NCBI RefSeq assembly: GCF_023634865.1
Contig: NZ_JAMLJN010000003.1
Coordinates: forward strand, 124,001-188,000
Length of the DNA stretch: 64,000 nt
Reading direction: 5' to 3'
Source of the DNA: Flavobacterium fragile
GTDB lineage: Bacteria > Bacteroidota > Bacteroidia > Flavobacteriales > Flavobacteriaceae
Below are positions 1-64,000 of this stretch, piece after piece (position 1 is the first letter of the stretch; each line of letters opens with the position of its first letter). The notes beneath the pieces are model-generated. The model was not told the DNA's origin, did no database searches, and saw only the letters and a list, made by a program, of their open reading frames with translations. The position numbers were made by a program, and so were the translations under genes.

Positions 1-603
1 GATATTTGCAATTTCTGAAAGTGCTAAATAGGGTGCGATTTCTTTATTGGCATTACTCACAGCAAAATGAGCCGTATAGCGATACTTTCTTTTTAATAGT
101 TTTTGGTATTCGTTTTCAATACTATCTGTTGTAGTAGGATTAGGTTTTAATTCGTTTTTCAAACGTTTTGCCATTAAAGCTAAGTTTTGATCTCTGAATT
201 TACTGTTTAGGCTGTCAAATTTTAGCCATAAGTCATGATTTTTTGAACCTGTAATTTTAGCATCAGCAAAAAAGCGTTCTAATGTAGTTTCAATTTTGAT
301 ATTACCCGGTTCTGCAAAGAATGGTAAGCTATTGTCAATCGATTTGGTTTGTCCTCTGTCTAAAAATAAATATAGCATTTCTGGACTTTCTAAATTTACA
401 TGACTTTCAAATTTTGAATCACCATTAATTGTGATACTGTCTAAAGTGACTAAAACGGTATCTTGAAGTTTTTGTAGGTATAATTTCCCTTGACTTAATC
501 CTTTAATATTTCCCGTAATGTGCACATTAGCATTGGCGTTTTTTTCTTCTTTACATGCAGTTACTAATACAACGGCCATTAGTGCTAAAACAATCTTTTT
601 CAT
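1..603 (-). CDS. DUF4369-type lipoprotein, 3' end outside window
   Basis: Only the first 201 codons are present; the frame is open to base 1, so the C-terminus is cut by the window edge. The ATG at 603 opens a lipoprotein signal (MKKIVLALMAVVLVTAC, lipobox VTAC with Cys17), so the protein should be anchored in the cell envelope. The next 100 or so residues (VHITGNIKGLSQGKLYLQ, then LYLFLDRG) resemble DUF4369, a domain that in Bacteroidota commonly precedes a TlpA/AhpC-TSA thioredoxin domain. If so, the missing part would carry a CxxC motif, which cannot be seen here. It lies downstream of the M61 peptidase gene on the same strand but behind a strong hairpin terminator, so it is probably transcribed separately. 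Confidence 0.75.
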   Translation of the reverse strand, partial: MKKIVLALMAVVLVTACKEEKNANANVHITGNIKGLSQGKLYLQKLQDTVLVTLDSITINGDSKFESHVNLESPEMLYLFLDRGQTKSIDNSLPFFAEPGNIKIETTLERFFADAKITGSKNHDLWLKFDSLNSKFRDQNLALMAKRLKNELKPNPTTTDSIENEYQKLLKRKYRYTAHFAVSNANKEIAPYLALSEIANI

Positions 604-637
604 TATGTTTATAAATTTGTGTTCGCAAAGTAAATAA

Positions 638-672
638 AAAATCCTCAAAATACTAAGTACTTTGAGGATTTT
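638..672 (-). terminator. Rho-independent terminator after M61 peptidase gene
   Basis: A perfect 12-bp inverted repeat (AAAATCCTCAAA at 638-649 pairing with 661-672) with an 11-nt loop. Read on the minus strand it is followed by a T-rich run. It separates the M61 peptidase gene from the DUF4369 lipoprotein gene. Confidence 0.75.
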
Positions 673-757
673 CAAGTGCAATTTCAATTTCAAAAATTCA
701 ATTTCAAATCTTAGGATACTTATAAAATTTAAAATCGTTATTCTTCAATTCCAAATT

Positions 758-2617
758 TTAGCCTTTTAACCAAGCATCACGAACCGTTTTCTTAGTGTTG
801 TCGGTTGCTATGTAGCTTTCTTGTTTTTCTTTTGGCATTATTACTTTACCTTTAATCGTTTGTTCTTTGCCATCTCTTTTGATTTTTACTGAAATGGCAT
901 CCCCGTCTTTCCAATTTACGCTTGCCATAATTAAGTCGTAAATGTTGTCAAGGTTGTAACTTTTGTCGTTAAAAGCTAAAAGCGTATCGTTATTTTTTAA
1001 ACCTAAGGAGGTCATAAAAATATTTAATTCGCTATCCGGTAAAACTAAAATTTCTTTCGTGTTTGGATTAATGGTGATATAAGGTTCTGTTTGTCCTTTT
1101 AAGAATGGATTTCCTGGTACTTCGATAGTAGTTTCTGTTACCCCCATTTTAGCAAAAAATTGCTCATAAGGAATTGGTGTTTCTCCAGCGACATGTGTTT
1201 TTAAGAATTCTCCAACAGCAGGATAGGTTAAGGCAGTAATCTTATCGAATAGTTCTTCGTCTTTGAATGCTTTGTTTTTACCATATTGTTTTGATAGTTC
1301 TTGCATTAAATTTAAGATTCCTTTTTCTCCATTGCTGTTTTCTCTTATCAGAATGTCTACACACATGGCTATTAAAGCCCCTTTGTTATACACGTTTAGG
1401 TATTGCTCTTTGTATGGCTGATTTAATACGTTTTTACTCATTTTGGTAAAACTCATATTGTCGTTCATTTGGCGTGATTGTGCAATTTTACCTGCCATTC
1501 TTTCAAAGAATTCTCCTTCTTCAATTAGTCCTTGGTTGATTTGGAATAGGTTTGCAAAATATTCCGTTACCCCTTCATACATCCATAAGTGTTCTGACAT
1601 TTGGGGGTTGTTGAAGTCGAAATTTTGAATTTCAGTAGAATGAATCGTTAATGGTGTTACAATATGAAAGAATTCGTGCGAAACTACGTCTTTTAATTGC
1701 TCTTGAAGCATTTCTAAATCCATAACTTCAGGCATTACCACTGTTGTAGATGTTGGGTGTTCTAAGGCTCCAAAACCTTTTGCGTCTTTTGCCTCCACAT
1801 CTGCTAAATAAAGTAAGATTGCGTATTTTTTTGTAGCATCGATAGGACCTAGAAAACGTTTTTGCGCTTTCATCATATTTTCCATGTGAGGTGTAATTTG
1901 TTCGGCTGTATATTTACCTGTCGGAGAATACACACTGATGATGATGTCCATATCGTCAATTCTGAATGTAGTAAAATCAGGTTTAGAATACATGATAGGC
2001 ATTTCCACTAAATTGGCGTATTTTGGCATGTAAAATACATCTAAAGTAGTACTTGGGTCAGCGTCTGTCATAGCAGAAATTCCGGTTAATGTCTCGGGAT
2101 GTTGAACGATTAATTTATAAGGTGTTTCTTCTTTTCCTTTGAAGTATCCGATAAAACCGTGTGTATTTAACATGAAATTTTCACCCGCTTTGATGTTGGT
2201 TCCCGCTGGAGAAAAAACATCTTCGCTTTCGCCAAAACCAGCTCCACTTTCAGTATCAAAAGTATCGTTTACTAAGTAAGTAATTTTACTCAATTTGGTA
2301 GCATCTGAAATACTGTATGAGTTTTCGTCAATTTTGGCTACTTTTAGAGTTTTTCCTTTGTTGTCAAAAGCTTTTACATTTTCGATAAAACGACCGTAAT
2401 TATCTTCTGAATAGGTTCCAGGAACTGTTTTAGGAAAGTGATAGGTTACGGATTCTGTAGTAAATGTTGGTGGGGTCACGCTCACCATTACTTTATCGTC
2501 TTTAACATTGATTAAATCGATGGTAACTGCTACATCATTTTGTTTGGTAGTCGTTTGGGTAGGACTACAACTCCATAAAAATCCTACTAAAGCTAGGGAA
2601 AACATTAATTTTTTCAT
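758..2617 (-). CDS. M61 family metallopeptidase (glycyl aminopeptidase-like), lipoprotein
   Basis: A 619-aa zinc peptidase of the M61 family. It starts with a lipoprotein signal (LWSC, Cys17). The zinc site is visible as HEFFH (His314, Glu315, His318) followed by WMYEGVTEYF, where Glu348 is the expected third zinc ligand. The N-terminal beta-rich domain (about residues 28-230) and a C-terminal PDZ-like segment (about 490-595, with the GLKNNDTLLAFND carboxylate-loop region) follow the usual M61 order. Members remove N-terminal residues, often Gly or Ala, from peptides; the substrate here is unknown. The lipid anchor predicts periplasmic or outer-membrane location. The gene appears monocistronic, bounded downstream by a terminator and upstream by the differently sized DUF2805 genes. 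Confidence 0.9.
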   Translation of the reverse strand: MKKLMFSLALVGFLWSCSPTQTTTKQNDVAVTIDLINVKDDKVMVSVTPPTFTTESVTYHFPKTVPGTYSEDNYGRFIENVKAFDNKGKTLKVAKIDENSYSISDATKLSKITYLVNDTFDTESGAGFGESEDVFSPAGTNIKAGENFMLNTHGFIGYFKGKEETPYKLIVQHPETLTGISAMTDADPSTTLDVFYMPKYANLVEMPIMYSKPDFTTFRIDDMDIIISVYSPTGKYTAEQITPHMENMMKAQKRFLGPIDATKKYAILLYLADVEAKDAKGFGALEHPTSTTVVMPEVMDLEMLQEQLKDVVSHEFFHIVTPLTIHSTEIQNFDFNNPQMSEHLWMYEGVTEYFANLFQINQGLIEEGEFFERMAGKIAQSRQMNDNMSFTKMSKNVLNQPYKEQYLNVYNKGALIAMCVDILIRENSNGEKGILNLMQELSKQYGKNKAFKDEELFDKITALTYPAVGEFLKTHVAGETPIPYEQFFAKMGVTETTIEVPGNPFLKGQTEPYITINPNTKEILVLPDSELNIFMTSLGLKNNDTLLAFNDKSYNLDNIYDLIMASVNWKDGDAISVKIKRDGKEQTIKGKVIMPKEKQESYIATDNTKKTVRDAWLKG

Positions 2618-2669
2618 TTTATCTAAATTGTATTCCCCATAAGTAGATAAAATAGGCTAAATGTTACAG

Positions 2670-2951
2670 TTATCTCTTGGATATTTTGTTACCTGTAATT
2701 TGTCTTTGTAGTTTGCATTTGAATCGGTCTATGCCGTTTACTCTTCGTTTGGCATGTTTGGTTGTTCTGCCCTGTACGCGTTCGCGCCACATTCTAAAGC
2801 TAGAAGGTTTCATTTCGCGGCGCATGATTTCAATGGTTTCTTGTTCGGAGATACCAAATTGAAACGTTATGGCTTCAAACGGGGTACGATCTTCCCAAGC
2901 CATTTCTATGATGCGATCGATTTGTGATTCGGTAAAAATTTTCTTTTGCAT
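2670..2951 (-). CDS. DUF2805 / TIGR03643 family small protein, copy 1
   Basis: A 93-aa basic protein. The N-terminal half (FTESQIDRIIEMAWEDRTPF, then QFGISEQETIEIMRREMKP and SFRMWRERVQGR) has the pattern of the TIGR03643/DUF2805 family: a helix-turn-helix-like helical core ending in an FxxWRxRVxGR motif. The function is not established. The C-terminus is unusually rich in Arg and Lys, which suggests nucleic-acid contact (inference). A shorter, diverged paralogue lies 56 bp upstream on the same strand, so this is an old tandem duplication. A hairpin terminator between them suggests separate transcripts. Confidence 0.75.
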   Translation of the reverse strand: MQKKIFTESQIDRIIEMAWEDRTPFEAITFQFGISEQETIEIMRREMKPSSFRMWRERVQGRTTKHAKRRVNGIDRFKCKLQRQITGNKISKR

Positions 2952-2978
2952 GTTGCAAATTTCTATATTAAATAAAAA

Positions 2979-2999
2979 AACTCTTGTTGAACAAGAGTT
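2979..2999 (-). terminator. Terminator between the two DUF2805 genes
   Basis: AACTCTTGT and ACAAGAGTT form a 9-bp perfect stem with a 3-nt loop. On the minus strand a run of seven T follows. It lies 8 bp beyond the stop of the upstream DUF2805 gene. Confidence 0.75.
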
Positions 3000-3007
3000 A
3001 ATTTTTT

Positions 3008-3289
3008 TTAATCGAATTTATTTTTGAAGTAGTATTTGCTGTCTAAGTCTTCGTCTTCCAATTCGTTATATTTGATTGGTTTCGGTTTTGGCTTACTTGC
3101 AGTTACTTTCTTTTTCCAAAGTTCAAAATTATCTTTGGACAGTCTTTTGCGCATTAATTCGGTAACTTCGTTTTCTGTTACTCCAAATTCTACTTTTAAC
3201 ACTTCAAAAGGTTTTTTTTCCTCCTGCGCCATAGTAACAACTCTATCTAATGTTTCGTTGTCGAATTCTGAAATTTTCTTCTTTTTCAT
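3008..3289 (-). CDS. DUF2805 / TIGR03643 family small protein, copy 2
   Basis: A 93-aa paralogue of the gene at 2670-2951. Shared features are a helix with the pattern ETLDRVVTMAQEEKKPFE, the middle segment EFGVTENEVTELMRKRLS, and an aromatic motif NFELWKKKV aligned with FRMWRERV of the first copy. The C-terminal part differs: it is Lys/Pro-rich and then acidic (YNELEDEDLDSKYYF) rather than Arg-rich. The role is unknown; by family resemblance it is probably a small cytoplasmic protein with a helix-turn-helix-like fold. The divergent tails suggest the two copies bind different partners. Confidence 0.7.
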   Translation of the reverse strand: MKKKKISEFDNETLDRVVTMAQEEKKPFEVLKVEFGVTENEVTELMRKRLSKDNFELWKKKVTASKPKPKPIKYNELEDEDLDSKYYFKNKFD

Positions 3290-3427
3290 GAAGTAAATAC
3301 GGTTTCTCTCTTATTTAATGGTTTGTTATTCAATATTAGTAAAAAAATAAATTCAAAAATGAGGTCTATTACTTTTTTTGAAATTTTTAAAATATGATTA
3401 AAGTAGCAACTAGTTTTTGAGAAATCT

Positions 3428-4030
3428 TTACAAAATTGTTCTAAACGTTAAATTTATTCTCGGATTTTTTGGTTGGATCGCCTTTGGGATTTGATGTTTG
3501 TAATGGATTTGACTTCCTTCTTTCATCAACAATAAACTCCCGTGGGTTAGATTTAGGTTCATTTTTGCTTCCGAATTTGAGATGTGTTTTAGTTGAAATT
3601 TTCGTTCCTCCCCAAAGCTTACTGAGGCAATGATAGGATTCTTGCCTAATTCTTTTTCATTATCGGCATGCCAACCGTTACTGTCTTTTTCGTTTCGATA
3701 TAAATTAGCTAGTACTGTTGTGAAGTTGTGACTGGCTATTTGTTCTACTTTTTCTTTGATGAACATTAACGTTGGATTCCAAGCATGAGGTTGCATCGTT
3801 ATCCCTGAATAGGAATAAGGTTTTCCTTCATTTCCGAACAAACATGTTAATCTGGGTTGGGCTACTTTCTTACCAAAAATGGTAATGTCATCTTGTTGCC
3901 AAGGCGTTTCGGACATTAATTTATCCCATAAGAGATCGGCTTCTTCTTTGTTGAAGAAATTGGGATACCATTCAAAAACCGCATCGGGTAATGGTAAAAT
4001 TATTTTTTCAGATGGAAATAAATCGAGCAT
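3428..4030 (-). CDS. alkB: AlkB-family 2-oxoglutarate/Fe(II) dioxygenase
   Basis: A 200-aa protein of the AlkB family, which oxidatively removes alkyl groups from damaged nucleic-acid bases using Fe(II) and 2-oxoglutarate. The iron ligands are visible: His121 and Asp123 in GWHADNE, and a distal His in QIHYKHQIPK (His179 best fits the family pattern). The 2-oxoglutarate-binding arginines lie in the closing RINLTFRTI (Arg191, Arg197). The length and the NLYRNEKDSNGWHAD strand match the short ALKBH2/3-like type common in Flavobacteria. The start codon follows a hairpin that terminates the upstream DMT-transporter gene, so the gene is probably transcribed alone. Whether it repairs DNA or RNA cannot be told from the sequence. 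Confidence 0.85.
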   Translation of the reverse strand: MLDLFPSEKIILPLPDAVFEWYPNFFNKEEADLLWDKLMSETPWQQDDITIFGKKVAQPRLTCLFGNEGKPYSYSGITMQPHAWNPTLMFIKEKVEQIASHNFTTVLANLYRNEKDSNGWHADNEKELGKNPIIASVSFGEERKFQLKHISNSEAKMNLNLTHGSLLLMKEGSQIHYKHQIPKAIQPKNPRINLTFRTIL

Positions 4031-4037
4031 AAAAAAA

Positions 4038-4056
4038 GCGATGATTCACATCGCTA
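4038..4056 (-). terminator. Terminator after DMT transporter gene
   Basis: AGCGATG-ATTCA-CATCGCT is a 7-bp stem, followed on the minus strand by seven T. It sits in the 33-bp gap between the DMT transporter stop and the alkB start, so it also forms part of the alkB leader if any readthrough occurs. Confidence 0.65.
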
Positions 4057-4063
4057 ATTTACT

Positions 4064-4969
4064 TTATTTTTTTTTGAATTGTATGTTCATGATTACAATT
4101 GCAGTAATAATTAAAATGATTCCAATCCATTGCAGGAAAACTACCTGTTCGTTTAAAAGGAAAAATGCCATCATTACCGAAACAGGTAATTCTAATGAAG
4201 AAACAATACTTCCTAAACCAATTCCCGTGTGAGGAAATCCGGCGTTTAATAACATGGGTGGAATGATGGTTCCGAATAAAGCCAACACAATTCCCCATTT
4301 GGTAAATATTTCAAAATTGAAAGGCGTTACTTGTGTATATAAACTGAAGCCAAAAACGATAACTGCACCTCCTAATAACATGTATAAACTTCTTTGTGCG
4401 GATGAGATTCCTATTGCTACTTTGTTGGCTGTAAACATGGTAGTTGTAAAAGAAGCAGCAGCTAATAAACCCCAGAATAATCCGTTGGCCCAGTCGATAG
4501 TTGCGTCATTAAAATCGATTTTAAAAATATTAATCGCCAAAGCGGTTCCTATCAATACAATGATTACCGATATGATTTTTTGTATAGATGGTGCTTTTTT
4601 GTCTAGGAACCATTCTAATAAAACCCCCATCCAAACGGTTTGCATTAGCAATACAATTCCGATTGAAACGGGAATGTATTTTACGGCAAGATAGTAGAAA
4701 ACACTGGTCATGCCCAATGAAGTTCCGGCTAACATTAAATGGAAAATATTTTTTGAGGTCGCTTTCGTCGCAGCGTTTTTGTTTTTGGTACGTTGGAATA
4801 AATTGATGATTAAAATCCCAAGTATTCCATAGATGAATTGCGAGGAGGTTACTTCGGCTGTTGTATAATTTTCTTGATAGGCTAGTTTCACGAAAGTAGC
4901 TAACATTCCATAGCTCGTTGCGCCTAAAGCAACAAGGAAAACTCCTTTTATTATATTGTTGTTTGACAT
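4064..4969 (-). CDS. EamA/DMT-superfamily membrane transporter
   Basis: A 301-aa integral membrane protein with about ten hydrophobic segments arranged as two EamA-type halves (about residues 5-150 and 160-298). The first half starts with GVFLVALGATSYGMLATFVK and the second half has the typical GLGSIVSSLELPVSVMMAFF followed by LNEQVVFLQWIGIILI near the end. Members of the drug/metabolite transporter superfamily export small metabolites such as amino acids; the substrate cannot be predicted. The gene has a TATATTTG box on the minus strand just upstream (4991-4998) and a ten-unit heptanucleotide repeat immediately beyond it, so expression might vary with repeat number (inference). Confidence 0.85.
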   Translation of the reverse strand: MSNNNIIKGVFLVALGATSYGMLATFVKLAYQENYTTAEVTSSQFIYGILGILIINLFQRTKNKNAATKATSKNIFHLMLAGTSLGMTSVFYYLAVKYIPVSIGIVLLMQTVWMGVLLEWFLDKKAPSIQKIISVIIVLIGTALAINIFKIDFNDATIDWANGLFWGLLAAASFTTTMFTANKVAIGISSAQRSLYMLLGGAVIVFGFSLYTQVTPFNFEIFTKWGIVLALFGTIIPPMLLNAGFPHTGIGLGSIVSSLELPVSVMMAFFLLNEQVVFLQWIGIILIITAIVIMNIQFKKK

Positions 4970-4990
4970 GTTCTAAATTTTTAAGGGGCG

Positions 4991-4998
4991 CAAATATA
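4991..4998 (-). promoter_or_regulatory. Bacteroidota-type -7 box for the DMT gene
   Basis: On the minus strand this reads TATATTTG, matching TAnnTTTG, 22 bp upstream of the DMT transporter start. No TTG is seen at the usual -33 distance because that position falls inside the heptanucleotide repeat. Confidence 0.45.
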
Positions 4999-5008
4999 GG
5001 GAATTTGA

Positions 5009-5078
5009 ATTTAGAATTTAGAATTTAGAATTCAGAATTTAGAATCTAGAATTTAGATTATGGAATTTAGAATTTAGA
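5009..5078. repeat. Tandem heptanucleotide repeat (ATTTAGA) x10
   Basis: Ten consecutive 7-bp units occupy exactly 70 bp. Seven are ATTTAGA; the variants are ATTCAGA, ATCTAGA and one diverged TTATGGA. The array begins 10 bp upstream of the DMT transporter's TATATTTG box, covering the position expected for its -33 element. Such short-unit arrays can change length by replication slippage. Confidence 0.85.
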
Positions 5079-5346
5079 ACTTTTGAAAGAATTTGATGTT
5101 TAACTTCAAAAGTTGAGTTGTTATTTTAATTCTTTTTTAAGTAAGGTTTTTTTGTTAGTGTTTGGGTAGGTGAAACTTGGTTGTAAAAAAAGCTTTTGAT
5201 GTATTTCATAAAGAAACAAAACAAATCTTCTCAATTGCGAATGGTTATTATCATGATTTTTTTTAATGAATGTGAAAGTGTCTTTTTTTTGTATTTTTAT
5301 ACTCCTCATGTTTGAGAAATTTCAGTTGTTTTACATTAAAATACAT

Positions 5347-5925
5347 ATGATGAAGTTTTATTTATCCTTACTATTTTGTTTTTTTTGTTCGCTTGTATTA
5401 TGTCAAAAAGTAGACATAACCTTTAAAAGTGTGAATCAAGATTCTCTTATTAACTATTTAAATAAAAATCAGATTTCTTATGATTTGGATGATTTGGCCA
5501 TTCTAAAAGATATCAAGGTTTTTGGTAACTACTCTGCCACTCAGCGATTAGCTGTTCCAGAAGCTTATTTTTTTAATACAGATGGTTTTTTGCTCAAAAA
5601 TAAAAATAAAGGGATAAGTTGTGGCGCTAACATAAAAGATTTGTCTAAAATTATGAAAAGTAAGATTGATTCTAATCAACCACTTTCTAATTGGTTAGAT
5701 GAGCTTACTTTTTTAGGAACTGAAACTTTTCTTTCGGAAACGTATGATCTTTATGTGTTTATTAATTGGGCTCTGTTTTTGGATTCCAATAACGAAACTT
5801 CATTTAATTGGTATCGCTCCTTAAAAGAAAAAAAAGAGTTAAAAATTAAAGTGATTTTGGTTAATTTGGATGTACAAGAAACTTGGCATTTAACAGAAGG
5901 ACAAAAGCAATTTTTAGGAATTTAG
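5347..5925 (+). CDS. Secreted protein of unknown function
   Basis: I chose the ATG at 5347 (192 codons) rather than the longer frame from 5266, because it places a clean signal peptide at the N-terminus (MMKFYLSLLFCFFCSLVLC, then QKVDIT). The mature part is about 170 residues and mixed alpha/beta. It contains PEAYFFNTDGFLLKNKNKG followed by ISCGANIKDLSKI, which is reminiscent of thioredoxin-like or redoxin-like folds where an effector string 'YFFNTDG' precedes a loop, but there is no CxxC and I do not assign a family. It is monocistronic and followed by a strong terminator. Confidence 0.6.
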   Translation: MMKFYLSLLFCFFCSLVLCQKVDITFKSVNQDSLINYLNKNQISYDLDDLAILKDIKVFGNYSATQRLAVPEAYFFNTDGFLLKNKNKGISCGANIKDLSKIMKSKIDSNQPLSNWLDELTFLGTETFLSETYDLYVFINWALFLDSNNETSFNWYRSLKEKKELKIKVILVNLDVQETWHLTEGQKQFLGI

Positions 5926-5935
5926 CTTTAAATAA

Positions 5936-5969
5936 AAAACCTACAAGAAATTTATTCCTTGTAGGTTTT
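5936..5969 (+). terminator. Bidirectional terminator between secreted orphan and htpG
   Basis: AAAACCTACAAG pairs perfectly with CTTGTAGGTTTT over 12 bp with a short A/T loop. T runs on both sides allow it to serve the plus-strand orphan and the convergent htpG gene. Confidence 0.75.
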
Positions 5970-6029
5970 ATTTAGTTTTTATTCTATTAATTAGATTCTG
6001 AAACCAGTTCAGAATGACAAAATTTCGAA

Positions 6030-7913
6030 TTATTTCAACGTTTCAAAACTTCTTTTTACAAAAGCTGTTAACTCTTCGCCTTTTAATAAACCTTGTGAAA
6101 GTTTGGCTAAATCTAAGGCTTGTTTTACTAAGTCTTTTTGTGCGTCTTCAGGACTGTTTAAAATAGTAGTGGCTAATTCTGAATTGGTATTTACCACTAA
6201 ATTGTACATGTCAGGGAAGTTGCCCATACCAAACATTCCGCCACCGCCTGTTGCGCTCATTTCTTTCATTCTGCGCATGAATTCGGGTTGGGTAATGATG
6301 AATGGCGCTGCCTTGCTGTCTAAGTTTTCTAATTGCACCGTATAGTTTTCTTTTGGCACTACGGTTTCAACAGCCGTTTTTAGTTTTTCTTTTTCGTCAT
6401 CCGATAATTTTGAAATTGTTTCTTCCTCTTTCTGAATTAATTTATCGATGTGATCCGCATCTACACGAGCAAAAGTTAGATTTTCATTGTCTGCTTCTAA
6501 TTTTTGGATTAAGTGCGATACAATTGGAGAATCTAACAACAATACTTGATATCCTTTTTCTTTTGCAATATCAATGTAACTGTGTTGCGCGTCTTTGTTC
6601 GAAGCGTAAAGGACTACTAATTTTCCGTTTTTGTCGGTTTGGTTGTCTTTTAAAGCTTCTTTTAATTCAGCTAACGTATAATATTTGTCATCTGTTGTTG
6701 GATATAACACGAAATCGCCAGCTTTTTCATAGAATTTTGGTTCTGAAAGCATACCATATTCCAATACCACTTTGATGTCGTTCCATTTTTGTTGGAAGTC
6801 TTCGCGGTTTTCGTTGAATAACGATTTCAATTTATCCGCTACTTTTCTTGTGATGTAATTTGAAATTTTCTTCACATTACCATCGGCTTGTAAGTACGAA
6901 CGCGATACGTTTAATGGAATGTCTGGCGAATCTACTACTCCTTTCAACATCATTAAGAATTCAGGAACAATTCCTTCTACATTATCGGTAACGAAAACCT
7001 GATTTTGGTACAATTGGATTTTGTCTTTCTGAATTTGTAAATCCGAAGATAATTTTGGGAAATACAAAATTCCAGTCAAATTGAACGGATAGTCAACATT
7101 TAAGTGAATGTTGAATAACGGTTCGTCAAATTGCATTGGATACAGTTCGCGATAGAAGTTTTTATAATCTTCCTCCGATAAATCACTTGGTTGTTTGGTC
7201 CAAGCCGGATTTGGATTGTTGATGATGTTGTCTACATCTACATATTCTGTTTTGTAATCTTCAGGAGCGTCTTCTGGTTTTGGAAGTGCTTCTTTTTTTG
7301 TTCCAAATTTAATCGGAATTGGCATGAACTTGTTGTATTTCGTCAACAATTCACGGATTTTGAATTCCTCTAAAAACTCTAGTGAATCTTCAGCGATATG
7401 TAAGATGATTTCGGTTCCTCTTTCCGTTTTATCGTGCGGTACTAATGTAAATTCTGGACTACCATCGCACGTCCAATGAGCGGCTGGTTCGTCTTTGAAT
7501 GATTTAGTGATGATTTCTACTTTAGAAGCCACCATGAACGCCGAGTAAAATCCTAATCCAAAGTGTCCGATTACACCTGAATCTTTGGCGGAATCTTTGT
7601 ATTTTTCTAAGAATTCTTCTGCGCCTGAGAACGCGATTTGATTGATGTATTTTTCTACTTCATCGGCTGTCATTCCTAACCCTTGGTCGATGATGTGAAG
7701 TTTTTTACCCTCTTTATCGATTTTCACCTCGATTATAGGGTTGCCATATTCTACTTTTGCTTCGCCAATGCTGGTTAAATGTTTTAATTTTAAAGTAGCG
7801 TCGGTTGCATTCGATACTAATTCACGTAAGAAAATTTCGTGATCGCTGTATAAGAATTTTTTAATTAGGGGAAAGATGTTTTCTACTGAAACATTAATTT
7901 TTCCTGATGCCAT
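6030..7913 (-). CDS. htpG: Molecular chaperone HtpG (Hsp90)
   Basis: A 627-aa bacterial Hsp90. The N-terminal GHKL ATPase domain (about residues 1-215) shows the family signature: LRELVSNATDATLKL (catalytic Glu and the Asn that binds magnesium), IDQGLGMT and the glycine-rich lid GVIGHFGLGFYSAF. The middle domain has the expected NVSRSYLQAD loop with the catalytic arginine (about residue 340), and the C-terminal domain carries the dimerisation helices. It folds or remodels client proteins in the cytoplasm. It is a single gene between convergent and divergent neighbours. No CIRCE-type inverted repeat was seen upstream, so heat control is not evident from the sequence. Confidence 0.97.
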   Translation of the reverse strand: MASGKINVSVENIFPLIKKFLYSDHEIFLRELVSNATDATLKLKHLTSIGEAKVEYGNPIIEVKIDKEGKKLHIIDQGLGMTADEVEKYINQIAFSGAEEFLEKYKDSAKDSGVIGHFGLGFYSAFMVASKVEIITKSFKDEPAAHWTCDGSPEFTLVPHDKTERGTEIILHIAEDSLEFLEEFKIRELLTKYNKFMPIPIKFGTKKEALPKPEDAPEDYKTEYVDVDNIINNPNPAWTKQPSDLSEEDYKNFYRELYPMQFDEPLFNIHLNVDYPFNLTGILYFPKLSSDLQIQKDKIQLYQNQVFVTDNVEGIVPEFLMMLKGVVDSPDIPLNVSRSYLQADGNVKKISNYITRKVADKLKSLFNENREDFQQKWNDIKVVLEYGMLSEPKFYEKAGDFVLYPTTDDKYYTLAELKEALKDNQTDKNGKLVVLYASNKDAQHSYIDIAKEKGYQVLLLDSPIVSHLIQKLEADNENLTFARVDADHIDKLIQKEEETISKLSDDEKEKLKTAVETVVPKENYTVQLENLDSKAAPFIITQPEFMRRMKEMSATGGGGMFGMGNFPDMYNLVVNTNSELATTILNSPEDAQKDLVKQALDLAKLSQGLLKGEELTAFVKRSFETLK

Positions 7914-7988
7914 ATTTAAAATTTTAAGTTAAACAATTTGATGGTTTTTTGATTTCAAAAGAAATACCAAAGTTGAAATGATGACAAA

Positions 7989-8014
7989 TTGACATAATTT
8001 AAATCCTATCTTTG
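7989..8014 (+). promoter_or_regulatory. Putative promoter of the ABC ATPase gene
   Basis: TTGACA at 7989-7994 and TATCTTTG at 8007-8014. The TTG to -7 spacing is 15 bp, slightly short for the Flavobacterium consensus, so the -33 element is tentative. The -7 box is 14 bp from the ATG. Confidence 0.4.
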
Positions 8015-8028
8015 CAAAAAAAAATCTT

Positions 8029-8949
8029 ATGTTGTCGGTTCAAAATATTACTTTTTCATATGACGAAATTCCAAATTTACATGCGATTTCTTTGCAATTG
8101 TCAAAAGGTAAAAACTTGGCTTTAATTGGCGAAAGCGGTTGTGGAAAAAGTACTTTGTTAAAATTAATCTACGGCTTATATGACCTAGATGAAGGTCAGA
8201 TTTTTTGGAATGATATAGAAGTGTTGGGTCCGAAATATCATTTGATTCCGGGAATGCCTTTCATGAAGTATTTGGCACAAGATTTTGATTTGATGCCTTA
8301 TATTACAGTGGCCGAGAATGTTGGGAAATACCTTTCTAATTTTTATCCCGAAAAGAAAAAAGCCAGAATTGCTGAGTTACTTGAAATCGTAGAAATGACC
8401 GAATATGCCAATGTAAAAGCTAAATTATTAAGTGGTGGCCAAATGCAACGAGTAGCTTTAGCTCGAGTTTTAGCTTTAGAACCAGAAGTTTTATTGTTAG
8501 ACGAACCTTTTAGTCATATCGATAATTTTAGAAAAAATAGTTTGAGACGCAAATTGTTTGGTTATTTAAAAGAAAAAGGGATTACTTGTATTGTTGCTAC
8601 GCATGATAGTACGGATGTGTTGTCGTTTGCGGATGAGGTAGCAATTATTAAAGATGGAAACATCATTGAAAGTGGTGTTCCAAAATTCATTTACGATAAT
8701 CCAAGAGATAAATATGTGGCTTCGTTATTTGGAGATGTTAATGAAATTGAAATCAACGGCGAGCTAAGATTTGTTTATCCACATCAATTAAAAGTAGTGA
8801 TGAATTCCGATTTGAAGGTGGAGATTGTCAATTCTTATTTCAGAGGAAGTCATTATTTTATAGAAGCGAAATATGGTAATCGAATTTTATTTTTTGAAAA
8901 TGATGCAATTTTGGAGAATGGGGAAGTGGTTGGGTTGAAAATTGCTTAA
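8029..8949 (+). CDS. ABC transporter ATP-binding protein (orphan)
   Basis: A 306-aa ABC ATPase. Walker A is GESGCGKST (residues 34-42), the signature is LSGGQMQRVALARVL (about 135-150), Walker B is LLLDEPFSHID and the switch His lies in VATHDST. Residues 230-306 form a small beta-rich C-terminal extension that resembles the TOBE-type regulatory domain of importer ATPases. No permease or binding-protein gene is adjacent, so the transport partner and substrate are unknown; it may pair with a permease elsewhere. The gene is followed by a dispersed-repeat fragment and a bidirectional terminator. Confidence 0.85.
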   Translation: MLSVQNITFSYDEIPNLHAISLQLSKGKNLALIGESGCGKSTLLKLIYGLYDLDEGQIFWNDIEVLGPKYHLIPGMPFMKYLAQDFDLMPYITVAENVGKYLSNFYPEKKKARIAELLEIVEMTEYANVKAKLLSGGQMQRVALARVLALEPEVLLLDEPFSHIDNFRKNSLRRKLFGYLKEKGITCIVATHDSTDVLSFADEVAIIKDGNIIESGVPKFIYDNPRDKYVASLFGDVNEIEINGELRFVYPHQLKVVMNSDLKVEIVNSYFRGSHYFIEAKYGNRILFFENDAILENGEVVGLKIA

Positions 8950-8983
8950 CATCCCTCTAACCCCCTTCAAAGGGGGAATTCCA
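8949..8983. repeat. Dispersed intergenic repeat, copy 1 (CCCCCTT/AAGGGGG hairpin)
   Basis: A GC-rich stretch in an AT-rich background: ATCCCTCTAACCCCCTTC, then AAAGGGGGAATTCC, forming a short C/G hairpin. Its reverse complement aligns with 12745-12778 (GAATTCC, pyrimidine run, GAGGG, TTAGGGAGG), so the window has two copies of one family in opposite orientations, both at gene 3' ends. Confidence 0.6.
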
Positions 8984-9014
8984 AAAAGTTATGAAAGAAA
9001 TTAAGAGAAAAAAA

Positions 9015-9042
9015 AGACCTTCAAACAATTGCTCAAAGGTCT
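9015..9042. terminator. Bidirectional terminator between ABC ATPase and S9 peptidase
   Basis: AGACCTT and AAGGTCT form a 7-bp stem flanked by an A run on the left and a T-rich run on the right. It lies between two convergent stop codons. Confidence 0.6.
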
Positions 9043-9061
9043 ATTTTCTTTATTCTTTTCT

Positions 9062-11476
9062 CTAATTCTTTAAATATTTTTCTAAGAATTGATCTTGTTC
9101 CCACAACAGGTGTAAGATGTTTTCTTTTGCAACGTATCCGTGGCTTTCTTTAGGTAGGATTACTAATCTTGCTGGTCCTCCTAATCCTTTTAACGCTTGG
9201 AAATAACGCTCTGATTGTAGTGTAAAAGTTCCAGGATTGTTATCCGCTTCGCCATGAACTAATAATAGAGGCGTTTTCATTTTTTCAGCATTCATGAAAG
9301 GCGACATAGTATTGTATACTTCTGGAACATCCCAATAGTTGCGTTGTTCGCTTTGGAATCCAAAAGGCGTTAAGGTTCTGTTATAAGCACCACTTCTTGC
9401 AATACCACAAGCAAATAAATTAGAATGCGTTAATAAATTAGCCGTCATGAACGCTCCGTATGAGTGACCCCCAATGGCTACTTTTTTACGATTGATGTAA
9501 CCCAATTTATCTACTGCATCAATTGCAGCCTCTGCGTTAGCCACTAATTGTTGGATAAATGTATCGTTTGGTTCAGTTGTTCCTTCTCCAATAATTGGGA
9601 AAGCTGCGTCGTCTAAAACTGCATACCCTTTGGTTACCCAATATACAAACGAACCGTAGTTAGGGAATGTAAACTCATTCGGGTTTTTATCGCTTTGTCC
9701 GGCTGAATTTTTGTCTTTGTATTCTGCTGGATAGGCCCAAATTAATAATGGTAATTTTTCTTTTTTCATTTTGTCATATCCGACAGGTAAATATAAGGTT
9801 CCCGATAATTCTACACCATCGTTTCTTTTGTATTTGATTACCTCTTTATGTACGTTTTTGATACTTTCAAATGGGTTTTTGAAAGTAGTAATCGGAGTTA
9901 ATTTATTTTTTGATTTGATGTTTCTGAAGTAGTAATTTGGATATTCGTTTTTCGATTGTATCATTACCAATACTTCTCCTTTTTTGAAATCTTCAATCGA
10001 CATTAAGTCTTCTTTTTTATCTTTCATTTTTGAAGTGTACAGACGTGTTTTCTTCAGAGTATTGAAATCAAACTCATCGATAAATGGAAATTGTCCATCT
10101 TTGGTATGACCGTCACCTATTAAATAGCCTTTACCGTTTTCAATCGCAATTACGTATCTTCCGAATTCGTTCTTTTTCATTTCGAAATTTCCAGGATCAG
10201 AGTAGATGTCTTGTGAATTTCTATCTTCAATAATTTTTGGAGCTACAGCAGTATTTGAAGGATTGAATAAATACGCTTTAGTATTTCTTGTATCGTACCA
10301 AGAATCTGCTACAATCGCAATGTTATCGTTTGCCCACATGATGCCCGCATAACGTTGTTGGGTTTTGATTAAGCTTGTTGGGTTTGATGTAAAAGGCGCT
10401 TCCCACAAGAATACTTCGTCTCTGAAATCTACTTTTACTGCTTGGTCTCCACCATCTAAAGCTTCCACAAAGTATAAAGTAGCAGGTTTGTCCGCTCTCC
10501 AACCCATGCTTCTTTTTCCTTTTCTTACTGATGAAAAACCTTTTGGCATAATTTCCGTTAATGGCACTTCGTTCACCACTTTAACTTCTTTTCCGTTCGC
10601 ATCATAAACCGTAGTTTTTTGCGGAAAACGGCTCATTGGTACAATATACGAGTACGGTTTTTGAATCGTAGTTAGCATTAAGTAGTTTCCATCTGGAGAA
10701 AAGCTTTCCCCTGCATAAATGTCGGCTTTTTTGAATAAAGTAGTTGCTCCAGAAAGGGTTACTTTATATAATTCTGAAGTTACTAATGCGTCAAAATTAG
10801 CTTCATCGGTTTTGTTTTTCAACAAGTCTTGATACGTTCTGTTTTGTGATTTTGAGCCGTCACTAGTTGAAACGGTTGGTCCTTTAGGAACATCTTTGTT
10901 ACTATCAATTAACGCTGGACGGTTTTTCGGTAATACTTTCACCAATAACGTTTCGTTGTCTTTCATCCAATTGAACGGACTTCCAAGATTTGCATTCAAA
11001 TTATCAGAAGTTAGTTTTTTAGCGGTTGCAGTTGCCACATCAATTACCCAAAGTTCCACCCCTTGATTTGTGGTGTTTGTAAAAGCAATTTTCTTTTCGT
11101 TTGGTGACCAAGAAATATTTGTAATTCGAGCATTTGCAGGTAGTCCACTAACTTGAATTTCGTTTTTATCCTTAATTTTTCTAATCTTTAGGTTGTTAAT
11201 GTAAGTAACGGTGCTTGATATATTGGTAACGGGATTAATACGTAATCCGCCTAATTTCATTTCCGTTTGGTTTAAATCGTCTAGTGTTTTGTACGTATTA
11301 CGATAACTCAAAAGCATGTATTCTTTTTTGGTGTCCATACTTACAGAAGGAGCTCTTTCGTAATCCGCTAGTGCTAGAATTTCGGCAGAGGGTTTCTGAT
11401 ACGTTACATTTTCTTGTGCTGAGGTACTGAATAAAGCCCCCATAAGCGTCATGATGGTAAGCAATCTTAATTTCAT
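9062..11476 (-). CDS. S9 family prolyl oligopeptidase-type serine peptidase
   Basis: An 804-aa secreted peptidase. A signal peptide (ends at about STSAQ) is followed by a WD40-like beta-propeller region (about residues 60-520, with repeats such as NISWSPNEKKIAFTN and ESFSPDGNYLMLTT). The C-terminal alpha/beta-hydrolase domain carries the triad Ser672 (GGHSYGAFM), Asp745 (HGEADNNPG) and His779 (KESHGY). The order and length are those of S9 peptidases that cleave oligopeptides in the periplasm, possibly glutamyl- or dipeptidyl-peptidase-like; the exact specificity is not clear. It is monocistronic and divergent from the FabH-type gene. Confidence 0.92.
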   Translation of the reverse strand: MKLRLLTIMTLMGALFSTSAQENVTYQKPSAEILALADYERAPSVSMDTKKEYMLLSYRNTYKTLDDLNQTEMKLGGLRINPVTNISSTVTYINNLKIRKIKDKNEIQVSGLPANARITNISWSPNEKKIAFTNTTNQGVELWVIDVATATAKKLTSDNLNANLGSPFNWMKDNETLLVKVLPKNRPALIDSNKDVPKGPTVSTSDGSKSQNRTYQDLLKNKTDEANFDALVTSELYKVTLSGATTLFKKADIYAGESFSPDGNYLMLTTIQKPYSYIVPMSRFPQKTTVYDANGKEVKVVNEVPLTEIMPKGFSSVRKGKRSMGWRADKPATLYFVEALDGGDQAVKVDFRDEVFLWEAPFTSNPTSLIKTQQRYAGIMWANDNIAIVADSWYDTRNTKAYLFNPSNTAVAPKIIEDRNSQDIYSDPGNFEMKKNEFGRYVIAIENGKGYLIGDGHTKDGQFPFIDEFDFNTLKKTRLYTSKMKDKKEDLMSIEDFKKGEVLVMIQSKNEYPNYYFRNIKSKNKLTPITTFKNPFESIKNVHKEVIKYKRNDGVELSGTLYLPVGYDKMKKEKLPLLIWAYPAEYKDKNSAGQSDKNPNEFTFPNYGSFVYWVTKGYAVLDDAAFPIIGEGTTEPNDTFIQQLVANAEAAIDAVDKLGYINRKKVAIGGHSYGAFMTANLLTHSNLFACGIARSGAYNRTLTPFGFQSEQRNYWDVPEVYNTMSPFMNAEKMKTPLLLVHGEADNNPGTFTLQSERYFQALKGLGGPARLVILPKESHGYVAKENILHLLWEQDQFLEKYLKN

Positions 11477-11608
11477 GTTTGTTAGTTTGAATTTGATGGT
11501 TTAAAGTTAAATTTTTGAGTCCTATCTTTTTCAAATAATTTGTTAATTTTCGTAATCTACTTTCAAATTATCTACTCATCCATGATTTGATTTTATCAAA
11601 AAAGAAGA

Positions 11609-11635
11609 TTGACATGTATTTATTTTGTATTTTTG
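11609..11635 (+). promoter_or_regulatory. Putative promoter of the FabH-type gene
   Basis: TTGACA at 11609 and TATTTTTG at 11628-11635, with 16 bp between TTG and the -7 box. The ATG at 11659 follows after 23 bp. Confidence 0.5.
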
Positions 11636-11658
11636 CCGTTTAATTTAGCCATATCAAT

Positions 11659-12666
11659 ATGTATCATTCAAAAATTACGGGTTTAGGTTATTACGTTCCT
11701 GATAATGTAGTAACCAATGATGATTTATCTAAAATAATGGACACAAATGACGAATGGATTCAGGAAAGAACTGGAATTCAAGAACGTCGTCATGTTATTC
11801 GAGGGGAAGATACTACCACCTCTATGGGTGTTAAAGCAGCCAAAATTGCTATTGAGCGTTCTGGTGTAGCCAAAGAAGATATCGACTTTGTGGTTTTCGC
11901 TACTTTGAGTCCCGATTATTATTTTCCAGGCCCTGGTGTTTTAGTACAACGCGATTTGGGTTTAAGAACTGTTGGTGCTCTGGATGTTCGTAATCAATGT
12001 TCGGGTTTTGTGTATGCTCTTTCTGTTGCGGATCAATACATTAAGACGGGAATGTATAAAAATGTCTTAGTTATTGGTTCTGAATTGCATTCTACCGGTT
12101 TAGATATGACCACTCGTGGTAGAGGTGTTTCTGTTATTTTTGGAGATGGAGCAGGAGCAGCAGTACTTTCAAGAGAGGAAGATGTTACGAAAGGAATTTT
12201 GTCGACTCATCTTCATTCCGAAGGACAGCATGCTGAAGAATTGTCTTTAGTAGCTCCGGGTATGGGTAAACGTTGGGTGACTGATATCATTGCGGATAAT
12301 GATCCAAATGACGAAAGTTATTATCCTTACATGAACGGGCAATTCGTTTTCAAAAATGCCGTAGTTCGTTTTAGCGAAGTTATTAATGAAGGTTTGCAAG
12401 CTAATAATTTACAGGTTTCGGATATTGATATGTTGGTACCGCATCAAGCGAATTTGAGAATTTCTCAATTCATTCAACAGAAGTTTCGCTTGACTGATGA
12501 TCAAGTTTTTAACAACATTCAAAAATACGGAAACACTACAGCCGCTTCTATTCCAATTGCTTTGACTGAAGCTTGGGAACAAGGAAAAATAAAATCGGGT
12601 GATTTAGTTGTTTTAGCAGCTTTTGGTTCCGGATTTACTTGGGGAAGTGTGATTATTAGATGGTAA
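11659..12666 (+). CDS. fabH: 3-oxoacyl-ACP synthase III family protein
   Basis: A 335-aa thiolase-fold condensing enzyme. The catalytic triad of ketoacyl synthase III is complete: Cys114 (RNQCSGFVYAL), His262 (VPHQANLRIS) and Asn292 (YGNTTAASIP). This family condenses an acyl-CoA starter with malonyl-ACP in the cytoplasm to start fatty-acid synthesis. The usual plsX-rpmF neighbourhood of housekeeping fabH is absent; the gene stands alone. It may therefore be an additional FabH-like enzyme for a special starter unit, such as branched or longer acyl chains, rather than the main fabH. Confidence 0.85.
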   Translation: MYHSKITGLGYYVPDNVVTNDDLSKIMDTNDEWIQERTGIQERRHVIRGEDTTTSMGVKAAKIAIERSGVAKEDIDFVVFATLSPDYYFPGPGVLVQRDLGLRTVGALDVRNQCSGFVYALSVADQYIKTGMYKNVLVIGSELHSTGLDMTTRGRGVSVIFGDGAGAAVLSREEDVTKGILSTHLHSEGQHAEELSLVAPGMGKRWVTDIIADNDPNDESYYPYMNGQFVFKNAVVRFSEVINEGLQANNLQVSDIDMLVPHQANLRISQFIQQKFRLTDDQVFNNIQKYGNTTAASIPIALTEAWEQGKIKSGDLVVLAAFGSGFTWGSVIIRW

Positions 12667-12703
12667 TTTTTCGAGAATAGAAAAAAGAAAATAGCATATA
12701 GAC

Positions 12704-12734
12704 AAAAGCGCTCTGAAAACTCAGAACGCTTTTT
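12704..12734. terminator. Bidirectional terminator between fabH-type gene and TonB receptor
   Basis: AAAAGCG-CTCTGA pairs with TCAGA-A-CGCTTTT around an AAAC loop, with one mismatch, and is followed by a T run. It is positioned between convergent genes. Confidence 0.75.
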
Positions 12735-12744
12735 TATGGTTTAT

Positions 12745-12778
12745 GAATTCCTCTTTTTTGGAGGGATTAGGGAGGACT
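12745..12778. repeat. Dispersed intergenic repeat, copy 2
   Basis: GAATTCC, a pyrimidine run, GGAGGGATTAGGGAGGA. It matches the reverse complement of the element at 8949-8983 and abuts the TAG stop of the TonB receptor gene. Confidence 0.55.
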
Positions 12779-15191
12779 AAAACATTCCGCCACCGCTTTG
12801 CACCTCGTTGGCATCTCTTTGTTTTCTGGCTAGGGCTTTGTTTTTTCCACCTCCAAACATGTAGTTGAATCCTACATAAACGGTTTGGCTTTCCCAGTAG
12901 AATGCTCCTTGTTGGCGGTAAGGAATGGAGCCATCAAAAGCAAAACGCATCGTTTCGAACATATCGTTTAGTCTGGCTGTTATGGTTCCTTTACCTTTTA
13001 AAACATTGTAAGTTGCTCCTAAGTCAATACGATACATTTCCTTTCTGTCAAACTGAATGCTTTTGTCTTTTCCTCTATACATTCCAAACAATTGAAAACG
13101 CAAATCTTTTGTGGCTGTAAAACTGTTGTTTACTCTAACATTAAAAGTAGTTACATCTGCTTCTGCATTTTCTAAAGCATTTGTATTGCTATTTTGTACG
13201 GTTCCTTTTACCGTTCTAAAGTACACATCAGCACTAGCATTAACGGACCACCATTTAGAGAATTTTAAATTTCCAGACGTTTCAATACCGTATGCATCAT
13301 TGTTGTTAAAATTGTCATACGATAAAATATTTCGGTTTGGGTTGTTTGGATCGTTGAATACCACTCTCGAAATTTCATCTGAAATTTTTCTGTAGAATAT
13401 GCCACTTGTTATTGAACCTAATTTGGTGTTTCGGGTGTAATTCACTTCAAATGAGTTGGTAAATTGAGGTGTTAACTCTGGATTACCCCTTGATTCTAAG
13501 ATAGGAGTGGTCCATTCTCTAATCGGACTAATCTGACCAATACTTGGGCGATCTATTCTTCTGGAATAATTGAAGTTAAACGAGTTTTTATCATTAGCAT
13601 TGTACGTTAAAAATGCAGATGGGTAAACCGTAAAAATTTCGTCATTAACTCTTTGTTTGTCTGAAAACGAAGGGTTGGTTTGATTTACTTCAAAATCGGC
13701 TTGAAGATCGAAATATTCCATTCTAAGTCCCACTTGACCGCTCCATTTGCCTACTTGTTTTCCAATGTTAGCATATCCAGAGTAAATATTTCTTCCAAAT
13801 TCGAAAGCATTATTTGCACTAGAAAAACTAGGATTTACATCTTCTAATCTATTGCTTGAGTTTTGAATTCTCGATTCTACCCCCAATTCTAATTTGGTAG
13901 TTTCGTTTAATGGATTCACAAAATCAGCATTCAATTGAAAGTAATCGGTGACTCCATTAAGAATATTTCTTCTTTCAAACGATTGTGTAGGATTGAAAAT
14001 GGTTTCGTTATATAGCGTATTTTCATCATTTTCAGTATGAGAAAAATTAGCTTGAAGTTCGAACGTTTTGTCTTTTTTGTCAAAATTATGTTTGTAGACT
14101 ACATCATACGTTTGGTTTTTGTTTTTGCCATCACTTCCGAACGATTGATTGGTATTTCGGTTCGCAATAGGATTGTCAAAAGCTACGGTTGTTAATCCTG
14201 TTCCGAAACCCGATGTAAAACTTTGATTGGTATATGCTGATAAGGTGTTTTTATCGTTGATGTAATAATCCATTCCGAACTTAATCAGATGTGAATTGTT
14301 TTTATTTCTAAAATTAAAATCTTGTCTGTTTTCTAAGTTGGTTCTTTCGCTGTCTACAAAACCGTTGTTGGCATTTATCCCATGATTGAAGCCATAATTC
14401 GTGTAAAAATTCACTTTTCCAACGCGATAATTCATGTTTAATGCTGAGTTTGTTTTTGGAGTGATTCCGAAGGTGACCCCGGTATTTATTGAGCCATTAA
14501 ATCCGTCTTGTGAATTTTTGTGTAAAATAATATTGATGATTCCACTCATTCCTTCAGGATTGTATTTTGCCGAAGGATTTGTTATCAATTCTACTTGTTT
14601 AATTGAAGCTGAAGGAATTTGTTGTAGCAGTTGCTCGATTGATACGTTTGACGGTTTACCATCAATTAGTACTCGCACGTTACTATTTCCTCTCATGCTG
14701 ATTTCTTTCGTTTGAGGATCGATGCTAACCGTCGGGATATTGTTCATGATTTCTGAAGCGGTTGTTCCTGAAGCAATTAAGTCTTTTCCAACATTAATTA
14801 CTTTTCGGTCAATTTTTTGAACCATGTTCGATCGTTCTGCTACCACTTCAACATCTTTTAGTTCGATAATATCTTCTGCAATAGCAATTGTTCCTAAGTT
14901 TTGATTGGCATTCGTAGTTAGGTCAACATTTTTAGTAACGGTTGTATATCCAATAAATTGAATTTCAACGGTATATTTCTGAGGAGCCAATTTGGTTATA
15001 GAAAAATTACCCTCTTCAGTAGTTACTGCTCCTGTAACTAATTTGCCATTTTCTTTGATGATGATGTTTACATAAGGCAACGTTTCGTTTGTTTTCTTGT
15101 CTGTTACCTTTCCCTTGATGCTTCCGTTGTTTTGTGCGAATCCAAAAGTGATACTGCACAAAAGTGTAGTGATAAAAAGTTTTAGTTTCAT
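12777..15191 (-). CDS. TonB-dependent outer-membrane receptor family protein
   Basis: An 804-aa outer-membrane protein. The signal peptide (MKLKLFITTLLCSITFGFAQ) precedes a carboxypeptidase regulatory-like beta-sandwich (residues 22-105, GSIKGKVTDKKTNETLPYVNI), a plug domain (about 120-225, including SIKQVELITNPSAKYNPEGMSG) and a long beta-barrel region. It is the 'outer membrane beta-barrel family' type that ends in an aromatic residue after a Lys/Arg-rich tail (final GGGMF). It should import or bind a ligand using TonB; the ligand is unknown. No SusD-like partner or regulator is adjacent, so a polysaccharide role is not supported. Confidence 0.85.
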   Translation of the reverse strand: MKLKLFITTLLCSITFGFAQNNGSIKGKVTDKKTNETLPYVNIIIKENGKLVTGAVTTEEGNFSITKLAPQKYTVEIQFIGYTTVTKNVDLTTNANQNLGTIAIAEDIIELKDVEVVAERSNMVQKIDRKVINVGKDLIASGTTASEIMNNIPTVSIDPQTKEISMRGNSNVRVLIDGKPSNVSIEQLLQQIPSASIKQVELITNPSAKYNPEGMSGIINIILHKNSQDGFNGSINTGVTFGITPKTNSALNMNYRVGKVNFYTNYGFNHGINANNGFVDSERTNLENRQDFNFRNKNNSHLIKFGMDYYINDKNTLSAYTNQSFTSGFGTGLTTVAFDNPIANRNTNQSFGSDGKNKNQTYDVVYKHNFDKKDKTFELQANFSHTENDENTLYNETIFNPTQSFERRNILNGVTDYFQLNADFVNPLNETTKLELGVESRIQNSSNRLEDVNPSFSSANNAFEFGRNIYSGYANIGKQVGKWSGQVGLRMEYFDLQADFEVNQTNPSFSDKQRVNDEIFTVYPSAFLTYNANDKNSFNFNYSRRIDRPSIGQISPIREWTTPILESRGNPELTPQFTNSFEVNYTRNTKLGSITSGIFYRKISDEISRVVFNDPNNPNRNILSYDNFNNNDAYGIETSGNLKFSKWWSVNASADVYFRTVKGTVQNSNTNALENAEADVTTFNVRVNNSFTATKDLRFQLFGMYRGKDKSIQFDRKEMYRIDLGATYNVLKGKGTITARLNDMFETMRFAFDGSIPYRQQGAFYWESQTVYVGFNYMFGGGKNKALARKQRDANEVQSGGGMF

Positions 15192-15342
15192 TAGATTGTT
15201 TTAATTAAATATGATTGATGATTGTGCTTAAGTAGACTTCAACATTTGTTAAATGTTACAGTCTATTTTTAATTTTTATTTTTTTTTTAACATTTTCCGC
15301 TATTTGTGAAATTTTATTTCATCATACTATCTTCAAAATTCT

Positions 15343-15350
15343 TACCTTTG
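15343..15350 (+). promoter_or_regulatory. -7 box for argS
   Basis: TACCTTTG, matching TAnnTTTG, 23 bp before the argS ATG. No clear TTG is seen at the -33 position. Confidence 0.5.
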
Positions 15351-15373
15351 CACGTTTTAAAAATCAAGGAAAA

Positions 15374-17152
15374 ATGACATTACATCAAACATTAACCCAG
15401 CACATTCAAAAGGCAGTTGAAGAATTGTTCCCTATTTCTATAGAAAAAGTTGAATTTCAGGCTACAAGGAAAGATTTTGAAGGTGATATTACTGTAGTGG
15501 TTTTTCCTTTGGTAAAAGCATTAAAAGGCAATCCCGTTGAAATCGGAAATCAGATTGGAAATTACTTAGTGGCGAACGTAAATGAAGTGGCTAAGTTCAA
15601 TGTAGTAGGCGGATTTTTAAATATCGTGATTTCGGATGCTTTTTATGTGGAATTTTTCAATACGATTAAAAACAATGAAACCTTTGGTTTTGTAGCTCCA
15701 AAAGAAGGAGAGAAGGCGGTAATGGTAGAATATTCTTCACCCAATACCAACAAGCCATTGCATTTAGGTCACATCCGAAATAATTTATTGGGTTATTCCG
15801 TTGCTGAGATTTTAAAAGCTTCCGGAAAAAAAGTATACAAAACGCAAATCATCAACGATAGAGGAATTCATATCTGTAAATCGATGTTGGCTTGGCAGAA
15901 ATTCGGAAACGGACAAACTCCAGCTTCCACCGGATTAAAAGGAGATAAATTAGTTGGGAATTTTTATGTAGAATTTGACAAGCAATACAAAAAAGAAATT
16001 TCAGAATTAATTGCTCAAGGTAAAACCGAAGACGAAGCAAAAAAACTTGCACCATCTATTTTAGAAGCGCAACAAATGCTTTTAGATTGGGAAAATGGAA
16101 AGCCGGAAGTTATCGAACTTTGGAAAACCATGAACCAATGGGTGTATGACGGTTTTGCTGAAACGTATAAAAATCTAGGCGTTGATTTTGATAGCTACTA
16201 TTATGAATCTAAAACCTATTTATTAGGAAAAGAAGTAGTGCAATTTGGTTTAGAAAAAGGCATTTTCGAGAAAGATCCGGATGGTTCGGTTTGGATTGAT
16301 TTAACGGCAGATGGTTTGGATAGAAAAATCGTACTTCGTTCTGACGGAACTGCGGTTTACATGACGCAAGATATTGGTACTGCTATCCAACGTGTGAAAG
16401 ATTTTTCAGATGTTGGTGGAATGGTTTATACGGTAGGAAACGAGCAAGATTACCACTTTAAAGTGTTATTCTTGATCTTGAAAAAGTTAGGATTTGATTG
16501 GGCGGATAGTTTGTATCATTTATCATACGGAATGGTAGAATTACCTTCTGGAAAAATGAAATCTCGTGAAGGAACCGTTGTAGATGCTGATGATTTAATG
16601 GCGGAAATGACTACAACTGCACAAACTATATCGGAAGAATTAGGAAAGTTAGATGGTTATTCTGAAGAAGAGAAAGCCGTTTTATTCAAAACCATTGGTT
16701 TAGGTGCTTTGAAATATTATATGTTGAAGGTAGATCCGAAAAAACAAATGATGTTTAATCCAGAAGAATCGGTTGATTTTGCAGGAAATACTGGGCCGTT
16801 TATTCAGTACACTTACGCTCGTATTCAGTCGATTTTAAGAAAAGCTGATTTTGATACTTCAATTTCAATTTCTGGATTAGAATTGCATGAAAAAGAGAAA
16901 GAATTAATCAAGCAAGTACAATTATTCCCTGATGTAATTCAAAATGCGGCGGATAATCATAGTCCGGCTTTGATTGCGAATTATACGTATGATTTGGTAA
17001 AAGAATTCAATTCGTTCTATCAACAAGTTTCGATATTGGGAGAAGAAAATCACGACAAGAAAGTATTTCGAGTACAACTATCAAAATCGGTAGGGAATAC
17101 GATTAAAAATGCGTTTCAGTTGTTAGGAATTCAAGTTCCTGAGCGAATGTAA
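15374..17152 (+). CDS. argS: Arginyl-tRNA synthetase
   Basis: A 592-aa class I aminoacyl-tRNA synthetase. The N-terminal additional domain (residues 1-100) is followed by the HIGH-type motif HLGH in NKPLHLGHIRNNLLG (about residue 132) and by KMKSREGTVV, the KMSKS-type loop (about residue 395). The C-terminal anticodon-binding DALR helices run to the terminal ERM. It charges tRNA-Arg in the cytoplasm. The gene has its own promoter and is followed by an 85-bp gap before the O-acetylation operon, with no obvious terminator. Confidence 0.97.
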   Translation: MTLHQTLTQHIQKAVEELFPISIEKVEFQATRKDFEGDITVVVFPLVKALKGNPVEIGNQIGNYLVANVNEVAKFNVVGGFLNIVISDAFYVEFFNTIKNNETFGFVAPKEGEKAVMVEYSSPNTNKPLHLGHIRNNLLGYSVAEILKASGKKVYKTQIINDRGIHICKSMLAWQKFGNGQTPASTGLKGDKLVGNFYVEFDKQYKKEISELIAQGKTEDEAKKLAPSILEAQQMLLDWENGKPEVIELWKTMNQWVYDGFAETYKNLGVDFDSYYYESKTYLLGKEVVQFGLEKGIFEKDPDGSVWIDLTADGLDRKIVLRSDGTAVYMTQDIGTAIQRVKDFSDVGGMVYTVGNEQDYHFKVLFLILKKLGFDWADSLYHLSYGMVELPSGKMKSREGTVVDADDLMAEMTTTAQTISEELGKLDGYSEEEKAVLFKTIGLGALKYYMLKVDPKKQMMFNPEESVDFAGNTGPFIQYTYARIQSILRKADFDTSISISGLELHEKEKELIKQVQLFPDVIQNAADNHSPALIANYTYDLVKEFNSFYQQVSILGEENHDKKVFRVQLSKSVGNTIKNAFQLLGIQVPERM

Positions 17153-17237
17153 TAGAGTTGCGAGCTTAAAGTAACGAGTAACGAGTTTGAGATTTTACTA
17201 GATTTTTGGACTTGTCTTCGAAATTGAAATTTAATAC

Positions 17238-18689
17238 ATGAATACATCAAAATATTTTTTTCAAACCTTAATTGTGGTAATTGTTTCTGGATTTTCATTT
17301 TTGATATTCAAAACGATTTTGCCTAAGAAATTATTTACTGAAGATAAATTAGATTCTAAAAATGTTGTAGTCGATAGTTTGCTTTTAGAAGCTCTTGCTG
17401 AAGATGGAGGTACCGTTGTAGAAGATTCTATGAGGGGGACTGTTATCGATTATGTAGCCGTAAATGGTATTGAATTTCCGAAAGAAACTTTTGAAACGTA
17501 TACAGGGAATCAATATTTAGTTGGTTTTTTCGAGAAACTTTTTCAGTTAGAAACAAAAAAACAAGGTAACGTTCGAATTGCTTATTTTGGAGATTCCATG
17601 ACAGATGGTGATTTAATTGTTAAAGATTTCAGGACGTATTTTCAGGAGAAGTTTGGAGGTCAAGGTGTTGGTTTTGTCAATATTACATCCGAATCTGCTG
17701 CTTCCAGAAGTTCGTTAACCCATGAATTTTCGGGTAATTGGAAAACACAGTCGTATTTAAAAGTGAAACATCCGTCTAATCCATTTGGAGTAAACGGTCA
17801 TGTGTTTTACGCGAATGATACAGCTAGTGTGGCTTGGGTAAAATACAAAGCGAATACCACCAGATTTGCTTCTGAATTACCTCGCCCAACTTTATTTTAC
17901 GGAAGTTCGTCTAACAAAGAAGGAAAAGTGTTTTACATATCAGGCACCGACACTATTGTTAAGAAATTGAATCCTAATAAATTAGTTAATACCTTAACCT
18001 TATCAGAAGGCAATTTAAAAAGTATTAGAGTAAATTTCAAGAACGCCGATTCTATTCCTATTTATGGATTTAATTTTGATGATGGAAAAGGTGTTCACGT
18101 GGATAATTTCTCGAATAGAGGAAACTCAGGTTTACCAATTGGTAGTTTTGATGTTGCCACCATGCGCGCTTTTCATTCCAAGTTAGATTATGATTTAATA
18201 GTATTGCAATACGGGGCCAATGTATTGAACTATGGTTCGTTACATTATGGTTGGTATGAAAAAAGGATGGAAAAAGTAGTTGCTCATTTAAGAGCTTGTT
18301 TTCCGGGTGTTTCAATATTAATAATCTCTGTTGCCGACAAATCTACTAAATACGACATGGAGATGAAAACTGATTCTGCAGTAGTTCCATTAAACAGAGC
18401 CCAAAAACGTTACGCTATCAAATCTGAATCGAGTTTTGTGAATTTGTATACTTTGATGGGTGGAGATGGTTCTATGATAAAATGGGTAGAGCAGGAACCT
18501 GTGAGAGCTAACAAAGACTATACACACTTTAATCACAGAGGAGCTAAAGAAGCGGCAAATTTGATTTTCACCCAATTGAACAAAGGGTATGAAACGTATA
18601 AGGAGTTGAGGAAAAAACGAAAAAAAGCTGTTGTGCCTGTTAAGAAAGATACCGTTTTAACACCAAAAGATACCGTTTATGAAAAGTAG
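17238..18689 (+). CDS. SGNH-fold esterase-like protein (membrane-anchored)
   Basis: A 483-aa protein with one N-terminal membrane helix (about residues 9-28, LIVVIVSGFSFLIFKTIL) and a periplasmic SGNH/GDSL hydrolase-type domain. Block I is RIAYFGDSMTDG with Ser120, block III is QYGANVL (Gly326, Asn328), and the C-terminal pair is Asp427-x-x-His430 in DYTHFNHRG. A beta-rich insertion fills residues 165-290. The C-terminus is a basic tail (KKRKKAVVPVKKDTV). The stop overlaps the next gene by 11 bases; together with the MBOAT gene this forms a three-gene operon, suggesting acetyl-group transfer to or removal from a cell-wall or surface polymer (inference). Confidence 0.8.
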   Translation: MNTSKYFFQTLIVVIVSGFSFLIFKTILPKKLFTEDKLDSKNVVVDSLLLEALAEDGGTVVEDSMRGTVIDYVAVNGIEFPKETFETYTGNQYLVGFFEKLFQLETKKQGNVRIAYFGDSMTDGDLIVKDFRTYFQEKFGGQGVGFVNITSESAASRSSLTHEFSGNWKTQSYLKVKHPSNPFGVNGHVFYANDTASVAWVKYKANTTRFASELPRPTLFYGSSSNKEGKVFYISGTDTIVKKLNPNKLVNTLTLSEGNLKSIRVNFKNADSIPIYGFNFDDGKGVHVDNFSNRGNSGLPIGSFDVATMRAFHSKLDYDLIVLQYGANVLNYGSLHYGWYEKRMEKVVAHLRACFPGVSILIISVADKSTKYDMEMKTDSAVVPLNRAQKRYAIKSESSFVNLYTLMGGDGSMIKWVEQEPVRANKDYTHFNHRGAKEAANLIFTQLNKGYETYKELRKKRKKAVVPVKKDTVLTPKDTVYEK

Positions 18690-20103
18690 ATTTTTGTTGT
18701 TTCTCTTGGTTTTTTCTTTTTTTGGATTTGCTCAGGATACTTTATTGGTGCCTATAGATTCTGTTGAAGTAGAAGTTCCCGTTATTGATTCTATCGAAGT
18801 TTCCTTTACAGGAAATGACATTCATAATCCCAATGCTATTATTGCATTTTATGAAAAATTGTACCAATTGGAGCAAAGTAAATCAGGTAAGATTAATATC
18901 GTTCATATTGGGGATTCTCACATACAAGCCGATTTGTTTACGGCTAAAATTCGTTCGCAATTTCAAAAGGTTTATGGAAATGGGGGATTTGGATTTACTT
19001 TTCCCTATAGTGTAGCCAAAACCAATAATAGTGCTCCTATTCGTTACACTGCTTCAGGTAGTTTTCAAAGTTTTCGAAATTTGTATGCGGATACCAATCG
19101 ACCTGTTGGCTTAAGTGGTTTTTCTATGGAAACGACTTCAAAAGATTTTGCGATTCAAATGCATGTAAAAGAAGTTCCATACCACTTTACAAAACTGAAA
19201 GTAATTACCCCTCAAAATGTGAATTTATTTGATGTTTCGATTTCCAATAAAAATAGTTTCATTGAAAGAAAAGTTCCGAAAAAAATCACACATAAAGTCA
19301 AGCCAGGTGAAGTTTTAGGAGGCATTGCTGATAAATACAACGTTTCTTTAAAAGCATTAAAAAAAGCGAATGGTTTAAAAAGCAATATCATTCGAGATGG
19401 TAAAGTTTTGACAATTCCAACAAAGGGAACTCAAACCAAAACGGCTACCAAAATAGAATACATTCCTATCGAATTAGAACCTTCTTTGCTTTCTAATGAT
19501 TATGTTTCAGAAAAACCGTTAGATAAAATTGTTTTAGTTCCGAATCAGGAAATTGACGAATTTGCTTTGAATGGATTGGTCTTAGAAAATAATGCATCTG
19601 GTGTGATATATCATGGCATAGGCGTGAATGGTGCTAAGGTTTCTGATTTCAACAAATTTCGATTGTTTAATGAACAGTTACCTGTTTTACAACCTGATTT
19701 AGTGATTATTTCATTTGGAACTAATGAGAGTTTTGATAAGCAATCTGGGGAGCAGTTTTTTTCTAATTTAGATGAGATGATTCAGGGAATAAAACATAAA
19801 AATCCTGATGCGGGAATATTGGTTATGACTCCTCCGCCATCTGTTTTGCATCGCAAATATAGAAACACCTTTATCGAAATGTATGCACAGGAAATTGAAG
19901 ACCATGCCCATGTTAAAAATTATGCTGTTTGGAATCTTCTCGAGGTTTTTGGTGGGAATAGCTCTATTAATCGTAATTCTGCAAAAGGATATATGGCCAA
20001 AGATAAAGTTCATTACTCTAAAAAAGGTTATGAAAAGCAAGGAGAATTGTTTTTTGAATCTTTTTTACAATCATACGAATTATATAAATCTACAAAATTA
20101 TAG
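18679..20103 (+). CDS. SGNH hydrolase-like protein with inserted LysM domain
   Basis: A 474-aa exported protein with a signal peptide (cleavage near FGFAQ). SGNH blocks are visible: HIGDSHIQAD (Ser80), SFGTNES (347-351) and the pair Asp442-x-x-His445 in KDKVHYS. Between block I and block III, at residues 203-248, lies a complete LysM domain (ITHKVKPGEVLGGIADKY, then NVSLKALKKANGLK and VLTIP), a fold that binds N-acetylglucosamine polymers such as peptidoglycan. The LysM therefore sits inside the hydrolase fold rather than at an end. Start overlaps the upstream SGNH gene and the stop TAG overlaps the GTG of the MBOAT gene, giving tight translational coupling. Confidence 0.85.
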   Translation: MKSRFLLFLLVFSFFGFAQDTLLVPIDSVEVEVPVIDSIEVSFTGNDIHNPNAIIAFYEKLYQLEQSKSGKINIVHIGDSHIQADLFTAKIRSQFQKVYGNGGFGFTFPYSVAKTNNSAPIRYTASGSFQSFRNLYADTNRPVGLSGFSMETTSKDFAIQMHVKEVPYHFTKLKVITPQNVNLFDVSISNKNSFIERKVPKKITHKVKPGEVLGGIADKYNVSLKALKKANGLKSNIIRDGKVLTIPTKGTQTKTATKIEYIPIELEPSLLSNDYVSEKPLDKIVLVPNQEIDEFALNGLVLENNASGVIYHGIGVNGAKVSDFNKFRLFNEQLPVLQPDLVIISFGTNESFDKQSGEQFFSNLDEMIQGIKHKNPDAGILVMTPPPSVLHRKYRNTFIEMYAQEIEDHAHVKNYAVWNLLEVFGGNSSINRNSAKGYMAKDKVHYSKKGYEKQGELFFESFLQSYELYKSTKL

Positions 20104-21617
20104 TGAAAGCACTTTTTAGCATACAAAATTGGTTTCTTGAGCATGTAGGAAATATCGATATAGAAACTATTCAAAAATGGTTTTTATATGATCCTAAACA
20201 CCCTCTATTATTTAACAGTGCTCTGTTTTTGGGTTTGTTTTTGTTTTTTTACGTTATCTATATCTTGTCTCGCAAAACCCATTATTTTAGAATTACCTAT
20301 GTAGTGGCGTTTTCAATATTTTTTTACTACAAGTCGAGTGGAGTTTATTTTTGGCTTTTGATATTTTCATCAATGGTAGACTACGTTTTGTCTCGATTAA
20401 TTTATGAAGAGCCAAAACAATGGTATCGTAAGTTTTATATGATACTTAGTTTGTTAATTAATCTCGGGATGTTGGCTTATTTTAAGTATACCAATTTCTT
20501 TATTGATAATTACAATAATTTTTTTAGCGGTAATTTAAAGTTTGAAGATATTGTACTACCTGTAGGAATCTCTTTTTACACTTTTCAGATTTTAAGTTAT
20601 ACCGTTGATGTTTATCGTGGTGATTTGAAACCCACTAAAAATTTTATCGATTTCTTGTTTTTTGTTTCGTTTTTTCCTCAATTAGTTGCTGGGCCGATTG
20701 TTAGAGCAAGTGATTTTATTCCTCAAATTTATGAGAAGCTCAAGCTTACGAAAGAAGAATTTAATCGTGCTTTGTTTTTAATTATTGGAGGATTACTAAA
20801 AAAAGCTGTAATATCGGATTATATCTCAAGTAATTTTGTTGATCGTGTTTTTGATGCGCCGAATAGTTATACCGCTTTTGAAAACTTAATGGCTTCTTAT
20901 GGTTATGCTATTCAAATTTATTGTGACTTTTCAGGGTATTCTGATATAGCGATTGGGTTGGCCTTATTAATGGGATTCTGGTTGCCTGATAACTTTAGAA
21001 CGCCTTACCAATCCGCTTCTATTACCGAGTTTTGGAGAAGATGGCATATTTCCCTTTCGAGTTGGTTAAGGGATTACCTCTATATTTCTATGGGAGGAAA
21101 TCGCAAGGGTAAACTAAGAACCTATTTTAATTTATTCATGACGATGTTGTTGGGAGGATTGTGGCATGGCGCTTCCTGGAAATTTGTAGTTTGGGGGATT
21201 CTTCACGGATTGGCATTAGTCTTTGAGAAATTCTTTGGACAGTTTATTAAGTTGCCTAAAAATGCTTTTGTAAGAACGATTCAAGTTGTCTTGACATTCC
21301 ATTTTGTTGTGTTTTGTTGGTTGTTTTTCCGCGCAAAAGATTTCACAACAGCATTTCAAATGGCGCATAATATCTCACAGTTAACCTTCGATTTTAATCA
21401 GTGGATGACTATTATTTTAGGTTATAAGCATGTTTTTTTACTGATAGCTATTGGAGTAGTTTGGCATTTTATTCCTATGAAAACTTTAGCCGTAATGCAA
21501 AATACCTTTTCAAAATTACCTTTAGTGGCTAAGGCGATCTTGTTAGGATTGATTTATTGGGTAGTTTATGCTACTGCTTCAGCTGATACACAACCTTTTA
21601 TTTATTTTCAGTTTTAG
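20103..21617 (+). CDS. MBOAT family O-acyltransferase (AlgI/PatA-like)
   Basis: A 504-aa multi-pass membrane protein that starts with GTG at 20103, inside the TAGTG overlap with the preceding stop codon. Hallmarks of the AlgI-type MBOAT family are present: LPVGISFYTFQILSYTVDVYRG (about 152-172), FWRRWHISLSSWLRDYLYI (310-328) and the catalytic His355 in GGLWHGASW. Such proteins move acetyl groups from cytoplasmic acetyl-CoA across the membrane, where SGNH partners place them on a polymer (as in alginate, or PatA/PatB with peptidoglycan). The LysM in the upstream gene points to peptidoglycan as the polymer (inference). Confidence 0.93.
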   Translation: MKALFSIQNWFLEHVGNIDIETIQKWFLYDPKHPLLFNSALFLGLFLFFYVIYILSRKTHYFRITYVVAFSIFFYYKSSGVYFWLLIFSSMVDYVLSRLIYEEPKQWYRKFYMILSLLINLGMLAYFKYTNFFIDNYNNFFSGNLKFEDIVLPVGISFYTFQILSYTVDVYRGDLKPTKNFIDFLFFVSFFPQLVAGPIVRASDFIPQIYEKLKLTKEEFNRALFLIIGGLLKKAVISDYISSNFVDRVFDAPNSYTAFENLMASYGYAIQIYCDFSGYSDIAIGLALLMGFWLPDNFRTPYQSASITEFWRRWHISLSSWLRDYLYISMGGNRKGKLRTYFNLFMTMLLGGLWHGASWKFVVWGILHGLALVFEKFFGQFIKLPKNAFVRTIQVVLTFHFVVFCWLFFRAKDFTTAFQMAHNISQLTFDFNQWMTIILGYKHVFLLIAIGVVWHFIPMKTLAVMQNTFSKLPLVAKAILLGLIYWVVYATASADTQPFIYFQF

Positions 21618-21660
21618 TAACTTTTGTTACTTACTAATTCTTTTTGTGGCTGTAATTTTG
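21616..21660 (+). promoter_or_regulatory. GTAAC-N4-GTTAC operator and promoter of the DUF6132 operon
   Basis: The palindrome AGTAAC-TTTT-GTTACT spans 21616-21631 (centre 21623.5) and overlaps the MBOAT stop. TAATTTTG at 21653-21660 matches the -7 box. From the palindrome centre to the last G is 36.5 bp; if the start site is 5 nt further on, the centre is at -41.5, the class II activator position of CRP/FNR proteins. No -33 TTG is present, which fits activator dependence. The same geometry occurs at 25087-25130 and 25222-25265. Confidence 0.65.
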
Positions 21661-21677
21661 TTATTCAGATTATCAAA

Positions 21678-21881
21678 ATGAATAGAAAAACTTTTATAAT
21701 AACTAGTATAGGAGTGGTTGTAGGTCTCCTTTCAGGATATGCCTATTATCATTATGTTGGATGTGTTTCAGGAACATGTTCGATAACCTCAAAGCCTTTA
21801 AATAGCACTTTGTACGGAGGTCTTATGGGAGGCCTGTTGTTTCATTTATTTGTAACCTCTCCTAAAAAGAAATCAGAATGA
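21678..21881 (+). CDS. DUF6132-type small membrane protein
   Basis: I start this at the ATG at 21678 (67 codons), just downstream of a promoter box; an upstream extension of the frame would begin in the operator. The protein has two hydrophobic helices (TFIITSIGVVVGLLSGYAYYH and LYGGLMGGLLFHLFV) separated by a loop with two cysteines (GCVSGTCSITSKP). This is the DUF6132 pattern: a small inner-membrane protein often encoded with rhodaneses and sulfur-handling genes in Bacteroidota. The conserved Cys pair suggests thiol or metal chemistry (inference). The stop overlaps the ATG of the methyltransferase gene (ATGA). Confidence 0.75.
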   Translation: MNRKTFIITSIGVVVGLLSGYAYYHYVGCVSGTCSITSKPLNSTLYGGLMGGLLFHLFVTSPKKKSE

Positions 21882-22474
21882 AACCATTTTGGGACGAACG
21901 TTATGGTGCTTCGGATTTTGCCTATGGAACAGCGCCGAATCAATTTTTAAAAGATAATATAAGTGCTTTACCAAAAGGTAAAATTTTATTTGCGGCTGAA
22001 GGTGAGGGCAGAAATGCTGTTTATGCTGCTCAACAAGGGTTTGAAGTTTATGCTTTTGATTACAGTGAAGCAGGAAAGGAAAAGGCTTTGAATTTGGCAG
22101 CTGCAACTCAAGTTCTTATAGATTATACCGTTTCTGATGTTTTGGAAGTTTCTTATCCGGAAGAACTGTTTGATGGACTCGTTTTGATTTTTGCTCATTT
22201 CCCGGCAACTATTCGAAAAGCAGCTCATTTGAAATTACTTTCTTTATTAAAACCTGGAGGTGTAATTATTTTTGAGGCTTTTGCGAAAAATCAATTGCAG
22301 TATAATTCTGGTGGTCCAAAAGACGTTGATATGCTATTCTCTTTGGATGAAATTTCAGAAGAATTTCCTAATGTAAAGTTTGATTCGCTAACAAATGAAA
22401 TAATTACTCTAGACGAAGGATTGTATCATCGAGGTGAGGGTGCATTAATTCGTTTTATAGGTACAAAAAAATAA
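21878..22474 (+). CDS. Class I SAM-dependent methyltransferase (TehB-like)
   Basis: A 198-aa methyltransferase. The N-terminus MKPFWDERYGASDFAYGTAPNQFL is typical of TehB/thiopurine-methyltransferase-like proteins. Motif I is ILFAAEGEGRNAVYAA, the acidic ribose-binding end of strand 2 is VYAFDYSEAG, and motif IV-like residues follow (DGLVLIFAHFP). It would methylate a small molecule or a soft nucleophile such as a chalcogen compound or thiol in the cytoplasm; the substrate is not known. It is translationally coupled to the DUF6132 gene and is followed after 3 bp by a small membrane protein gene. Confidence 0.82.
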   Translation: MKPFWDERYGASDFAYGTAPNQFLKDNISALPKGKILFAAEGEGRNAVYAAQQGFEVYAFDYSEAGKEKALNLAAATQVLIDYTVSDVLEVSYPEELFDGLVLIFAHFPATIRKAAHLKLLSLLKPGGVIIFEAFAKNQLQYNSGGPKDVDMLFSLDEISEEFPNVKFDSLTNEIITLDEGLYHRGEGALIRFIGTKK

Positions 22475-22477
22475 CAT

Positions 22478-22669
22478 ATGAAAAGGCTTTTATTTTCCAA
22501 TTGGCATTTTATGAGATGGGTTAGGCTGTTTTTAGCAGGCGTTGTTACCTATCTTGCTTTCAGCGAGGACCAATATATGTTTCTTTTTTTTGCATTCTTT
22601 TTTCTTATTCAAGCCCTATTTGATATGGGTTGTTCAGGAAATTCTTGTTCTATTCCTAAGCGAAAATAG
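22478..22669 (+). CDS. Small membrane protein with Cys tail (DUF2892/YgaP-like)
   Basis: A 63-aa protein with two hydrophobic stretches (WVRLFLAGVVTYLAFS and YMFLFFAFFFLIQALFDM) and a short C-terminal GCSGNSCSIPKRK tail. The two-helix hairpin resembles the membrane part of YgaP-type rhodaneses and DUF2892 proteins, and the tail cysteines echo the DUF6132 gene of the same operon. It starts 3 bp after the methyltransferase stop, so the three genes are one transcript under the GTAAC-N4-GTTAC promoter. Confidence 0.65.
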   Translation: MKRLLFSNWHFMRWVRLFLAGVVTYLAFSEDQYMFLFFAFFFLIQALFDMGCSGNSCSIPKRK

Positions 22670-22739
22670 AAGAATCGTTATGTAAAGAATTTCTATATCC
22701 ATACGTTACACGTTTGTTTTTATTTTGTAACTTTGATAT

Positions 22740-23057
22740 ATGAAATTATTCTCTTGCATACTTTTTATTTATTTGACGGCACTTACCACTTTACCGTCTG
22801 TAAGAGCAATGAAAGTGTTTTTTAAAGAACAATGTGAGATATCGTGTCATGCATCCGATTCTGATGCTTTAGGTTGTGAAAAAGGTAAAATTATTATGGG
22901 TTTAAACTTTAGTCCTGTTCAATTTGTAAGTGAATTGGATTTTAAGCCTGAGATTATTTTTGCTGAATTCAAAATTCAAAAAGAGCAATCTAATTACGAG
23001 AAAATCTTTATTTCAAAATATCAAAGTTCCATTTGGCATCCTCCCAAATATATTTAA
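22740..23057 (+). CDS. Small exported protein of unknown function
   Basis: A 105-aa protein. Residues 1-23 look like a signal peptide (MKLFSCILFIYLTALTTLPS, then VRA). The mature part has three cysteines in CEISCHASDSDALGC and then an AIIMGLNFSPVQFV-like hydrophobic strand, and ends at WHPPKYI. The Cys/His cluster suggests metal or thiol contact (inference). A TAACTTTG box lies only 4 bp before the ATG, too close for a standard leader, so either that box is not the promoter or the true start is different. I do not recognise a family. Confidence 0.55.
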   Translation: MKLFSCILFIYLTALTTLPSVRAMKVFFKEQCEISCHASDSDALGCEKGKIIMGLNFSPVQFVSELDFKPEIIFAEFKIQKEQSNYEKIFISKYQSSIWHPPKYI

Positions 23058-23084
23058 TTCTTTTACGATTTAACTAGATTACAA

Positions 23085-23104
23085 AGTTTGTGAAATCACA
23101 AACT
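23085..23104 (+). promoter_or_regulatory. Perfect 20-bp palindrome upstream of the kelch-type gene
   Basis: AGTTTGTGA-AA-TCACAAACT: two perfect 9-bp arms around AA, 19 bp before the ATG at 23124. No T run follows, so it looks more like an operator or leader hairpin than a terminator. The inner TGTGA/TCACA halves resemble CRP half-sites but with 2 rather than 6 bp between them. Confidence 0.5.
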
Positions 23105-23123
23105 CAATACATAATGGAATAAA

Positions 23124-24731
23124 ATGAAATATTTAATTAAGGTGCTTTTGTTTGTCTTTTTTCAGTCAACACTAGCGCAAAGTACTTTTACTTATGATGT
23201 TGTTCTCACACCAGTTTCTGTTGCTGGATTGCCAGGTCTGCATTCTTATGCCTTTGCACAACATGAAGGAAAATGGCTTATCATAGGTGGGAGAAAAGAT
23301 GGTGTTCACGCTCGACAACCTTTTAGAGCTTTTCCGGGTGACCAAAACAATACTGACCTTTATGTGGTAGACGTTGCTAAAAAGCAATCTTGGTCGGCTT
23401 CGGTGCATTCACTTCCCACAGCACTTAAAGAACAGTTGCAGTCTACTAATATGAATTTTTATCAAGATGGTGATCAATTGTTTATTATTGGAGGTTATGC
23501 TTATTCAAATTCGGCTTCCGATCATAAAACATTTCCTCATTTGACATCGGTAGATGTTCCTAATTTAATTCATGCTATTATCAAAGGAAGTCCGATACAA
23601 TCCTTTTTCAAACAAATTACTAATGATGTGTTTGCTATTACGGGAGGACAATTAGGCAAAATTGGTACAACCTTTTATTTAGTTGGTGGGCATCGATTTG
23701 ATGGACGCTATAATCCTATGAATCATCCAACTTTTACCCAAACGTATTCGAATGCGATTCGTAAGTTTACGATTAATACTACTGGGACCTCATTAACCTT
23801 TACTGATTATGAAGAAATTGTAGATCCCGTTCATTTACATCGTCGCGATTATAATTTGTTGCCTCAGGTGTTTCCTAATGGCGAGTTGGGCTACACCATT
23901 TCTTCAGGTGTATTTCAGATAGAAGCGGAATTGCCTTTTTTATATCCAGTTGACATTAAAACTTCTGGATATTTTCCGCAAATGCAGTTCAATCAATATT
24001 TGAGTAATTATCATAGTGGAAAAGTTTGTTTGTACGATGCTGTAAATAATCAAATGCACAATTTGTTTTTTGGAGGAATCAGTCGATATAGCTATCAAAA
24101 TGGGGCATTACTTAAAGACGACAGTGTTCCTTTTGTAAAAACTATAAGTAGCACTACTCGTTTTGCTGATGGAAGTATGGCAGAATACCAGTTGCCAATT
24201 GAAATGCCGAATTTAAAAGGTGCTGGTGCTGAATTTATTCCAAATTTGAATTTACCTCATTATTCTAATGAAGTACTTCAATTATCAAAAATTACTGAGG
24301 ATAGTTTTGTAATTGGACATTTGTTTGGAGGAATTCAAAGTACTTCTCCTGATGCATTTTCTACTAATCAAACCCATTTAACAAGTGCTGATCCTACGGT
24401 TTATGAGGTGAAATTGGTTAAGAATACGAGTTTAGTAAATACGCCATTAGATGGAAAAAATCCATTTAGTTTGTCCCTATTGTCTTCAGAATCAACAGCT
24501 GATATTGCAAGGATTCAGTTTGAAATGCCTTATTTGGCCCAAGTGAATTATTTGGTTACTTCTTCAACTGGAGCGATTTTGGAAGCCGGTGAAATTGAGG
24601 ATGTAAAACAAGGGGTTAATACTATGAGTTTTGATTTAAAATCCTATGCCTCAGAAGTAATAACTATTACTTTTATATTTGACGATACTTTTTACACTTC
24701 TGAACTTGTGTCCCGAAAGAACAAAAAATAA
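23124..24731 (+). CDS. Secreted kelch-type beta-propeller protein, possible T9SS substrate
   Basis: A 535-aa protein with a signal peptide (MKYLIKVLLFVFFQSTLAQ). Kelch-like motifs repeat through the body: WLIIGGRKDG, LFIIGGYAYSN, FYLVGGHRFDGRYNPM and NLFFGGISRYS, each a glycine pair followed by an aromatic residue. The last 85 residues (NPFSLSLLSSE, then LVTSSTGAILEAGE and GVNTMSFDLK) resemble a diverged type A Por-secretion-tail fold, so export by the type IX system is possible (inference). The ligand is unknown. It lies between a small Cys-containing exported protein and a Cys-rich peptide, suggesting a shared surface or metal-related role. Confidence 0.7.
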   Translation: MKYLIKVLLFVFFQSTLAQSTFTYDVVLTPVSVAGLPGLHSYAFAQHEGKWLIIGGRKDGVHARQPFRAFPGDQNNTDLYVVDVAKKQSWSASVHSLPTALKEQLQSTNMNFYQDGDQLFIIGGYAYSNSASDHKTFPHLTSVDVPNLIHAIIKGSPIQSFFKQITNDVFAITGGQLGKIGTTFYLVGGHRFDGRYNPMNHPTFTQTYSNAIRKFTINTTGTSLTFTDYEEIVDPVHLHRRDYNLLPQVFPNGELGYTISSGVFQIEAELPFLYPVDIKTSGYFPQMQFNQYLSNYHSGKVCLYDAVNNQMHNLFFGGISRYSYQNGALLKDDSVPFVKTISSTTRFADGSMAEYQLPIEMPNLKGAGAEFIPNLNLPHYSNEVLQLSKITEDSFVIGHLFGGIQSTSPDAFSTNQTHLTSADPTVYEVKLVKNTSLVNTPLDGKNPFSLSLLSSESTADIARIQFEMPYLAQVNYLVTSSTGAILEAGEIEDVKQGVNTMSFDLKSYASEVITITFIFDDTFYTSELVSRKNKK

Positions 24732-24770
24732 ATTAATTTAAATTTAAGAGTACTATTTCTAAAATTACTT

Positions 24771-24778
24771 ATATTTGT
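24771..24778 (+). promoter_or_regulatory. -7 box for the Cys-rich peptide gene
   Basis: TATATTTG, 51 bp before the ATG at 24830. No palindrome of the GTAAC type is seen at the 36.5-bp position. Confidence 0.4.
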
Positions 24779-24829
24779 AGTAGTACAATGCAAACTAAAG
24801 AATAAATAACAATTTAAAAAATACAAAAA

Positions 24830-25039
24830 ATGAAAAAATTAATTTCTATTATGGCTGTTGCCGCTTTTATGTTTTCAATGAATGTTAACGCACAAGAGCC
24901 TAAGAAAAAAGAGAAAAAAGAAACAGCTAAAACAGAAAAATCTTGTTCTACAGCAGAGAAAAAATCTTGTGGAACGGATTCTAAATCTGGTGGAGGATGT
25001 TGTTCTTCTAAAAAGTCAGCTGAGAAAAAAGCGGAATAA
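24830..25039 (+). CDS. Small Cys/Lys-rich exported protein
   Basis: A 69-aa protein with a clean signal peptide (MKKLISIMAVAAFMFSMNVNA, cleavage before QEP). The mature 48 residues are almost entirely Lys, Glu, Ser, Gly and Cys, with cysteines at KSCSTAEKKSCGTDSK and GGGCCSSKK. This composition is that of a disordered, thiol-rich peptide, plausibly binding soft metals in the periplasm. It is encoded immediately before the RND efflux operon but has its own promoter and a strong terminator. Confidence 0.7.
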   Translation: MKKLISIMAVAAFMFSMNVNAQEPKKKEKKETAKTEKSCSTAEKKSCGTDSKSGGGCCSSKKSAEKKAE

Positions 25040-25060
25040 TCTTATTCACATTAAAAACAG

Positions 25061-25086
25061 AGCCCCGATTTATCGGGGCTTTTTTT
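25061..25086 (+). terminator. Terminator after Cys-rich peptide gene
   Basis: AGCCCCGAT-TT-ATCGGGGCT, a 9-bp GC-rich stem with a 2-nt loop, followed by six T and then G. This is one of the strongest hairpins in the window. Confidence 0.9.
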
Positions 25087-25130
25087 GTAACATTAGTTAC
25101 TGAATAGGTTGTTATGTGTCAATACCTTTG
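25087..25130 (+). promoter_or_regulatory. GTAAC-N4-GTTAC operator with -7 box, orphan promoter
   Basis: GTAAC-ATTA-GTTAC spans 25087-25100 (centre 25093.5), beginning right after the T run of the preceding terminator. TACCTTTG lies at 25123-25130; centre to last G is 36.5 bp, identical to the sites at 21616 and 25222. No protein-coding frame begins downstream before the hairpin at 25176-25200, so this promoter would drive a short transcript of about 70 nt. Confidence 0.6.
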
Positions 25131-25134
25131 AATT

Positions 25135-25205
25135 CAATTTAATTTGAATTGATAGTTTTAGTATGATTGGTTAGTAAGAGCGTTCTTCAAGGACGCTCTT
25201 CTATT
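25135..25205 (+). ncRNA. Candidate small RNA under CRP/FNR-like control
   Basis: The span from the inferred start (5 nt after TACCTTTG) to a strong hairpin followed by a pyrimidine/T-rich tail is about 70 nt and encodes no protein. The 5' part can form a short A/U hairpin (TCAATT with AATTGA); the 3' part ends in AAGAGCGT-N9-ACGCTCTT. It is a distinct unit because the preceding gene has its own terminator and the following operon has its own identical operator-promoter. An alternative is that it is only a leader remnant of the RND operon. Confidence 0.35.
25176..25205 (+). terminator. Orphan hairpin terminator
   Basis: AAGAGCGT (25176-25183), a 9-nt loop and ACGCTCTT (25193-25200), followed by CTATTTT. 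It has no upstream coding gene of its own. Confidence 0.65.
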
Positions 25206-25221
25206 TTAACTCTCATATTGT

Positions 25222-25265
25222 GTAACTCATGTTACCGACTACCTTTTTTTTCGAATGTACATTTG
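25222..25265 (+). promoter_or_regulatory. GTAAC-N4-GTTAC operator and promoter of the RND efflux operon
   Basis: GTAAC-TCAT-GTTAC spans 25222-25235 (centre 25228.5) and TACATTTG lies at 25258-25265. Centre to last G is again 36.5 bp. The inferred start near 25270 leaves a 24-nt leader before the tolC-like ATG at 25294. Confidence 0.68.
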
Positions 25266-25293
25266 TAACGTAAAATAAGAATAAAACAAAACT

Positions 25294-26601
25294 ATGAAAA
25301 AAGTCAACTTGTTAATCGTTTTAGGATTGGTGTCTGTTACTGCTTTTGCACAAGACACTTTGACGATTTCAAAAAATGATTTGTTACAAAAAGTCACTGA
25401 AAATAACCTACAAATTAAAGTGGCTGAAAAATCATTTCAATCTGCAAAAGCGGATTATCGTCAATCGAATGCGCTCTTTTTGCCTAATGTTACGGTTTCA
25501 CATACTGGAATAGCTACTACCAATCCTTTAATGGCTTTTGGTTCGAAGTTGAATCAGGAAATTTTAACTGCTACTGATTTTAATCCTACTTTGTTAAATG
25601 ATCCTAAGAGAACCCAAAATTTTGCTACTAAGATTGAGGTGCAACAACCTTTGCTTAATGTAGATGGATTGCTAGGAAGACAAGCTGCTAAAGCTAAAAT
25701 GGAAGCGTTTCAGTATCAAACAGAACGTACTAAAGAATATTTAAAATTTGAAGTTTCAAAAGCGTACATGCAATTACAATTGGCTTACAAAGCAGTGAAA
25801 GTTTTAGAAAAAGCAAATTCAACTGCTCAAGGCAATTTGAAATTAGTTGAAAATTATTTTAAAAACGGAATGTTGCAAAAAACCGATTTGTTAAATGTAC
25901 AGGTTCGTGTGAATGAAATCGTTAATCAATTGCAATATGCCAAATCGAATGTACAAAATGCTTCGGATTATTTAGCTTTTTTATTAAACGAAGATATGGC
26001 TGGTAAAACCTATAAACCTGCTGAAGCATTAGATAATGCAATTGTCATTGAAAATATCAGTACAACACTTTCTGATTCTAGAAAAGATATTCAAGCGATG
26101 CAAAAATCGGCAGAAGCGTATCAAAAAATGTTTCAATCGTCTAAATTCGGATTTTTACCAAGATTGAATGCTTTTGGAAGTTACGAATTGTATGACCAAC
26201 ATGTGTTTCAAACTTCAGCAAAAGGATATGTAGTAGGTGCTCAATTATCATGGAATGTTTTTGATGGCTATAAGAATATCGGAAAAACACAAAAAGCAAA
26301 AGCTGATTTTGAAAAAGCAACGGTTGAAACCGAACAATACAAAAAACAAAGTCAGTTAGAATTGAGTAAAACGAATCGCCAATTGCTTGATGCCCACAAC
26401 AAAGTGAATTTATCCCAATTGGCTTTTGAACAATCACAAGAAGCTTACAGAATTCGTCAAAACCGATTCACACAAGGTTTAGAAAAAACTACCGATTTAC
26501 TAATGGCTGAAACCCAAATGGCGCAAAAAGAATTAGAGCATTTGCAAGCTGTTTTCGAATATAACTTTACTAAACAATATTTACAATTTTTAACGAAATA
26601 A
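25294..26601 (+). CDS. TolC-family outer-membrane efflux protein
   Basis: A 435-aa outer-membrane channel component. A signal peptide (ends at TAFAQ) is followed by two long alpha-helical coiled repeats of the OEP fold (about residues 25-215 and 235-430), for example NNLQIKVAEKSFQSAKADYRQSNALFLP and its counterpart SRKDIQAMQKSAEAYQKMFQSSKFGFLP; the repeated FLP-x-(V/L) strand entry is typical. It should form the exit duct for the adaptor and RND pump encoded next, 4 bp and 63 bp further on. It is the first gene of the operon behind the GTAAC palindrome promoter. Confidence 0.9.
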   Translation: MKKVNLLIVLGLVSVTAFAQDTLTISKNDLLQKVTENNLQIKVAEKSFQSAKADYRQSNALFLPNVTVSHTGIATTNPLMAFGSKLNQEILTATDFNPTLLNDPKRTQNFATKIEVQQPLLNVDGLLGRQAAKAKMEAFQYQTERTKEYLKFEVSKAYMQLQLAYKAVKVLEKANSTAQGNLKLVENYFKNGMLQKTDLLNVQVRVNEIVNQLQYAKSNVQNASDYLAFLLNEDMAGKTYKPAEALDNAIVIENISTTLSDSRKDIQAMQKSAEAYQKMFQSSKFGFLPRLNAFGSYELYDQHVFQTSAKGYVVGAQLSWNVFDGYKNIGKTQKAKADFEKATVETEQYKKQSQLELSKTNRQLLDAHNKVNLSQLAFEQSQEAYRIRQNRFTQGLEKTTDLLMAETQMAQKELEHLQAVFEYNFTKQYLQFLTK

Positions 26602-26605
26602 CACT

Positions 26606-27688
26606 ATGAAAAAAATAATAACAATAATCACTTTGTCTTCATTAATCTTAACTTCTTGTGGAAGTGATAAAAAAGAAAATGTAGCAGATTTACCTGCAAT
26701 TTCAGTAAAAGTAGCTGGGAATTCAGGAAATTCAAATAGTCCGTATGTAACGGCAAGTGGAAAAATTGAATCTGAAAATAGTGCCAATTTAAGTACTAGA
26801 ATGATGGGTTATGTAACCAAAGTAAATGTAAAAGTGGGACAAAATGTTTCGGCTGGGCAACTTTTGGTAAGCATCAATAATACGGATTTACAAGCTAAAA
26901 AAGCACAAGTAGATGCTTCCATCACACATGCTACAGCTGCTTATAACAATGCCAAAAAAGATTATGATCGTTTTGTGAATTTGTTTGCACAACAATCGGC
27001 TTCTCAAAAAGAATTAGATGATATGACGGCTCGCTACGAAATGGCAAAAGCAGGATTAGAAGCAGCCAAACAAATGCGTAATGAAGTGATGGCGCAGTTT
27101 TCTTATTCGAATATCACCGCTCCATTTTCAGGAACAGTTACTAATACTTTTGTAAAAGAAGGTGATATGGCCAACCCAGGAATGCCTTTAGTAAGTATTG
27201 AAGGAGCATCAAGATTACAAGTAACGGCTATGGTTTCAGAAAGTGATATTTCGAATGTAAAAAACGGAATGCCAGTAAAAATCAATGTAAAATCATTAAA
27301 CAAAGAAGTAACTGGAAAAGTTTCTGAAGTGAGTTTATCCGCAAAAAATACAGGCGGACAATATTTGGTGAAAGTAACTTTGGACAAAATGGATAAAGAA
27401 ATCTTATCTGGAATGTTTGTAAACGTGCAATTCCCAACCGCTAAAAAAGAAGTATCTACTGTGAAATCGGATGTGGTTCTAGTTCCAGAAAGCGCTCTAG
27501 TAAAACAAGGACAATTAACTGGAATTTATACCATAGGAAGTGGTAATGTAGCCATTTTAAGATGGTTAAGAATCGGGAAAACATTCGGAAATCAAGTAGA
27601 AGTATTATCTGGATTATCAGCAGATGAGCTCTATATTGTTTCGGCAGAAGGAAAATTATTCAACGGAGCTAAGATTAGTGTTCAGTAA
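26606..27688 (+). CDS. RND efflux periplasmic adaptor (membrane fusion protein)
   Basis: A 360-aa lipoprotein (LILTSCGS, Cys18) of the HlyD/AcrA type. The split lipoyl domain halves are seen at GYVTKVNVKVGQNVSAGQLL (about residues 70-90) and NITAPFSGTVTNTFVKEGD (about 170-190), with a coiled-coil hairpin between them (AYNNAKKDYDRFVNLFAQQSA, then ASQKELDDMTARYEMAKAG). Beta-barrel and membrane-proximal domains follow. It connects the TolC-like protein and the RND permease. There are no Met- or His-rich metal-binding extensions of the kind found in CusB. Confidence 0.92.
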   Translation: MKKIITIITLSSLILTSCGSDKKENVADLPAISVKVAGNSGNSNSPYVTASGKIESENSANLSTRMMGYVTKVNVKVGQNVSAGQLLVSINNTDLQAKKAQVDASITHATAAYNNAKKDYDRFVNLFAQQSASQKELDDMTARYEMAKAGLEAAKQMRNEVMAQFSYSNITAPFSGTVTNTFVKEGDMANPGMPLVSIEGASRLQVTAMVSESDISNVKNGMPVKINVKSLNKEVTGKVSEVSLSAKNTGGQYLVKVTLDKMDKEILSGMFVNVQFPTAKKEVSTVKSDVVLVPESALVKQGQLTGIYTIGSGNVAILRWLRIGKTFGNQVEVLSGLSADELYIVSAEGKLFNGAKISVQ

Positions 27689-27751
27689 TCAGTCGCAGTT
27701 TTCAGTTTTAAGTATTGTCTTTTAAACTCATAAACATTTAAACTTAAAAAA

Positions 27752-30700
27752 ATGCAAGAAGGTATATCAGGTAAAATAGCCAATTTCTTTATCAACTCTA
27801 AATTAACCATTTTATTGATGGTGGCGTTGATGATTATTGGTACATACAGTTCGTTCTTAATTCCAAGGGAAGAAGAACCGCAAATAAACGTTCCTATGGC
27901 CGATGTTATGGTCATGTATCCAGGAGCTAGCCCATCTGAGATGGAAAGTAGAGTGGTAAAACCATTAGAGAAAATTATTAGCAACATCAAGGGAGTGGAG
28001 CACATTCACAGTATGGCTTTCAATGGCTATTCTATGATGGTGGTACAATTTTATGTGGGTGAAAACAGTGAAGATTCGTATGTAAAATTATATGACGAAT
28101 TGATGAAAAATCGCACGATGTTCCCTGAAGGTGTTATGCAACCTATCGTAAAAACGCGTTCGATTGATGATGTTCCGATGTTGGGATTAACGCTTTGGAG
28201 TGAAAAATATGATGATTTCCAATTACGTCAAATAGCCGAAGAAGTTACTTCGGAAGTTGAAAAAGTAAAAGATGTTGCGATTACGAAAGAAATTGGTGGA
28301 AGAACACGCGAGCTAAAAGTAGTTTTAGACAAGGATAAAATGGCTGAAAATGGTGTTGATGCGTTGGGCATTATGCAAATGATTCAAGCCAATAACGGAA
28401 GTTCGCAATCAGGAAGTTTTGTGCAAAATGATACCGAGTATTTAGTTACAACAGGTAAATTTTTAGCCACTTCGGAAGACGTAGAAAACTTGGTAGTCGG
28501 TGTCAATAACAACATGCCGGTTTACTTAAAACAAGTCGCTTCGATTCAAGATGGACCTCAAACGCCAAAGAATTATGTGTCTTTTGGTTACGGAAAAGCG
28601 AATGAGAAATTCTCAAAATTTAATTCAGAATATCCAGCCGTAACCATTTCGATTGCGAAAGTAAAAGGTGCCGATGCGATGCAAATTTCAGAGAAAATCA
28701 TTACTAAAGTTGAAAGCTTAAAGAAAAATATTATTCCTGCAGATGTGCATGTCGAAGTTACTCGTAACTACGGAGAAACTGCCTCACACAAAGTAGGAGA
28801 GTTGTTGTTACACTTAGGTGTTGCCATTATTGCGGTAACGGTTTTAGTAATGTTAGCTATGGGCTGGAGAGGTGGATTAGTAGTTTTCTTTTCAGTTCCA
28901 TTAACTTTTGCTTTAACTTTATTTAGTTACTATTTATTAGGCTATACGTTAAATAGAATTACGCTTTTTGCTTTAGTGTTCGTAGTTGGTATTGTGGTGG
29001 ATGATAGTATTATTATTGCCGAAAACATGCACCGTCATTTCAAAATGAAGCGACTGCCATTCAAACAAGCCGCTATTTATGCGATTAACGAAGTAGGTAA
29101 CCCAACGATTTTAGCAACATTTACCGTAATTGCAGCTATCTTACCAATGGCTTTCGTATCGGGTATGATGGGACCTTATATGAGTCCAATGCCGATTGGT
29201 GCTTCTATTGCGATGTTATTATCATTGTTTGTAGCTTTAACGGTTACGCCTTATTTAGGTTACCATTTGTTACATGAAAAAGATGAGCAAGAACACAAAG
29301 AAGAACAAGGTTTAGAAACGTCTTGGATTTATAAAATCTATAAAAAAATTGAGCAACCGCTTTTAGACAACTCTAAGAAACGTAATCTAATGTTCTTGAT
29401 TACAGGAGTTTTATTACTAGGTTCTGTATTGATGTTCTTTACCAAATCGGTAGCCGTGAAAATGTTGCCTTTTGATAACAAAAATGAATTCCAAGTGGTG
29501 ATTGATATGCCAGAAGGAACTACTTTGGAAAGAACGGCTGCAGTTACTAAAGAAATTGCGCAATATCTTTCAACGGTTCCTGAAGTTGTGGATTATCAAA
29601 ATTATATTGGCGCTTCGGCTCCGATAACCTTTAATGGTTTGGTACGTCATTACGATATGCGTGGTGGAAGCAACATGGCGGATATTCAAGTAAACTTACT
29701 ACATAAAGAAGATCGCGATTTACAAAGTCACGATATCGCAAAAGTAGTACGTCCAGAAGTGCAAAAAATTGCTAAAAAATATGGTGCGAATGTAAAAATT
29801 GTGGAAGTTCCACCTGGACCACCCGTTTTATCTACTTTAGTGGCGGAGGTTTACGGACCTGATTATGAAGAGCAAATTAAAGTAGCGAATCAAGTGAAAA
29901 CCATTTTAGAAACTACAACAGATGTGGTTGATACCGATTGGATGGTAGAAGCGCCTCAAGTAGAATATAAATTAGAGGTGGATAGAGAAAAAGCCATGTT
30001 GAATGGAATCGCCCCACAGCAAGTAGTAGGTAATTTGACTTATTTATTAAGAGAAATGCCGGTTTCTAACTTGTATGATGAACGTTCAAATAATCCAGTT
30101 GGTATCACATTATCATTGGAAGATAAAGACAAAACTTCAATTCAAGATATTCAAAATTTGAAAATAAAAGGAAGTCGGGGTAATGTAGTTCCGGTTAGTG
30201 ATTTGGTAAAAGTTACTACTGATACCTTACAAAATACGATTTACAGAAAAGATCAAAAACGAGTAGTATATGTTTTAGCCGATATGGCAGGAGCCTTAGA
30301 AAGTCCGGTATATGCAATTTTAGGAATGAATGAGAAGTTGGAAAAAATGCAATTACCAAAAGGCTATAATGTAAACGAATTGTATATCGGTTCACCATCA
30401 GACGAAAGTAATTTTACTGTAAAATGGGATGGAGAATGGCAAATTACCTTAGAGGTGTTCCGTGATTTAGGAGCAGCGTTCTTAGTCGTAATTATCGTGA
30501 TTTACATGTTGATTGTAGGTTGGTTCCAAAATTTCAAAACACCAATCGTTATGATGGTGGCGATTCCTCTTTCGTTAGTGGGAATTGTGTTAGGTCACTG
30601 GATGTTAGGAGCGTTTTTTACTGCTACTTCATTTATTGGGATGATTGCGTTGGCTGGAGTTATGGTGCGAAATTCAGTCTTGTTGATTGACTTTATCGAA

Positions 30701-30949
30701 ATCCGATTGAACGATGGAATTCCGATTAAACAAGCTATCATTGAAGCTGGAGCCGTAAGAACAACCCCAATTTTATTAACTACAGGTGCTGTTGTGATTG
30801 GAGCCTCAATCATTTTGTTTGACCCAATTTTCCAAGGATTAGCTATTTCGTTAGTCGCAGGAGCGATTGTTTCAACATTGTTAACATTAATCGTAGTGCC
30901 TTTGATTTACTACATTACCGAACGTAAAAAATGGGAGAAAAATAATTAA
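27752..30949 (+). CDS. RND efflux permease (HAE1-like)
   Basis: A 1065-aa inner-membrane proton-driven pump with two homologous halves of six helices and two large periplasmic loops. The TM4 proton-relay segment reads VVGIVVDDSIIIAENMHRHF (two adjacent Asp), nearer to HAE1-type multidrug or lipophile pumps than to the DFGxxxDGA pattern of CzcA/CusA metal pumps. Conserved N-terminal PREEEPQINVPMADVMVMYPGASP is typical of the Bacteroidota subgroup. Substrate is not known; the nearby Cys-rich peptide and PII-like protein hint at metal or thiol stress but the helix sequence does not support a heavy-metal pump. Confidence 0.93.
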   Translation: MQEGISGKIANFFINSKLTILLMVALMIIGTYSSFLIPREEEPQINVPMADVMVMYPGASPSEMESRVVKPLEKIISNIKGVEHIHSMAFNGYSMMVVQFYVGENSEDSYVKLYDELMKNRTMFPEGVMQPIVKTRSIDDVPMLGLTLWSEKYDDFQLRQIAEEVTSEVEKVKDVAITKEIGGRTRELKVVLDKDKMAENGVDALGIMQMIQANNGSSQSGSFVQNDTEYLVTTGKFLATSEDVENLVVGVNNNMPVYLKQVASIQDGPQTPKNYVSFGYGKANEKFSKFNSEYPAVTISIAKVKGADAMQISEKIITKVESLKKNIIPADVHVEVTRNYGETASHKVGELLLHLGVAIIAVTVLVMLAMGWRGGLVVFFSVPLTFALTLFSYYLLGYTLNRITLFALVFVVGIVVDDSIIIAENMHRHFKMKRLPFKQAAIYAINEVGNPTILATFTVIAAILPMAFVSGMMGPYMSPMPIGASIAMLLSLFVALTVTPYLGYHLLHEKDEQEHKEEQGLETSWIYKIYKKIEQPLLDNSKKRNLMFLITGVLLLGSVLMFFTKSVAVKMLPFDNKNEFQVVIDMPEGTTLERTAAVTKEIAQYLSTVPEVVDYQNYIGASAPITFNGLVRHYDMRGGSNMADIQVNLLHKEDRDLQSHDIAKVVRPEVQKIAKKYGANVKIVEVPPGPPVLSTLVAEVYGPDYEEQIKVANQVKTILETTTDVVDTDWMVEAPQVEYKLEVDREKAMLNGIAPQQVVGNLTYLLREMPVSNLYDERSNNPVGITLSLEDKDKTSIQDIQNLKIKGSRGNVVPVSDLVKVTTDTLQNTIYRKDQKRVVYVLADMAGALESPVYAILGMNEKLEKMQLPKGYNVNELYIGSPSDESNFTVKWDGEWQITLEVFRDLGAAFLVVIIVIYMLIVGWFQNFKTPIVMMVAIPLSLVGIVLGHWMLGAFFTATSFIGMIALAGVMVRNSVLLIDFIEIRLNDGIPIKQAIIEAGAVRTTPILLTTGAVVIGASIILFDPIFQGLAISLVAGAIVSTLLTLIVVPLIYYITERKKWEKNN

Positions 30950-30957
30950 ATAACAAT

Positions 30958-30983
30958 CTGGCAGGTTTTTTAAGACCTGTCAG
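30958..30983 (+). other. Hairpin between RND permease and PII-like gene
   Basis: CTGGCAGGT and ACCTGTCAG pair over 9 positions with one G.U, around an 8-nt loop. It could attenuate transcription, stabilise the upstream mRNA, or be a dispersed palindromic element; there is only a short A-rich tail after it, so complete termination is unlikely. Confidence 0.45.
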
Positions 30984-30999
30984 GTTTAAATAAAAAAAT

Positions 31000-31305
31000 A
31001 TGAAATTAGTATTAATCACCGCTATAGCAGAATTTGAAAAAGAAGTCAAAAAGATGCTAAAAGAAGCTAAAGTAAAATCCTATTCGTACCGCGATGTAAA
31101 AGGTTTTAGAGATGCTTCAGAGGAAGGCGTGGAAGATAATTGGTTTGGTTCTGAAATGAATGAAACCGATTCAGTAATGTTTTACGCCTTCATTTTACAA
31201 CAAAATTTAGATGCTTTATTCGAAGAAGTAGCTGCATTTAATAAAAAACTTGAATCCATATCAAAAGTTCATTTAGCCGTTTTATCGGTAGAAAAATATA
31301 ATTAA
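31000..31305 (+). CDS. PII-superfamily-like small protein linked to RND pump
   Basis: A 101-aa protein. The N-terminus MKLVLITAIAEFEKEVKKML, then KEAKVKSYSYRDVKGFRD, follows the beta-alpha-beta layout of PII proteins, where 'lxxxGVKGxTVxxVKGFG' ends at the base of the T-loop. A PII-NG group linked to RND efflux genes is known. The T-loop here is short and acidic (ASEEGVEDNWFGSEMNETD) and lacks the Tyr uridylylation site. It may sense a ligand and gate or report on the pump (inference). It lies in the same operon as the pump, behind a hairpin. Confidence 0.55.
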   Translation: MKLVLITAIAEFEKEVKKMLKEAKVKSYSYRDVKGFRDASEEGVEDNWFGSEMNETDSVMFYAFILQQNLDALFEEVAAFNKKLESISKVHLAVLSVEKYN

Positions 31306-31316
31306 AATCAAAAATT

Positions 31317-31505
31317 ATGATCAATAGAATTGTTAGAGCAGTGGCAGGAACCTTTATTCTTTTAAGTGTTCTTTTAGGAATGTATGTAAATGAAAATTGG
31401 TATTGGTTTACCCTTTTTGTAGGGGCTAATTTACTACAATCATCCTTTACCAAATGGTGTTTAATGGAAGATATTTTAAGAAAAGTATTTAAGATAAAAG
31501 ATTAA
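31317..31505 (+). CDS. DUF2892 (YgaP-like) membrane protein
   Basis: A 62-aa protein with the DUF2892 pattern: NRIVRAVAGTFILLSVLLGMY, a WYWFTLFVGANLLQSSFTKWC second helix and a short cytoplasmic end (LMEDILRKVFKIKD). The Asn-Arg start, the N-x-x-QS-x-T motif and the single Cys in KWC match YgaP transmembrane domains, usually fused to or encoded with rhodaneses that handle persulfides. It is the last gene of the efflux operon, followed by a terminator. Confidence 0.8.
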   Translation: MINRIVRAVAGTFILLSVLLGMYVNENWYWFTLFVGANLLQSSFTKWCLMEDILRKVFKIKD

Positions 31506-31510
31506 TATTG

Positions 31511-31535
31511 AAGTCAGGTGAAAGCCTGACTTTTT
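31511..31535 (+). terminator. Terminator of the efflux operon
   Basis: AAGTCAGG-TGAAAG-CCTGACTT, 8-bp stem, then a T run. It ends 4 bp before the convergent TonB receptor stop. Confidence 0.8.
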
Positions 31536-31537
31536 CA

Positions 31538-34081
31538 TTAGAAAGTAAATCTTAAAAAGGCATTTGGTGTTCTTTCTAATGAGAAAGTATTTATCTGTTC
31601 CACAATATTTGTGTTATTGTTGATGCGATAATGTTGATTGATACTGGTTTTATTATTCAATAAATTTTGAACCGAAAAACCAAAATTTAGTTTTGATTTT
31701 GTACCAATATTAAAAGCATAAGCACCTGAAAAATTCACTTGGAAATAATCCTCTAAATTAGATGAATTTGGCGCTTGATAACCCACAGCCGGTGTTTCTG
31801 GATTGGTGTAGATAGGTGTTGTGCTTATTGGTAAAGTTGTTGGTTTCCCAGTAAACCATTGTGCTCCAATGGCAAGTTTTATATTTTTGAAATCTGATAT
31901 AATAGCTGATTTTATGTGATGCTTAATTTCAAAATTATTAGGAAATGCTTTTGCATTCAATGTTTTAAATTCATAATTATTTTCTTGAAAAGTATAACTT
32001 ACCCAAGAAGTAATATGTCTGAATTGTTTTTGAATTAAAAATTCGGTTCCGTAAACCGTGAAATTTCCATTGGTCTTTACAAATTCATATTGGTTTTGAA
32101 AACCTTGACTCATACTGGTAATTCCATCTACTTTTTTGTAGAAATTTTCTAGAGTTAGCAACCAATTGTTTTTATTGAACGAGAATCCTAATGACGCTTG
32201 ATTACTTTTCACAATAGGAATGTCTTCATTGTTAGATAAAGTCCATCTTCGTTTTTCGATACCTAAAAAATCTTGTTGTAAATCAACAATTTGTGATGTG
32301 GTTTGATGCTTGCTTTCCCCCATAATTTCCAATTGGAAAAACGGAGTGAATTTATAATTTAACTGAATTCGCGGTTCAAAAATAAACGTTGAAAATTCTT
32401 GAATATAGTTTTGTCTGAAACCAATTCGGCCTTTAAATTTATCGTTAACTGAATAATAGTTAAGTTCGGCAATTAGCGCATGATTTTTTAAAACTTCTTT
32501 GATTTTTCTAGAAAAAACAGGCGTATTTACGATATCTACATTTCGTACTCCAATTTCATTAAATTGATAGCCATTCCTAAAGGTAAAATTGTCAGATAGG
32601 ATATGATTATTTTGTAATTTTATACCCGTATCTAAAATGGTGTTTTCTTGATTAAAAATTTGATTGCTTTCTATCGATTCATTTTCAGAATTAATATTGT
32701 AATAGGAAGCGTAAATTGATATTTCGCTGCTATTTTTTGCATTCCAGTTTGTTCTCAACAATGCATTTGCTCCATAAGTTTGTTGTTCTAAGCAACTGTT
32801 TTTAGATATGGTAATATTATTTTCTGTTTTGGTTTGAAATATGTCTAATACGTTGCTAATACTCAAGATATCAACAAATAAATCTGTTTTTTGTTTTATT
32901 TTTTGATGATATTGCGCGGTGAAATCATAAAAATAAAAATCTTCATCTGAACTATATTTAATATTTTGGTTGTCAAAATAATTAGTAACAATTGTGTTTT
33001 GAAAAATCTTATTGAAATAATTTGTATAGGTTGGAGAAGTTACTAAATCTGTATATGATCGTCTTCCGCTAATTTCAATATTTGATTTTTTTGAAGTTTT
33101 TACTTTCGCATAAAAATCAGCGTTAATTAAGTTAAAACCTACAGCTCCTGTTGTGTTTTCGATAGAATCTGTATGTGTTGAAATTAAAACTGAACTCGAA
33201 ACACCATCGCCATAAAAAGCTGAGGTTCCGTTTTTAGCAATATTAATTTTGTGAGCTAAATTTGGATTTAAAGAAGAAATTAATCCAAAAAAATGCCCTG
33301 TTTGATACAATCTAATTCCATTCCAAAGAAACAAATTTTGGTCATGTGTTCCGCCTCTCACACTTGTGTTTGAAATGCTTTCATCCGTAGCATTTATACC
33401 AGGGATTTGTTGCATGGTTTGAAAAACATCAGGTTCAGTTAGACCAGGAAGTTGTCCTATTTTTTTAGGTTTTATTTCGTATGTTCCGTCTTTTCTTTTG
33501 GTAATTCCTTTAGTTAAATAAACTGTTGTTATGATGGGGTCTAAGTCGTTTATAATGCTTTTTAGATAGATTTTCGGGCAATTTTCAACGTATAAAAAAG
33601 TTGATTGTACTAATTTAGTTTTATAGTTCAAATGTGAAATTTCGATATCGTTTGCCGATTTTACATTAAGTTCAAAATAACCTAAGTCATTCGTAATTGA
33701 GGTACTATTCGTAGCAGTTATTTTTACGAATGCTCCAATGATGGGTTCTTTTGTTTCTTCATCAAAAAGATAGCCACATAAAGGTTTATCAAGTTTTTGA
33801 TTGTTAATTACTGAAATGTATTTTTTTGAAATAAATTCAAATTTTAATTGGGTTTTCTCGGTAATGTAGTTCAGTTTTTCTTGTAATGTTAGTGCGTTTG
33901 AAGGAGGAACTAGTTTGAAAACCGCAATTTCTTCTTCGATGTAATTAAAGCTGACTTGGTGTTTTTTGCTGATGTTTTCAAAAATTGTTTTTAATAAAAT
34001 AGTATTGTCTTTGTCTTGCGCACTAAGCGGTAAAACAAAGACAAATAAGCTAATAATTATTAAAAAGCGATTATAATTCAT
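31538..34081 (-). CDS. TonB-dependent receptor with STN signalling-type N-terminus
   Basis: An 847-aa outer-membrane receptor. After a signal peptide (ends at LPLSAQ) comes an STN-like domain (about residues 25-92, LLKTIFENISKKHQVSFNY) and a carboxypeptidase regulatory-like domain (98-175, PLCGYLFDEETKEPIIGAFVK). The plug follows (about 190-305, with TSVRGGTHDQNLFLWNGIRL) and the barrel ends at FLRFTF. In Bacteroidota an STN domain combined with an adjacent FecR/ECF pair indicates signal transduction to an anti-sigma factor. Its ATG directly follows the FecR stop, so the two are coupled. The ligand is unknown. Confidence 0.88.
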   Translation of the reverse strand: MNYNRFLIIISLFVFVLPLSAQDKDNTILLKTIFENISKKHQVSFNYIEEEIAVFKLVPPSNALTLQEKLNYITEKTQLKFEFISKKYISVINNQKLDKPLCGYLFDEETKEPIIGAFVKITATNSTSITNDLGYFELNVKSANDIEISHLNYKTKLVQSTFLYVENCPKIYLKSIINDLDPIITTVYLTKGITKRKDGTYEIKPKKIGQLPGLTEPDVFQTMQQIPGINATDESISNTSVRGGTHDQNLFLWNGIRLYQTGHFFGLISSLNPNLAHKINIAKNGTSAFYGDGVSSSVLISTHTDSIENTTGAVGFNLINADFYAKVKTSKKSNIEISGRRSYTDLVTSPTYTNYFNKIFQNTIVTNYFDNQNIKYSSDEDFYFYDFTAQYHQKIKQKTDLFVDILSISNVLDIFQTKTENNITISKNSCLEQQTYGANALLRTNWNAKNSSEISIYASYYNINSENESIESNQIFNQENTILDTGIKLQNNHILSDNFTFRNGYQFNEIGVRNVDIVNTPVFSRKIKEVLKNHALIAELNYYSVNDKFKGRIGFRQNYIQEFSTFIFEPRIQLNYKFTPFFQLEIMGESKHQTTSQIVDLQQDFLGIEKRRWTLSNNEDIPIVKSNQASLGFSFNKNNWLLTLENFYKKVDGITSMSQGFQNQYEFVKTNGNFTVYGTEFLIQKQFRHITSWVSYTFQENNYEFKTLNAKAFPNNFEIKHHIKSAIISDFKNIKLAIGAQWFTGKPTTLPISTTPIYTNPETPAVGYQAPNSSNLEDYFQVNFSGAYAFNIGTKSKLNFGFSVQNLLNNKTSINQHYRINNNTNIVEQINTFSLERTPNAFLRFTF

Positions 34082-34981
34082 TTACTTTTTTACTAATTCA
34101 AAACTTGTTTCGTTTGATTTGTTTATTTGTAAATGATAGGTTGAGGCAATTATTTGTAAGGCTACATCTAAATTATTGCTAGGAAGTTTTCCAGTGAATA
34201 ATTGTTCTGTTGCTATCGTATTTGTTTTAATGGTAACGTTATATGTGTTTTCAATATCAGTAATAATAGTTTTTAAGTTTTGATTTGTAAAACTCATTTC
34301 TATTTCATCAGAAGCCCAGTTTGGCATTGATAATGTGGTTTTTCCTTCTTTTTTAGAATCATTTTCAAAAGTAACCAACATCCCTTTTGTTAGAATAAGT
34401 TCCTGATTTTTGTATTTTACTTTTACTTTTCCTTCGTAACAGGTTACTTCAAAGGTGTTGTCTTTTGCATTTACATTAAACTGTGTTCCTAAAACGGTCA
34501 CTTTTCCTAAATTTGTATTGACTTCAAATGTTTTTCCTTTTGCCACTTTAAAATAGGCTTCACCTTTTAAATCGATAGTTCGGTTGTTTTTCCAGAAAAA
34601 AGTTTTGTATTCTATAGACGAATTTTTATTCACGATAACTTCTGAATTATCTGGTAAATTTACAGTTTGCGTAAGTTCAGTACCGTAATATTTTTCTTTA
34701 AAACTATTAACCATAAAAAAACTTAATCCCAAAGCAATAACTAAAACAGCAGCAATCCGAACGAACCAATTTTGTTGTAGTTTCACAACTTTTGTTGCTT
34801 TTTTAGTAGCAACAACGTTGCTTAACATTTTATCTTGGTCAAATGCAGGTGTTTTTAAGCGAGCTGAATTTTCTTTGATTTTTTCATACAAAGGAAAGTC
34901 CGGATTTTGTTTAAATTCGGCTAATTCTTCAGTGGTTAATTCGTTATTAAGCCATTTGGCTAGTTTGTAATCTTCGTCCAT
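34082..34981 (-). CDS. FecR-family anti-sigma factor
   Basis: I start at the ATG at 34981 (299 codons; MDEDYKLAKWLNNEL); a frame extension begins only with TTG inside the candidate -10 element. The N-terminal cytoplasmic region (1-70) would bind the sigma factor, a membrane helix follows (72-91, WFVRIAAVLVIALGLSFFMV), then the periplasmic FecR domain (about 100-205, TVNLPDNSEVIVNKNSSIEYK) and a DUF4974-like C-terminal domain (about 225-298, MSFTNQNLKTIITDIENTYN), which faces the receptor's STN domain. Together with the adjacent sigma and receptor genes it forms a cell-surface signalling relay. Confidence 0.9.
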   Translation of the reverse strand: MDEDYKLAKWLNNELTTEELAEFKQNPDFPLYEKIKENSARLKTPAFDQDKMLSNVVATKKATKVVKLQQNWFVRIAAVLVIALGLSFFMVNSFKEKYYGTELTQTVNLPDNSEVIVNKNSSIEYKTFFWKNNRTIDLKGEAYFKVAKGKTFEVNTNLGKVTVLGTQFNVNAKDNTFEVTCYEGKVKVKYKNQELILTKGMLVTFENDSKKEGKTTLSMPNWASDEIEMSFTNQNLKTIITDIENTYNVTIKTNTIATEQLFTGKLPSNNLDVALQIIASTYHLQINKSNETSFELVKK

Positions 34982-35002
34982 AATTTCTGTATTACAATAA
35001 TG

Positions 35003-35029
35003 TAACAAGTATATTGTTTTTTACCCTAC
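35003..35029 (-). promoter_or_regulatory. Candidate ECF-sigma promoter of fecR (GTAGGGT-N14-TTGTTA)
   Basis: On the minus strand GTAGGGT (35029-35023) and TTGTTA (35008-35003) are separated by exactly 14 bp. The first element overlaps the stop of the sigma gene; the fecR ATG lies 22 bp downstream. The same pair of elements with the same spacing occurs twice on the plus strand upstream of the lipoprotein gene. Confidence 0.6.
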
Positions 35030-35541
35030 TTAAAATTTTCAATTTCTTTTTTTAGTTCTATCAAAGCCAAGTGAATACGTTTTTCAACGGCTTTCACACT
35101 AATGTTTAATTCAGAGGCAATTTCGGCGTATTTTTTTCCATCAATTCGATGCATTAAAAAAGCTATTCTTTGCGTTTCGTTTATATTGTTAATAGCTTTT
35201 AATAATTTAGATTCAAATTGTTCTTGTTCTAGTATGTGTTCTGGGTTTTCGTTGGTTCTATCGATTAAAGTATTGTTCTTTTCATAGGTAAGAACTACTT
35301 TATTATGTGCAATTGCATTTAAAGAATTGTTAGTTGCAATAGTATAAATATAAGATTTTGCTTTTTCAATTGGGACATCTTTACAATTCTGCCACAGTTT
35401 TATAAAAGCTTCTTGTGTGGCATCTTCAGCCTGTTCTGTATTGCCAAATTTGTAGTAAAGATAATTTCGTAAACCTTTTGCATGGCTTTTAAAAAAAGCT
35501 GAAAAAATATTTTCTTGGCAAATTGTACTATTTTCAGGCAT
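35026..35541 (-). CDS. ECF-type RNA polymerase sigma factor (FecI-like)
   Basis: A 171-aa sigma-70 family factor. Region 2 is seen at about residues 14-75 (LRNYLYYKFGNTEQAEDATQEAFIKLW, the typical DA-x-QE-x-F-x-(K/R)-x-W), and region 4 at about 110-165 (INETQRIAFLMHRIDGKKYAEIA, then ELNISVKAVEKRIHLALIELKKEI), the helix-turn-helix that reads the -35 element. It directs RNA polymerase to a small regulon when released from the FecR protein encoded downstream. It precedes fecR by 44 bp and is divergent from two acidic lipoprotein genes. Confidence 0.92.
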   Translation of the reverse strand: MPENSTICQENIFSAFFKSHAKGLRNYLYYKFGNTEQAEDATQEAFIKLWQNCKDVPIEKAKSYIYTIATNNSLNAIAHNKVVLTYEKNNTLIDRTNENPEHILEQEQFESKLLKAINNINETQRIAFLMHRIDGKKYAEIASELNISVKAVEKRIHLALIELKKEIENFK

Positions 35542-35577
35542 CCTTGAATAAATCGCTTAAAATTAATTAAATCCTAG

Positions 35578-35604
35578 GTAGGGTTTTATAAAAATAAGTT
35601 GTTG
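35578..35604 (+). promoter_or_regulatory. Candidate ECF-sigma promoter, copy 1
   Basis: GTAGGGT at 35578-35584, 14 bp, TTGTTG at 35599-35604. It lies in the divergent region and points toward the lipoprotein genes; it is preceded by TAG, as is copy 2 (TAGGTAGGGT in both). Confidence 0.5.
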
Positions 35605-35659
35605 TATAGTTATAGCAAATATAAACATTTTTAATTTTAATCATTTTTTTAAAATTTAG

Positions 35660-35686
35660 GTAGGGTAAAATTAATTTGAATTGTTA
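35660..35686 (+). promoter_or_regulatory. Candidate ECF-sigma promoter, copy 2
   Basis: GTAGGGT at 35660-35666, 14 bp, TTGTTA at 35681-35686, 31 bp before the lipoprotein ATG at 35718. Both plus-strand copies also end in a shared AATATAAAC segment, so the whole region looks like a duplicated promoter. Confidence 0.6.
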
Positions 35687-35717
35687 TAACTAATATAAAC
35701 CCAAAAAAATAATAAAT

Positions 35718-36752
35718 ATGAAACTAAAACATTTTTTAAATTTAAGTTTAATAGGTTTGCTTTTAATGTCATGCCAAAGTGAAGAAAATGAAGTCATTCA
35801 AGATACTAGTCAAAATCTAGCAAAATCTTCACCATTAACAAATTTAATCTCTAGGGTTTCTCAAAATCCTACATCAACTGATAACGTGTTAGACAATTCA
35901 AGTTGTTTTAGCGTTGTACTTCCGGCAACTGTTATTGTTAATGGACAAAATATTGTAGTTTCAAATCAAGCGGATTATCAAACAGTTCAAGATGCAATTG
36001 ATGCATTTTCAAACGATGATGATATTGTAAATTTTGTCTATCCAATCACGGTTCAATTTCAAAATTTTACCACACTTGTAGTACAAAATTCAGATGTTTT
36101 AGATGATATTATGGATGATTGTGGTGAAGATGATGGTTTTGATGAAATAGAATGTATTAATTTCAATTTTCCAATTGTAGTTAATATCTATAACGCAAAT
36201 AATCAATTAGCTGAAACAATTTCTATTACAAATAATGTACAACTATACAATTTTTTAGAGTCGCTAGAGGATAATGAATATATAGCGATTCAATATCCAA
36301 TTTCAGTAACTAATTCAAATAATCAAACCATTGTGATATCTAATAATGACCAATTTGAAGATGTTATTGAGGATGCTATCGATGATTGTGATGATGATTC
36401 TCCTTCTTCGGGTAGTAATGGAAATTTAGCCGCAATTTTATCTAGTGGATCTTGGTATGTTTCATATTTTTATGATGATACAGATCAAACTGCGGCATAT
36501 TCAGGATATGTTTTCACTTTTACAGCAAATGGAACTACTCAAGCAATACTAAATGGCAATATTTTAAATGGTAGTTGGTCTAATTATATAGAAAGTGGTG
36601 AAGAAAAATTAGATTTAAATTATGAAGGTTTAGCCTTAGATGAGCTTGAAGATGACTGGGAAGTAGTTGAATTTACCTCTACTCAAATTAGATTAAAAGA
36701 TGTGAGTGGAGGAAATGAAGGTACAGATTATTTATACTTTACAAAAAATTAA
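35718..36752 (+). CDS. Acidic repeat lipoprotein, candidate sigma-regulon member
   Basis: A 344-aa lipoprotein (LLLMSC, Cys19). Two related modules follow: about 62-135 (CFSVVLPATVIVNGQ ending DDIMDDCGEDD) and about 147-228 (CINFNFPIVVNIYNANNQ ending DAIDDCDDD). Each pairs a Cys at the start with a Cys inside an Asp-rich end, so disulfides and cation binding are plausible. A C-terminal domain (about 240-344, GSWYVSYFYDDTDQT to DYLYFTKN) is shared with the next gene. No enzymatic motif is seen. It is divergent from the sigma gene and sits behind two candidate ECF promoters. Confidence 0.75.
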   Translation: MKLKHFLNLSLIGLLLMSCQSEENEVIQDTSQNLAKSSPLTNLISRVSQNPTSTDNVLDNSSCFSVVLPATVIVNGQNIVVSNQADYQTVQDAIDAFSNDDDIVNFVYPITVQFQNFTTLVVQNSDVLDDIMDDCGEDDGFDEIECINFNFPIVVNIYNANNQLAETISITNNVQLYNFLESLEDNEYIAIQYPISVTNSNNQTIVISNNDQFEDVIEDAIDDCDDDSPSSGSNGNLAAILSSGSWYVSYFYDDTDQTAAYSGYVFTFTANGTTQAILNGNILNGSWSNYIESGEEKLDLNYEGLALDELEDDWEVVEFTSTQIRLKDVSGGNEGTDYLYFTKN

Positions 36753-36790
36753 AAGCATTACAATAATTTATTCATTAAAAATATAACTTT

Positions 36791-37258
36791 ATGAAAAGAC
36801 TATCTTTAATTCCGTTATTATCTTTGATTTTTATGCTCAATGTAGCTTCTACCTGTTCGGATGATAATGATTCTGTAAATTCAGCAGATCCAACTCCTGT
36901 TATTAATACCGTGAACCAAGGAACTTGGCGTATTACTTTCTATGAAGATTCAGGTGTTAACGAAACAACGAATTATTCCAATTACATTTTTACATTTGGT
37001 GCAAATAGTGTTTTAACAGCGGCTAACTCTTCAACTTTTACAGGTTCTTGGTCAGTTACTCGTGATAATAGTAATGATGATACTCCAAACGACGACCTAG
37101 ATTTTAACATCTTTTTTGCTTCACCTGCTCCTGCAAGTTTTGTAGATGATTTAACAGATGATTGGAGTATTATTAGTTATGGCCCCTCTAAGATTGAGTT
37201 AGTGGATGTAAGCGGTGGTAGCGGTGGAACCGATTACCTGACTTTTGAGAAGAATTAA
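36791..37258 (+). CDS. Lipoprotein sharing the C-terminal domain of its neighbour
   Basis: A 155-aa exported protein; the signal ends at LNVASTC, a plausible though not ideal lipobox with Cys22. The rest is one domain that aligns with the last 105 residues of the upstream protein: GTWRITFYEDSG with GSWYVSYFYDDT, YSNYIFTFGAN with YSGYVFTFTAN, GSWSV with GSWSN, and VDVSGG...GTDYLTFEKN with KDVSGG...GTDYLYFTKN. The lipocalin-like layout of a 'GxW' start and regularly spaced strands is suggestive but not proven. It starts 38 bp after the upstream gene and is likely cotranscribed. Confidence 0.72.
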   Translation: MKRLSLIPLLSLIFMLNVASTCSDDNDSVNSADPTPVINTVNQGTWRITFYEDSGVNETTNYSNYIFTFGANSVLTAANSSTFTGSWSVTRDNSNDDTPNDDLDFNIFFASPAPASFVDDLTDDWSIISYGPSKIELVDVSGGSGGTDYLTFEKN

Positions 37259-37281
37259 AAAATAACCCTTTTTACCCAAAC

Positions 37282-37310
37282 AAAAAGCCAACTTTAAAGT
37301 TGGTTTTTTT
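37282..37310. terminator. Terminator of the lipoprotein operon
   Basis: CCAACTT-TA-AAGTTGG, 7-bp stem flanked by A run and T run, between convergent genes. Confidence 0.8.
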
Positions 37311-37322
37311 GTTTTCATATTA

Positions 37323-37625
37323 TTATTTTTTTATTATACTTACTGCGGTTCCTGTTACACTTACTGCAACATAATTACTTGAAGTGAGTTCAATATCAAC
37401 TTGGATACCCACAACCGCATTGGCATTTAATTTTTCTGCATTTGCTTTTATTTGTTGCATCGCTTGTTCTTTAACATCTAAAATACTTTCGCTGATTCCC
37501 GAGTAGTATTTTTGCATATTGAATGTAAATTTCATTTTTTGCACATTTACTGCAGTTCCAGAAACGATTCCCAAGTATTCCACTATTGAAAACCCTTCTA
37601 CCGAATTGGTTGTTGTTAAAATCAT
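37323..37625 (-). CDS. YbjQ / UPF0145 family protein
   Basis: A 100-aa protein of the YbjQ family. The fold starts with MILTTTNSVEGFSIVEYLGIVSG, contains the conserved helix in VKEQAMQQIKANAEKLNANAVVGI and ends in a beta strand (VAVSVTGTAV). The family was annotated as putative heavy-metal-binding but its role is unsettled; the pentameric fold is known. It is monocistronic and divergent from ffh. Confidence 0.85.
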   Translation of the reverse strand: MILTTTNSVEGFSIVEYLGIVSGTAVNVQKMKFTFNMQKYYSGISESILDVKEQAMQQIKANAEKLNANAVVGIQVDIELTSSNYVAVSVTGTAVSIIKK

Positions 37626-37748
37626 ATTTTTGATTTTTATGGTTATATCAAATATAAAACTTTTGATTATTTTTTCTCAGATCAAATGGAATATTTTCTT
37701 TTTTATTTTAATACCAACTGATTATTTTCTTCAAACTCTAAATACTAC

Positions 37749-37779
37749 TTTGCGACTTTCTAACTTTATGTTATCTTTG
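37749..37779 (+). promoter_or_regulatory. Promoter of ffh
   Basis: TTTG at 37749-37752, 19 bp, TATCTTTG at 37772-37779: a full match to the Bacteroidota sigma-A consensus, 25 bp before the ATG. Confidence 0.75.
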
Positions 37780-37804
37780 CACTTCATTAAACAAAAACAG
37801 CATT

Positions 37805-39142
37805 ATGTTTGATAATTTAAGTGATAAGTTAGATAAAGCGTTTCATATATTAAAAGGACATGGTAAAATTACCGACGTTAACGTTGCTGATACTCTTAAA
37901 GAAGTTCGTAGAGCTTTATTAGATGCCGACGTAAACTTTAAAATTGCAAAAGATTTTACCACAAGAGTAAAAGAAAAAGCAATTGGTGAAAACGTATTAA
38001 CTACATTACAGCCAGGACAATTAATGGTTAAAATCGTTAAAGACGAGTTAACCGAATTAATGGGTGGTGATGCCGCTGGAATTAACCTTTCTGGAAATCC
38101 TTCTGTGATTTTAATGTCGGGTTTACAAGGATCTGGTAAAACTACTTTTTCTGGAAAATTAGCGAACTTTTTAAAAACGAAAAAGAACAAAAAGCCTTTA
38201 TTGGTGGCTTGTGATATCTATCGTCCTGCGGCAATTAATCAGTTGCATGTAGTAGGTGGACAAATTGGTGTTGAAGTCTATTCAGAACCCGAAAATAAAA
38301 ATCCAGTTGAAATTGCTCAAAATGCGATCAAACATGCCAAGGCAAATGGTTTCAATGTAGTCATTATCGATACCGCTGGTCGTTTGGCTGTAGATGAAGA
38401 AATGATGAATGAAATCGCTAATGTTCACCAAGCCATTCAACCACAAGAAACGTTGTTTGTGGTAGATGCGATGACGGGACAAGATGCAGTAAATACAGCG
38501 AAAGCATTCAACGATAGATTAAATTTTGACGGAGTTATCTTAACGAAGTTAGATGGTGATACTCGTGGTGGAGCGGCGATTTCGATTAAGTCGGTAGTGA
38601 ATAAACCAATTAAATTCATCGGTACGGGTGAAAAAATGGAAGCTATCGACGTGTTTTATCCTTCTCGTATGGCAGATCGAATCTTGGGAATGGGAGACGT
38701 GGTTTCCTTAGTAGAACGAGCTCAAGAGCAATATGACGAAGAAGAAGCAAGAAAATTACAAAAGAAAATCGCTAAAAACGAGTTTGGTTTTGACGATTTC
38801 TTAGCGCAAATTCAACAAATCAAGAAAATGGGTAACATGAAAGATCTTGTTGGAATGATCCCAGGTGCTGGAAAAGCGTTGAAAGATGTAGAAATTCAAG
38901 ATGATGCTTTCAAACATATTGAAGCTATTATTTATTCAATGACTCCGGCAGAAAGAAGTAAGCCGTCTATCATTGATGTAAAACGCAAAACTAGAATTGC
39001 TAAAGGTTCGGGTCGAAAAATTGAAGAGGTGAACCAATTGATGAAGCAATTTGACCAAATGAGTAAAATGATGAAAATGATGCAAGGTGGTGCAGGTAAA
39101 AACCTAATGAAAGCCATGGGAGGAATGAAAGGCATGAGATAA
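37805..39142 (+). CDS. ffh: Signal recognition particle protein Ffh
   Basis: A 445-aa SRP54-type GTPase. The N domain precedes G1 (GLQGSGKTTFSGK, about residue 104), the DTAGR motif, TKLDGDTRGG and the C-terminal M domain, rich in Met (MSKMMKMMQGGAGKNLMKAMGGMKGMR), which binds signal sequences and SRP RNA. It targets nascent membrane and exported proteins to FtsY. It is followed by a terminator before folD, so the two genes are separate units. No SRP RNA gene was found nearby. Confidence 0.97.
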   Translation: MFDNLSDKLDKAFHILKGHGKITDVNVADTLKEVRRALLDADVNFKIAKDFTTRVKEKAIGENVLTTLQPGQLMVKIVKDELTELMGGDAAGINLSGNPSVILMSGLQGSGKTTFSGKLANFLKTKKNKKPLLVACDIYRPAAINQLHVVGGQIGVEVYSEPENKNPVEIAQNAIKHAKANGFNVVIIDTAGRLAVDEEMMNEIANVHQAIQPQETLFVVDAMTGQDAVNTAKAFNDRLNFDGVILTKLDGDTRGGAAISIKSVVNKPIKFIGTGEKMEAIDVFYPSRMADRILGMGDVVSLVERAQEQYDEEEARKLQKKIAKNEFGFDDFLAQIQQIKKMGNMKDLVGMIPGAGKALKDVEIQDDAFKHIEAIIYSMTPAERSKPSIIDVKRKTRIAKGSGRKIEEVNQLMKQFDQMSKMMKMMQGGAGKNLMKAMGGMKGMR

Positions 39143-39147
39143 ACTGT

Positions 39148-39175
39148 AAAGACGCGATTCCTCGCGTCTTTTTTA
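39148..39175 (+). terminator. Terminator after ffh
   Basis: AAGACGCG-ATTCCT-CGCGTCTT, 8-bp GC-rich stem, followed by a T run. Confidence 0.85.
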
Positions 39176-39214
39176 TAATATATAAATAAAACACACAACA
39201 AACAACACAACAAA

Positions 39215-40096
39215 ATGCAATTATTAGACGGAAAAAAAGTATCGGAAGATATTAAAAATGAAATCGCTGCTGAGGTAGCCCAAATGAAAGCAAAAGGAGA
39301 AAAAGTACCCCATTTGGCAGCCATTATCGTAGGAAATGATGGCGCTAGTTTAACTTATGTAGGAAGTAAAGTTAAAGCTTGTGAGCGCGTGGGTTTTGAA
39401 TCTACTTTAATTAAAATGCCAAGTACTACAACCGAAATTGAATTGTTGAAAAAAATCAAAGAATTGAACGAAAATGATGCTGTTGACGGCTTCATTGTTC
39501 AGTTGCCTTTGCCAAAACAAATCGATACCCAAAAAATCATTGAAGCGATTGATCCTAGTAAAGATGTAGATGGTTTCCATCCTGAAAATTTTGGAAAAAT
39601 GGCTTTGGACATGTCTACTTTTATTCCGGCAACACCATTCGGAATTTTAGAGTTATTAGAACGTTATAATGTGCCAACTGATGGAAAACATACCGTAGTT
39701 ATCGGAAGAAGCCATATTGTTGGTCGTCCAATGGGGATTTTAATGGGAAGAAAAGGATTCCCAGGAAATTCAACGGTAACGGTTACTCACAGTCATTCAA
39801 AAAACATCAACCAAATTACCTCTCAAGCCGATATTATCATTTCTGCTTTAGGAGTTCCTAATTTCTTAAAAGCCGAAATGGTTAAAGACGATGTAGTTGT
39901 AATCGATGTTGGTATCACTAGAGTAGAAGACGAAACTACTGAAAAAGGATACAGAATTGTAGGCGACGTTGATTTTGAAAATGTATCTAAAAAAGCTTCT
40001 TTTATTACACCAGTACCTGGGGGAGTAGGTCCTATGACGATTGCAATGTTGTTGAAAAACACCTTATTAGCAAGAGAGCAAAGAAGACATAAATAA
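39215..40096 (+). CDS. folD: Bifunctional methylenetetrahydrofolate dehydrogenase/cyclohydrolase FolD
   Basis: A 293-aa cytoplasmic enzyme of one-carbon metabolism that interconverts 5,10-methylene- and 10-formyl-tetrahydrofolate. The conserved active-site Lys and Tyr lie in [17 protein letters not shown] (about residues 48-64), followed by [11 protein letters not shown] and the Rossmann motif [16 protein letters not shown]. The family signature [16 protein letters not shown] is at the end. Length is standard. Confidence 0.97.
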
Positions 40097-40155
40097 TTAA
40101 AAAAATAAATTCTCTATATTTCATCACAATTGTAGTTAATTAGGTATCATAGTAG

Positions 40156-40188
40156 TGAGCTCAACATTATATTGGGCTCATTTTTTGT
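40156..40188 (+). terminator. Terminator after folD
   Basis: TGAGCTCAA and TTGGGCTCA pair over 9 positions (one G.U), followed by TTTTTT. Confidence 0.75.
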
Positions 40189-40249
40189 TTTTTTTAGAAA
40201 ATTTATTTATAATTTAAAAAAAAATAAATATAATTTTTAAAAAAAATTA

Positions 40250-40257
40250 TATATTTG
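40250..40257 (+). promoter_or_regulatory. -7 box for the beta-propeller lipoprotein
   Basis: TATATTTG in an extremely AT-rich stretch (40190-40283), 26 bp before the ATG. Confidence 0.4.
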
Positions 40258-40283
40258 TTTTTTAACAAATAAATTAAGTTTTT

Positions 40284-41297
40284 ATGAAGAAAAAAATTAT
40301 CCTCTCTAGTATAGTTGCTGTATTTATTTTAAATTCATGCAGTTCTACGAAACCAGCTCCAGTTAAGTTGTCTGGTCCTCAAGTTACAGCAAGTGCGAAA
40401 GAATTAGTTCGAATAACAGATGATGTTGTAGCAGAATTTCAACCTTCTTTGTCTCCAGATGGAAAAAAATTATTATATGTAATCCGCGATGACGCAAATA
40501 ACAATTATAATAAATGGAGTATTAGATTAAAAAATGATGTTATGCTACCAGGTTTTACTCCATTAATAGGAAATAAAACGGATAGACCTTCGTGGATAGA
40601 TAATGAAAATTTTATTTTCACCTATTATGCCTCTAAACCTACTATAGCAGTTACAAGCATAAATAAATTAGGTTTAACTTATATTGGTCAAAATGCTTAT
40701 GGTGATTTTGATGCAGATGCTAGTGTTTCTCCAGATGGCAAGAAGATAGTTTTAACTACAACTTTGCAAGAGACTCGTAATATCTGTTTGGTTAATAGAG
40801 ATGGAAGTAGCTTTACAGTACTCTCTGAAGGTATTAATCCTAAATGGAGTCCGAAAGGTGATAAGTTGTTGTATACAAAATTATCAGGTGATTTTTATCA
40901 GTTATTCGAACTAGATTTGAAATCGTTCCAAAGCACACAGATTACAACTGGTGAACAGCATTCTACTAATGGTGCTTATTCCCCTGATGGAAAACATATT
41001 GTTTTTATTGGAACAAAAGATAAATTTAGTCATTTATTCGTGATGAAAGTTAATGGGACTTCTTTAACTCAAATTACAAGCGGTGACTCAAATGAGACTC
41101 AGCCTTTTTGGGGAGTAGATGGTAATATTTATTTTTCATCTACAGCTGGTGCACGTCAGCCGGATAAAGCAGTTAACAAATATTCTAATTTTTTCAATAC
41201 TACTAGAACATCTAATAGTACTATTAATCAAGAATTATCTGCATTTTCTTATCCTTACACTGATATTTGGAGAGTTCGTCCTTTAATTGTTAATTAA
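40284..41297 (+). CDS. TolB-like PD40 beta-propeller lipoprotein
   Basis: A 337-aa lipoprotein (VFILNSCSS, Cys19). Blades with PD40-type motifs are evident: FQPSLSPDGKKLLYV (about 53-67), DASVSPDGKKIVLTT (about 147-161), NPKWSPKGDKLLYT (about 190-203) and NGAYSPDGKHIVFIG (about 231-245). This is the repeat of TolB and WD40-like propellers and suggests a periplasmic or outer-membrane binding scaffold. It is not next to tolA, tolQ, tolR or pal, so a Tol-Pal role cannot be claimed. It is monocistronic with a terminator shared with prfC. Confidence 0.85.
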   Translation: MKKKIILSSIVAVFILNSCSSTKPAPVKLSGPQVTASAKELVRITDDVVAEFQPSLSPDGKKLLYVIRDDANNNYNKWSIRLKNDVMLPGFTPLIGNKTDRPSWIDNENFIFTYYASKPTIAVTSINKLGLTYIGQNAYGDFDADASVSPDGKKIVLTTTLQETRNICLVNRDGSSFTVLSEGINPKWSPKGDKLLYTKLSGDFYQLFELDLKSFQSTQITTGEQHSTNGAYSPDGKHIVFIGTKDKFSHLFVMKVNGTSLTQITSGDSNETQPFWGVDGNIYFSSTAGARQPDKAVNKYSNFFNTTRTSNSTINQELSAFSYPYTDIWRVRPLIVN

Positions 41298-41313
41298 TTA
41301 CATTCATAAAACT

Positions 41314-41343
41314 AAAAAGCCATTTCAAACGAAATGGCTTTTT
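41314..41343. terminator. Bidirectional terminator between propeller lipoprotein and prfC
   Basis: AAAAAGCCATTTC-AAAC-GAAATGGCTTTTT, a perfect 13-bp stem between convergent genes. Confidence 0.9.
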
Positions 41344-41346
41344 GTT

Positions 41347-42942
41347 TTATCTCTTTTGATAATCCGAAGTAAAGAATAATTCTACTGTAGGATATTTCTG
41401 TTGGGTCATTTGGATTGAGAAATCGCTATCGGCTAAGAAAACCAATTGGCCGTATTTATCGTGACCTAAGAATTTTTGTTTTACACGCTTGAATTCGGCA
41501 AATTCTTCGTTTTTTGGATCTTGTGGTTTTACCCAACATGCTTTAAAAGCTGGAAAGTTTTCATACGTACATTTTGCACCATATTCGTGTTCTAAACGGT
41601 ATTGAATAACTTCGTATTGTAGCGCTCCTACGGTACCTATTACTTTTCTTCCGTTCATTTCTAACGTAAATAATTGGGCAACCCCTTCGTCCATTAATTG
41701 GTCAATTCCTTTTTCTAATTGTTTTGATTTTAATGGATCTGCATTATTGATGTATCTAAAATGTTCTGGTGAGAAACTTGGAATTCCTTGGAAATTCATT
41801 ATTTCTCCTTCCGTTAAAGTATCTCCAATTTTGAAGTTACCCGTATCGTGTAATCCTACGATGTCACCAGGATAGGAAATGTCGACAATCTCTTTCTTTT
41901 CTGCAAAAAAAGCGTTTGGACTTGAAAATTTCATGTTTTTTCCGTGTCTAACGTGTAAATACGGTTTGTTTTTTTCAAATGTTCCCGAAACAATTTTAAC
42001 GAAAGCTAAACGGTCACGATGTTTTGGATCCATGTTGGCATGAATTTTAAAAACAAATCCACTGAATTTGGTTTCATCAGGTTGAACTAATCTCGTATCT
42101 GATTCTTTTGGCTTTGGTGTTGGCGCAATTTCGATGAAACAATCTAATAATTCTCGAACTCCAAAATTATTCAAAGCCGAACCAAAGAACACCGGTTGTA
42201 AATCACCAGCCAAATATTCCTCCCTGTCAAATGGTGGATATACTTCGTCTATTAATTCTAACTCTTCTCTTAATCGGTTAGCTGGTTTTTCTCCAATAAT
42301 TCCTTCTAGTTCTGGATTATTGATGTCGTTAAAAGCTATCGTTTCTTCAATATTTTTTCGACTATCACCTTCAAAAAGGTTAATGTTCTTTTCCCAAATA
42401 TTATAGATTCCTTGGAAATCGTATCCCATTCCAATAGGAAAACTTAATGGTGTTACTCGAAGTTTTAATTTTTTCTCCACTTCATCCATCAAATCGAAAG
42501 CGTCTTTACCTTCACGGTCTAATTTGTTAATGAAAACAATCATTGGAATGTTTCGCATTCTACAAACTTCCACTAATTTTTCGGTTTGTTCCTCAACCCC
42601 TTTTGCAACATCGATTACTACGATTACACTATCAACTGCAGTTAAAGTTCTAAAGGTATCTTCTGCAAAGTCTTTGTGACCAGGTGTATCTAAGATATTG
42701 ATTTTTTTATCTTTATAATTGAAAGCTAAGACAGAAGTGGCTACGGAAATTCCTCTTTGTCTTTCAATCTCCATGAAATCGGAAGTAGCACCTTTTTTAA
42801 TTTTATTACTTTTTACCGCACCCGCTTCTTGAATAGCTCCACCAAACAATAATAATTTCTCTGTTAGAGTTGTTTTACCAGCATCGGGATGGGAGATAAT
42901 TCCAAAGGTTCTTCTTCTTGCTATTTCTTCTATAAAACTCAT
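41347..42942 (-). CDS. prfC: Peptide chain release factor 3
   Basis: A 531-aa translational GTPase that recycles RF1 and RF2 after peptide release. G1 is SHPDAGKTTLTEKLL, the switch I region has RGISVATSV, G3 is DTPGHKDF and G4 is NKLD. The ERQRGIS signature and the C-terminal domains (PQDPKNEEFAEFKRVKQKFLGHDKYG) match RF3 rather than EF-G or LepA. Length is standard. A TACTTTTG box (minus strand, 42966-42959) lies 16 bp before the ATG and is divergent from the SurA operon promoter. Confidence 0.97.
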   Translation of the reverse strand: MSFIEEIARRRTFGIISHPDAGKTTLTEKLLLFGGAIQEAGAVKSNKIKKGATSDFMEIERQRGISVATSVLAFNYKDKKINILDTPGHKDFAEDTFRTLTAVDSVIVVIDVAKGVEEQTEKLVEVCRMRNIPMIVFINKLDREGKDAFDLMDEVEKKLKLRVTPLSFPIGMGYDFQGIYNIWEKNINLFEGDSRKNIEETIAFNDINNPELEGIIGEKPANRLREELELIDEVYPPFDREEYLAGDLQPVFFGSALNNFGVRELLDCFIEIAPTPKPKESDTRLVQPDETKFSGFVFKIHANMDPKHRDRLAFVKIVSGTFEKNKPYLHVRHGKNMKFSSPNAFFAEKKEIVDISYPGDIVGLHDTGNFKIGDTLTEGEIMNFQGIPSFSPEHFRYINNADPLKSKQLEKGIDQLMDEGVAQLFTLEMNGRKVIGTVGALQYEVIQYRLEHEYGAKCTYENFPAFKACWVKPQDPKNEEFAEFKRVKQKFLGHDKYGQLVFLADSDFSIQMTQQKYPTVELFFTSDYQKR

Positions 42943-43008
42943 TATTCAAAATTTTGTGCAAAAGTAACTTTTTTTGCAGAATTTTCTGTTAATAGTCCGT
43001 TTTAAATG

Positions 43009-43038
43009 TTGTGGAATAGTCTCGAATTGTTATTTTTG
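43009..43038 (+). promoter_or_regulatory. Promoter of the SurA-like operon
   Basis: TTG at 43009-43011, 19 bp, TATTTTTG at 43031-43038. A start site about 7 nt further supports translation from the ATG at 43070 rather than from the frame's first ATG at 42974. Confidence 0.65.
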
Positions 43039-43069
43039 TCGATTGCAACTCAAAATGTATACATATATT

Positions 43070-45031
43070 ATGAAAATTAGTCGCTTACTTGTTTTTGTTT
43101 TTTTAATAACACCTTATTTTTTATTGGCCCAAACCAAGGAAGTTTTGTTTTCGATAGACAATAATCCTTATTATACGGATGAATTTGTTAGGGTTTACAA
43201 AAAGAATTTAGATTTAGTAAAAGATGACTCTCAAAAAGATCTGGATAAGTATTTGGAATTGTTTATTGGCTATAAGTTAAAAGTAGAAAAAGCGAATAAA
43301 CTTGGTTTACAAAATGGCAATAATTACCAAAATGAACTAAAATCGTATCGCAACCAATTGTCTAAGAATTATTTGAATGATTCTAAAGTTACTAATGAGT
43401 TGATTCAAGAAGCATATGACAGATTGCAACAAGAGGTAAGAGCATCTCATATCTTAGTTTTAGTAGATGAAGGAGCTTCTCCGGCTGATACTTTAAAAGC
43501 CTATCAAAAAATTACAGCTATTAAAAAGCGATTAGATGCAGGTGAGGATTTTATAACGGTAGCCCAACAAACTTCTGAAGATCCATCTGTAAAAGAAAAT
43601 AATGGTGATTTGGGTTATTTTTCTGCCTTTAGAATGGTTTACCCATTTGAAAATGCTGCTTACCATACTCCTGTAGGTCAAGTTTCCAAGCCTTTTAGAA
43701 CTCGTTTTGGTTATCATTTGGTTAAAGTAGCAGACAAGAGAGCTAATCGTGGTGAAGTAACAGTGGCTCATATTATGCTTTTAAAACAAGATGAAAATGG
43801 CCCAAAAGAAAAAGCGAAATCTACTATAGATGCTATTTATCAAAAAATCCAACAAGGCGAAAGTTTTGAAAGTTTGGCCCAACAATTTTCAGAGGACAAG
43901 TCTTCCGCATCTAAAGGTGGTATTTTGCAACGTTTTGGATCGGGGCAGTTGAGTTCGGAAGAGTTTGAAAATGTTGCATTTGGTTTAAAAGAAAGACAAC
44001 AAATATCGGCTCCTTTTGAAACGCAATTTGGATGGCATATTGTAAAACTAATCGAAAAACATCCTGTTGGTTCGCTATCAGAAATGAAATCAGAATTGGA
44101 AGATAAAATAAAAAGAGATGAACGCTCCTTATTAATCACTAATTCCTTAGCCAAAAAGTTACGTTCTAAATATGATGTGAATAAGAATCTCACATTACTC
44201 TCTAAAGTCAAGTCTGTTGTAAATGATAAATTCTACAATCAAACTTGGGAAGTTCCAGCCAAAAACAATCAATTAGAGGGAGTAGTCTTAACCCTAAATA
44301 AGGTTAAAAAAGTAAATTCTAAGGTGTTTTTAGATTATATATCTTCTAGTCAGAAGGGGAATATAAAAACAAAACCTATTTCGAGATTGGTGGATGAATT
44401 GTTTGAAAAATTTACTGATGAACAAGTATTGGCTTATTACAATGATAATTTGGAAAATGAATTCCCAGAGTTTCGATATGTAATGGATGAGTATCGTGAT
44501 GGTTTGTTGCTTTTTGACTTAATGGAAAAAGAGATATGGAATAGAGCAAAGAATGATACCTTAGCTTTGAATACCTATTTTCAAGACAACATTAAGAATT
44601 ATCAGTGGAAAAAAAGATTACAAGCGGATATTTTATCATCTACTGATTTGAAAATAATTGAGAAGGCACAAAAGTTCTTGAAAAAAGGAAAATCATTGGA
44701 TTACATTAAAGCAGAACTAAATAAAGACGGAAAAGTTAACATTATATCAAAATCAGGTCTTTATGAAATAGATGCTGACGTCTTATCACAATTTAATAAT
44801 TTGTCTAAAGGAGTTTCATCAATTGTTTCGAAAGATAATTATTATTTTGTAGTTCATGTAATTGATGAAAAACCATCAGGTAATAAGGAATTATCAGAAA
44901 CTAAAGGAAGAGTTATTAGCGATTATCAGCAATATTTAGAAAATCATTGGGTTGACGAATTGAAAAAAGAATTTTCAATAAAAGTAAATCAAGATGTGTT
45001 TTTAAAGGTGAAGAATCAATTGAGTAAATAA
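43070..45031 (+). CDS. Periplasmic peptidylprolyl isomerase, two parvulin domains
   Basis: I start at 43070 (653 codons), where MKISRLLVFVFLITPYFLLA gives a signal peptide and the promoter lies just upstream. Two parvulin (PpiC) domains follow: about 105-215 (EVRASHILVLVDE, GDLGYFSAFRMVYPFENAAY and FGYHLVKV) and about 220-325 (VTVAHIMLLK, GGILQRFGSGQLSSEEFENV and FGWHIVKL). The rest, residues 330-653, is helical without a known catalytic motif. With the two next genes it forms a SurA-type chaperone operon for outer-membrane protein folding. Its stop overlaps the next ATG (TAATG). Confidence 0.9.
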   Translation: MKISRLLVFVFLITPYFLLAQTKEVLFSIDNNPYYTDEFVRVYKKNLDLVKDDSQKDLDKYLELFIGYKLKVEKANKLGLQNGNNYQNELKSYRNQLSKNYLNDSKVTNELIQEAYDRLQQEVRASHILVLVDEGASPADTLKAYQKITAIKKRLDAGEDFITVAQQTSEDPSVKENNGDLGYFSAFRMVYPFENAAYHTPVGQVSKPFRTRFGYHLVKVADKRANRGEVTVAHIMLLKQDENGPKEKAKSTIDAIYQKIQQGESFESLAQQFSEDKSSASKGGILQRFGSGQLSSEEFENVAFGLKERQQISAPFETQFGWHIVKLIEKHPVGSLSEMKSELEDKIKRDERSLLITNSLAKKLRSKYDVNKNLTLLSKVKSVVNDKFYNQTWEVPAKNNQLEGVVLTLNKVKKVNSKVFLDYISSSQKGNIKTKPISRLVDELFEKFTDEQVLAYYNDNLENEFPEFRYVMDEYRDGLLLFDLMEKEIWNRAKNDTLALNTYFQDNIKNYQWKKRLQADILSSTDLKIIEKAQKFLKKGKSLDYIKAELNKDGKVNIISKSGLYEIDADVLSQFNNLSKGVSSIVSKDNYYFVVHVIDEKPSGNKELSETKGRVISDYQQYLENHWVDELKKEFSIKVNQDVFLKVKNQLSK

Positions 45032-45882
45032 TGAAATACTGGACTTCTATATTTTTGCTTTTCCTATTGGTAGCTTCGTGTGATTATTTTAAACCACCGA
45101 AGGAGCCCAAAGCTATTGCGCGTGTTGGGAAAAGTTATTTATATGAGTCCGATATTTTAAACTTGGTTCCTAATGGAACTTCAAAAGAAGATAGCATCAC
45201 CATTGTGAAATCATTTATTGATCGATGGGCAACACAAAAATTATTGTTTGAAGCGGCAGAGAAAAACATTGGGAAAGATCAAGTTGAAGCATTTAACGAC
45301 TTGATTGAGCAATATAAAGTTGATTTATATACTGAGGCATATCTGGAAAATTTAGTAATACGTCAGGTTGATACTCTGGTTACGGAATCTCAGATTCAGG
45401 ATTACTACAATAAAAATAAACAGTATTTCAAGAATCCTTCAGAATTGGTAAAGTTACGATACATTAATTTAGTTAAAGAAAATCCAAAATTTGCTAAAAT
45501 TAAATCAAAGTTTACTTCCTTTACCAAAAAAGATAAGAAAGAGCTTGAGCAAATGGCAGTTCAGTTTAAAAGTTATGCTTTTAACGACTCTATTTGGGTG
45601 GATATTAATCAGGTTTATGAGAAAATCCCGTTCATAAACATTGACAACAAGCAACATTATATTTCAAGTGGTAGTAACTTTCAGTATCCTGATTCAACTA
45701 CTATTTGGTTAGTAAAAGTGAATAGTGTTTTACCAAAAGATAGTGCAACTCCGTTAGAGTTTTTAAAACCAACTATAAAACAAATTATAATAAATAATAG
45801 AAAATTAGAATTAATTAATACTTTAGAAAAAGAGATTACGAATGACGCAATCAAAGACAATAAATATGAAATTTATAAATAA
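45031..45882 (+). CDS. SurA-like lipoprotein lacking a clear PPIase domain
   Basis: A 283-aa lipoprotein (LLLVASCDY, Cys17). The N-terminal helix pattern IARVGKSYLYESDILNLVPNG followed by SIDR and SFIDRWATQKLLFEAAEKN matches the SurA/PrsA N-terminal chaperone domain, with YYNKNKQYFKNPSELVKLRYI following. The segment where a parvulin domain would lie (about 130-220) lacks the usual GG..G and F..HII signatures, so it is probably a chaperone without isomerase activity. It overlaps both neighbours (1 base with the upstream gene, 17 bases with the downstream one), indicating tight coupling. Confidence 0.82.
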   Translation: MKYWTSIFLLFLLVASCDYFKPPKEPKAIARVGKSYLYESDILNLVPNGTSKEDSITIVKSFIDRWATQKLLFEAAEKNIGKDQVEAFNDLIEQYKVDLYTEAYLENLVIRQVDTLVTESQIQDYYNKNKQYFKNPSELVKLRYINLVKENPKFAKIKSKFTSFTKKDKKELEQMAVQFKSYAFNDSIWVDINQVYEKIPFINIDNKQHYISSGSNFQYPDSTTIWLVKVNSVLPKDSATPLEFLKPTIKQIIINNRKLELINTLEKEITNDAIKDNKYEIYK

Positions 45883-47221
45883 GAAATTACTTTTTGCATT
45901 ACTATTAATAACATCGTCAGCAGTATTTGCACAACCTAAAAGACAAAAAGTAGATGGCGTAATTGCTGTTGTAGGCGATTATGTGGTGTTGGATTCTGAT
46001 ATTGATTTAGAATTGATAACCTTAAAATCACAAGGAATTGATGTGAAAAATATCACTCGTTGCGAATTATTAGGAAAGCAATTAGAAGATAAATTATATG
46101 CACATCAAGCGGTTCAAGACAGTATAGTAGTATCAGATGCTGAGGTAAATTCATTTTTGAATGAACAAATTGATGCAGCTGTTGAACAAATTGGTTCGAT
46201 TGATAAGGTAGTTAAATATTACAACAAGAAAAACGTAGAAGAGTTAAGAAGTCATTTTTTCGATGTAGTAAAAATGAATAAGTTAACTACTCAAATGCAA
46301 AAGAAAATTGTTGACGGGGTTGAAATAACACCTGAAGAAGTGCGTAATTTCTTTAAAGGAATCCCTGCAGATGAAATACCTACCGTGGGAGCTGAAATGG
46401 AGATTGCTCAAATCGTTGTGAAGCCTGTGATTTCAGAAGACGAGAAAAACAATGTAATCAATAAGTTGAAAGAAATAAAACAAGATGTTTTAAATGGGTC
46501 GAGTTTTTTCAGTAAGGCAGTTTTGTTTTCAGAAGATCCTGGTTCTAGTTCGAATGGAGGATATTACAAAATGAATCGTAAAACGCCTTTTGTGAAAGAA
46601 TTTAAAGATGTTGCTTTTAGTTTGGCTGAAGGAGAAATATCAGAACCTTTTGAAACGGAATTTGGATTTCACATTATTTACGTGGAGAAAATTAAAGGTC
46701 AAGATGTAGAATTACGTCATATTTTAATTACACCAAAAGTTTCTTCTCAAGCTATTAAAGACGCTAAAGAAAAAATTGAGCAAATCAGAACTAAAATTGT
46801 AAACAAAGAAATTTCTTTTGCTGATGCTGCTCGTTCTTCATCTGATGAAAAAGAAACACGAAATAATGGTGGTGTTTTGTTAAATCCAAGAACTATGGAG
46901 CCAAAATTCGAATTGACAAAAATGGACCCTGTATTATATGCACAAGTTTCGGATTTAAAAGACGGCGAGGTTACTATGCCAATTCTAGATGAAGCTAGAG
47001 GAATGGGTAAGTTTTATAAAATCATCACTGTAAATAACAGAACTGAAGAACATCAAGCAGATTTTGCGAAAGATTATTTAAAGATCAAAGAGTTGGCTTT
47101 AAAAGACAAACAAATTAAAGCTATTGCTAAGTGGTCTGAAGAAAAAATTAAAGAGACCTACATTAAAATTGGAGATGATTATAAGGATTGCCCATTTGCC
47201 AACAATTGGTTAAAAAAGTAA
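45866..47221 (+). CDS. SurA-like chaperone/peptidylprolyl isomerase
   Basis: I start at 45866 (MKFINKKLLFALLLITSSAV, 451 codons); the frame's earlier ATG at 45842 would add eight charged residues before the signal peptide. The N-terminal SurA-type domain (VDGVIAVVGDYVVLDSDIDLEL) is followed by two parvulin repeats: about 175-275 (EIAQIVVKP, NGGYYKMNRKTPFVKEFKDV, FGFHIIYV) and about 278-390 (ELRHILITP, NGGVL). It is the last gene of the three-gene operon and most like classical SurA, which escorts outer-membrane proteins through the periplasm. Confidence 0.9.
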   Translation: MKFINKKLLFALLLITSSAVFAQPKRQKVDGVIAVVGDYVVLDSDIDLELITLKSQGIDVKNITRCELLGKQLEDKLYAHQAVQDSIVVSDAEVNSFLNEQIDAAVEQIGSIDKVVKYYNKKNVEELRSHFFDVVKMNKLTTQMQKKIVDGVEITPEEVRNFFKGIPADEIPTVGAEMEIAQIVVKPVISEDEKNNVINKLKEIKQDVLNGSSFFSKAVLFSEDPGSSSNGGYYKMNRKTPFVKEFKDVAFSLAEGEISEPFETEFGFHIIYVEKIKGQDVELRHILITPKVSSQAIKDAKEKIEQIRTKIVNKEISFADAARSSSDEKETRNNGGVLLNPRTMEPKFELTKMDPVLYAQVSDLKDGEVTMPILDEARGMGKFYKIITVNNRTEEHQADFAKDYLKIKELALKDKQIKAIAKWSEEKIKETYIKIGDDYKDCPFANNWLKK

Positions 47222-47229
47222 ACTATATT

Positions 47230-47263
47230 AATACCCTCTGAAAATTTTCAAAGGGTATTTTTT
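47230..47263 (+). terminator. Terminator of the SurA-like operon
   Basis: AATACCCT pairs with AGGGTATT; inside, TGAAAATTTTCA is itself self-complementary. A T run follows. Confidence 0.8.
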
Positions 47264-47329
47264 CATAAAAAATAATTATCTTAGTTTCTTTATCAGAACA
47301 CCTTTTACCCATTACTAAAATTAGAATTT

Positions 47330-48283
47330 ATGTCAGACGTTACGCTTATTAATGAATTAGTAAAAAGACAAAATGAATTAAAGTTAGAGATAGCTAAAGT
47401 GATTGTAGGTCAGAATGAGGTAGTACATCAAATAGTGATGAGTATTTTTTCAGGTGGTCATGCTTTGTTAATAGGAGTTCCGGGACTTGCTAAGACTTTG
47501 ATGGTGAATACTATATCTCAAGCGCTAGGGTTGCAGTTCAAACGCATTCAGTTTACACCTGATTTAATGCCGTCTGATATTTTGGGAAGTGAAATCTTAG
47601 ACGAAAATCGCAATTTTAAATTTATAAAAGGGCCTATTTTTTCGAATATTATTTTGGCAGATGAAATAAACAGAACGCCTCCTAAAACACAAGCCGCTTT
47701 ATTGGAGGCTATGCAAGAACGTGCCGTAACTGTTGCCGGGCATCATTATAAATTAGATTTGCCTTATTTTGTATTGGCTACTCAAAACCCTATAGAGCAA
47801 GAAGGAACATATCCGCTTCCTGAAGCGCAATTGGATCGTTTTATGTTTGCGATTAAGTTGGATTATCCTACTTTTGAAGAAGAAGTAAATGTGGTAAAAT
47901 CTACTACTTCTGATTTTAAGCCTGAAGTAAAACCATTATTTACAGCCCAAGAAATTATCGATTTTCAAAATGTAATCCGAAAAATGCCTGTGGCGGATAA
48001 TGTGATTGAATATGCCGTTACTTTAGTCAGCAAAACACGTCCCGATAATCCTTTGTCTAATGAGTTTGTGAAAACCTATATTGATTGGGGGGCAGGACCA
48101 AGAGCTTCTCAGAATTTAATTTTAGCAGCTAAAACCAATGCGGCATTTAATGGTAAATTTTCTCCTGATATCGAAGATGTAAAATCGGTAGCTATAGGTA
48201 TTTTACGTCACCGAATAGTAAAAAATTATAAAGCGGATGCAGAGGGTATAACTGAAGAACAAATCATTAAGAAGTTGTTCTAA
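47330..48283 (+). CDS. MoxR family AAA+ ATPase
   Basis: A 317-aa AAA+ ATPase of the MoxR type. Walker A is GVPGLAKT (about 48-55), Walker B is NIILADEINRTPPKTQAALLEAMQ (about 105-128), and sensor residues follow in LATQNPIEQEGTYPLPEAQLDRFMF. Such proteins act as chaperones, often assembling or activating partner proteins with DUF58 and von Willebrand A domains. Those usual partners (a DUF58 and VWA gene cluster) are not in this window, so it stands as an orphan between the SurA operon and the aconitase genes. Confidence 0.9.
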   Translation: MSDVTLINELVKRQNELKLEIAKVIVGQNEVVHQIVMSIFSGGHALLIGVPGLAKTLMVNTISQALGLQFKRIQFTPDLMPSDILGSEILDENRNFKFIKGPIFSNIILADEINRTPPKTQAALLEAMQERAVTVAGHHYKLDLPYFVLATQNPIEQEGTYPLPEAQLDRFMFAIKLDYPTFEEEVNVVKSTTSDFKPEVKPLFTAQEIIDFQNVIRKMPVADNVIEYAVTLVSKTRPDNPLSNEFVKTYIDWGAGPRASQNLILAAKTNAAFNGKFSPDIEDVKSVAIGILRHRIVKNYKADAEGITEEQIIKKLF

Positions 48284-48580
48284 TTTCTTTTAAGCATAGC
48301 ATTTTGTGGACTTCCGATAGTGGAAATGCACCTTTGTTTTGTTACTCTTTTAAAAACAAGTATTGTTTTTTGCTGATTTAACAAAACTTTGATTTTAAAT
48401 TACGAATTATTCAAAATATTTTTGTTTTATCGAATTTTATTGAAAAATAAATACTAAAATAAAATCTTTGTAAATAATAATTCTTCTATTTAGGCTTTTT
48501 ATTAAAAATTTTTAAATTTGATTAAGATTTATTAAATTTGTGCCACTTTAACAACAAACACTAATTAACTTATTTATAGT
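48284..48580. other. Intergenic region, 297 bp, before acnB
   Basis: AT-rich, with no gene. It contains AAAACAA-GTA-TTGTTTT (48353-48369), a 7-bp-arm palindrome, and two TAAATTTG boxes (48513-48520 and 48533-48540). The second box ends 40 bp before the acnB ATG and is the better promoter candidate. I see no riboswitch or tRNA. Confidence 0.5.
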
Positions 48581-51370
48581 ATGGCATTAGCTGCTGAAAT
48601 GAATCTTTATAACGAATACATTAAAGAGATCGAGGAAAGAAAAGGTCAAGGATTACATCCAAAACCAATTGATAGTGCTGATTTATTAAACGAAATCATT
48701 GCTCAAATCAAAGATACAAACAATGCAAATAGAGAAGATTGCTTGCAATTTTTCATCTATAACACTTTGCCGGGAACTACTCCTGCTGCTGGTGCTAAGG
48801 CTAAATTCTTGAAAGAAATTATTTTAGGGCAAGAAGTAGTGGCTGAAATTACTCCAACTTTTGCTTTTGAATTGTTATCGCACATGAAAGGTGGACCATC
48901 TATCGTAGTATTGTTAGATTTAGCTTTAGGAAACGATGAAGCAATTGCGAAACAAGCGGCTGAAGTTTTAAAAACACAGGTTTACTTATACGATGCCGAT
49001 ATGGATCGTTTAAAAGTAGCATATGAAAATGGAAATGCAGTAGCAAAAGCTATTTTAGAAAGCTATGCAAAAGCGGAGTTTTTTACTAAACTTCCAGAAG
49101 TTGCAGAGGAAATCAAAGTGGTAACTTTTATCGCTGGAGAAGGTGATATTTCTACCGATTTATTATCTCCAGGAAATCAAGCGCACTCGCGTTCTGACCG
49201 TGAATTACACGGAAAATGTATGATTACACCTCAAGCGCAAGAAGAAATTAAAGCCTTACAAGCGCAACATCCAGATAAATCGGTAATGTTAATTGCTGAA
49301 AAAGGCACGATGGGTGTAGGTTCTTCTCGTATGTCAGGTGTAAATAACGTAGCACTTTGGACAGGTAAACAAGCAAGTCCTTATGTACCATTCGTGAATT
49401 TCGCTCCAATCGTAGGAGGAACCAATGGAATTTCTCCAATTTTCTTAACTACAGTTGACGTAACAGGAGGAATTGGAATCGATTTAAAAAACTGGGTTAA
49501 AAAGACCGATGCTAACGGTGAATTAGTTCGCGATGAAAATGGGGAACCAGTTTTAGAGCAAGTATATTCAGTTGCAACTGGAACTGTTTTGACCATCAAT
49601 ACAAAAACAAAAAAATTATACAACGGTGATCAAGAATTGATCGATATTTCAAGATCATTCACCCCACAAAAAATGGAATTTATCAAAGCGGGTGGTTCGT
49701 ACGCTATCGTTTTTGGTAAAAAACTTCAAACTTTTGCTGCTAAAACTTTAGGAATTGAAGCACCTCTTGTATACGCTCCTTCAAAAGAGATTCACATTGA
49801 AGGTCAAGGATTAACGGCAGTTGAGAAAATTTTCAATAAAAATGCAGTTGGGACTCTTTCTAAACAAGTGTTGCATGCTGGTTCTGATGTTCGTGTTACA
49901 GTAAACATTGTAGGTTCGCAAGATACTACAGGTTTAATGACGGCTCAAGAATTAGAATCGATGGCAGCAACTGTAATTTCTCCAATTGTTGATGCAGCGT
50001 ACCAATCAGGTTGTCATACAGCATCTGTTTGGGATAAAAAAGCACAAGCAAACATCCCGAAATTAATGCAGTTCATGAATGATTTCGGATTGATTACAGC
50101 ACGTGATCCAAAAGGGGTTTATCATCCAATGACCGACGTAATTCACAAAGTATTAAATGATATTACAGTTGATGAGTGGGCTATTATTATTGGTGGTGAC
50201 TCACATACTAGAATGTCAAAAGGGGTTGCTTTCGGTGCAGATTCGGGAACTGTTGCTCTTGCTTTAGCAACGGGTGAAGCTTCAATGCCAATTCCTCAAT
50301 CGGTAAAAGTGACTTTCAAAGGAAGCATGCCTGATTATATGGATTTCCGAGATGTAGTTCATGCTACTCAAGCGCAAATGTTGCACCAATTTGGTGGTGA
50401 AAATGTTTTCCAAGGAAGAATTATCGAAGTTCACATTGGAACATTAACCGCTGATCAAGCGTTTACATTTACTGACTGGACTGCTGAAATGAAAGCGAAA
50501 GCATCTATTTGTATTTCTGAAGATGAAACTTTAATCGAATCTTTAGAAATTGCAAAAGGAAGAATCCAAATCATGATTGATAAAGGCATGGACAACAAAA
50601 ACCGTGTTCTTCAAGGATTAATCGATAAAGCAAACAAGCGTATTGCAGAGATCCGTTCAGGTGAAAAACCAGCGTTACGTCCAGATGCAAATGCAAAATA
50701 TTATGCTGAAGTGGTCGTAGATTTAGATCAAATTGCTGAGCCAATGATTGCTGACCCAGATGTTAACAATAAAGATGTTTCAAAACGTTATACGCACGAT
50801 ACGATTCGTCCGCTTTCTTTCTACGGCGGTGATAAAAAAGTAGATTTAGGATTCATCGGTTCTTGTATGGTTCACAAGGGAGATATGAAAATCTTAGCGC
50901 AAATGTTGAAAAATATCGAAAAACAACAAGGTAAAGTGGAATTTAAAGCGCCATTAGTAGTTGCTCCTCCAACATACAATATTGTTGACGAATTAAAAGC
51001 AGAAGGCGATTGGGAAGTATTACAAAAATATTCAGGTTTCGAATTTGATGATAATGCACCAAAAGCAGTTGCTCGTACCGAATATGAAAACATGTTGTAT
51101 TTAGAGCGTCCGGGTTGTAACCTTTGTATGGGGAACCAAGAAAAAGCGTCTAAAGGAGATACGGTAATGGCAACATCAACTCGTTTGTTCCAAGGTCGTG
51201 TTGTAGAAGACTCTGCAGAGAAAAAAGGAGAATCATTATTATCATCTACTCCTGTTGTAGTATTGTCAACTATTTTAGGAAGAACCCCTTCAATTGAAGA
51301 ATACAAAAAAGCGGTGGATGGAATCAACTTAACTAAGTTTGCTCCATCTCACAAATTGTTAGTAGGATAA
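48581..51370 (+). CDS. acnB: Aconitate hydratase B / 2-methylisocitrate dehydratase
   Basis: A 929-aa AcnB-type aconitase that interconverts citrate and isocitrate in the TCA cycle. The HEAT-like N-terminal domain (residues 1-150) and the swivel domain come before the catalytic core, the reverse of AcnA order. Iron-sulfur cluster cysteines fit the sequence: one in YQSGCHTASVWDK and a pair in ERPGCNLCMGNQ. The typical signature GGDSHTRMSKGVAFGADSGTVALA is present. A second, AcnA-type enzyme is encoded 115 bp downstream. A hairpin terminator lies between them. Confidence 0.95.
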   Translation: MALAAEMNLYNEYIKEIEERKGQGLHPKPIDSADLLNEIIAQIKDTNNANREDCLQFFIYNTLPGTTPAAGAKAKFLKEIILGQEVVAEITPTFAFELLSHMKGGPSIVVLLDLALGNDEAIAKQAAEVLKTQVYLYDADMDRLKVAYENGNAVAKAILESYAKAEFFTKLPEVAEEIKVVTFIAGEGDISTDLLSPGNQAHSRSDRELHGKCMITPQAQEEIKALQAQHPDKSVMLIAEKGTMGVGSSRMSGVNNVALWTGKQASPYVPFVNFAPIVGGTNGISPIFLTTVDVTGGIGIDLKNWVKKTDANGELVRDENGEPVLEQVYSVATGTVLTINTKTKKLYNGDQELIDISRSFTPQKMEFIKAGGSYAIVFGKKLQTFAAKTLGIEAPLVYAPSKEIHIEGQGLTAVEKIFNKNAVGTLSKQVLHAGSDVRVTVNIVGSQDTTGLMTAQELESMAATVISPIVDAAYQSGCHTASVWDKKAQANIPKLMQFMNDFGLITARDPKGVYHPMTDVIHKVLNDITVDEWAIIIGGDSHTRMSKGVAFGADSGTVALALATGEASMPIPQSVKVTFKGSMPDYMDFRDVVHATQAQMLHQFGGENVFQGRIIEVHIGTLTADQAFTFTDWTAEMKAKASICISEDETLIESLEIAKGRIQIMIDKGMDNKNRVLQGLIDKANKRIAEIRSGEKPALRPDANAKYYAEVVVDLDQIAEPMIADPDVNNKDVSKRYTHDTIRPLSFYGGDKKVDLGFIGSCMVHKGDMKILAQMLKNIEKQQGKVEFKAPLVVAPPTYNIVDELKAEGDWEVLQKYSGFEFDDNAPKAVARTEYENMLYLERPGCNLCMGNQEKASKGDTVMATSTRLFQGRVVEDSAEKKGESLLSSTPVVVLSTILGRTPSIEEYKKAVDGINLTKFAPSHKLLVG

Positions 51371-51391
51371 TTAAATCTAAATATCAAAATG

Positions 51392-51421
51392 AAAAGCTCA
51401 AGTTTTTTTACTTGGGCTTTT
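51392..51421 (+). terminator. Terminator after acnB
   Basis: AAAAGCTCAAGT pairs with ACTTGGGCTTTT (one G.U) over 12 positions, followed by TTTG and T-rich sequence. Confidence 0.75.
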
Positions 51422-51485
51422 TTGTTTTTATCTGTTCAATTTTTTGTAAATTAGTGGGATTAAATAACAAACAAAATAAATTACT

Positions 51486-53750
51486 ATGGCATTTGATATT
51501 GAAATGATTGAAAAAGTATACGCCACCATGGCAGAACGAGTAGATAAAGCTCGTGATATAGTTGGGCGTCCATTGACTTTGTCTGAGAAAATTTTGTATT
51601 CGCATCTTTGGGAAGGAATGCCAACGCAAGCCTTCGCAAGAGGTAAAGATTATGTTGATTTTGCTCCCGATAGAGTGGCTTGTCAAGATGCAACAGCACA
51701 AATGGCCTTATTGCAATTTATGCATGCTGGAAAGAGTAAAGTTGCGGTTCCTACAACCGTACATTGCGACCATTTAATTCAAGCAAAATCGGGTGCAGAA
51801 GCTGATTTAGCTTTCGCCAATAAACAATCTAAAGAGGTTTTTGATTTCTTGTCCTCAGTATCTAATAAATACGGAATTGGATTTTGGAAACCGGGTTCGG
51901 GAATTATTCACCAAATCGTATTAGAGAATTATGCTTTTCCTGGAGGTTTAATGATTGGAACTGATTCTCATACTGTAAATGCTGGTGGTTTAGGAATGTT
52001 GGCTATTGGAGTTGGTGGTGCCGATGCGGTTGATGTTATGTCGGGTATGTCTTGGGAATTAAAATTTCCAAAGTTAATCGGAGTAAAATTAACGGGTAAA
52101 TTAAACGGTTGGACCGCACCAAAAGACGTTATTTTAAAAGTAGCTGATATTTTGACCGTAAAAGGCGGAACCGGTGCTATTGTAGAATATTTCGGAGAAG
52201 GTGCCGAATCGATGTCGTGTACCGGAAAAGGAACTATTTGTAATATGGGAGCTGAAATTGGAGCTACTACTTCCACTTTTGGATACGATGATTCAATGAG
52301 AAGATATTTAGCAGCAACAGGTCGTCAAGATGTTGTGAATGCAGCGGATAAAGTGGCTTCTTACTTAACCGCGGATGCCGAAGTTTATGCGAATCCAGAA
52401 AAATATTTTGACCAATTAATCGAAATCAATTTATCAGAATTAGAACCACACATTAACGGGCCTTTCACTCCAGATAGAGGAACACCAGTTTCCAAAATGA
52501 AAGCGGAAGCCGAAGCTAACGGATGGCCAATTAAAGTCGAATGGGGATTAATCGGTTCGTGTACCAATTCTTCTTACGAAGATATGTCGCGTGCTGCTTC
52601 CATTGTAAGACAAGCGGTGGCTCATGGCATTAAGCCTAAAGCAGAATTTGGGATTAACCCAGGTTCGGAACAAATTCGTTACACGATTGAACGAGATGGA
52701 ATTATTGCCGATTTCGAGAAAATGGGAACCAAAGTGTTTACGAATGCTTGCGGGCCTTGTATTGGACAATGGGATAGAGAAGGAGCGGACAAACAAGAAA
52801 AAAATACCATCGTACATTCGTTCAACCGTAACTTTTCAAAAAGAGCCGATGGAAATCCAAATACGCATGCTTTTGTAACTTCGCCAGAAATGGTAGCCGC
52901 TTTAGCGATTTCAGGTCGTTTGGATTTTAATCCCATAACAGATACTTTGATAAATGATAAAGGAGAAGCTGTAAAATTGAATCCCCCTTTTGGAGATGAA
53001 TTACCAACTAAAGGTTTTGATGTAAAAGATCCTGGATTTCAAGCACCAGCAGAGGATGGTTCTAATGTAGAAGTTGTGGTTTCTCCAACTTCAGACCGAT
53101 TACAATTGTTAGCGCCTTTTGATGCTTGGGATGGTAAAAATATTACAGGTGCCAAATTGTTAATCAAAGCGTTCGGGAAATGTACGACTGACCATATTTC
53201 GATGGCTGGACCTTGGTTACGTTTCCGTGGTCATTTGGATAATATTTCGAATAATATGTTGATTGGTGCGGAAAATGCATTTAATGGAAAAGCAAATTCG
53301 GTGAAAAATCAATTGACGGGAGCCTATGACGAAGTGCCTAAAGTACAAAGAGCTTATAAAGCAGCCGGAATTCCGTCGATTGTAGTGGGTGATCATAACT
53401 ATGGTGAAGGTTCTTCACGAGAGCATGCAGCTATGGAACCACGTTTTCTTGGTGTAAAAGCAGTTTTAGTGAAATCATTTGCTCGTATTCATGAAACGAA
53501 TTTGAAAAAACAAGGAATGTTAGCTTTAACTTTTGCCAACGAATCGGATTATGATAAAATTCAAGAAGATGATACCATCAATTTCTTAGATTTAACAGAA
53601 TTTGCTCCAGGAAAACCGCTGACATTAGAATTTGTTCATGCTGATGGTTCTAAAGATACAATTTTAGCGAATCACTCTTATAACGATAGCCAAATCGCTT
53701 GGTTTGTGGCGGGCTCGGCTTTAAATTTAATTGCGGCTGAAAAAGCATAG
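51486..53750 (+). CDS. Aconitate hydratase, mitochondrial-type
   Basis: A 754-aa aconitase of the mitochondrial (Aco2) type, with the three catalytic domains first and the swivel domain last. Cluster cysteines are in [17 protein letters not shown] and [11 protein letters not shown] (CxxC); substrate-binding residues appear in [21 protein letters not shown] and [19 protein letters not shown]. Length fits the mitochondrial form (about 750-780) rather than E. coli AcnA (about 890). Having AcnB and this enzyme side by side gives two TCA-cycle aconitases that differ in domain order and probably in oxidant resistance (inference). Confidence 0.95.
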
Positions 53751-53776
53751 TTAAATTTCGAATTTAAAATATTGTT

Positions 53777-53806
53777 AAAACTCCCTTTTTAAAGGGAGTT
53801 TTTTTT
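53777..53806 (+). terminator. Terminator after the second aconitase
   Basis: AACTCCCTTT-TT-AAAGGGAGTT, 10-bp stem with T run. Confidence 0.85.
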
Positions 53807-53848
53807 ATCTTGCAAACTCTTATCTGCAATCCATATAAAATAGTTCCA

Positions 53849-55060
53849 ATGAGGTTTACTTACATATTACTTTTTATTTTTTTTAGTTGTTCTTTATTTG
53901 CTCAAAAAACCATTAAACATACCGTGGTTTCGGGTGAATCTATTTATTCCATTGCTAAAAAGTATGATGTTAGTGAATCCGACATTTATGAATTAAATCC
54001 AAAAGCTAAAGGTGCTTTACTTCAATTGAAAACGGTTTTGTTGATTCCAAATAAGAAATCAAATTCTAAGACTTCAAAGGAAAAAGGGGGTACAAAAAAT
54101 GCAAATCCAGAGACTCATATCGTTGCTTCAGGTGAGTCCTTATATAAGATTGCCAAAATGTATGATATCAGCTTGGAAAAGTTAAAAGAATTGAATCCTG
54201 ATGTTAAGGCTGAAACTATGCAAATAGGTGATAAAATTGTAATTTCTGCCAAAAAAGAATCTGTTAAACCCAAAGTAAAAACATCAGAACAATTACAAGA
54301 ACCTGCTCAATCAGAGCAAAAGGTAGCACTTAAAGAAGAACAAAAAGAAAAGAAAAAGGAAGACCAAAAATTGGTGGTAAAACAAGAAACTGTTGAAACG
54401 TCACCACTAATCAACATAGATGCTAATTTGTGTATAGATGAAATAGGTAATCACGTACATACTGTTAGTAAAGGTGAAACCTTATATAAACTATCTAGAA
54501 AATATAAAGTTAGTGTTAGGGATTTGGAAGAAATGAATCCTGAAATAATAGCTAATTTACCTATTGGTTATGAAGTTATCGTTAAAAAAGGAAATTTAGA
54601 ATTAGTAAATCACCAAAATGAAGCTGAAAAAGCGCCAAAATTTGGAGAAGAAATCTCTCTTGAACATATGTCAAAAATTGATTTCTTAATTGCTAAAGCC
54701 TCTCAACATTTAGGTACGCGCTATAGAGGAGGTGGAACTTCAAGCGCTGGATTTGATTGCTCGGGTTTGATGTTTACCACTTTTAAGCACATCGATATGA
54801 CGCTGCCACGTTCTTCTAGTTCAATGGCTGTTGGTGCTGGGTATAAAATCGATAGGAGTCAGGCTAGAAAAGGCGATTTAATCTTTTTTACTACAAACGG
54901 AAGAGGAAGTATCAACCATGTAGGAATGATTACTGAGATTAACGGAGATGAAATTAAATTTATTCATTCTTCGGTTCAAGCGGGAGTTATAATTTCATCT
55001 ACGGAAGAACCTTATTATAAAAGACGTTTCATTCAAATTAATCGTGTTTTAGAAAACTAA
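53849..55060 (+). CDS. LysM x3 plus NlpC/P60 cell-wall hydrolase
   Basis: I start at 53849 (MRFTYILLFIFFSCSLFAQ, 403 codons), which opens a signal peptide; an extra 13 codons upstream overlap the terminator region. Three LysM domains follow: about 22-63 (IKHTVVSGESIYSIAKKYDV), about 98-140 (THIVASGESLYKIAKMYD) and about 202-245 (HVHTVSKGETLYKLSRKYKV). Between the second and third is a Lys/Glu-rich linker. The C-terminal NlpC/P60 domain (about 280-400) has Cys in FDCSGLM and His in INHVGMI. It should cleave peptide stems in peptidoglycan. Single gene. Confidence 0.92.
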   Translation: MRFTYILLFIFFSCSLFAQKTIKHTVVSGESIYSIAKKYDVSESDIYELNPKAKGALLQLKTVLLIPNKKSNSKTSKEKGGTKNANPETHIVASGESLYKIAKMYDISLEKLKELNPDVKAETMQIGDKIVISAKKESVKPKVKTSEQLQEPAQSEQKVALKEEQKEKKKEDQKLVVKQETVETSPLINIDANLCIDEIGNHVHTVSKGETLYKLSRKYKVSVRDLEEMNPEIIANLPIGYEVIVKKGNLELVNHQNEAEKAPKFGEEISLEHMSKIDFLIAKASQHLGTRYRGGGTSSAGFDCSGLMFTTFKHIDMTLPRSSSSMAVGAGYKIDRSQARKGDLIFFTTNGRGSINHVGMITEINGDEIKFIHSSVQAGVIISSTEEPYYKRRFIQINRVLEN

Positions 55061-55075
55061 TCGATGGTTTTCTAC

Positions 55076-55119
55076 ATGATATTTATCATTTTACTTCTAA
55101 CTGTTAGCCTGTAAATTCG
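55076..55119 (+). promoter_or_regulatory. ATGAT-N4-ATCAT operator with TAAATTCG box, MBL/rhodanese promoter
   Basis: ATGAT-ATTT-ATCAT spans 55076-55089 (centre 55082.5); TAAATTCG at 55112-55119 is a one-base variant of TAnnTTTG. Centre to last G is 36.5 bp, the same as at the three GTAAC sites and at 56874. Half-sites resemble the FNR consensus TTGAT-N4-ATCAA. A further inverted repeat, CGTAAC/GTTACG (55118-55137), lies between this box and the ATG. Confidence 0.6.
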
Positions 55120-55139
55120 TAACCTCTAAAAGTTACGTT

Positions 55140-56558
55140 ATGAAAGTAGAACAAATCTATACAGGTTGTATTGCGCATGCTGCTTATTATATAGAAAATA
55201 ATGGTGAAGCTGCTATTTTTGATCCATTACGTGAAGTCCAACCTTATATCGATCGTGCCAAAAAAGATAATGCCAAAATCAAATATGTTTTTGAAACCCA
55301 TTTTCATGCCGATTTTGTGAGCGGTCATTTGGATTTAAAAGCCAAAACGGGAGCTCAAATTGTATTTGGACCAACTGCAAAGCCTAATTATGAAGCTTTA
55401 ATTGCTGCTGATGGTCAAATTTTTACCATTGGAAATTATAAAATAAAAGCCATTCATACGCCTGGTCATACCATGGAAAGTACAACGTACTTGTTGATTG
55501 ATGAAAACGATAAGGAACACGGAATCATATCAGGTGATACCTTGTTTATTGGTGATGTTGGTCGCCCTGATTTGGCCCAACACGTAGTTGCCGATTTAAC
55601 TCAGGATAAATTAGCTCGCTTATTGTATCATTCACTCCGTGAAAAAATCTTGCCGCTTTCAGATGATTTAATTGTGTATCCCAATCATGGTGCGGGTAGT
55701 GCTTGTGGAAAAAACATGAGTAAAGAAACTACCGATACTTTAGGCAATCAAAAACGAACCAATTATGCGCTTCGACAAGATATGACAGAAGACGAGTTTG
55801 TAAATGAATTACTTACGGGATTGACAACGCCGCCAGGTTATTTTCCAAAAAATGTATTGCTAAATTTAAAAGGATATGAATCCTTGGATAAAGTAATTGA
55901 AAAAGCAAAGAAACCTCTACATCCAAATGATTTTGAAGCTTTAGCTAATGTTTCGGGCGCTTTAGTTTTGGATACTCGAAATGCCAATGATTTTGCAAAA
56001 GGCTTTATTCCAAATAGCATTAATATTGGAATCGATGGTAGTTTTGCTATGTGGGTTGGTGAGATGATTTCCGATATTAATCAAGCTATACTTTTAGTTA
56101 CAGAACCTGGTAGGGAAGAAGAATGTATGATTCGATTATCAAGAGTAGGATATGATAATACTATAGGGTATTTAGAAGGTGGATTTGCATCATGGAAACA
56201 ATCAGGTAAAGAAATTGATACTTTAAAAAGAATTTCAGGTAAAGAGTTGGAAGAGTGGTTCAATAAAGAGCAGGTTCTACTTTTTGATGTTCGTAAGAAA
56301 AGTGAATTTGATTCGGAACACCTGTTACATTCCGTCAATATTCCATTGAATCAATTGAATGCTAAGTTAGATAGTTTTCCTAAAGATAAATCCTTTGTGA
56401 TTTACTGCGCTGGAGGTTATCGCAGTATGATTGCAGCTTCCATTTTAAAACAAAGAGGATATGATAATTTTGTAGATGTTACAGGAGGATTTAATGAAAT
56501 TGCAAAAACTACTTCATTACCTAAAACAGAATATGTTTGTCCGAAGACTTTATTGTAA
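55140..56558 (+). CDS. MBL-fold / double rhodanese protein (CstB-like persulfide enzyme)
   Basis: A 472-aa three-domain protein. Residues 1-240 form a metallo-beta-lactamase domain of the persulfide-dioxygenase type (ETHFHADFVSGHLDLK, then IHTPGHTMEST and GDTLFIGDVGRPDL), with Phe where many MBLs have the last His of HxHxDH. Residues 268-360 form a rhodanese-like domain without a catalytic Cys (ILLVTEPGREEECM at the active-site loop). Residues 375-465 form a second rhodanese with Cys in VIYCAGGYRS. The MBL, pseudo-rhodanese, rhodanese order is that of CstB, which oxidises persulfides. It likely acts in the cytoplasm on sulfide-derived sulfur. It is controlled by its own operator. Confidence 0.9.
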   Translation: MKVEQIYTGCIAHAAYYIENNGEAAIFDPLREVQPYIDRAKKDNAKIKYVFETHFHADFVSGHLDLKAKTGAQIVFGPTAKPNYEALIAADGQIFTIGNYKIKAIHTPGHTMESTTYLLIDENDKEHGIISGDTLFIGDVGRPDLAQHVVADLTQDKLARLLYHSLREKILPLSDDLIVYPNHGAGSACGKNMSKETTDTLGNQKRTNYALRQDMTEDEFVNELLTGLTTPPGYFPKNVLLNLKGYESLDKVIEKAKKPLHPNDFEALANVSGALVLDTRNANDFAKGFIPNSINIGIDGSFAMWVGEMISDINQAILLVTEPGREEECMIRLSRVGYDNTIGYLEGGFASWKQSGKEIDTLKRISGKELEEWFNKEQVLLFDVRKKSEFDSEHLLHSVNIPLNQLNAKLDSFPKDKSFVIYCAGGYRSMIAASILKQRGYDNFVDVTGGFNEIAKTTSLPKTEYVCPKTLL

Positions 56559-56596
56559 AAAAAGAGGCTGTTTCACTAAGAATACAGCCTCTTTTT
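56559..56596. terminator. Bidirectional terminator between MBL/rhodanese gene and ydcH
   Basis: AAAAGAGGCTGT pairs with ACAGCCTCTTTT over 12 bp around a 12-nt loop, with A and T runs on both sides. Confidence 0.8.
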
Positions 56597-56610
56597 CTGA
56601 CCAAATCAAT

Positions 56611-56847
56611 CTAATTATTTTTTAGGAAATTATAAATTTCATCTTTAAGAAACACACGATCTTTTCTAAGTTGTGATAATTCATCATCCATAGCTAATTC
56701 TTCATCGGTTTCAATTTTATAGATTTTTTCGTCTAATTCTGTGTACGAGTGCACTAATACTTGAAATTCATCATTATGATGATACAAGTCTTTAATCTTG
56801 TCTGCGAACTCAGGAAAATCTTGGTAAATAGGATGTTTGGTTATCAT
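56611..56847 (-). CDS. YdcH / DUF465 family protein
   Basis: A 78-aa, largely helical protein with the DUF465 pattern: HPIYQDFPEFADKIKDLYHHND, EFQVLVHSYTELDEKIYKIE and a C-terminal LSQLRKDRVFLKDEIYNFLK. The motif 'LK-x-x-RLxLKDEI' is recognisable. Its function is unknown. It is convergent with the MBL/rhodanese gene and shares with it an operator of the ATGAT-N4-ATCAT type, so the two genes may respond to the same signal. Confidence 0.85.
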   Translation of the reverse strand: MITKHPIYQDFPEFADKIKDLYHHNDEFQVLVHSYTELDEKIYKIETDEELAMDDELSQLRKDRVFLKDEIYNFLKNN

Positions 56848-56873
56848 AATTTTACTTTTTAAATTTCTATACT

Positions 56874-56917
56874 CGAAGTTACTACTAAAAAAAATGATTA
56901 CATATGATAATTATCAT
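56874..56917 (-). promoter_or_regulatory. ATGAT-N4-ATCAT operator with TAACTTCG box, ydcH promoter
   Basis: ATGAT-AATT-ATCAT at 56904-56917 (centre 56910.5) is a perfect 14-bp palindrome. On the minus strand TAACTTCG runs 56881-56874; centre to last G is 36.5 bp. The inferred start near 56869 leaves 22 nt before the ATG at 56847. This mirrors the arrangement at 55076-55119, even to the C in TTCG. Confidence 0.62.
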
Positions 56918-56929
56918 TTTTAAAAAAAA

Positions 56930-57604
56930 TCACCTAATTTGTTCTATTGTAAAATAACTATCAACTTTATTTTTTATTAGATCAACAGATAGTAGATTGG
57001 CATCGAAGTAAAATTCAATAGTGTCACCCGTATTCAGTTGAATTAGATTTTCTGCAGAACGAACTGGGGGAGTAACATTAATTTCTGTAATAACTACAGT
57101 AATTCCAATATTCGCAAAATTATTTCTAGCTATAATCGTTCCATTTTTACGGATGGAGATGCCGAAGTTGGTTGCTACAGCTACAGTACCTCCAGCTTTT
57201 ATTTGAGAATACACTCTGTAAATTCCGGGTTGTTTTGCGGTATATGTAGCTGATGTAACATCATATTCATCATTTAAGTCAATTTCTTCTGCGTTGAATG
57301 TTATTTTTGCTTCACTACTTAATAATGATAAACTTACTAGAGAACCTGCGTCTTGAGCAAAACTACCTTTTACAACGGTTTTTAGTGTATTGTTAATAAG
57401 GTTACTAGGAGTTGTTTTTTTTACCACACCATTTGCGTCAGTTAGTATAACACCGTCTGTTGGGACATTCCCATTGTTAATGGTTCTAATTCTGAGTTCT
57501 CCGTTAATATCTAAATCTTTCGTAGGAGCGTCGGTTCCAATGCCTACTTGAGAAAATCCATGGATTCCCAAAAGTATCAATGAGATAAGTAGAAAAGTTC
57601 TCAT
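56930..57604 (-). CDS. Secreted fibre-like protein with C1q/TNF-like C-terminus
   Basis: A 224-aa protein with a signal peptide (MRTFLLISLILLGIHGFSQ) and the Bacteroidota fibre start VGIGTDAPTKDLDINGELRI (residues 20-39), a beta-strand repeat also used in tail-fibre-like surface proteins. Residues 85-224 carry a jelly-roll-like pattern: VKGSFAQDAGSLVSLSLLSS, FNAEEIDLNDEYDV, YTAKQPGIYRVYSQIKAGG, SIRKNGTIIARNNFA and IQLNTGDTIEFYFDAN, which resembles C1q/TNF domains used for binding surfaces or glycans. The ligand is unknown. It is adjacent to an interrupted gene starting with the same VGIGTDAP motif. Confidence 0.75.
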   Translation of the reverse strand: MRTFLLISLILLGIHGFSQVGIGTDAPTKDLDINGELRIRTINNGNVPTDGVILTDANGVVKKTTPSNLINNTLKTVVKGSFAQDAGSLVSLSLLSSEAKITFNAEEIDLNDEYDVTSATYTAKQPGIYRVYSQIKAGGTVAVATNFGISIRKNGTIIARNNFANIGITVVITEINVTPPVRSAENLIQLNTGDTIEFYFDANLLSVDLIKNKVDSYFTIEQIR

Positions 57605-57752
57605 GAGAAGTAATTTAAATTAGTGAAATAGATATATCTCTTAACAAAAGTACAAAAATAAACAAACATTTTAATGGTATGATTATCAGTTTTATAAGTG
57701 GTTTTTATTTGAATTGTTATGATACAAAATCTATACAATAGGTTTTTAAATG

Positions 57753-57779
57753 AAAAAATCCTCATATAGAGGATTTTTA
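57753..57779 (-). terminator. Terminator after the interrupted fibre gene
   Basis: AAAAATCCTC-ATATA-GAGGATTTTT, perfect 10-bp stem, oriented for the minus-strand gene ending at 57825. Confidence 0.85.
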
Positions 57780-57824
57780 ATTTATTGTATTTTAGATAAT
57801 TGCATTAAGTGGAAATAATATTTC

Positions 57825-58889
57825 TTAGAAAATCCTACGCGCTGTTAGAATAATTTTTCTGTTGCTTCCAATTTCCATTCCCCACCATTTTAATTCATAC
57901 AATCTATCGGCACTTCCATTATTGAAATTTAAATTAAGGGTCATCACATCAGGGGTAACAGATGACCAAAGTACATCACCATTTCCTAGACTAATTGAGC
58001 TTCCGTTGTTTATTGAAACCTCAGTACCATCTTCGTATTGAACTGCTAACAATTCATTCAATGTATAAGTTATCGTTTTAGTACTACCTGAAAAATTGTA
58101 TAGTTTAGGCAAATAATAATTGTTAAGAGTTGCTCCCACTAGTGACATTTGAAGTCCATCGATTACGGGTAAGGGAGTCAAACTATTAGTGGTAACATAA
58201 TCATTTAGGTTAAATGAGGATAGATCAGCTTGAGTTTTTGGAATTGTATAAGAGACAGCTATGATTTCTCCGACTTTTAAATTACCGCCTCCTACTTGAA
58301 TTGTACAACTTTGCCCTCCAACTGTGATACTGAAACTAGTAGGTGTTGGGCTAGAAACCGTTGGTGTTCCTGATACTGAAAAAACCATGTTTCCTCCGCC
58401 TAATTCAAAATTTCCTGCTTGCAATGATAATGTTAATCCGTTAACAGGTCCAATCGTTTGTGCGGCATAAGAACCTGTGTTACCTCCAACGTAAGGAATA
58501 GTTACAATACCTGTGTAAGTAACTCCTGATGTATAAACGGAAGGAGTTAAAATAGCTTCGTTACACGATAAATTAGTTATTGTGCCTGTAGTTGTTGTTG
58601 TATTGTATAAACCTCTCCATTGTACTCCATCCCAGTAATGAAAACCTTGTTTGTAATTTCCGTTATCGGCTATTAAGTACACTAATTGCCCATTTACTTC
58701 TCCATTAACAGATAATGAATTTACTCTGGGAGTTAAAATTCCATCTTTAGAATCAACAGTACCTGGGTTTGTAATATGATTTTTTGCTCGTACATCTAAA
58801 CTTGTTTGAGGTGCGTCAGTACCAATTCCAACCTATGCCACTAAATTATTTATTGTTAAAATGAATGCTAATAGAAAAATTTTTCTCAT
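57825..58889 (-). pseudogene. Fibre-like surface protein gene interrupted by an in-frame TAG
   Basis: From the ATG at 58889 the frame reads MRKIFLLAFILTINNLVA, then TAG (58833-58835), then VGIGTDAPQTSLDVRAKNH, and continues open to 57825. A normal copy should have Gln after VA, as in the neighbour's FSQVGIGTDAP, so a single CAG-to-TAG change would explain the stop. The next in-frame ATG (58682) would skip the signal peptide and fibre start, so I treat the gene as broken. The remaining body has a chitin-type 'GxHYWDGVQWR' motif (GFHYWDGVQWRGLY) and four Ig/beta-rich segments with FNNGSADRLYELKWWGMEI near the end. Sequencing error or suppression are alternatives. Confidence 0.7.
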
Positions 58890-59020
58890 GATTGTGTTGT
58901 TGTTATGTTTTACTATAAAATTAAAAAAAATATCGTAAATAATGAGTAAAGTTTTTGTCTTTCAACAAAATCACAAATTATGATGTATTGTTAAACTCAT
59001 TTTGGTTGGTATGTTTAAAA

Positions 59021-59048
59021 AAAAATATCCTTACTAATGCAAGGATAT
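59021..59048 (-). terminator. Terminator after rimO
   Basis: ATATCCTT-N8-AAGGATAT, 8-bp stem, followed on the minus strand by a T run of nine. Confidence 0.7.
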
Positions 59049-59073
59049 GTGAATGTTTAGAATATTAAAAATT

Positions 59074-60375
59074 TTAAATAGGCTCAGCATACAAATCAAA
59101 TTCTGTGGCATCAATTATTTTTAGATTTACAAAATCACCCGTTTTTAAGTAGTATTTAGTAGCGTCTACTAATACTTCATTGTCTACATCTGGACTATCA
59201 AATTCGGTTCTACCAATAAAATATTGACCTTCTTTTCTGTCAATAACGCATTTGAATACTTTTCCAATTTTTTCCTGATTTAAATCCCATGAAATTTGCG
59301 ATTGTAAATCCATAATTTCGGCAGCACGTGCTTGTTTTACTTCTTGTGGCACATCGTCTTCTAAAGCAAAAGCACCTGTGTTTTCTTCATGAGAATACGT
59401 AAAGCATCCCAAACGTTCAAATTTCATTTCTTGAACCCAATCCCGTAGGATTTCAAAATCTTCTTGTGTTTCTCCGGGATACCCCACAATTAATGTAGTT
59501 CTAATGGCAATACCAGGAACTCTTTCTCTAAATTCTTGTAATAATTTAGTCGTTTTCTCTTTAGTTGTTCCACGTTTCATTGATTTTAAAATATCATCTG
59601 AAATATGTTGTAACGGAATATCAATATAATTACAAATTTTTGGTTCGCGTTTCATTACGTCTAATACGTCCATTGGGAAACCACTTGGGAAAGCATAATG
59701 TAAACGAATCCACTCAATTCCTTCAACTTTAACTAGGTTTTCTAGTAATTCGGCAAGATTGCGTTTTTTGTATAAATCTAATCCGTAATAAGTTAAATCT
59801 TGGGCAATTAAAATTAATTCTTTAACTCCTTTTTTAGCTAAACCTTCCGCTTCTTTAACTAATTTTTCAATAGGTTGCGAAACGTGTTTTCCACGCATTA
59901 AAGGAATTGCACAAAAACTACAAGGTCTATCACATCCTTCTGCAATTTTTAAATAGGCATAGTTTTTTGGAGTTGTAGTTAAACGTTCTCCTAATAATTC
60001 GTGTTTGTAATCAGCCCCTAAAGCTTTCAATAAAAGAGGTAATTCTGTAGTTCCAAAATATTGGTCAACATCAGGAATTTCCTTTTCTAAATCAGGACGG
60101 TATCTTTCAGATAAACATCCAGTAACAAACACTTTGTCTACTAAACCTTGATCTTTTTTATCCACATATTCCAAAATCGTATTCACCGATTCTTCCTTTG
60201 CATTGTCAATAAAACCACAAGTATTAATTACCACGATATTACCTTCTTCTTCGTGTGCTACTTCTTTACCGTTTGCCTTTAATTGTCCCATTAACACTTC
60301 ACTATCGTAAGTATTTTTAGAACATCCAAGAGTAATTACATTGATTTTATTTTTCTTTAACGATTTGGTTCTCAT
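59074..60375 (-). CDS. rimO: Ribosomal protein S12 methylthiotransferase
   Basis: I start at 60375 (MRTKSLKKNKINVITLGCSK, 433 codons); the frame's upstream ATG at 60396 would lie at the promoter box. The N-terminal MTTase domain has the cluster cysteines in TLGCSKNTYDSEVLMG, NTCGFIDNAKEES and VTGCLSERYRPDL. The radical-SAM motif is EGCDRPCSFCAIPLMRG (CxxxCxxC). A TRAM domain closes the protein. It adds a methylthio group to an Asp of ribosomal protein S12. A TAATTTTG box lies just upstream on the minus strand (60401-60394). Confidence 0.95.
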   Translation of the reverse strand: MRTKSLKKNKINVITLGCSKNTYDSEVLMGQLKANGKEVAHEEEGNIVVINTCGFIDNAKEESVNTILEYVDKKDQGLVDKVFVTGCLSERYRPDLEKEIPDVDQYFGTTELPLLLKALGADYKHELLGERLTTTPKNYAYLKIAEGCDRPCSFCAIPLMRGKHVSQPIEKLVKEAEGLAKKGVKELILIAQDLTYYGLDLYKKRNLAELLENLVKVEGIEWIRLHYAFPSGFPMDVLDVMKREPKICNYIDIPLQHISDDILKSMKRGTTKEKTTKLLQEFRERVPGIAIRTTLIVGYPGETQEDFEILRDWVQEMKFERLGCFTYSHEENTGAFALEDDVPQEVKQARAAEIMDLQSQISWDLNQEKIGKVFKCVIDRKEGQYFIGRTEFDSPDVDNEVLVDATKYYLKTGDFVNLKIIDATEFDLYAEPI

Positions 60376-60393
60376 GCTTTTAATTTTGAGGTG

Positions 60394-60401
60394 CAAAATT
60401 A
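60394..60401 (-). promoter_or_regulatory. -7 box for rimO
   Basis: On the minus strand this reads TAATTTTG, 18 bp before the ATG at 60375. No clear -33 TTG is seen. Confidence 0.45.
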
Positions 60402-60452
60402 CATAAAATAATTAGTAAAAGCACCAGCGTTTTGTAATTTTTTGATGGTTTG

Positions 60453-60510
60453 ATTCCGCTGTCCGCTATATTCGCTTAGGCGGGATGTCGCTCCCATCGG
60501 GGCTATAAGT
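60453..60510. repeat. GC-rich intergenic element, probable dispersed repeat
   Basis: CCGCTGTCCGCTATATTCGC, then TTAGGCGGGATGTCGCTCC and CATCGGGGCTATAA stand out from the AT-rich surroundings and contain short internal inversions (CCGC/GCGG, CCC/GGG). It encodes nothing and has no tRNA clover-leaf. No second copy is in the window, so repetition is assumed from its resemblance to GC-rich intergenic elements of flavobacterial genomes. Confidence 0.4.
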
Positions 60511-60524
60511 TATGGTTTGGGTAT

Positions 60525-60559
60525 AAAAAAAACCACTTCGGTTGAAGAAGTGGTTTTTT
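60525..60559 (-). terminator. Terminator after FadL-like porin gene
   Basis: CCACTTC-N7-GAAGTGG with flanking A and T runs, 18 bp past the stop at 60577. Confidence 0.8.
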
Positions 60560-60576
60560 ATAGTTATTGAATCGTA

Positions 60577-62052
60577 TTAAAAATTGATAGCATAAGTTAG
60601 TGTAATATTATCTTGAATGTTTTTAATTCTAGCAGTATCTGTCATTCCAGAAGAAATCAAGTTTTGATTATAATCTCTTCTTGTGTTAGCATAAGAAAGA
60701 TCCAGTCTACTCTCGCCAAAATTATATCCAATACCAGTAGAATAGCTAGTTAAATCTCCAATCACAGCATTGTATTTGTATGGACTTTCTTCAAATCGAT
60801 AACCGCCTCTAATGCTCCATTGTTTGATTTTATATTCACCTCCAATTCTTACTTCGTATGCTGTTGTAAGCTCATTGCTTAATTGTGAGTTAATATCTCT
60901 AAAATTGTTTTGGTAAGAATTTTTATATTCCGTTTTACTATAATCTTTAGAAGCAACATCAATACTGATTAATCCTTTTTTGCCAAAAATATAGGTAGCA
61001 CTTGCAGTAACTCTACCAGGTGTTTTTAGTTTGTAAGCTGGAAAAATAAAAATTGGACCTTCATAGTAACGATTTTGATCTCCTGCAGGTACATTAACAT
61101 TTCCGTATGTGTATAAATCCTGTACTAGCTCTTCTTTTAATCTCAACCAAGTAGGAGATTCATATGCAACACCTAATCGTAATGATTCATCAACTTTATA
61201 AATTGCTCCAAGGTTAAATGAAAAACCTGAACCATAACTACTTAACTGGTTATCAAATACGATTTCTCTAACGGTAGGCTGTGAGCTAGGGTTTTCTGGG
61301 TTATCATTGTATTCATAAAGTCTGCTAGTGGTTACAAAATCTGTAAAATGAGCATTTAAATTTAGTCCTAAAAAAAGTTTGTTTTTGTAACTAGTAGCAA
61401 TATTAGCAGTTAGTTTGCCATTGTATCCATTAGCAGTTGTAAAAAAATCTTGATAATAATTGCCTCCAGGAGAAACATTAGATACAAAAACGTTAGGGTC
61501 TGCTGTTGAAGGGTTTATGATATAGGTTTCATAAGCCATCTCATATTGATAATCGTTAAAAGGAGTGTTAGTGACAAAATTTGCTTGATCTACAAAATAT
61601 TGTGAAATAGAATTATAAGGGTTGTATCCTGAAACAAATAATCGATTGTCTAGATTTTTAGTGTTTTCATAATTCACGGCAAAGGAAATTTTATTCCACC
61701 CAGATTTTCCAGAATTTTCATCAAAAACGAAGACAGCTCCAATTTGATTTAAATCTAAAGTACTGTAACTTTCTTTGTTCATTTTTCCAAAATAATTCGA
61801 TTCATTGCAGTTGTTGAAATTTGAAACTGAAACACTTGCAAAATTGTTATTAAAAAACAAAGAACCTGCTGGATTTATGTTGATAGCTGATAAGTCACCT
61901 CCAACAGCTCCAAATGCTCCTCCCATACTTCTAAATCGAGCTGTTCCATTCATATTGTCTATCGCATATCTAAGTGCATCATTAGTGGTAATCTCTTGCG
62001 CAATTGATACTACAGAAATGCTAAATGCTAAAGTTAAAAATATTTTTTTCAT
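60577..62052 (-). CDS. FadL/OMPP1-like outer-membrane transport protein
   Basis: I start at 62052 (491 codons), where MKKIFLTLAFSISVVSIAQ gives a signal peptide; the longer frame from 62130 runs through a low-complexity Glu/Asp stretch that overlaps the neighbouring gene. The mature start shows the OMPP1/FadL/TodX-like layout: ALRYAIDNMNGTARFRSMGGAFGAVGGDLSAININPAG. A beta-barrel follows, ending at DNITLTYAINF. Such proteins pass hydrophobic molecules through the outer membrane. The ligand is unknown. It is probably cotranscribed with the repetitive lipoprotein gene 22 bp upstream. Confidence 0.82.
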   Translation of the reverse strand: MKKIFLTLAFSISVVSIAQEITTNDALRYAIDNMNGTARFRSMGGAFGAVGGDLSAININPAGSLFFNNNFASVSVSNFNNCNESNYFGKMNKESYSTLDLNQIGAVFVFDENSGKSGWNKISFAVNYENTKNLDNRLFVSGYNPYNSISQYFVDQANFVTNTPFNDYQYEMAYETYIINPSTADPNVFVSNVSPGGNYYQDFFTTANGYNGKLTANIATSYKNKLFLGLNLNAHFTDFVTTSRLYEYNDNPENPSSQPTVREIVFDNQLSSYGSGFSFNLGAIYKVDESLRLGVAYESPTWLRLKEELVQDLYTYGNVNVPAGDQNRYYEGPIFIFPAYKLKTPGRVTASATYIFGKKGLISIDVASKDYSKTEYKNSYQNNFRDINSQLSNELTTAYEVRIGGEYKIKQWSIRGGYRFEESPYKYNAVIGDLTSYSTGIGYNFGESRLDLSYANTRRDYNQNLISSGMTDTARIKNIQDNITLTYAINF

Positions 62053-62074
62053 AAAATAAATAATGTGATTTGTA

Positions 62075-63034
62075 TTAACCTCTTCCGCCTCTAGATCCGC
62101 CTCCGCCTCCTCTAGATCCTCCGCCTCCAAAACTTCCGCCTGAAGAACTTCTCGGTGGTGATGAATAACCGCCGCTTCTAGGAGTAGAGTAGTTGTTGTT
62201 TCTAGGAGTAGAATAATTATTATTTCTAGGTGTTGAATTATTATCGTTTCTAGGAGTAGAATAGTTATTGTTTCTCGGAGTTGAGCTAGGTCTCACTCCA
62301 TTTTCTTGAGGTCTTGTATTTCCTCTATTGTTATTGAAGTTAGGTCTAGGTGTATTACTTCTATTGTTATTAATAATATTTCTTCCTCCTCTTGGATTGT
62401 TGTAATTGTTGTGTCCGCCTCTTATACTGCCGTTGTAAATAACGTCTCTTCCACCGTGGTAATAACCGCCATTCCAACCATAGTTAGGGTAATACCAATT
62501 GTTCCAACCCCATCCTGCACCATACCAAGAGTTCCATCCAAATCCCCAACCCCAGTTAGCGCCATACCAAGAGTTCCAACCTAATCCCCAACTAGGGCCA
62601 TACCAAGAATTCCAGCCACCACCCCAATAAGGCGAGTACCAATTGTTCCATCCCCAACCATTGTTGTAATAATTAACAGTGACATTGTTGGAAGCATTAT
62701 TTCCCCAACCTGCATAGTTATGGTTGCCATATTCATTTCTGTATACGGTAACTACAGTATCTTGAGGATTTGAGCTATAATTGTCAACATCTGTGAAAAC
62801 TACGTACTCCTCTTGCATGTTTTTGAATTGCTGTGCATATTTATTAGATTTCTCCAAATTTTGTTCAGAATATTTATTTTCAACTTGGTTGCTGGGTCTT
62901 TCTGAACCATATACGCCATCATTGTCATAGTAAGATGAATTTTGGTAGGAACCACATGAAGTTGTGATTACAGCCAGCAATCCAAACAAGGTAAATATGG
63001 CATTTTTTTGGGTATACAAGTAATAAGTTTTCAT
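62075..63034 (-). CDS. Trp/Tyr/Gly/Asn-rich repetitive lipoprotein
   Basis: I start at 63034 (319 codons), giving a lipoprotein signal (AVITTSCGS); the longer frame to 63067 overlaps the proS promoter. After a coiled segment (SEQNLEKSNKYAQQFKNMQEE), residues 110-200 contain repeats of the type GWNSWYG-x2-WGxGW. Next come four copies of an 8-residue unit (NNNYSTPR and variants), and the C-terminus is a Gly/Ser/Arg stretch (FGGGGSRGGGGGSRGGRG). It resembles an extracellular or amyloid-like surface layer protein rather than an enzyme. The composition makes homology calls unreliable. It is followed 22 bp later by a FadL-like gene. Confidence 0.75.
   Translation of the reverse strand: MKTYYLYTQKNAIFTLFGLLAVITTSCGSYQNSSYYDNDGVYGSERPSNQVENKYSEQNLEKSNKYAQQFKNMQEEYVVFTDVDNYSSNPQDTVVTVYRNEYGNHNYAGWGNNASNNVTVNYYNNGWGWNNWYSPYWGGGWNSWYGPSWGLGWNSWYGANWGWGFGWNSWYGAGWGWNNWYYPNYGWNGGYYHGGRDVIYNGSIRGGHNNYNNPRGGRNIINNNRSNTPRPNFNNNRGNTRPQENGVRPSSTPRNNNYSTPRNDNNSTPRNNNYSTPRNNNYSTPRSGGYSSPPRSSSGGSFGGGGSRGGGGGSRGGRG
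62177..62272 (-). repeat. Four 24-bp tandem coding repeats
   Basis: Four direct units of 24 bp on the plus strand begin TCTAGGAGTAGA or a one- to two-base variant and encode the 8-residue NNNYSTPR block on the minus strand. A further partial unit (TCTCGGAGTTGA) follows. Because the unit is a multiple of three, length changes keep the reading frame. Confidence 0.8.
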
Positions 63035-63051
63035 AACTCTTATTTTTTTTA

Positions 63052-64000
<949 letters not shown>

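Follow-up and report, generated by a model that had tools for sequence, protein, structure and literature searches.

Three palindromes and the genes behind them

The window, by which we mean the whole stretch of 64,000 nucleotides of Flavobacterium fragile DNA that was analysed, harbours three exact GTAAC-N4-GTTAC palindromes compared to 0.04 expected, and none of 100 dinucleotide shuffles of the window reaches this number. Each palindrome is followed by a TAnnTTTG box, a pattern with a frequency of 0.00088 per position in the window. In all three promoters the spacer between palindrome and box is 22 nt, and the palindrome centre lies 36.5 bp upstream of the last G of the box. The positions of these elements and of the genes downstream are given in Table 1.

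Table 1. Operators, boxes, predicted transcript and downstream genes in the window
Feature	Position	Strand	Basis
Operator 1, GTAAC-N4-GTTAC	21617..21630	+	exact motif match
-7 box TAATTTTG, promoter 1	21653..21660	+	TAnnTTTG at fixed spacing
DUF6132 protein	21678..21881	+	PF19628, 26.4 bits (cut-off 23.2)
Small SAM-dependent methyltransferase	21878..22474	+	PF13649, PF08241
63-aa protein, membrane-like by reading	22478..22669	+	no Pfam/NCBIfam match
Operator 2, GTAAC-N4-GTTAC	25087..25100	+	exact motif match
-7 box TACCTTTG, promoter 2	25123..25130	+	TAnnTTTG at fixed spacing
Predicted short transcript, small-RNA candidate	25135..25207	+	terminator scan, fold, conservation
Operator 3, GTAAC-N4-GTTAC	25222..25235	+	exact motif match
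-7 box TACATTTG, promoter 3	25258..25265	+	TAnnTTTG at fixed spacing
TolC-type outer membrane efflux protein	25294..26601	+	PF02321
Membrane-fusion protein	26606..27688	+	PF16576, PF13437
RND transporter	27752..30949	+	PF00873
P-II-like protein, under Pfam cut-off	31000..31305	+	PF00543, 21.3 bits (cut-off 25)
YgaP-like transmembrane protein	31317..31505	+	PF11127

The YgaP-like family is the former DUF2892. Membership of the preceding protein in the P-II family was not accepted, as its PF00543 score remains below the Pfam cut-off. Nor do TolC promoters in general have a tandem second site: another palindrome was found in just two out of 18 relatives, neither with a box (600 nt examined per relative, 182 nt in one).

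Between operators 2 and 3 the terminator scan finds a terminator-like hairpin (25176-25200) within the predicted short transcript, the fold z of which is -2.70. Its core is kept in three close relatives (L219, L220, L221). In the small-RNA alignment the covariation term is unfavourable (+0.69), and double changes occur at three of 20 pairs, each in a single sequence.

An original prediction, made from the sequence alone, had claimed three identical promoters with a fixed geometry of 36.5. Our recount in the window confirmed the palindromes and the geometry; "identical" holds for the half-sites, but not for the N4 and spacer sequences. The first palindrome had been placed at 21616-21631, which exceeds the exact site by a single base at either end, and what had been called an orphan transcript is now refined to a predicted small-RNA candidate.

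A promoter type shared by related bacteria

In this genome eleven palindromes are found, six of which show the exact 36.5 geometry. Four lie in coding sequence without a box, and the reversed control pattern also gives four; the remaining one is intergenic with a box at 33.5. Counting composites of palindrome and box, the genome has eleven candidate promoters, six exact and five with one mismatch. In L007 the palindrome is present, with boxes at 33.5 and 23.5 instead of 36.5. Of 149 genomes of the family, 94 carry the exact composite, with 195 occurrences in total compared to a single one of the reversed control. The spacers were counted by hand in 150 of the 259 rows: 114 are of 22 nt, 12 of 21 and six of 23, and the other 18 are spread over 28 further lengths. 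A TTG 17-21 nt before the TA is present in only six of 150 unique composites. The motif and its geometry are established, and the three palindromes of the window are members of a promoter set common to many related bacteria.

A start-site map of another flavobacterium sets TAnnTTTG at -12 to -5 (PMC9723704), and therefore the palindrome centre would lie at -41.5, the position of a class II activator. The centre-to-box distance fits this geometry and the -33 TTG is missing; the start sites are inferred from that map only. A class II activator needs both the strict 22 nt on one helical face and the loss of the -33 TTG, and a repressor requires neither. We consider it likely that the palindromes are the operators of one class II activator-dependent promoter type, with binding, activation and start sites inferred.

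Three further claims of the original prediction can be judged here. The missing -33 TTG held, and TTG is scarce in the wider composite set as well. The proposed refutation, a random placement of palindromes genome-wide, was looked for and did not refute the prediction, given six exact geometries out of eleven. The class II geometry is supported indirectly, as the start sites come from the map of the other flavobacterium and not from this genome.

P0001, a candidate regulator of the Crp/Fnr superfamily

Outside the window the genome encodes P0001 (G000:C24:3212-3841), a Crp/Fnr-family protein of 210 amino acids. Both of its domains score above the cut-off (PF00027, 43.3 bits; PF13545, 32.9 bits), so that the superfamily test of a cNMP-binding-type domain plus a Crp-type HTH is met, and its structure model (pLDDT 85, pTM 0.62) matches the folds of CRP, NtcA and 3dv8. 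It is not NtcA (TIGR03697, 49.6 bits, cut-off 244.95), not a cAMP-type CRP (NF008732, 57.9 bits, cut-off 266; Val183 instead of Glu), and, lacking the N-terminal cysteine cluster, not a 4Fe-4S FNR. P0001 represents an uncharacterised subfamily. The top PDB match by sequence (E 6.1e-17) and by fold is 3dv8, the Crp/Fnr-family protein EUBREC_1222 of Eubacterium rectale, which has cysteines aligned at P0001 positions 77 and 83 but comes from another phylum. Superfamily proteins are also present in a Bacteroidota species, Porphyromonas gingivalis (HcpR, PgRsp, CrpPg); in contrast to the present case, the main text of the PgRsp paper does not contain the word "sulfide" once (PMC6955866).

The composite is present in 92 of the 116 family genomes with a strong P0001 homologue versus two of the 33 without, these two having one site each. 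In the genus sites occur in 27 out of 30 genomes with such a homologue versus nine out of 51 without, and for the class the co-occurrence is 42/149 versus 5/98. The exact composite is thus absent from 24 of 116 family genomes and three of 30 genus genomes which do possess a strong homologue. Among 30 loci chosen for their regulator score, 23 have a palindrome next to the stop of the regulator gene. Linkage and co-variation of sites and regulator are shown. Autoregulation as a rule has no support, as a palindrome lies up to 300 nt upstream of the regulator in just three of the 30 loci. One relative, L115, has a site directly before the regulator gene; in this genome the palindrome upstream of P0001 is imperfect, with a spacer of 23 and a box ending in TTTA.

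In the alignment the recognition helix of P0001 (TSRVVISRLL) resembles that of NtcA (STRVTVTRLL), with Arg-Val and a later Arg in both, and Val183 is found in 97% of 66 rows. Cyanobacterial class II NtcA promoters carry a GTA-N8-TAC core, which is contained in GTAAC-N4-GTTAC, at about -41.5, and for one site a distance of 22 nt to the -10 box downstream has been described (PMC3898017). P0001 would work like NtcA without being a member: NtcA belongs to another phylum and uses a TAN3T box at nitrogen genes, whereas here TAnnTTTG and sulfur genes are found. Glu in a CRP/FNR recognition helix goes with TGA half-sites. A sister subfamily with Glu in place of Val tends toward hybrid GTAAC/GTCAC sites, so that the half-site varies along with the helix residue. 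Of the nine genus genomes with exact palindromes and no strong homologue, eight carry a Glu-type relative, and the pairing of Val with GTTAC is therefore a tendency, not a rule.

Because of the homologue co-occurrence, the palindromes at the 3' end and the NtcA-like helix, P0001 is very likely the regulator of the palindromes, although there are no binding data. The originally predicted CRP/FNR-family regulator outside the window is in this way supported indirectly.

Putative sulfur regulon, its signal and alternative explanations

In relatives, the composites precede, among others, genes for TauE, lactamase/rhodanese, TolC, sulfur transport, DsrE, thioredoxins and cytochrome bd. The putative regulon further comprises rhodanese proteins, an SQR-like enzyme (a weak assignment, 51.9 bits, cut-off 525), peroxiredoxin and cytochrome c. 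Sulfur enzymes and transporters are the commonest targets, the TauE count being inflated by the loci centred on the regulator. Efflux, methyltransferase and fatty acid hydroxylase targets are not obvious sulfur genes. In Acinetobacter sulfide induces the same gene set (persulfide dioxygenase, SQR, TauE, YeeE/YedE, CydAB) in operons under FisR and BigR (PMC7315123), a sigma-54 activator and an ArsR-family repressor, respectively, whereas here a Crp/Fnr protein would act on primary-sigma promoters. A role of the regulon in handling sulfide and reactive sulfur is likely, its regulation being inferred without induction data. The predicted link of sulfur or redox genes to the efflux operon has indirect support.

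P0001 contains only the cysteines 77, 83 and 84. Cys77 is present in 66/66 rows and Cys83 in 95%, and in a second, partly overlapping row set in 55/55 and 52/55, respectively. Dithiol sensors of reactive sulfur include proteins of the SqrR, BigR and CstR kind, and P0001 shares their two conserved cysteines; by analogy, persulfides may alter its DNA binding. Since Cys77 and Cys83 are nearly invariant, reactive sulfur appears the likeliest signal, again by inference. Cysteine distances were not used, the model segment 71-90 having a pLDDT of 63-68.

In the proposed mechanism a P0001 dimer would bind tGTAAC-N4-GTTACa centred at about -41.5, replace the missing -33 element and bring RNA polymerase that carries the primary sigma factor to the TAnnTTTG box, reading reactive sulfur species via Cys77 and Cys83. 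The regulon would cover lactamase/rhodanese, rhodanese, the SQR-like enzyme, thioredoxins, TauE, other sulfur transport, cytochrome bd and the TolC/RND pump. We regard this model as a whole as likely, with binding, activation over repression, start sites and signal being inferred.

It can not be ruled out that P0001 regulates these genes but senses another signal, to which the sulfur genes answer: nitric oxide, a general thiol oxidant or, by way of heme, oxygen. PgRsp is a heme-binding protein with a role in redox stress (PMC6955866), and the targets include genes for peroxiredoxin and thioredoxin; the predominance of sulfur targets, inflated as it is for TauE, speaks against this. Less probable is a low-oxygen regulon driven by the FNR-like P0002 or another Crp/Fnr protein, with sulfur genes as passengers of microaerobic life. 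The P0002 gene adjoins a CcoI-type ATPase gene, no other protein of the genome matches HTH_Crp_2 better, there is a resemblance to Fnr (86.8 bits, cut-off 228), and cytochrome bd and cytochrome c genes belong to the set. However, the recognition helices of P0002 and P0003 contain Glu (TESCIR, VETVIR), and it is P0001, not P0002, that is linked to and co-occurs with the sites (no matching count exists for P0002-type proteins), so that P0002 and P0003 are the less likely regulators. Very unlikely are P0001-type repressors blocking polymerase at a fixed distance, with sites merely close to the box: NtcA represses some promoters (PMC3898017) and there are no binding-mode data, activation or repression being inferred, but a spacer held strictly at 22 nt, on one face of the helix, and the lost -33 TTG (present in 6/150) argue against them. 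Chance placement, for which only the four box-less coding palindromes and the equal control speak, is all but excluded, and for the composite it is already refuted by 195 occurrences against one in 149 genomes.

Returning to the P0001 sulfur regulon, a bolder reading, to which we give slightly less than even credence, is that much of the class (inferred to be Bacteroidia) controls its reactive-sulfur genes mainly through a Crp/Fnr dithiol persulfide sensor, in a Val183/GTAAC-N4-GTTAC and a Glu183/GTAAC-GTCAC-hybrid version, and that in one genus lineage this sensor also activates a small RNA located directly ahead of the TolC/RND operon. In the literature searched, no earlier description of such a sulfide/persulfide regulon was found. 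If the model is true, the Val/Glu variants would be a natural example of one residue covarying with one base in Crp/Fnr recognition. The model would then also define the DNA code, the regulator and the genes of sulfide/persulfide control in a large bacterial group, and provide a testable setting for DUF6132, YgaP-like, P-II-like, small methyltransferase and TolC/RND proteins of unknown role.

Composites in the window, the source genome and relatives

The palindrome GTAAC-N4-GTTAC occurs three times in the window, against 0.04 copies expected from dinucleotide shuffles. A TAnnTTTG box (-7 box) lies 22 nt downstream of every copy, with 36.5 bp between palindrome centre and last G (3/3), and the fixed geometry claimed in the original prediction held for all three. 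The whole genome (2.69 Mb, 27 contigs) contains 11 palindromes versus 4 for the reversed control. Six of the 11, including the three of the window, show the exact geometry. Four fall inside coding sequence and have no box (L002, L003, L008, L009), and one is intergenic (L007), upstream of a YeeE/YedE-like gene identified by reading, with boxes at 33.5 and, in the opposite direction, 23.5. Allowing up to two mismatches in the composite of palindrome and box gave 22 genome matches versus 8 reversed. Six composites have one mismatch, one of them within coding sequence. Together, the six exact and the five intergenic one-mismatch sites therefore represent 11 candidate promoters in the source genome.

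Coordinates of sites and associated features (numbers without contig are window positions)
Feature	Position	Downstream gene or remark
Operator 1	21617-21630	
Operator 2	25087-25100	no gene downstream
Operator 3	25222-25235	TolC/RND operon
Exact composite	L001	rhodanese-like gene (by reading)
Exact composite	L010	cytochrome bd subunit I gene
Exact composite	L011	cytochrome c/Tll0287 gene, then rhodanese-like gene and DUF6132-like paralogue (both names by reading)
One-mismatch composite, intergenic	C24:2387	lactamase/rhodanese
One-mismatch composite, intergenic	C24:160146	flavin oxidoreductase with weak SQR score
One-mismatch composite, intergenic	C22:71844	thioredoxin and rhodanese
One-mismatch composite, intergenic	C12:443110	Thioredoxin_9 protein
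One-mismatch composite, intergenic	C24:165646	136-aa protein, no Pfam match
One-mismatch composite, coding	C25:7765	
P0001 gene	G000:C24:3212-3841	TauE and lactamase/rhodanese immediately downstream
Possible small RNA	25135-25207	predicted transcript
Terminator-like hairpin	25176-25200	
Three-protein block	22740-25039	105-aa, kelch-like 535-aa and Cys-rich 69-aa proteins

Scanning 149 family genomes with spacers of 8-38 nt gave 259 composites versus 57 for the reversed control, and the exact spacer-22 search 195 composites in 94 genomes versus 1, which leaves about 64 for the other 30 spacers (the wider scan assigned one G016 site to a shorter spacer). A hand count of 150 of the 259 found spacer 22 in 114, 21 in 12, 23 in 6 and the other 28 spacers in 18. 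The spacer-22 composite was also found in 47 of 247 class genomes (4 control matches) and 36 of 81 genus genomes (0 control matches). In a start-site map of a flavobacterium the TAnnTTTG box occupies -12 to -5 (PMC9723704). Placing the final G at -5 would put the centre of the palindrome at -41.5, with start sites inferred from that map. Only 6 of 150 unique composites have a TTG 17-21 nt upstream of the TA. In the extended motif a T tends to precede the palindrome, and the N4 tends to start with A and end in T.

The transcript predicted under operator 2, running from near 25135 to the hairpin, is possibly a small RNA but no more than a candidate. Three close relatives (G402, G416, G440) have at the same place a one-mismatch palindrome with TAATTTTG at spacer 22, a core around TTTTAGTTTTATTGGTTAGT and a hairpin; the core is one T shorter in L220 and reads TATGATTGG in the window. 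Covariation support is poor. In the three close relatives (L219, L220, L221) an extra palindrome-like sequence (e.g. GTAACAATTGTCAC) lies about 24 nt upstream of the TolC operator, its window counterpart being degenerate. Paralogues of the three-protein block adjoin the cytochrome bd operon (L165, L171); the block is duplicated and flanks each of the two regulon clusters.

The candidate regulator P0001

Three Crp/Fnr proteins of the genome score above the HTH_Crp_2 cut-off. A fourth match falls short of it and lies in a protein read as ParB-like. The candidate is P0001, a 210-aa Crp/Fnr-family protein. Strong homologues (E below 1e-60) occur in 116 of 149 family genomes, and the exact composite in 92 of these 116 versus 2 of the 33 without one. 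The corresponding numbers are 27/30 versus 9/51 in the genus and, with homologues of E up to 1e-30, 42/149 versus 5/98 in the class, counting genomes, which are not independent events. P0001 homologues in G017, G019, G044 and G145 carry one in-frame stop within the match.

In 30 loci chosen by regulator score alone, a palindrome with at most one mismatch lies -6 to +200 nt from the regulator gene end in 23 (19 exact) and upstream of the gene in 3, either position being occupied in 24. Among 29 class-drawn loci it adjoins the regulator gene in 14, including 11 of 25 from other families, and 8 of these 14 have the box at 22. The evidence is good but indirect, and we consider it very likely that P0001 regulates these sites.

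Recognition helix and half-site preference

The recognition helix HTSRVVISRLLK is almost invariant (Arg182 and Arg187 in 66/66 rows, Val183 in 97%). It aligns with the NtcA helix STRVTVTRLL, and the NtcA core GTA-N8-TAC (PMC3898017) is contained within our motif. In a sister subfamily, mostly with 38-45% identity, residue 183 is Glu. In a like-for-like scan, 25 Glu-type loci gave seven sites, five of them GTAAC-N4-GTCAC and two GTGAC-N4-GTTAC. All seven are hybrids with a single G-C half, versus 5 of 26 sites with a G-C half around Val-type genes (p 0.0002, sites treated as independent). Relaxed sites at Glu-type loci are all at spacer 22 (10/10, spacers 12-34 scanned). By eye, 11 of the 12 lactamase genes found in the 25 loci have a site upstream, the promoter-proximal half containing TCAC in 11/11. 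In class loci the GTAAC palindrome adjoins 14 of 22 Val-type and none of seven Glu-type genes; a relaxed scan of the latter found one site, in one locus.

Evidence against a strict residue/half-site rule comes from nine genomes of the genus that lack a strong Val-type homologue and have exact GTAAC-N4-GTTAC upstream of rhodanese-like genes (8) or a cytochrome c-like gene (1), by reading; the regulators retrieved from them have Val in one (L237) and Glu in the other eight. The sequence GTGAC-N4-GTCAC, with the box at 22, occurs twice near a Val-type regulator in L060 (G069); these sites might belong to another Crp/Fnr protein.

Target genes and putative signal

From locus L016 on, 143 sites represent 116 unique composites, 114 with an ORF start at most 400 nt downstream and two inside ORFs (mechanical gene calls). 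One representative per target cluster was scanned with Pfam: TauE (32), lactamase_B/rhodanese with rhodanese (25), outer membrane efflux protein (18), sulfate permease and cytochrome c/Tll0287 (4 each), no match (4), DUF983 (3), and YgaP-like_TM, cytochrome bd, Thioredoxin_9, sulphur transport, thioredoxin and fatty acid hydroxylase (2 each). Of 12 single targets, the seven that were scanned gave peroxiredoxin, redoxin, DsrE (twice), DUF6132, NrfD with 4Fe-4S and a P0001-type regulator. L046-L075 and 20 further regions had been picked around the regulator, which biased the sample and raised the TauE count. The set resembles the sulfide-induced genes under FisR and BigR in Acinetobacter (PMC7315123).

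The only cysteines of P0001 are 77, 83 and 84, therefore it has no FNR-type cluster. Cys77 is found in 66/66 rows and Cys83 in 95%; in a second, partly overlapping set the numbers are 55/55 and 52/55. Heme or another oxidant is possible as signal and is not excluded. From the conserved Cys77 and Cys83 together with the target set, we infer reactive sulfur as the likeliest signal.

Every element is of a known kind, and in the literature searched we found no description of their combination. Overall, with indirect evidence for the regulator and an inferred signal, the original interpretation of three promoters with class II CRP/FNR-type geometry under a regulator encoded outside the window was supported, and it extends beyond the window.
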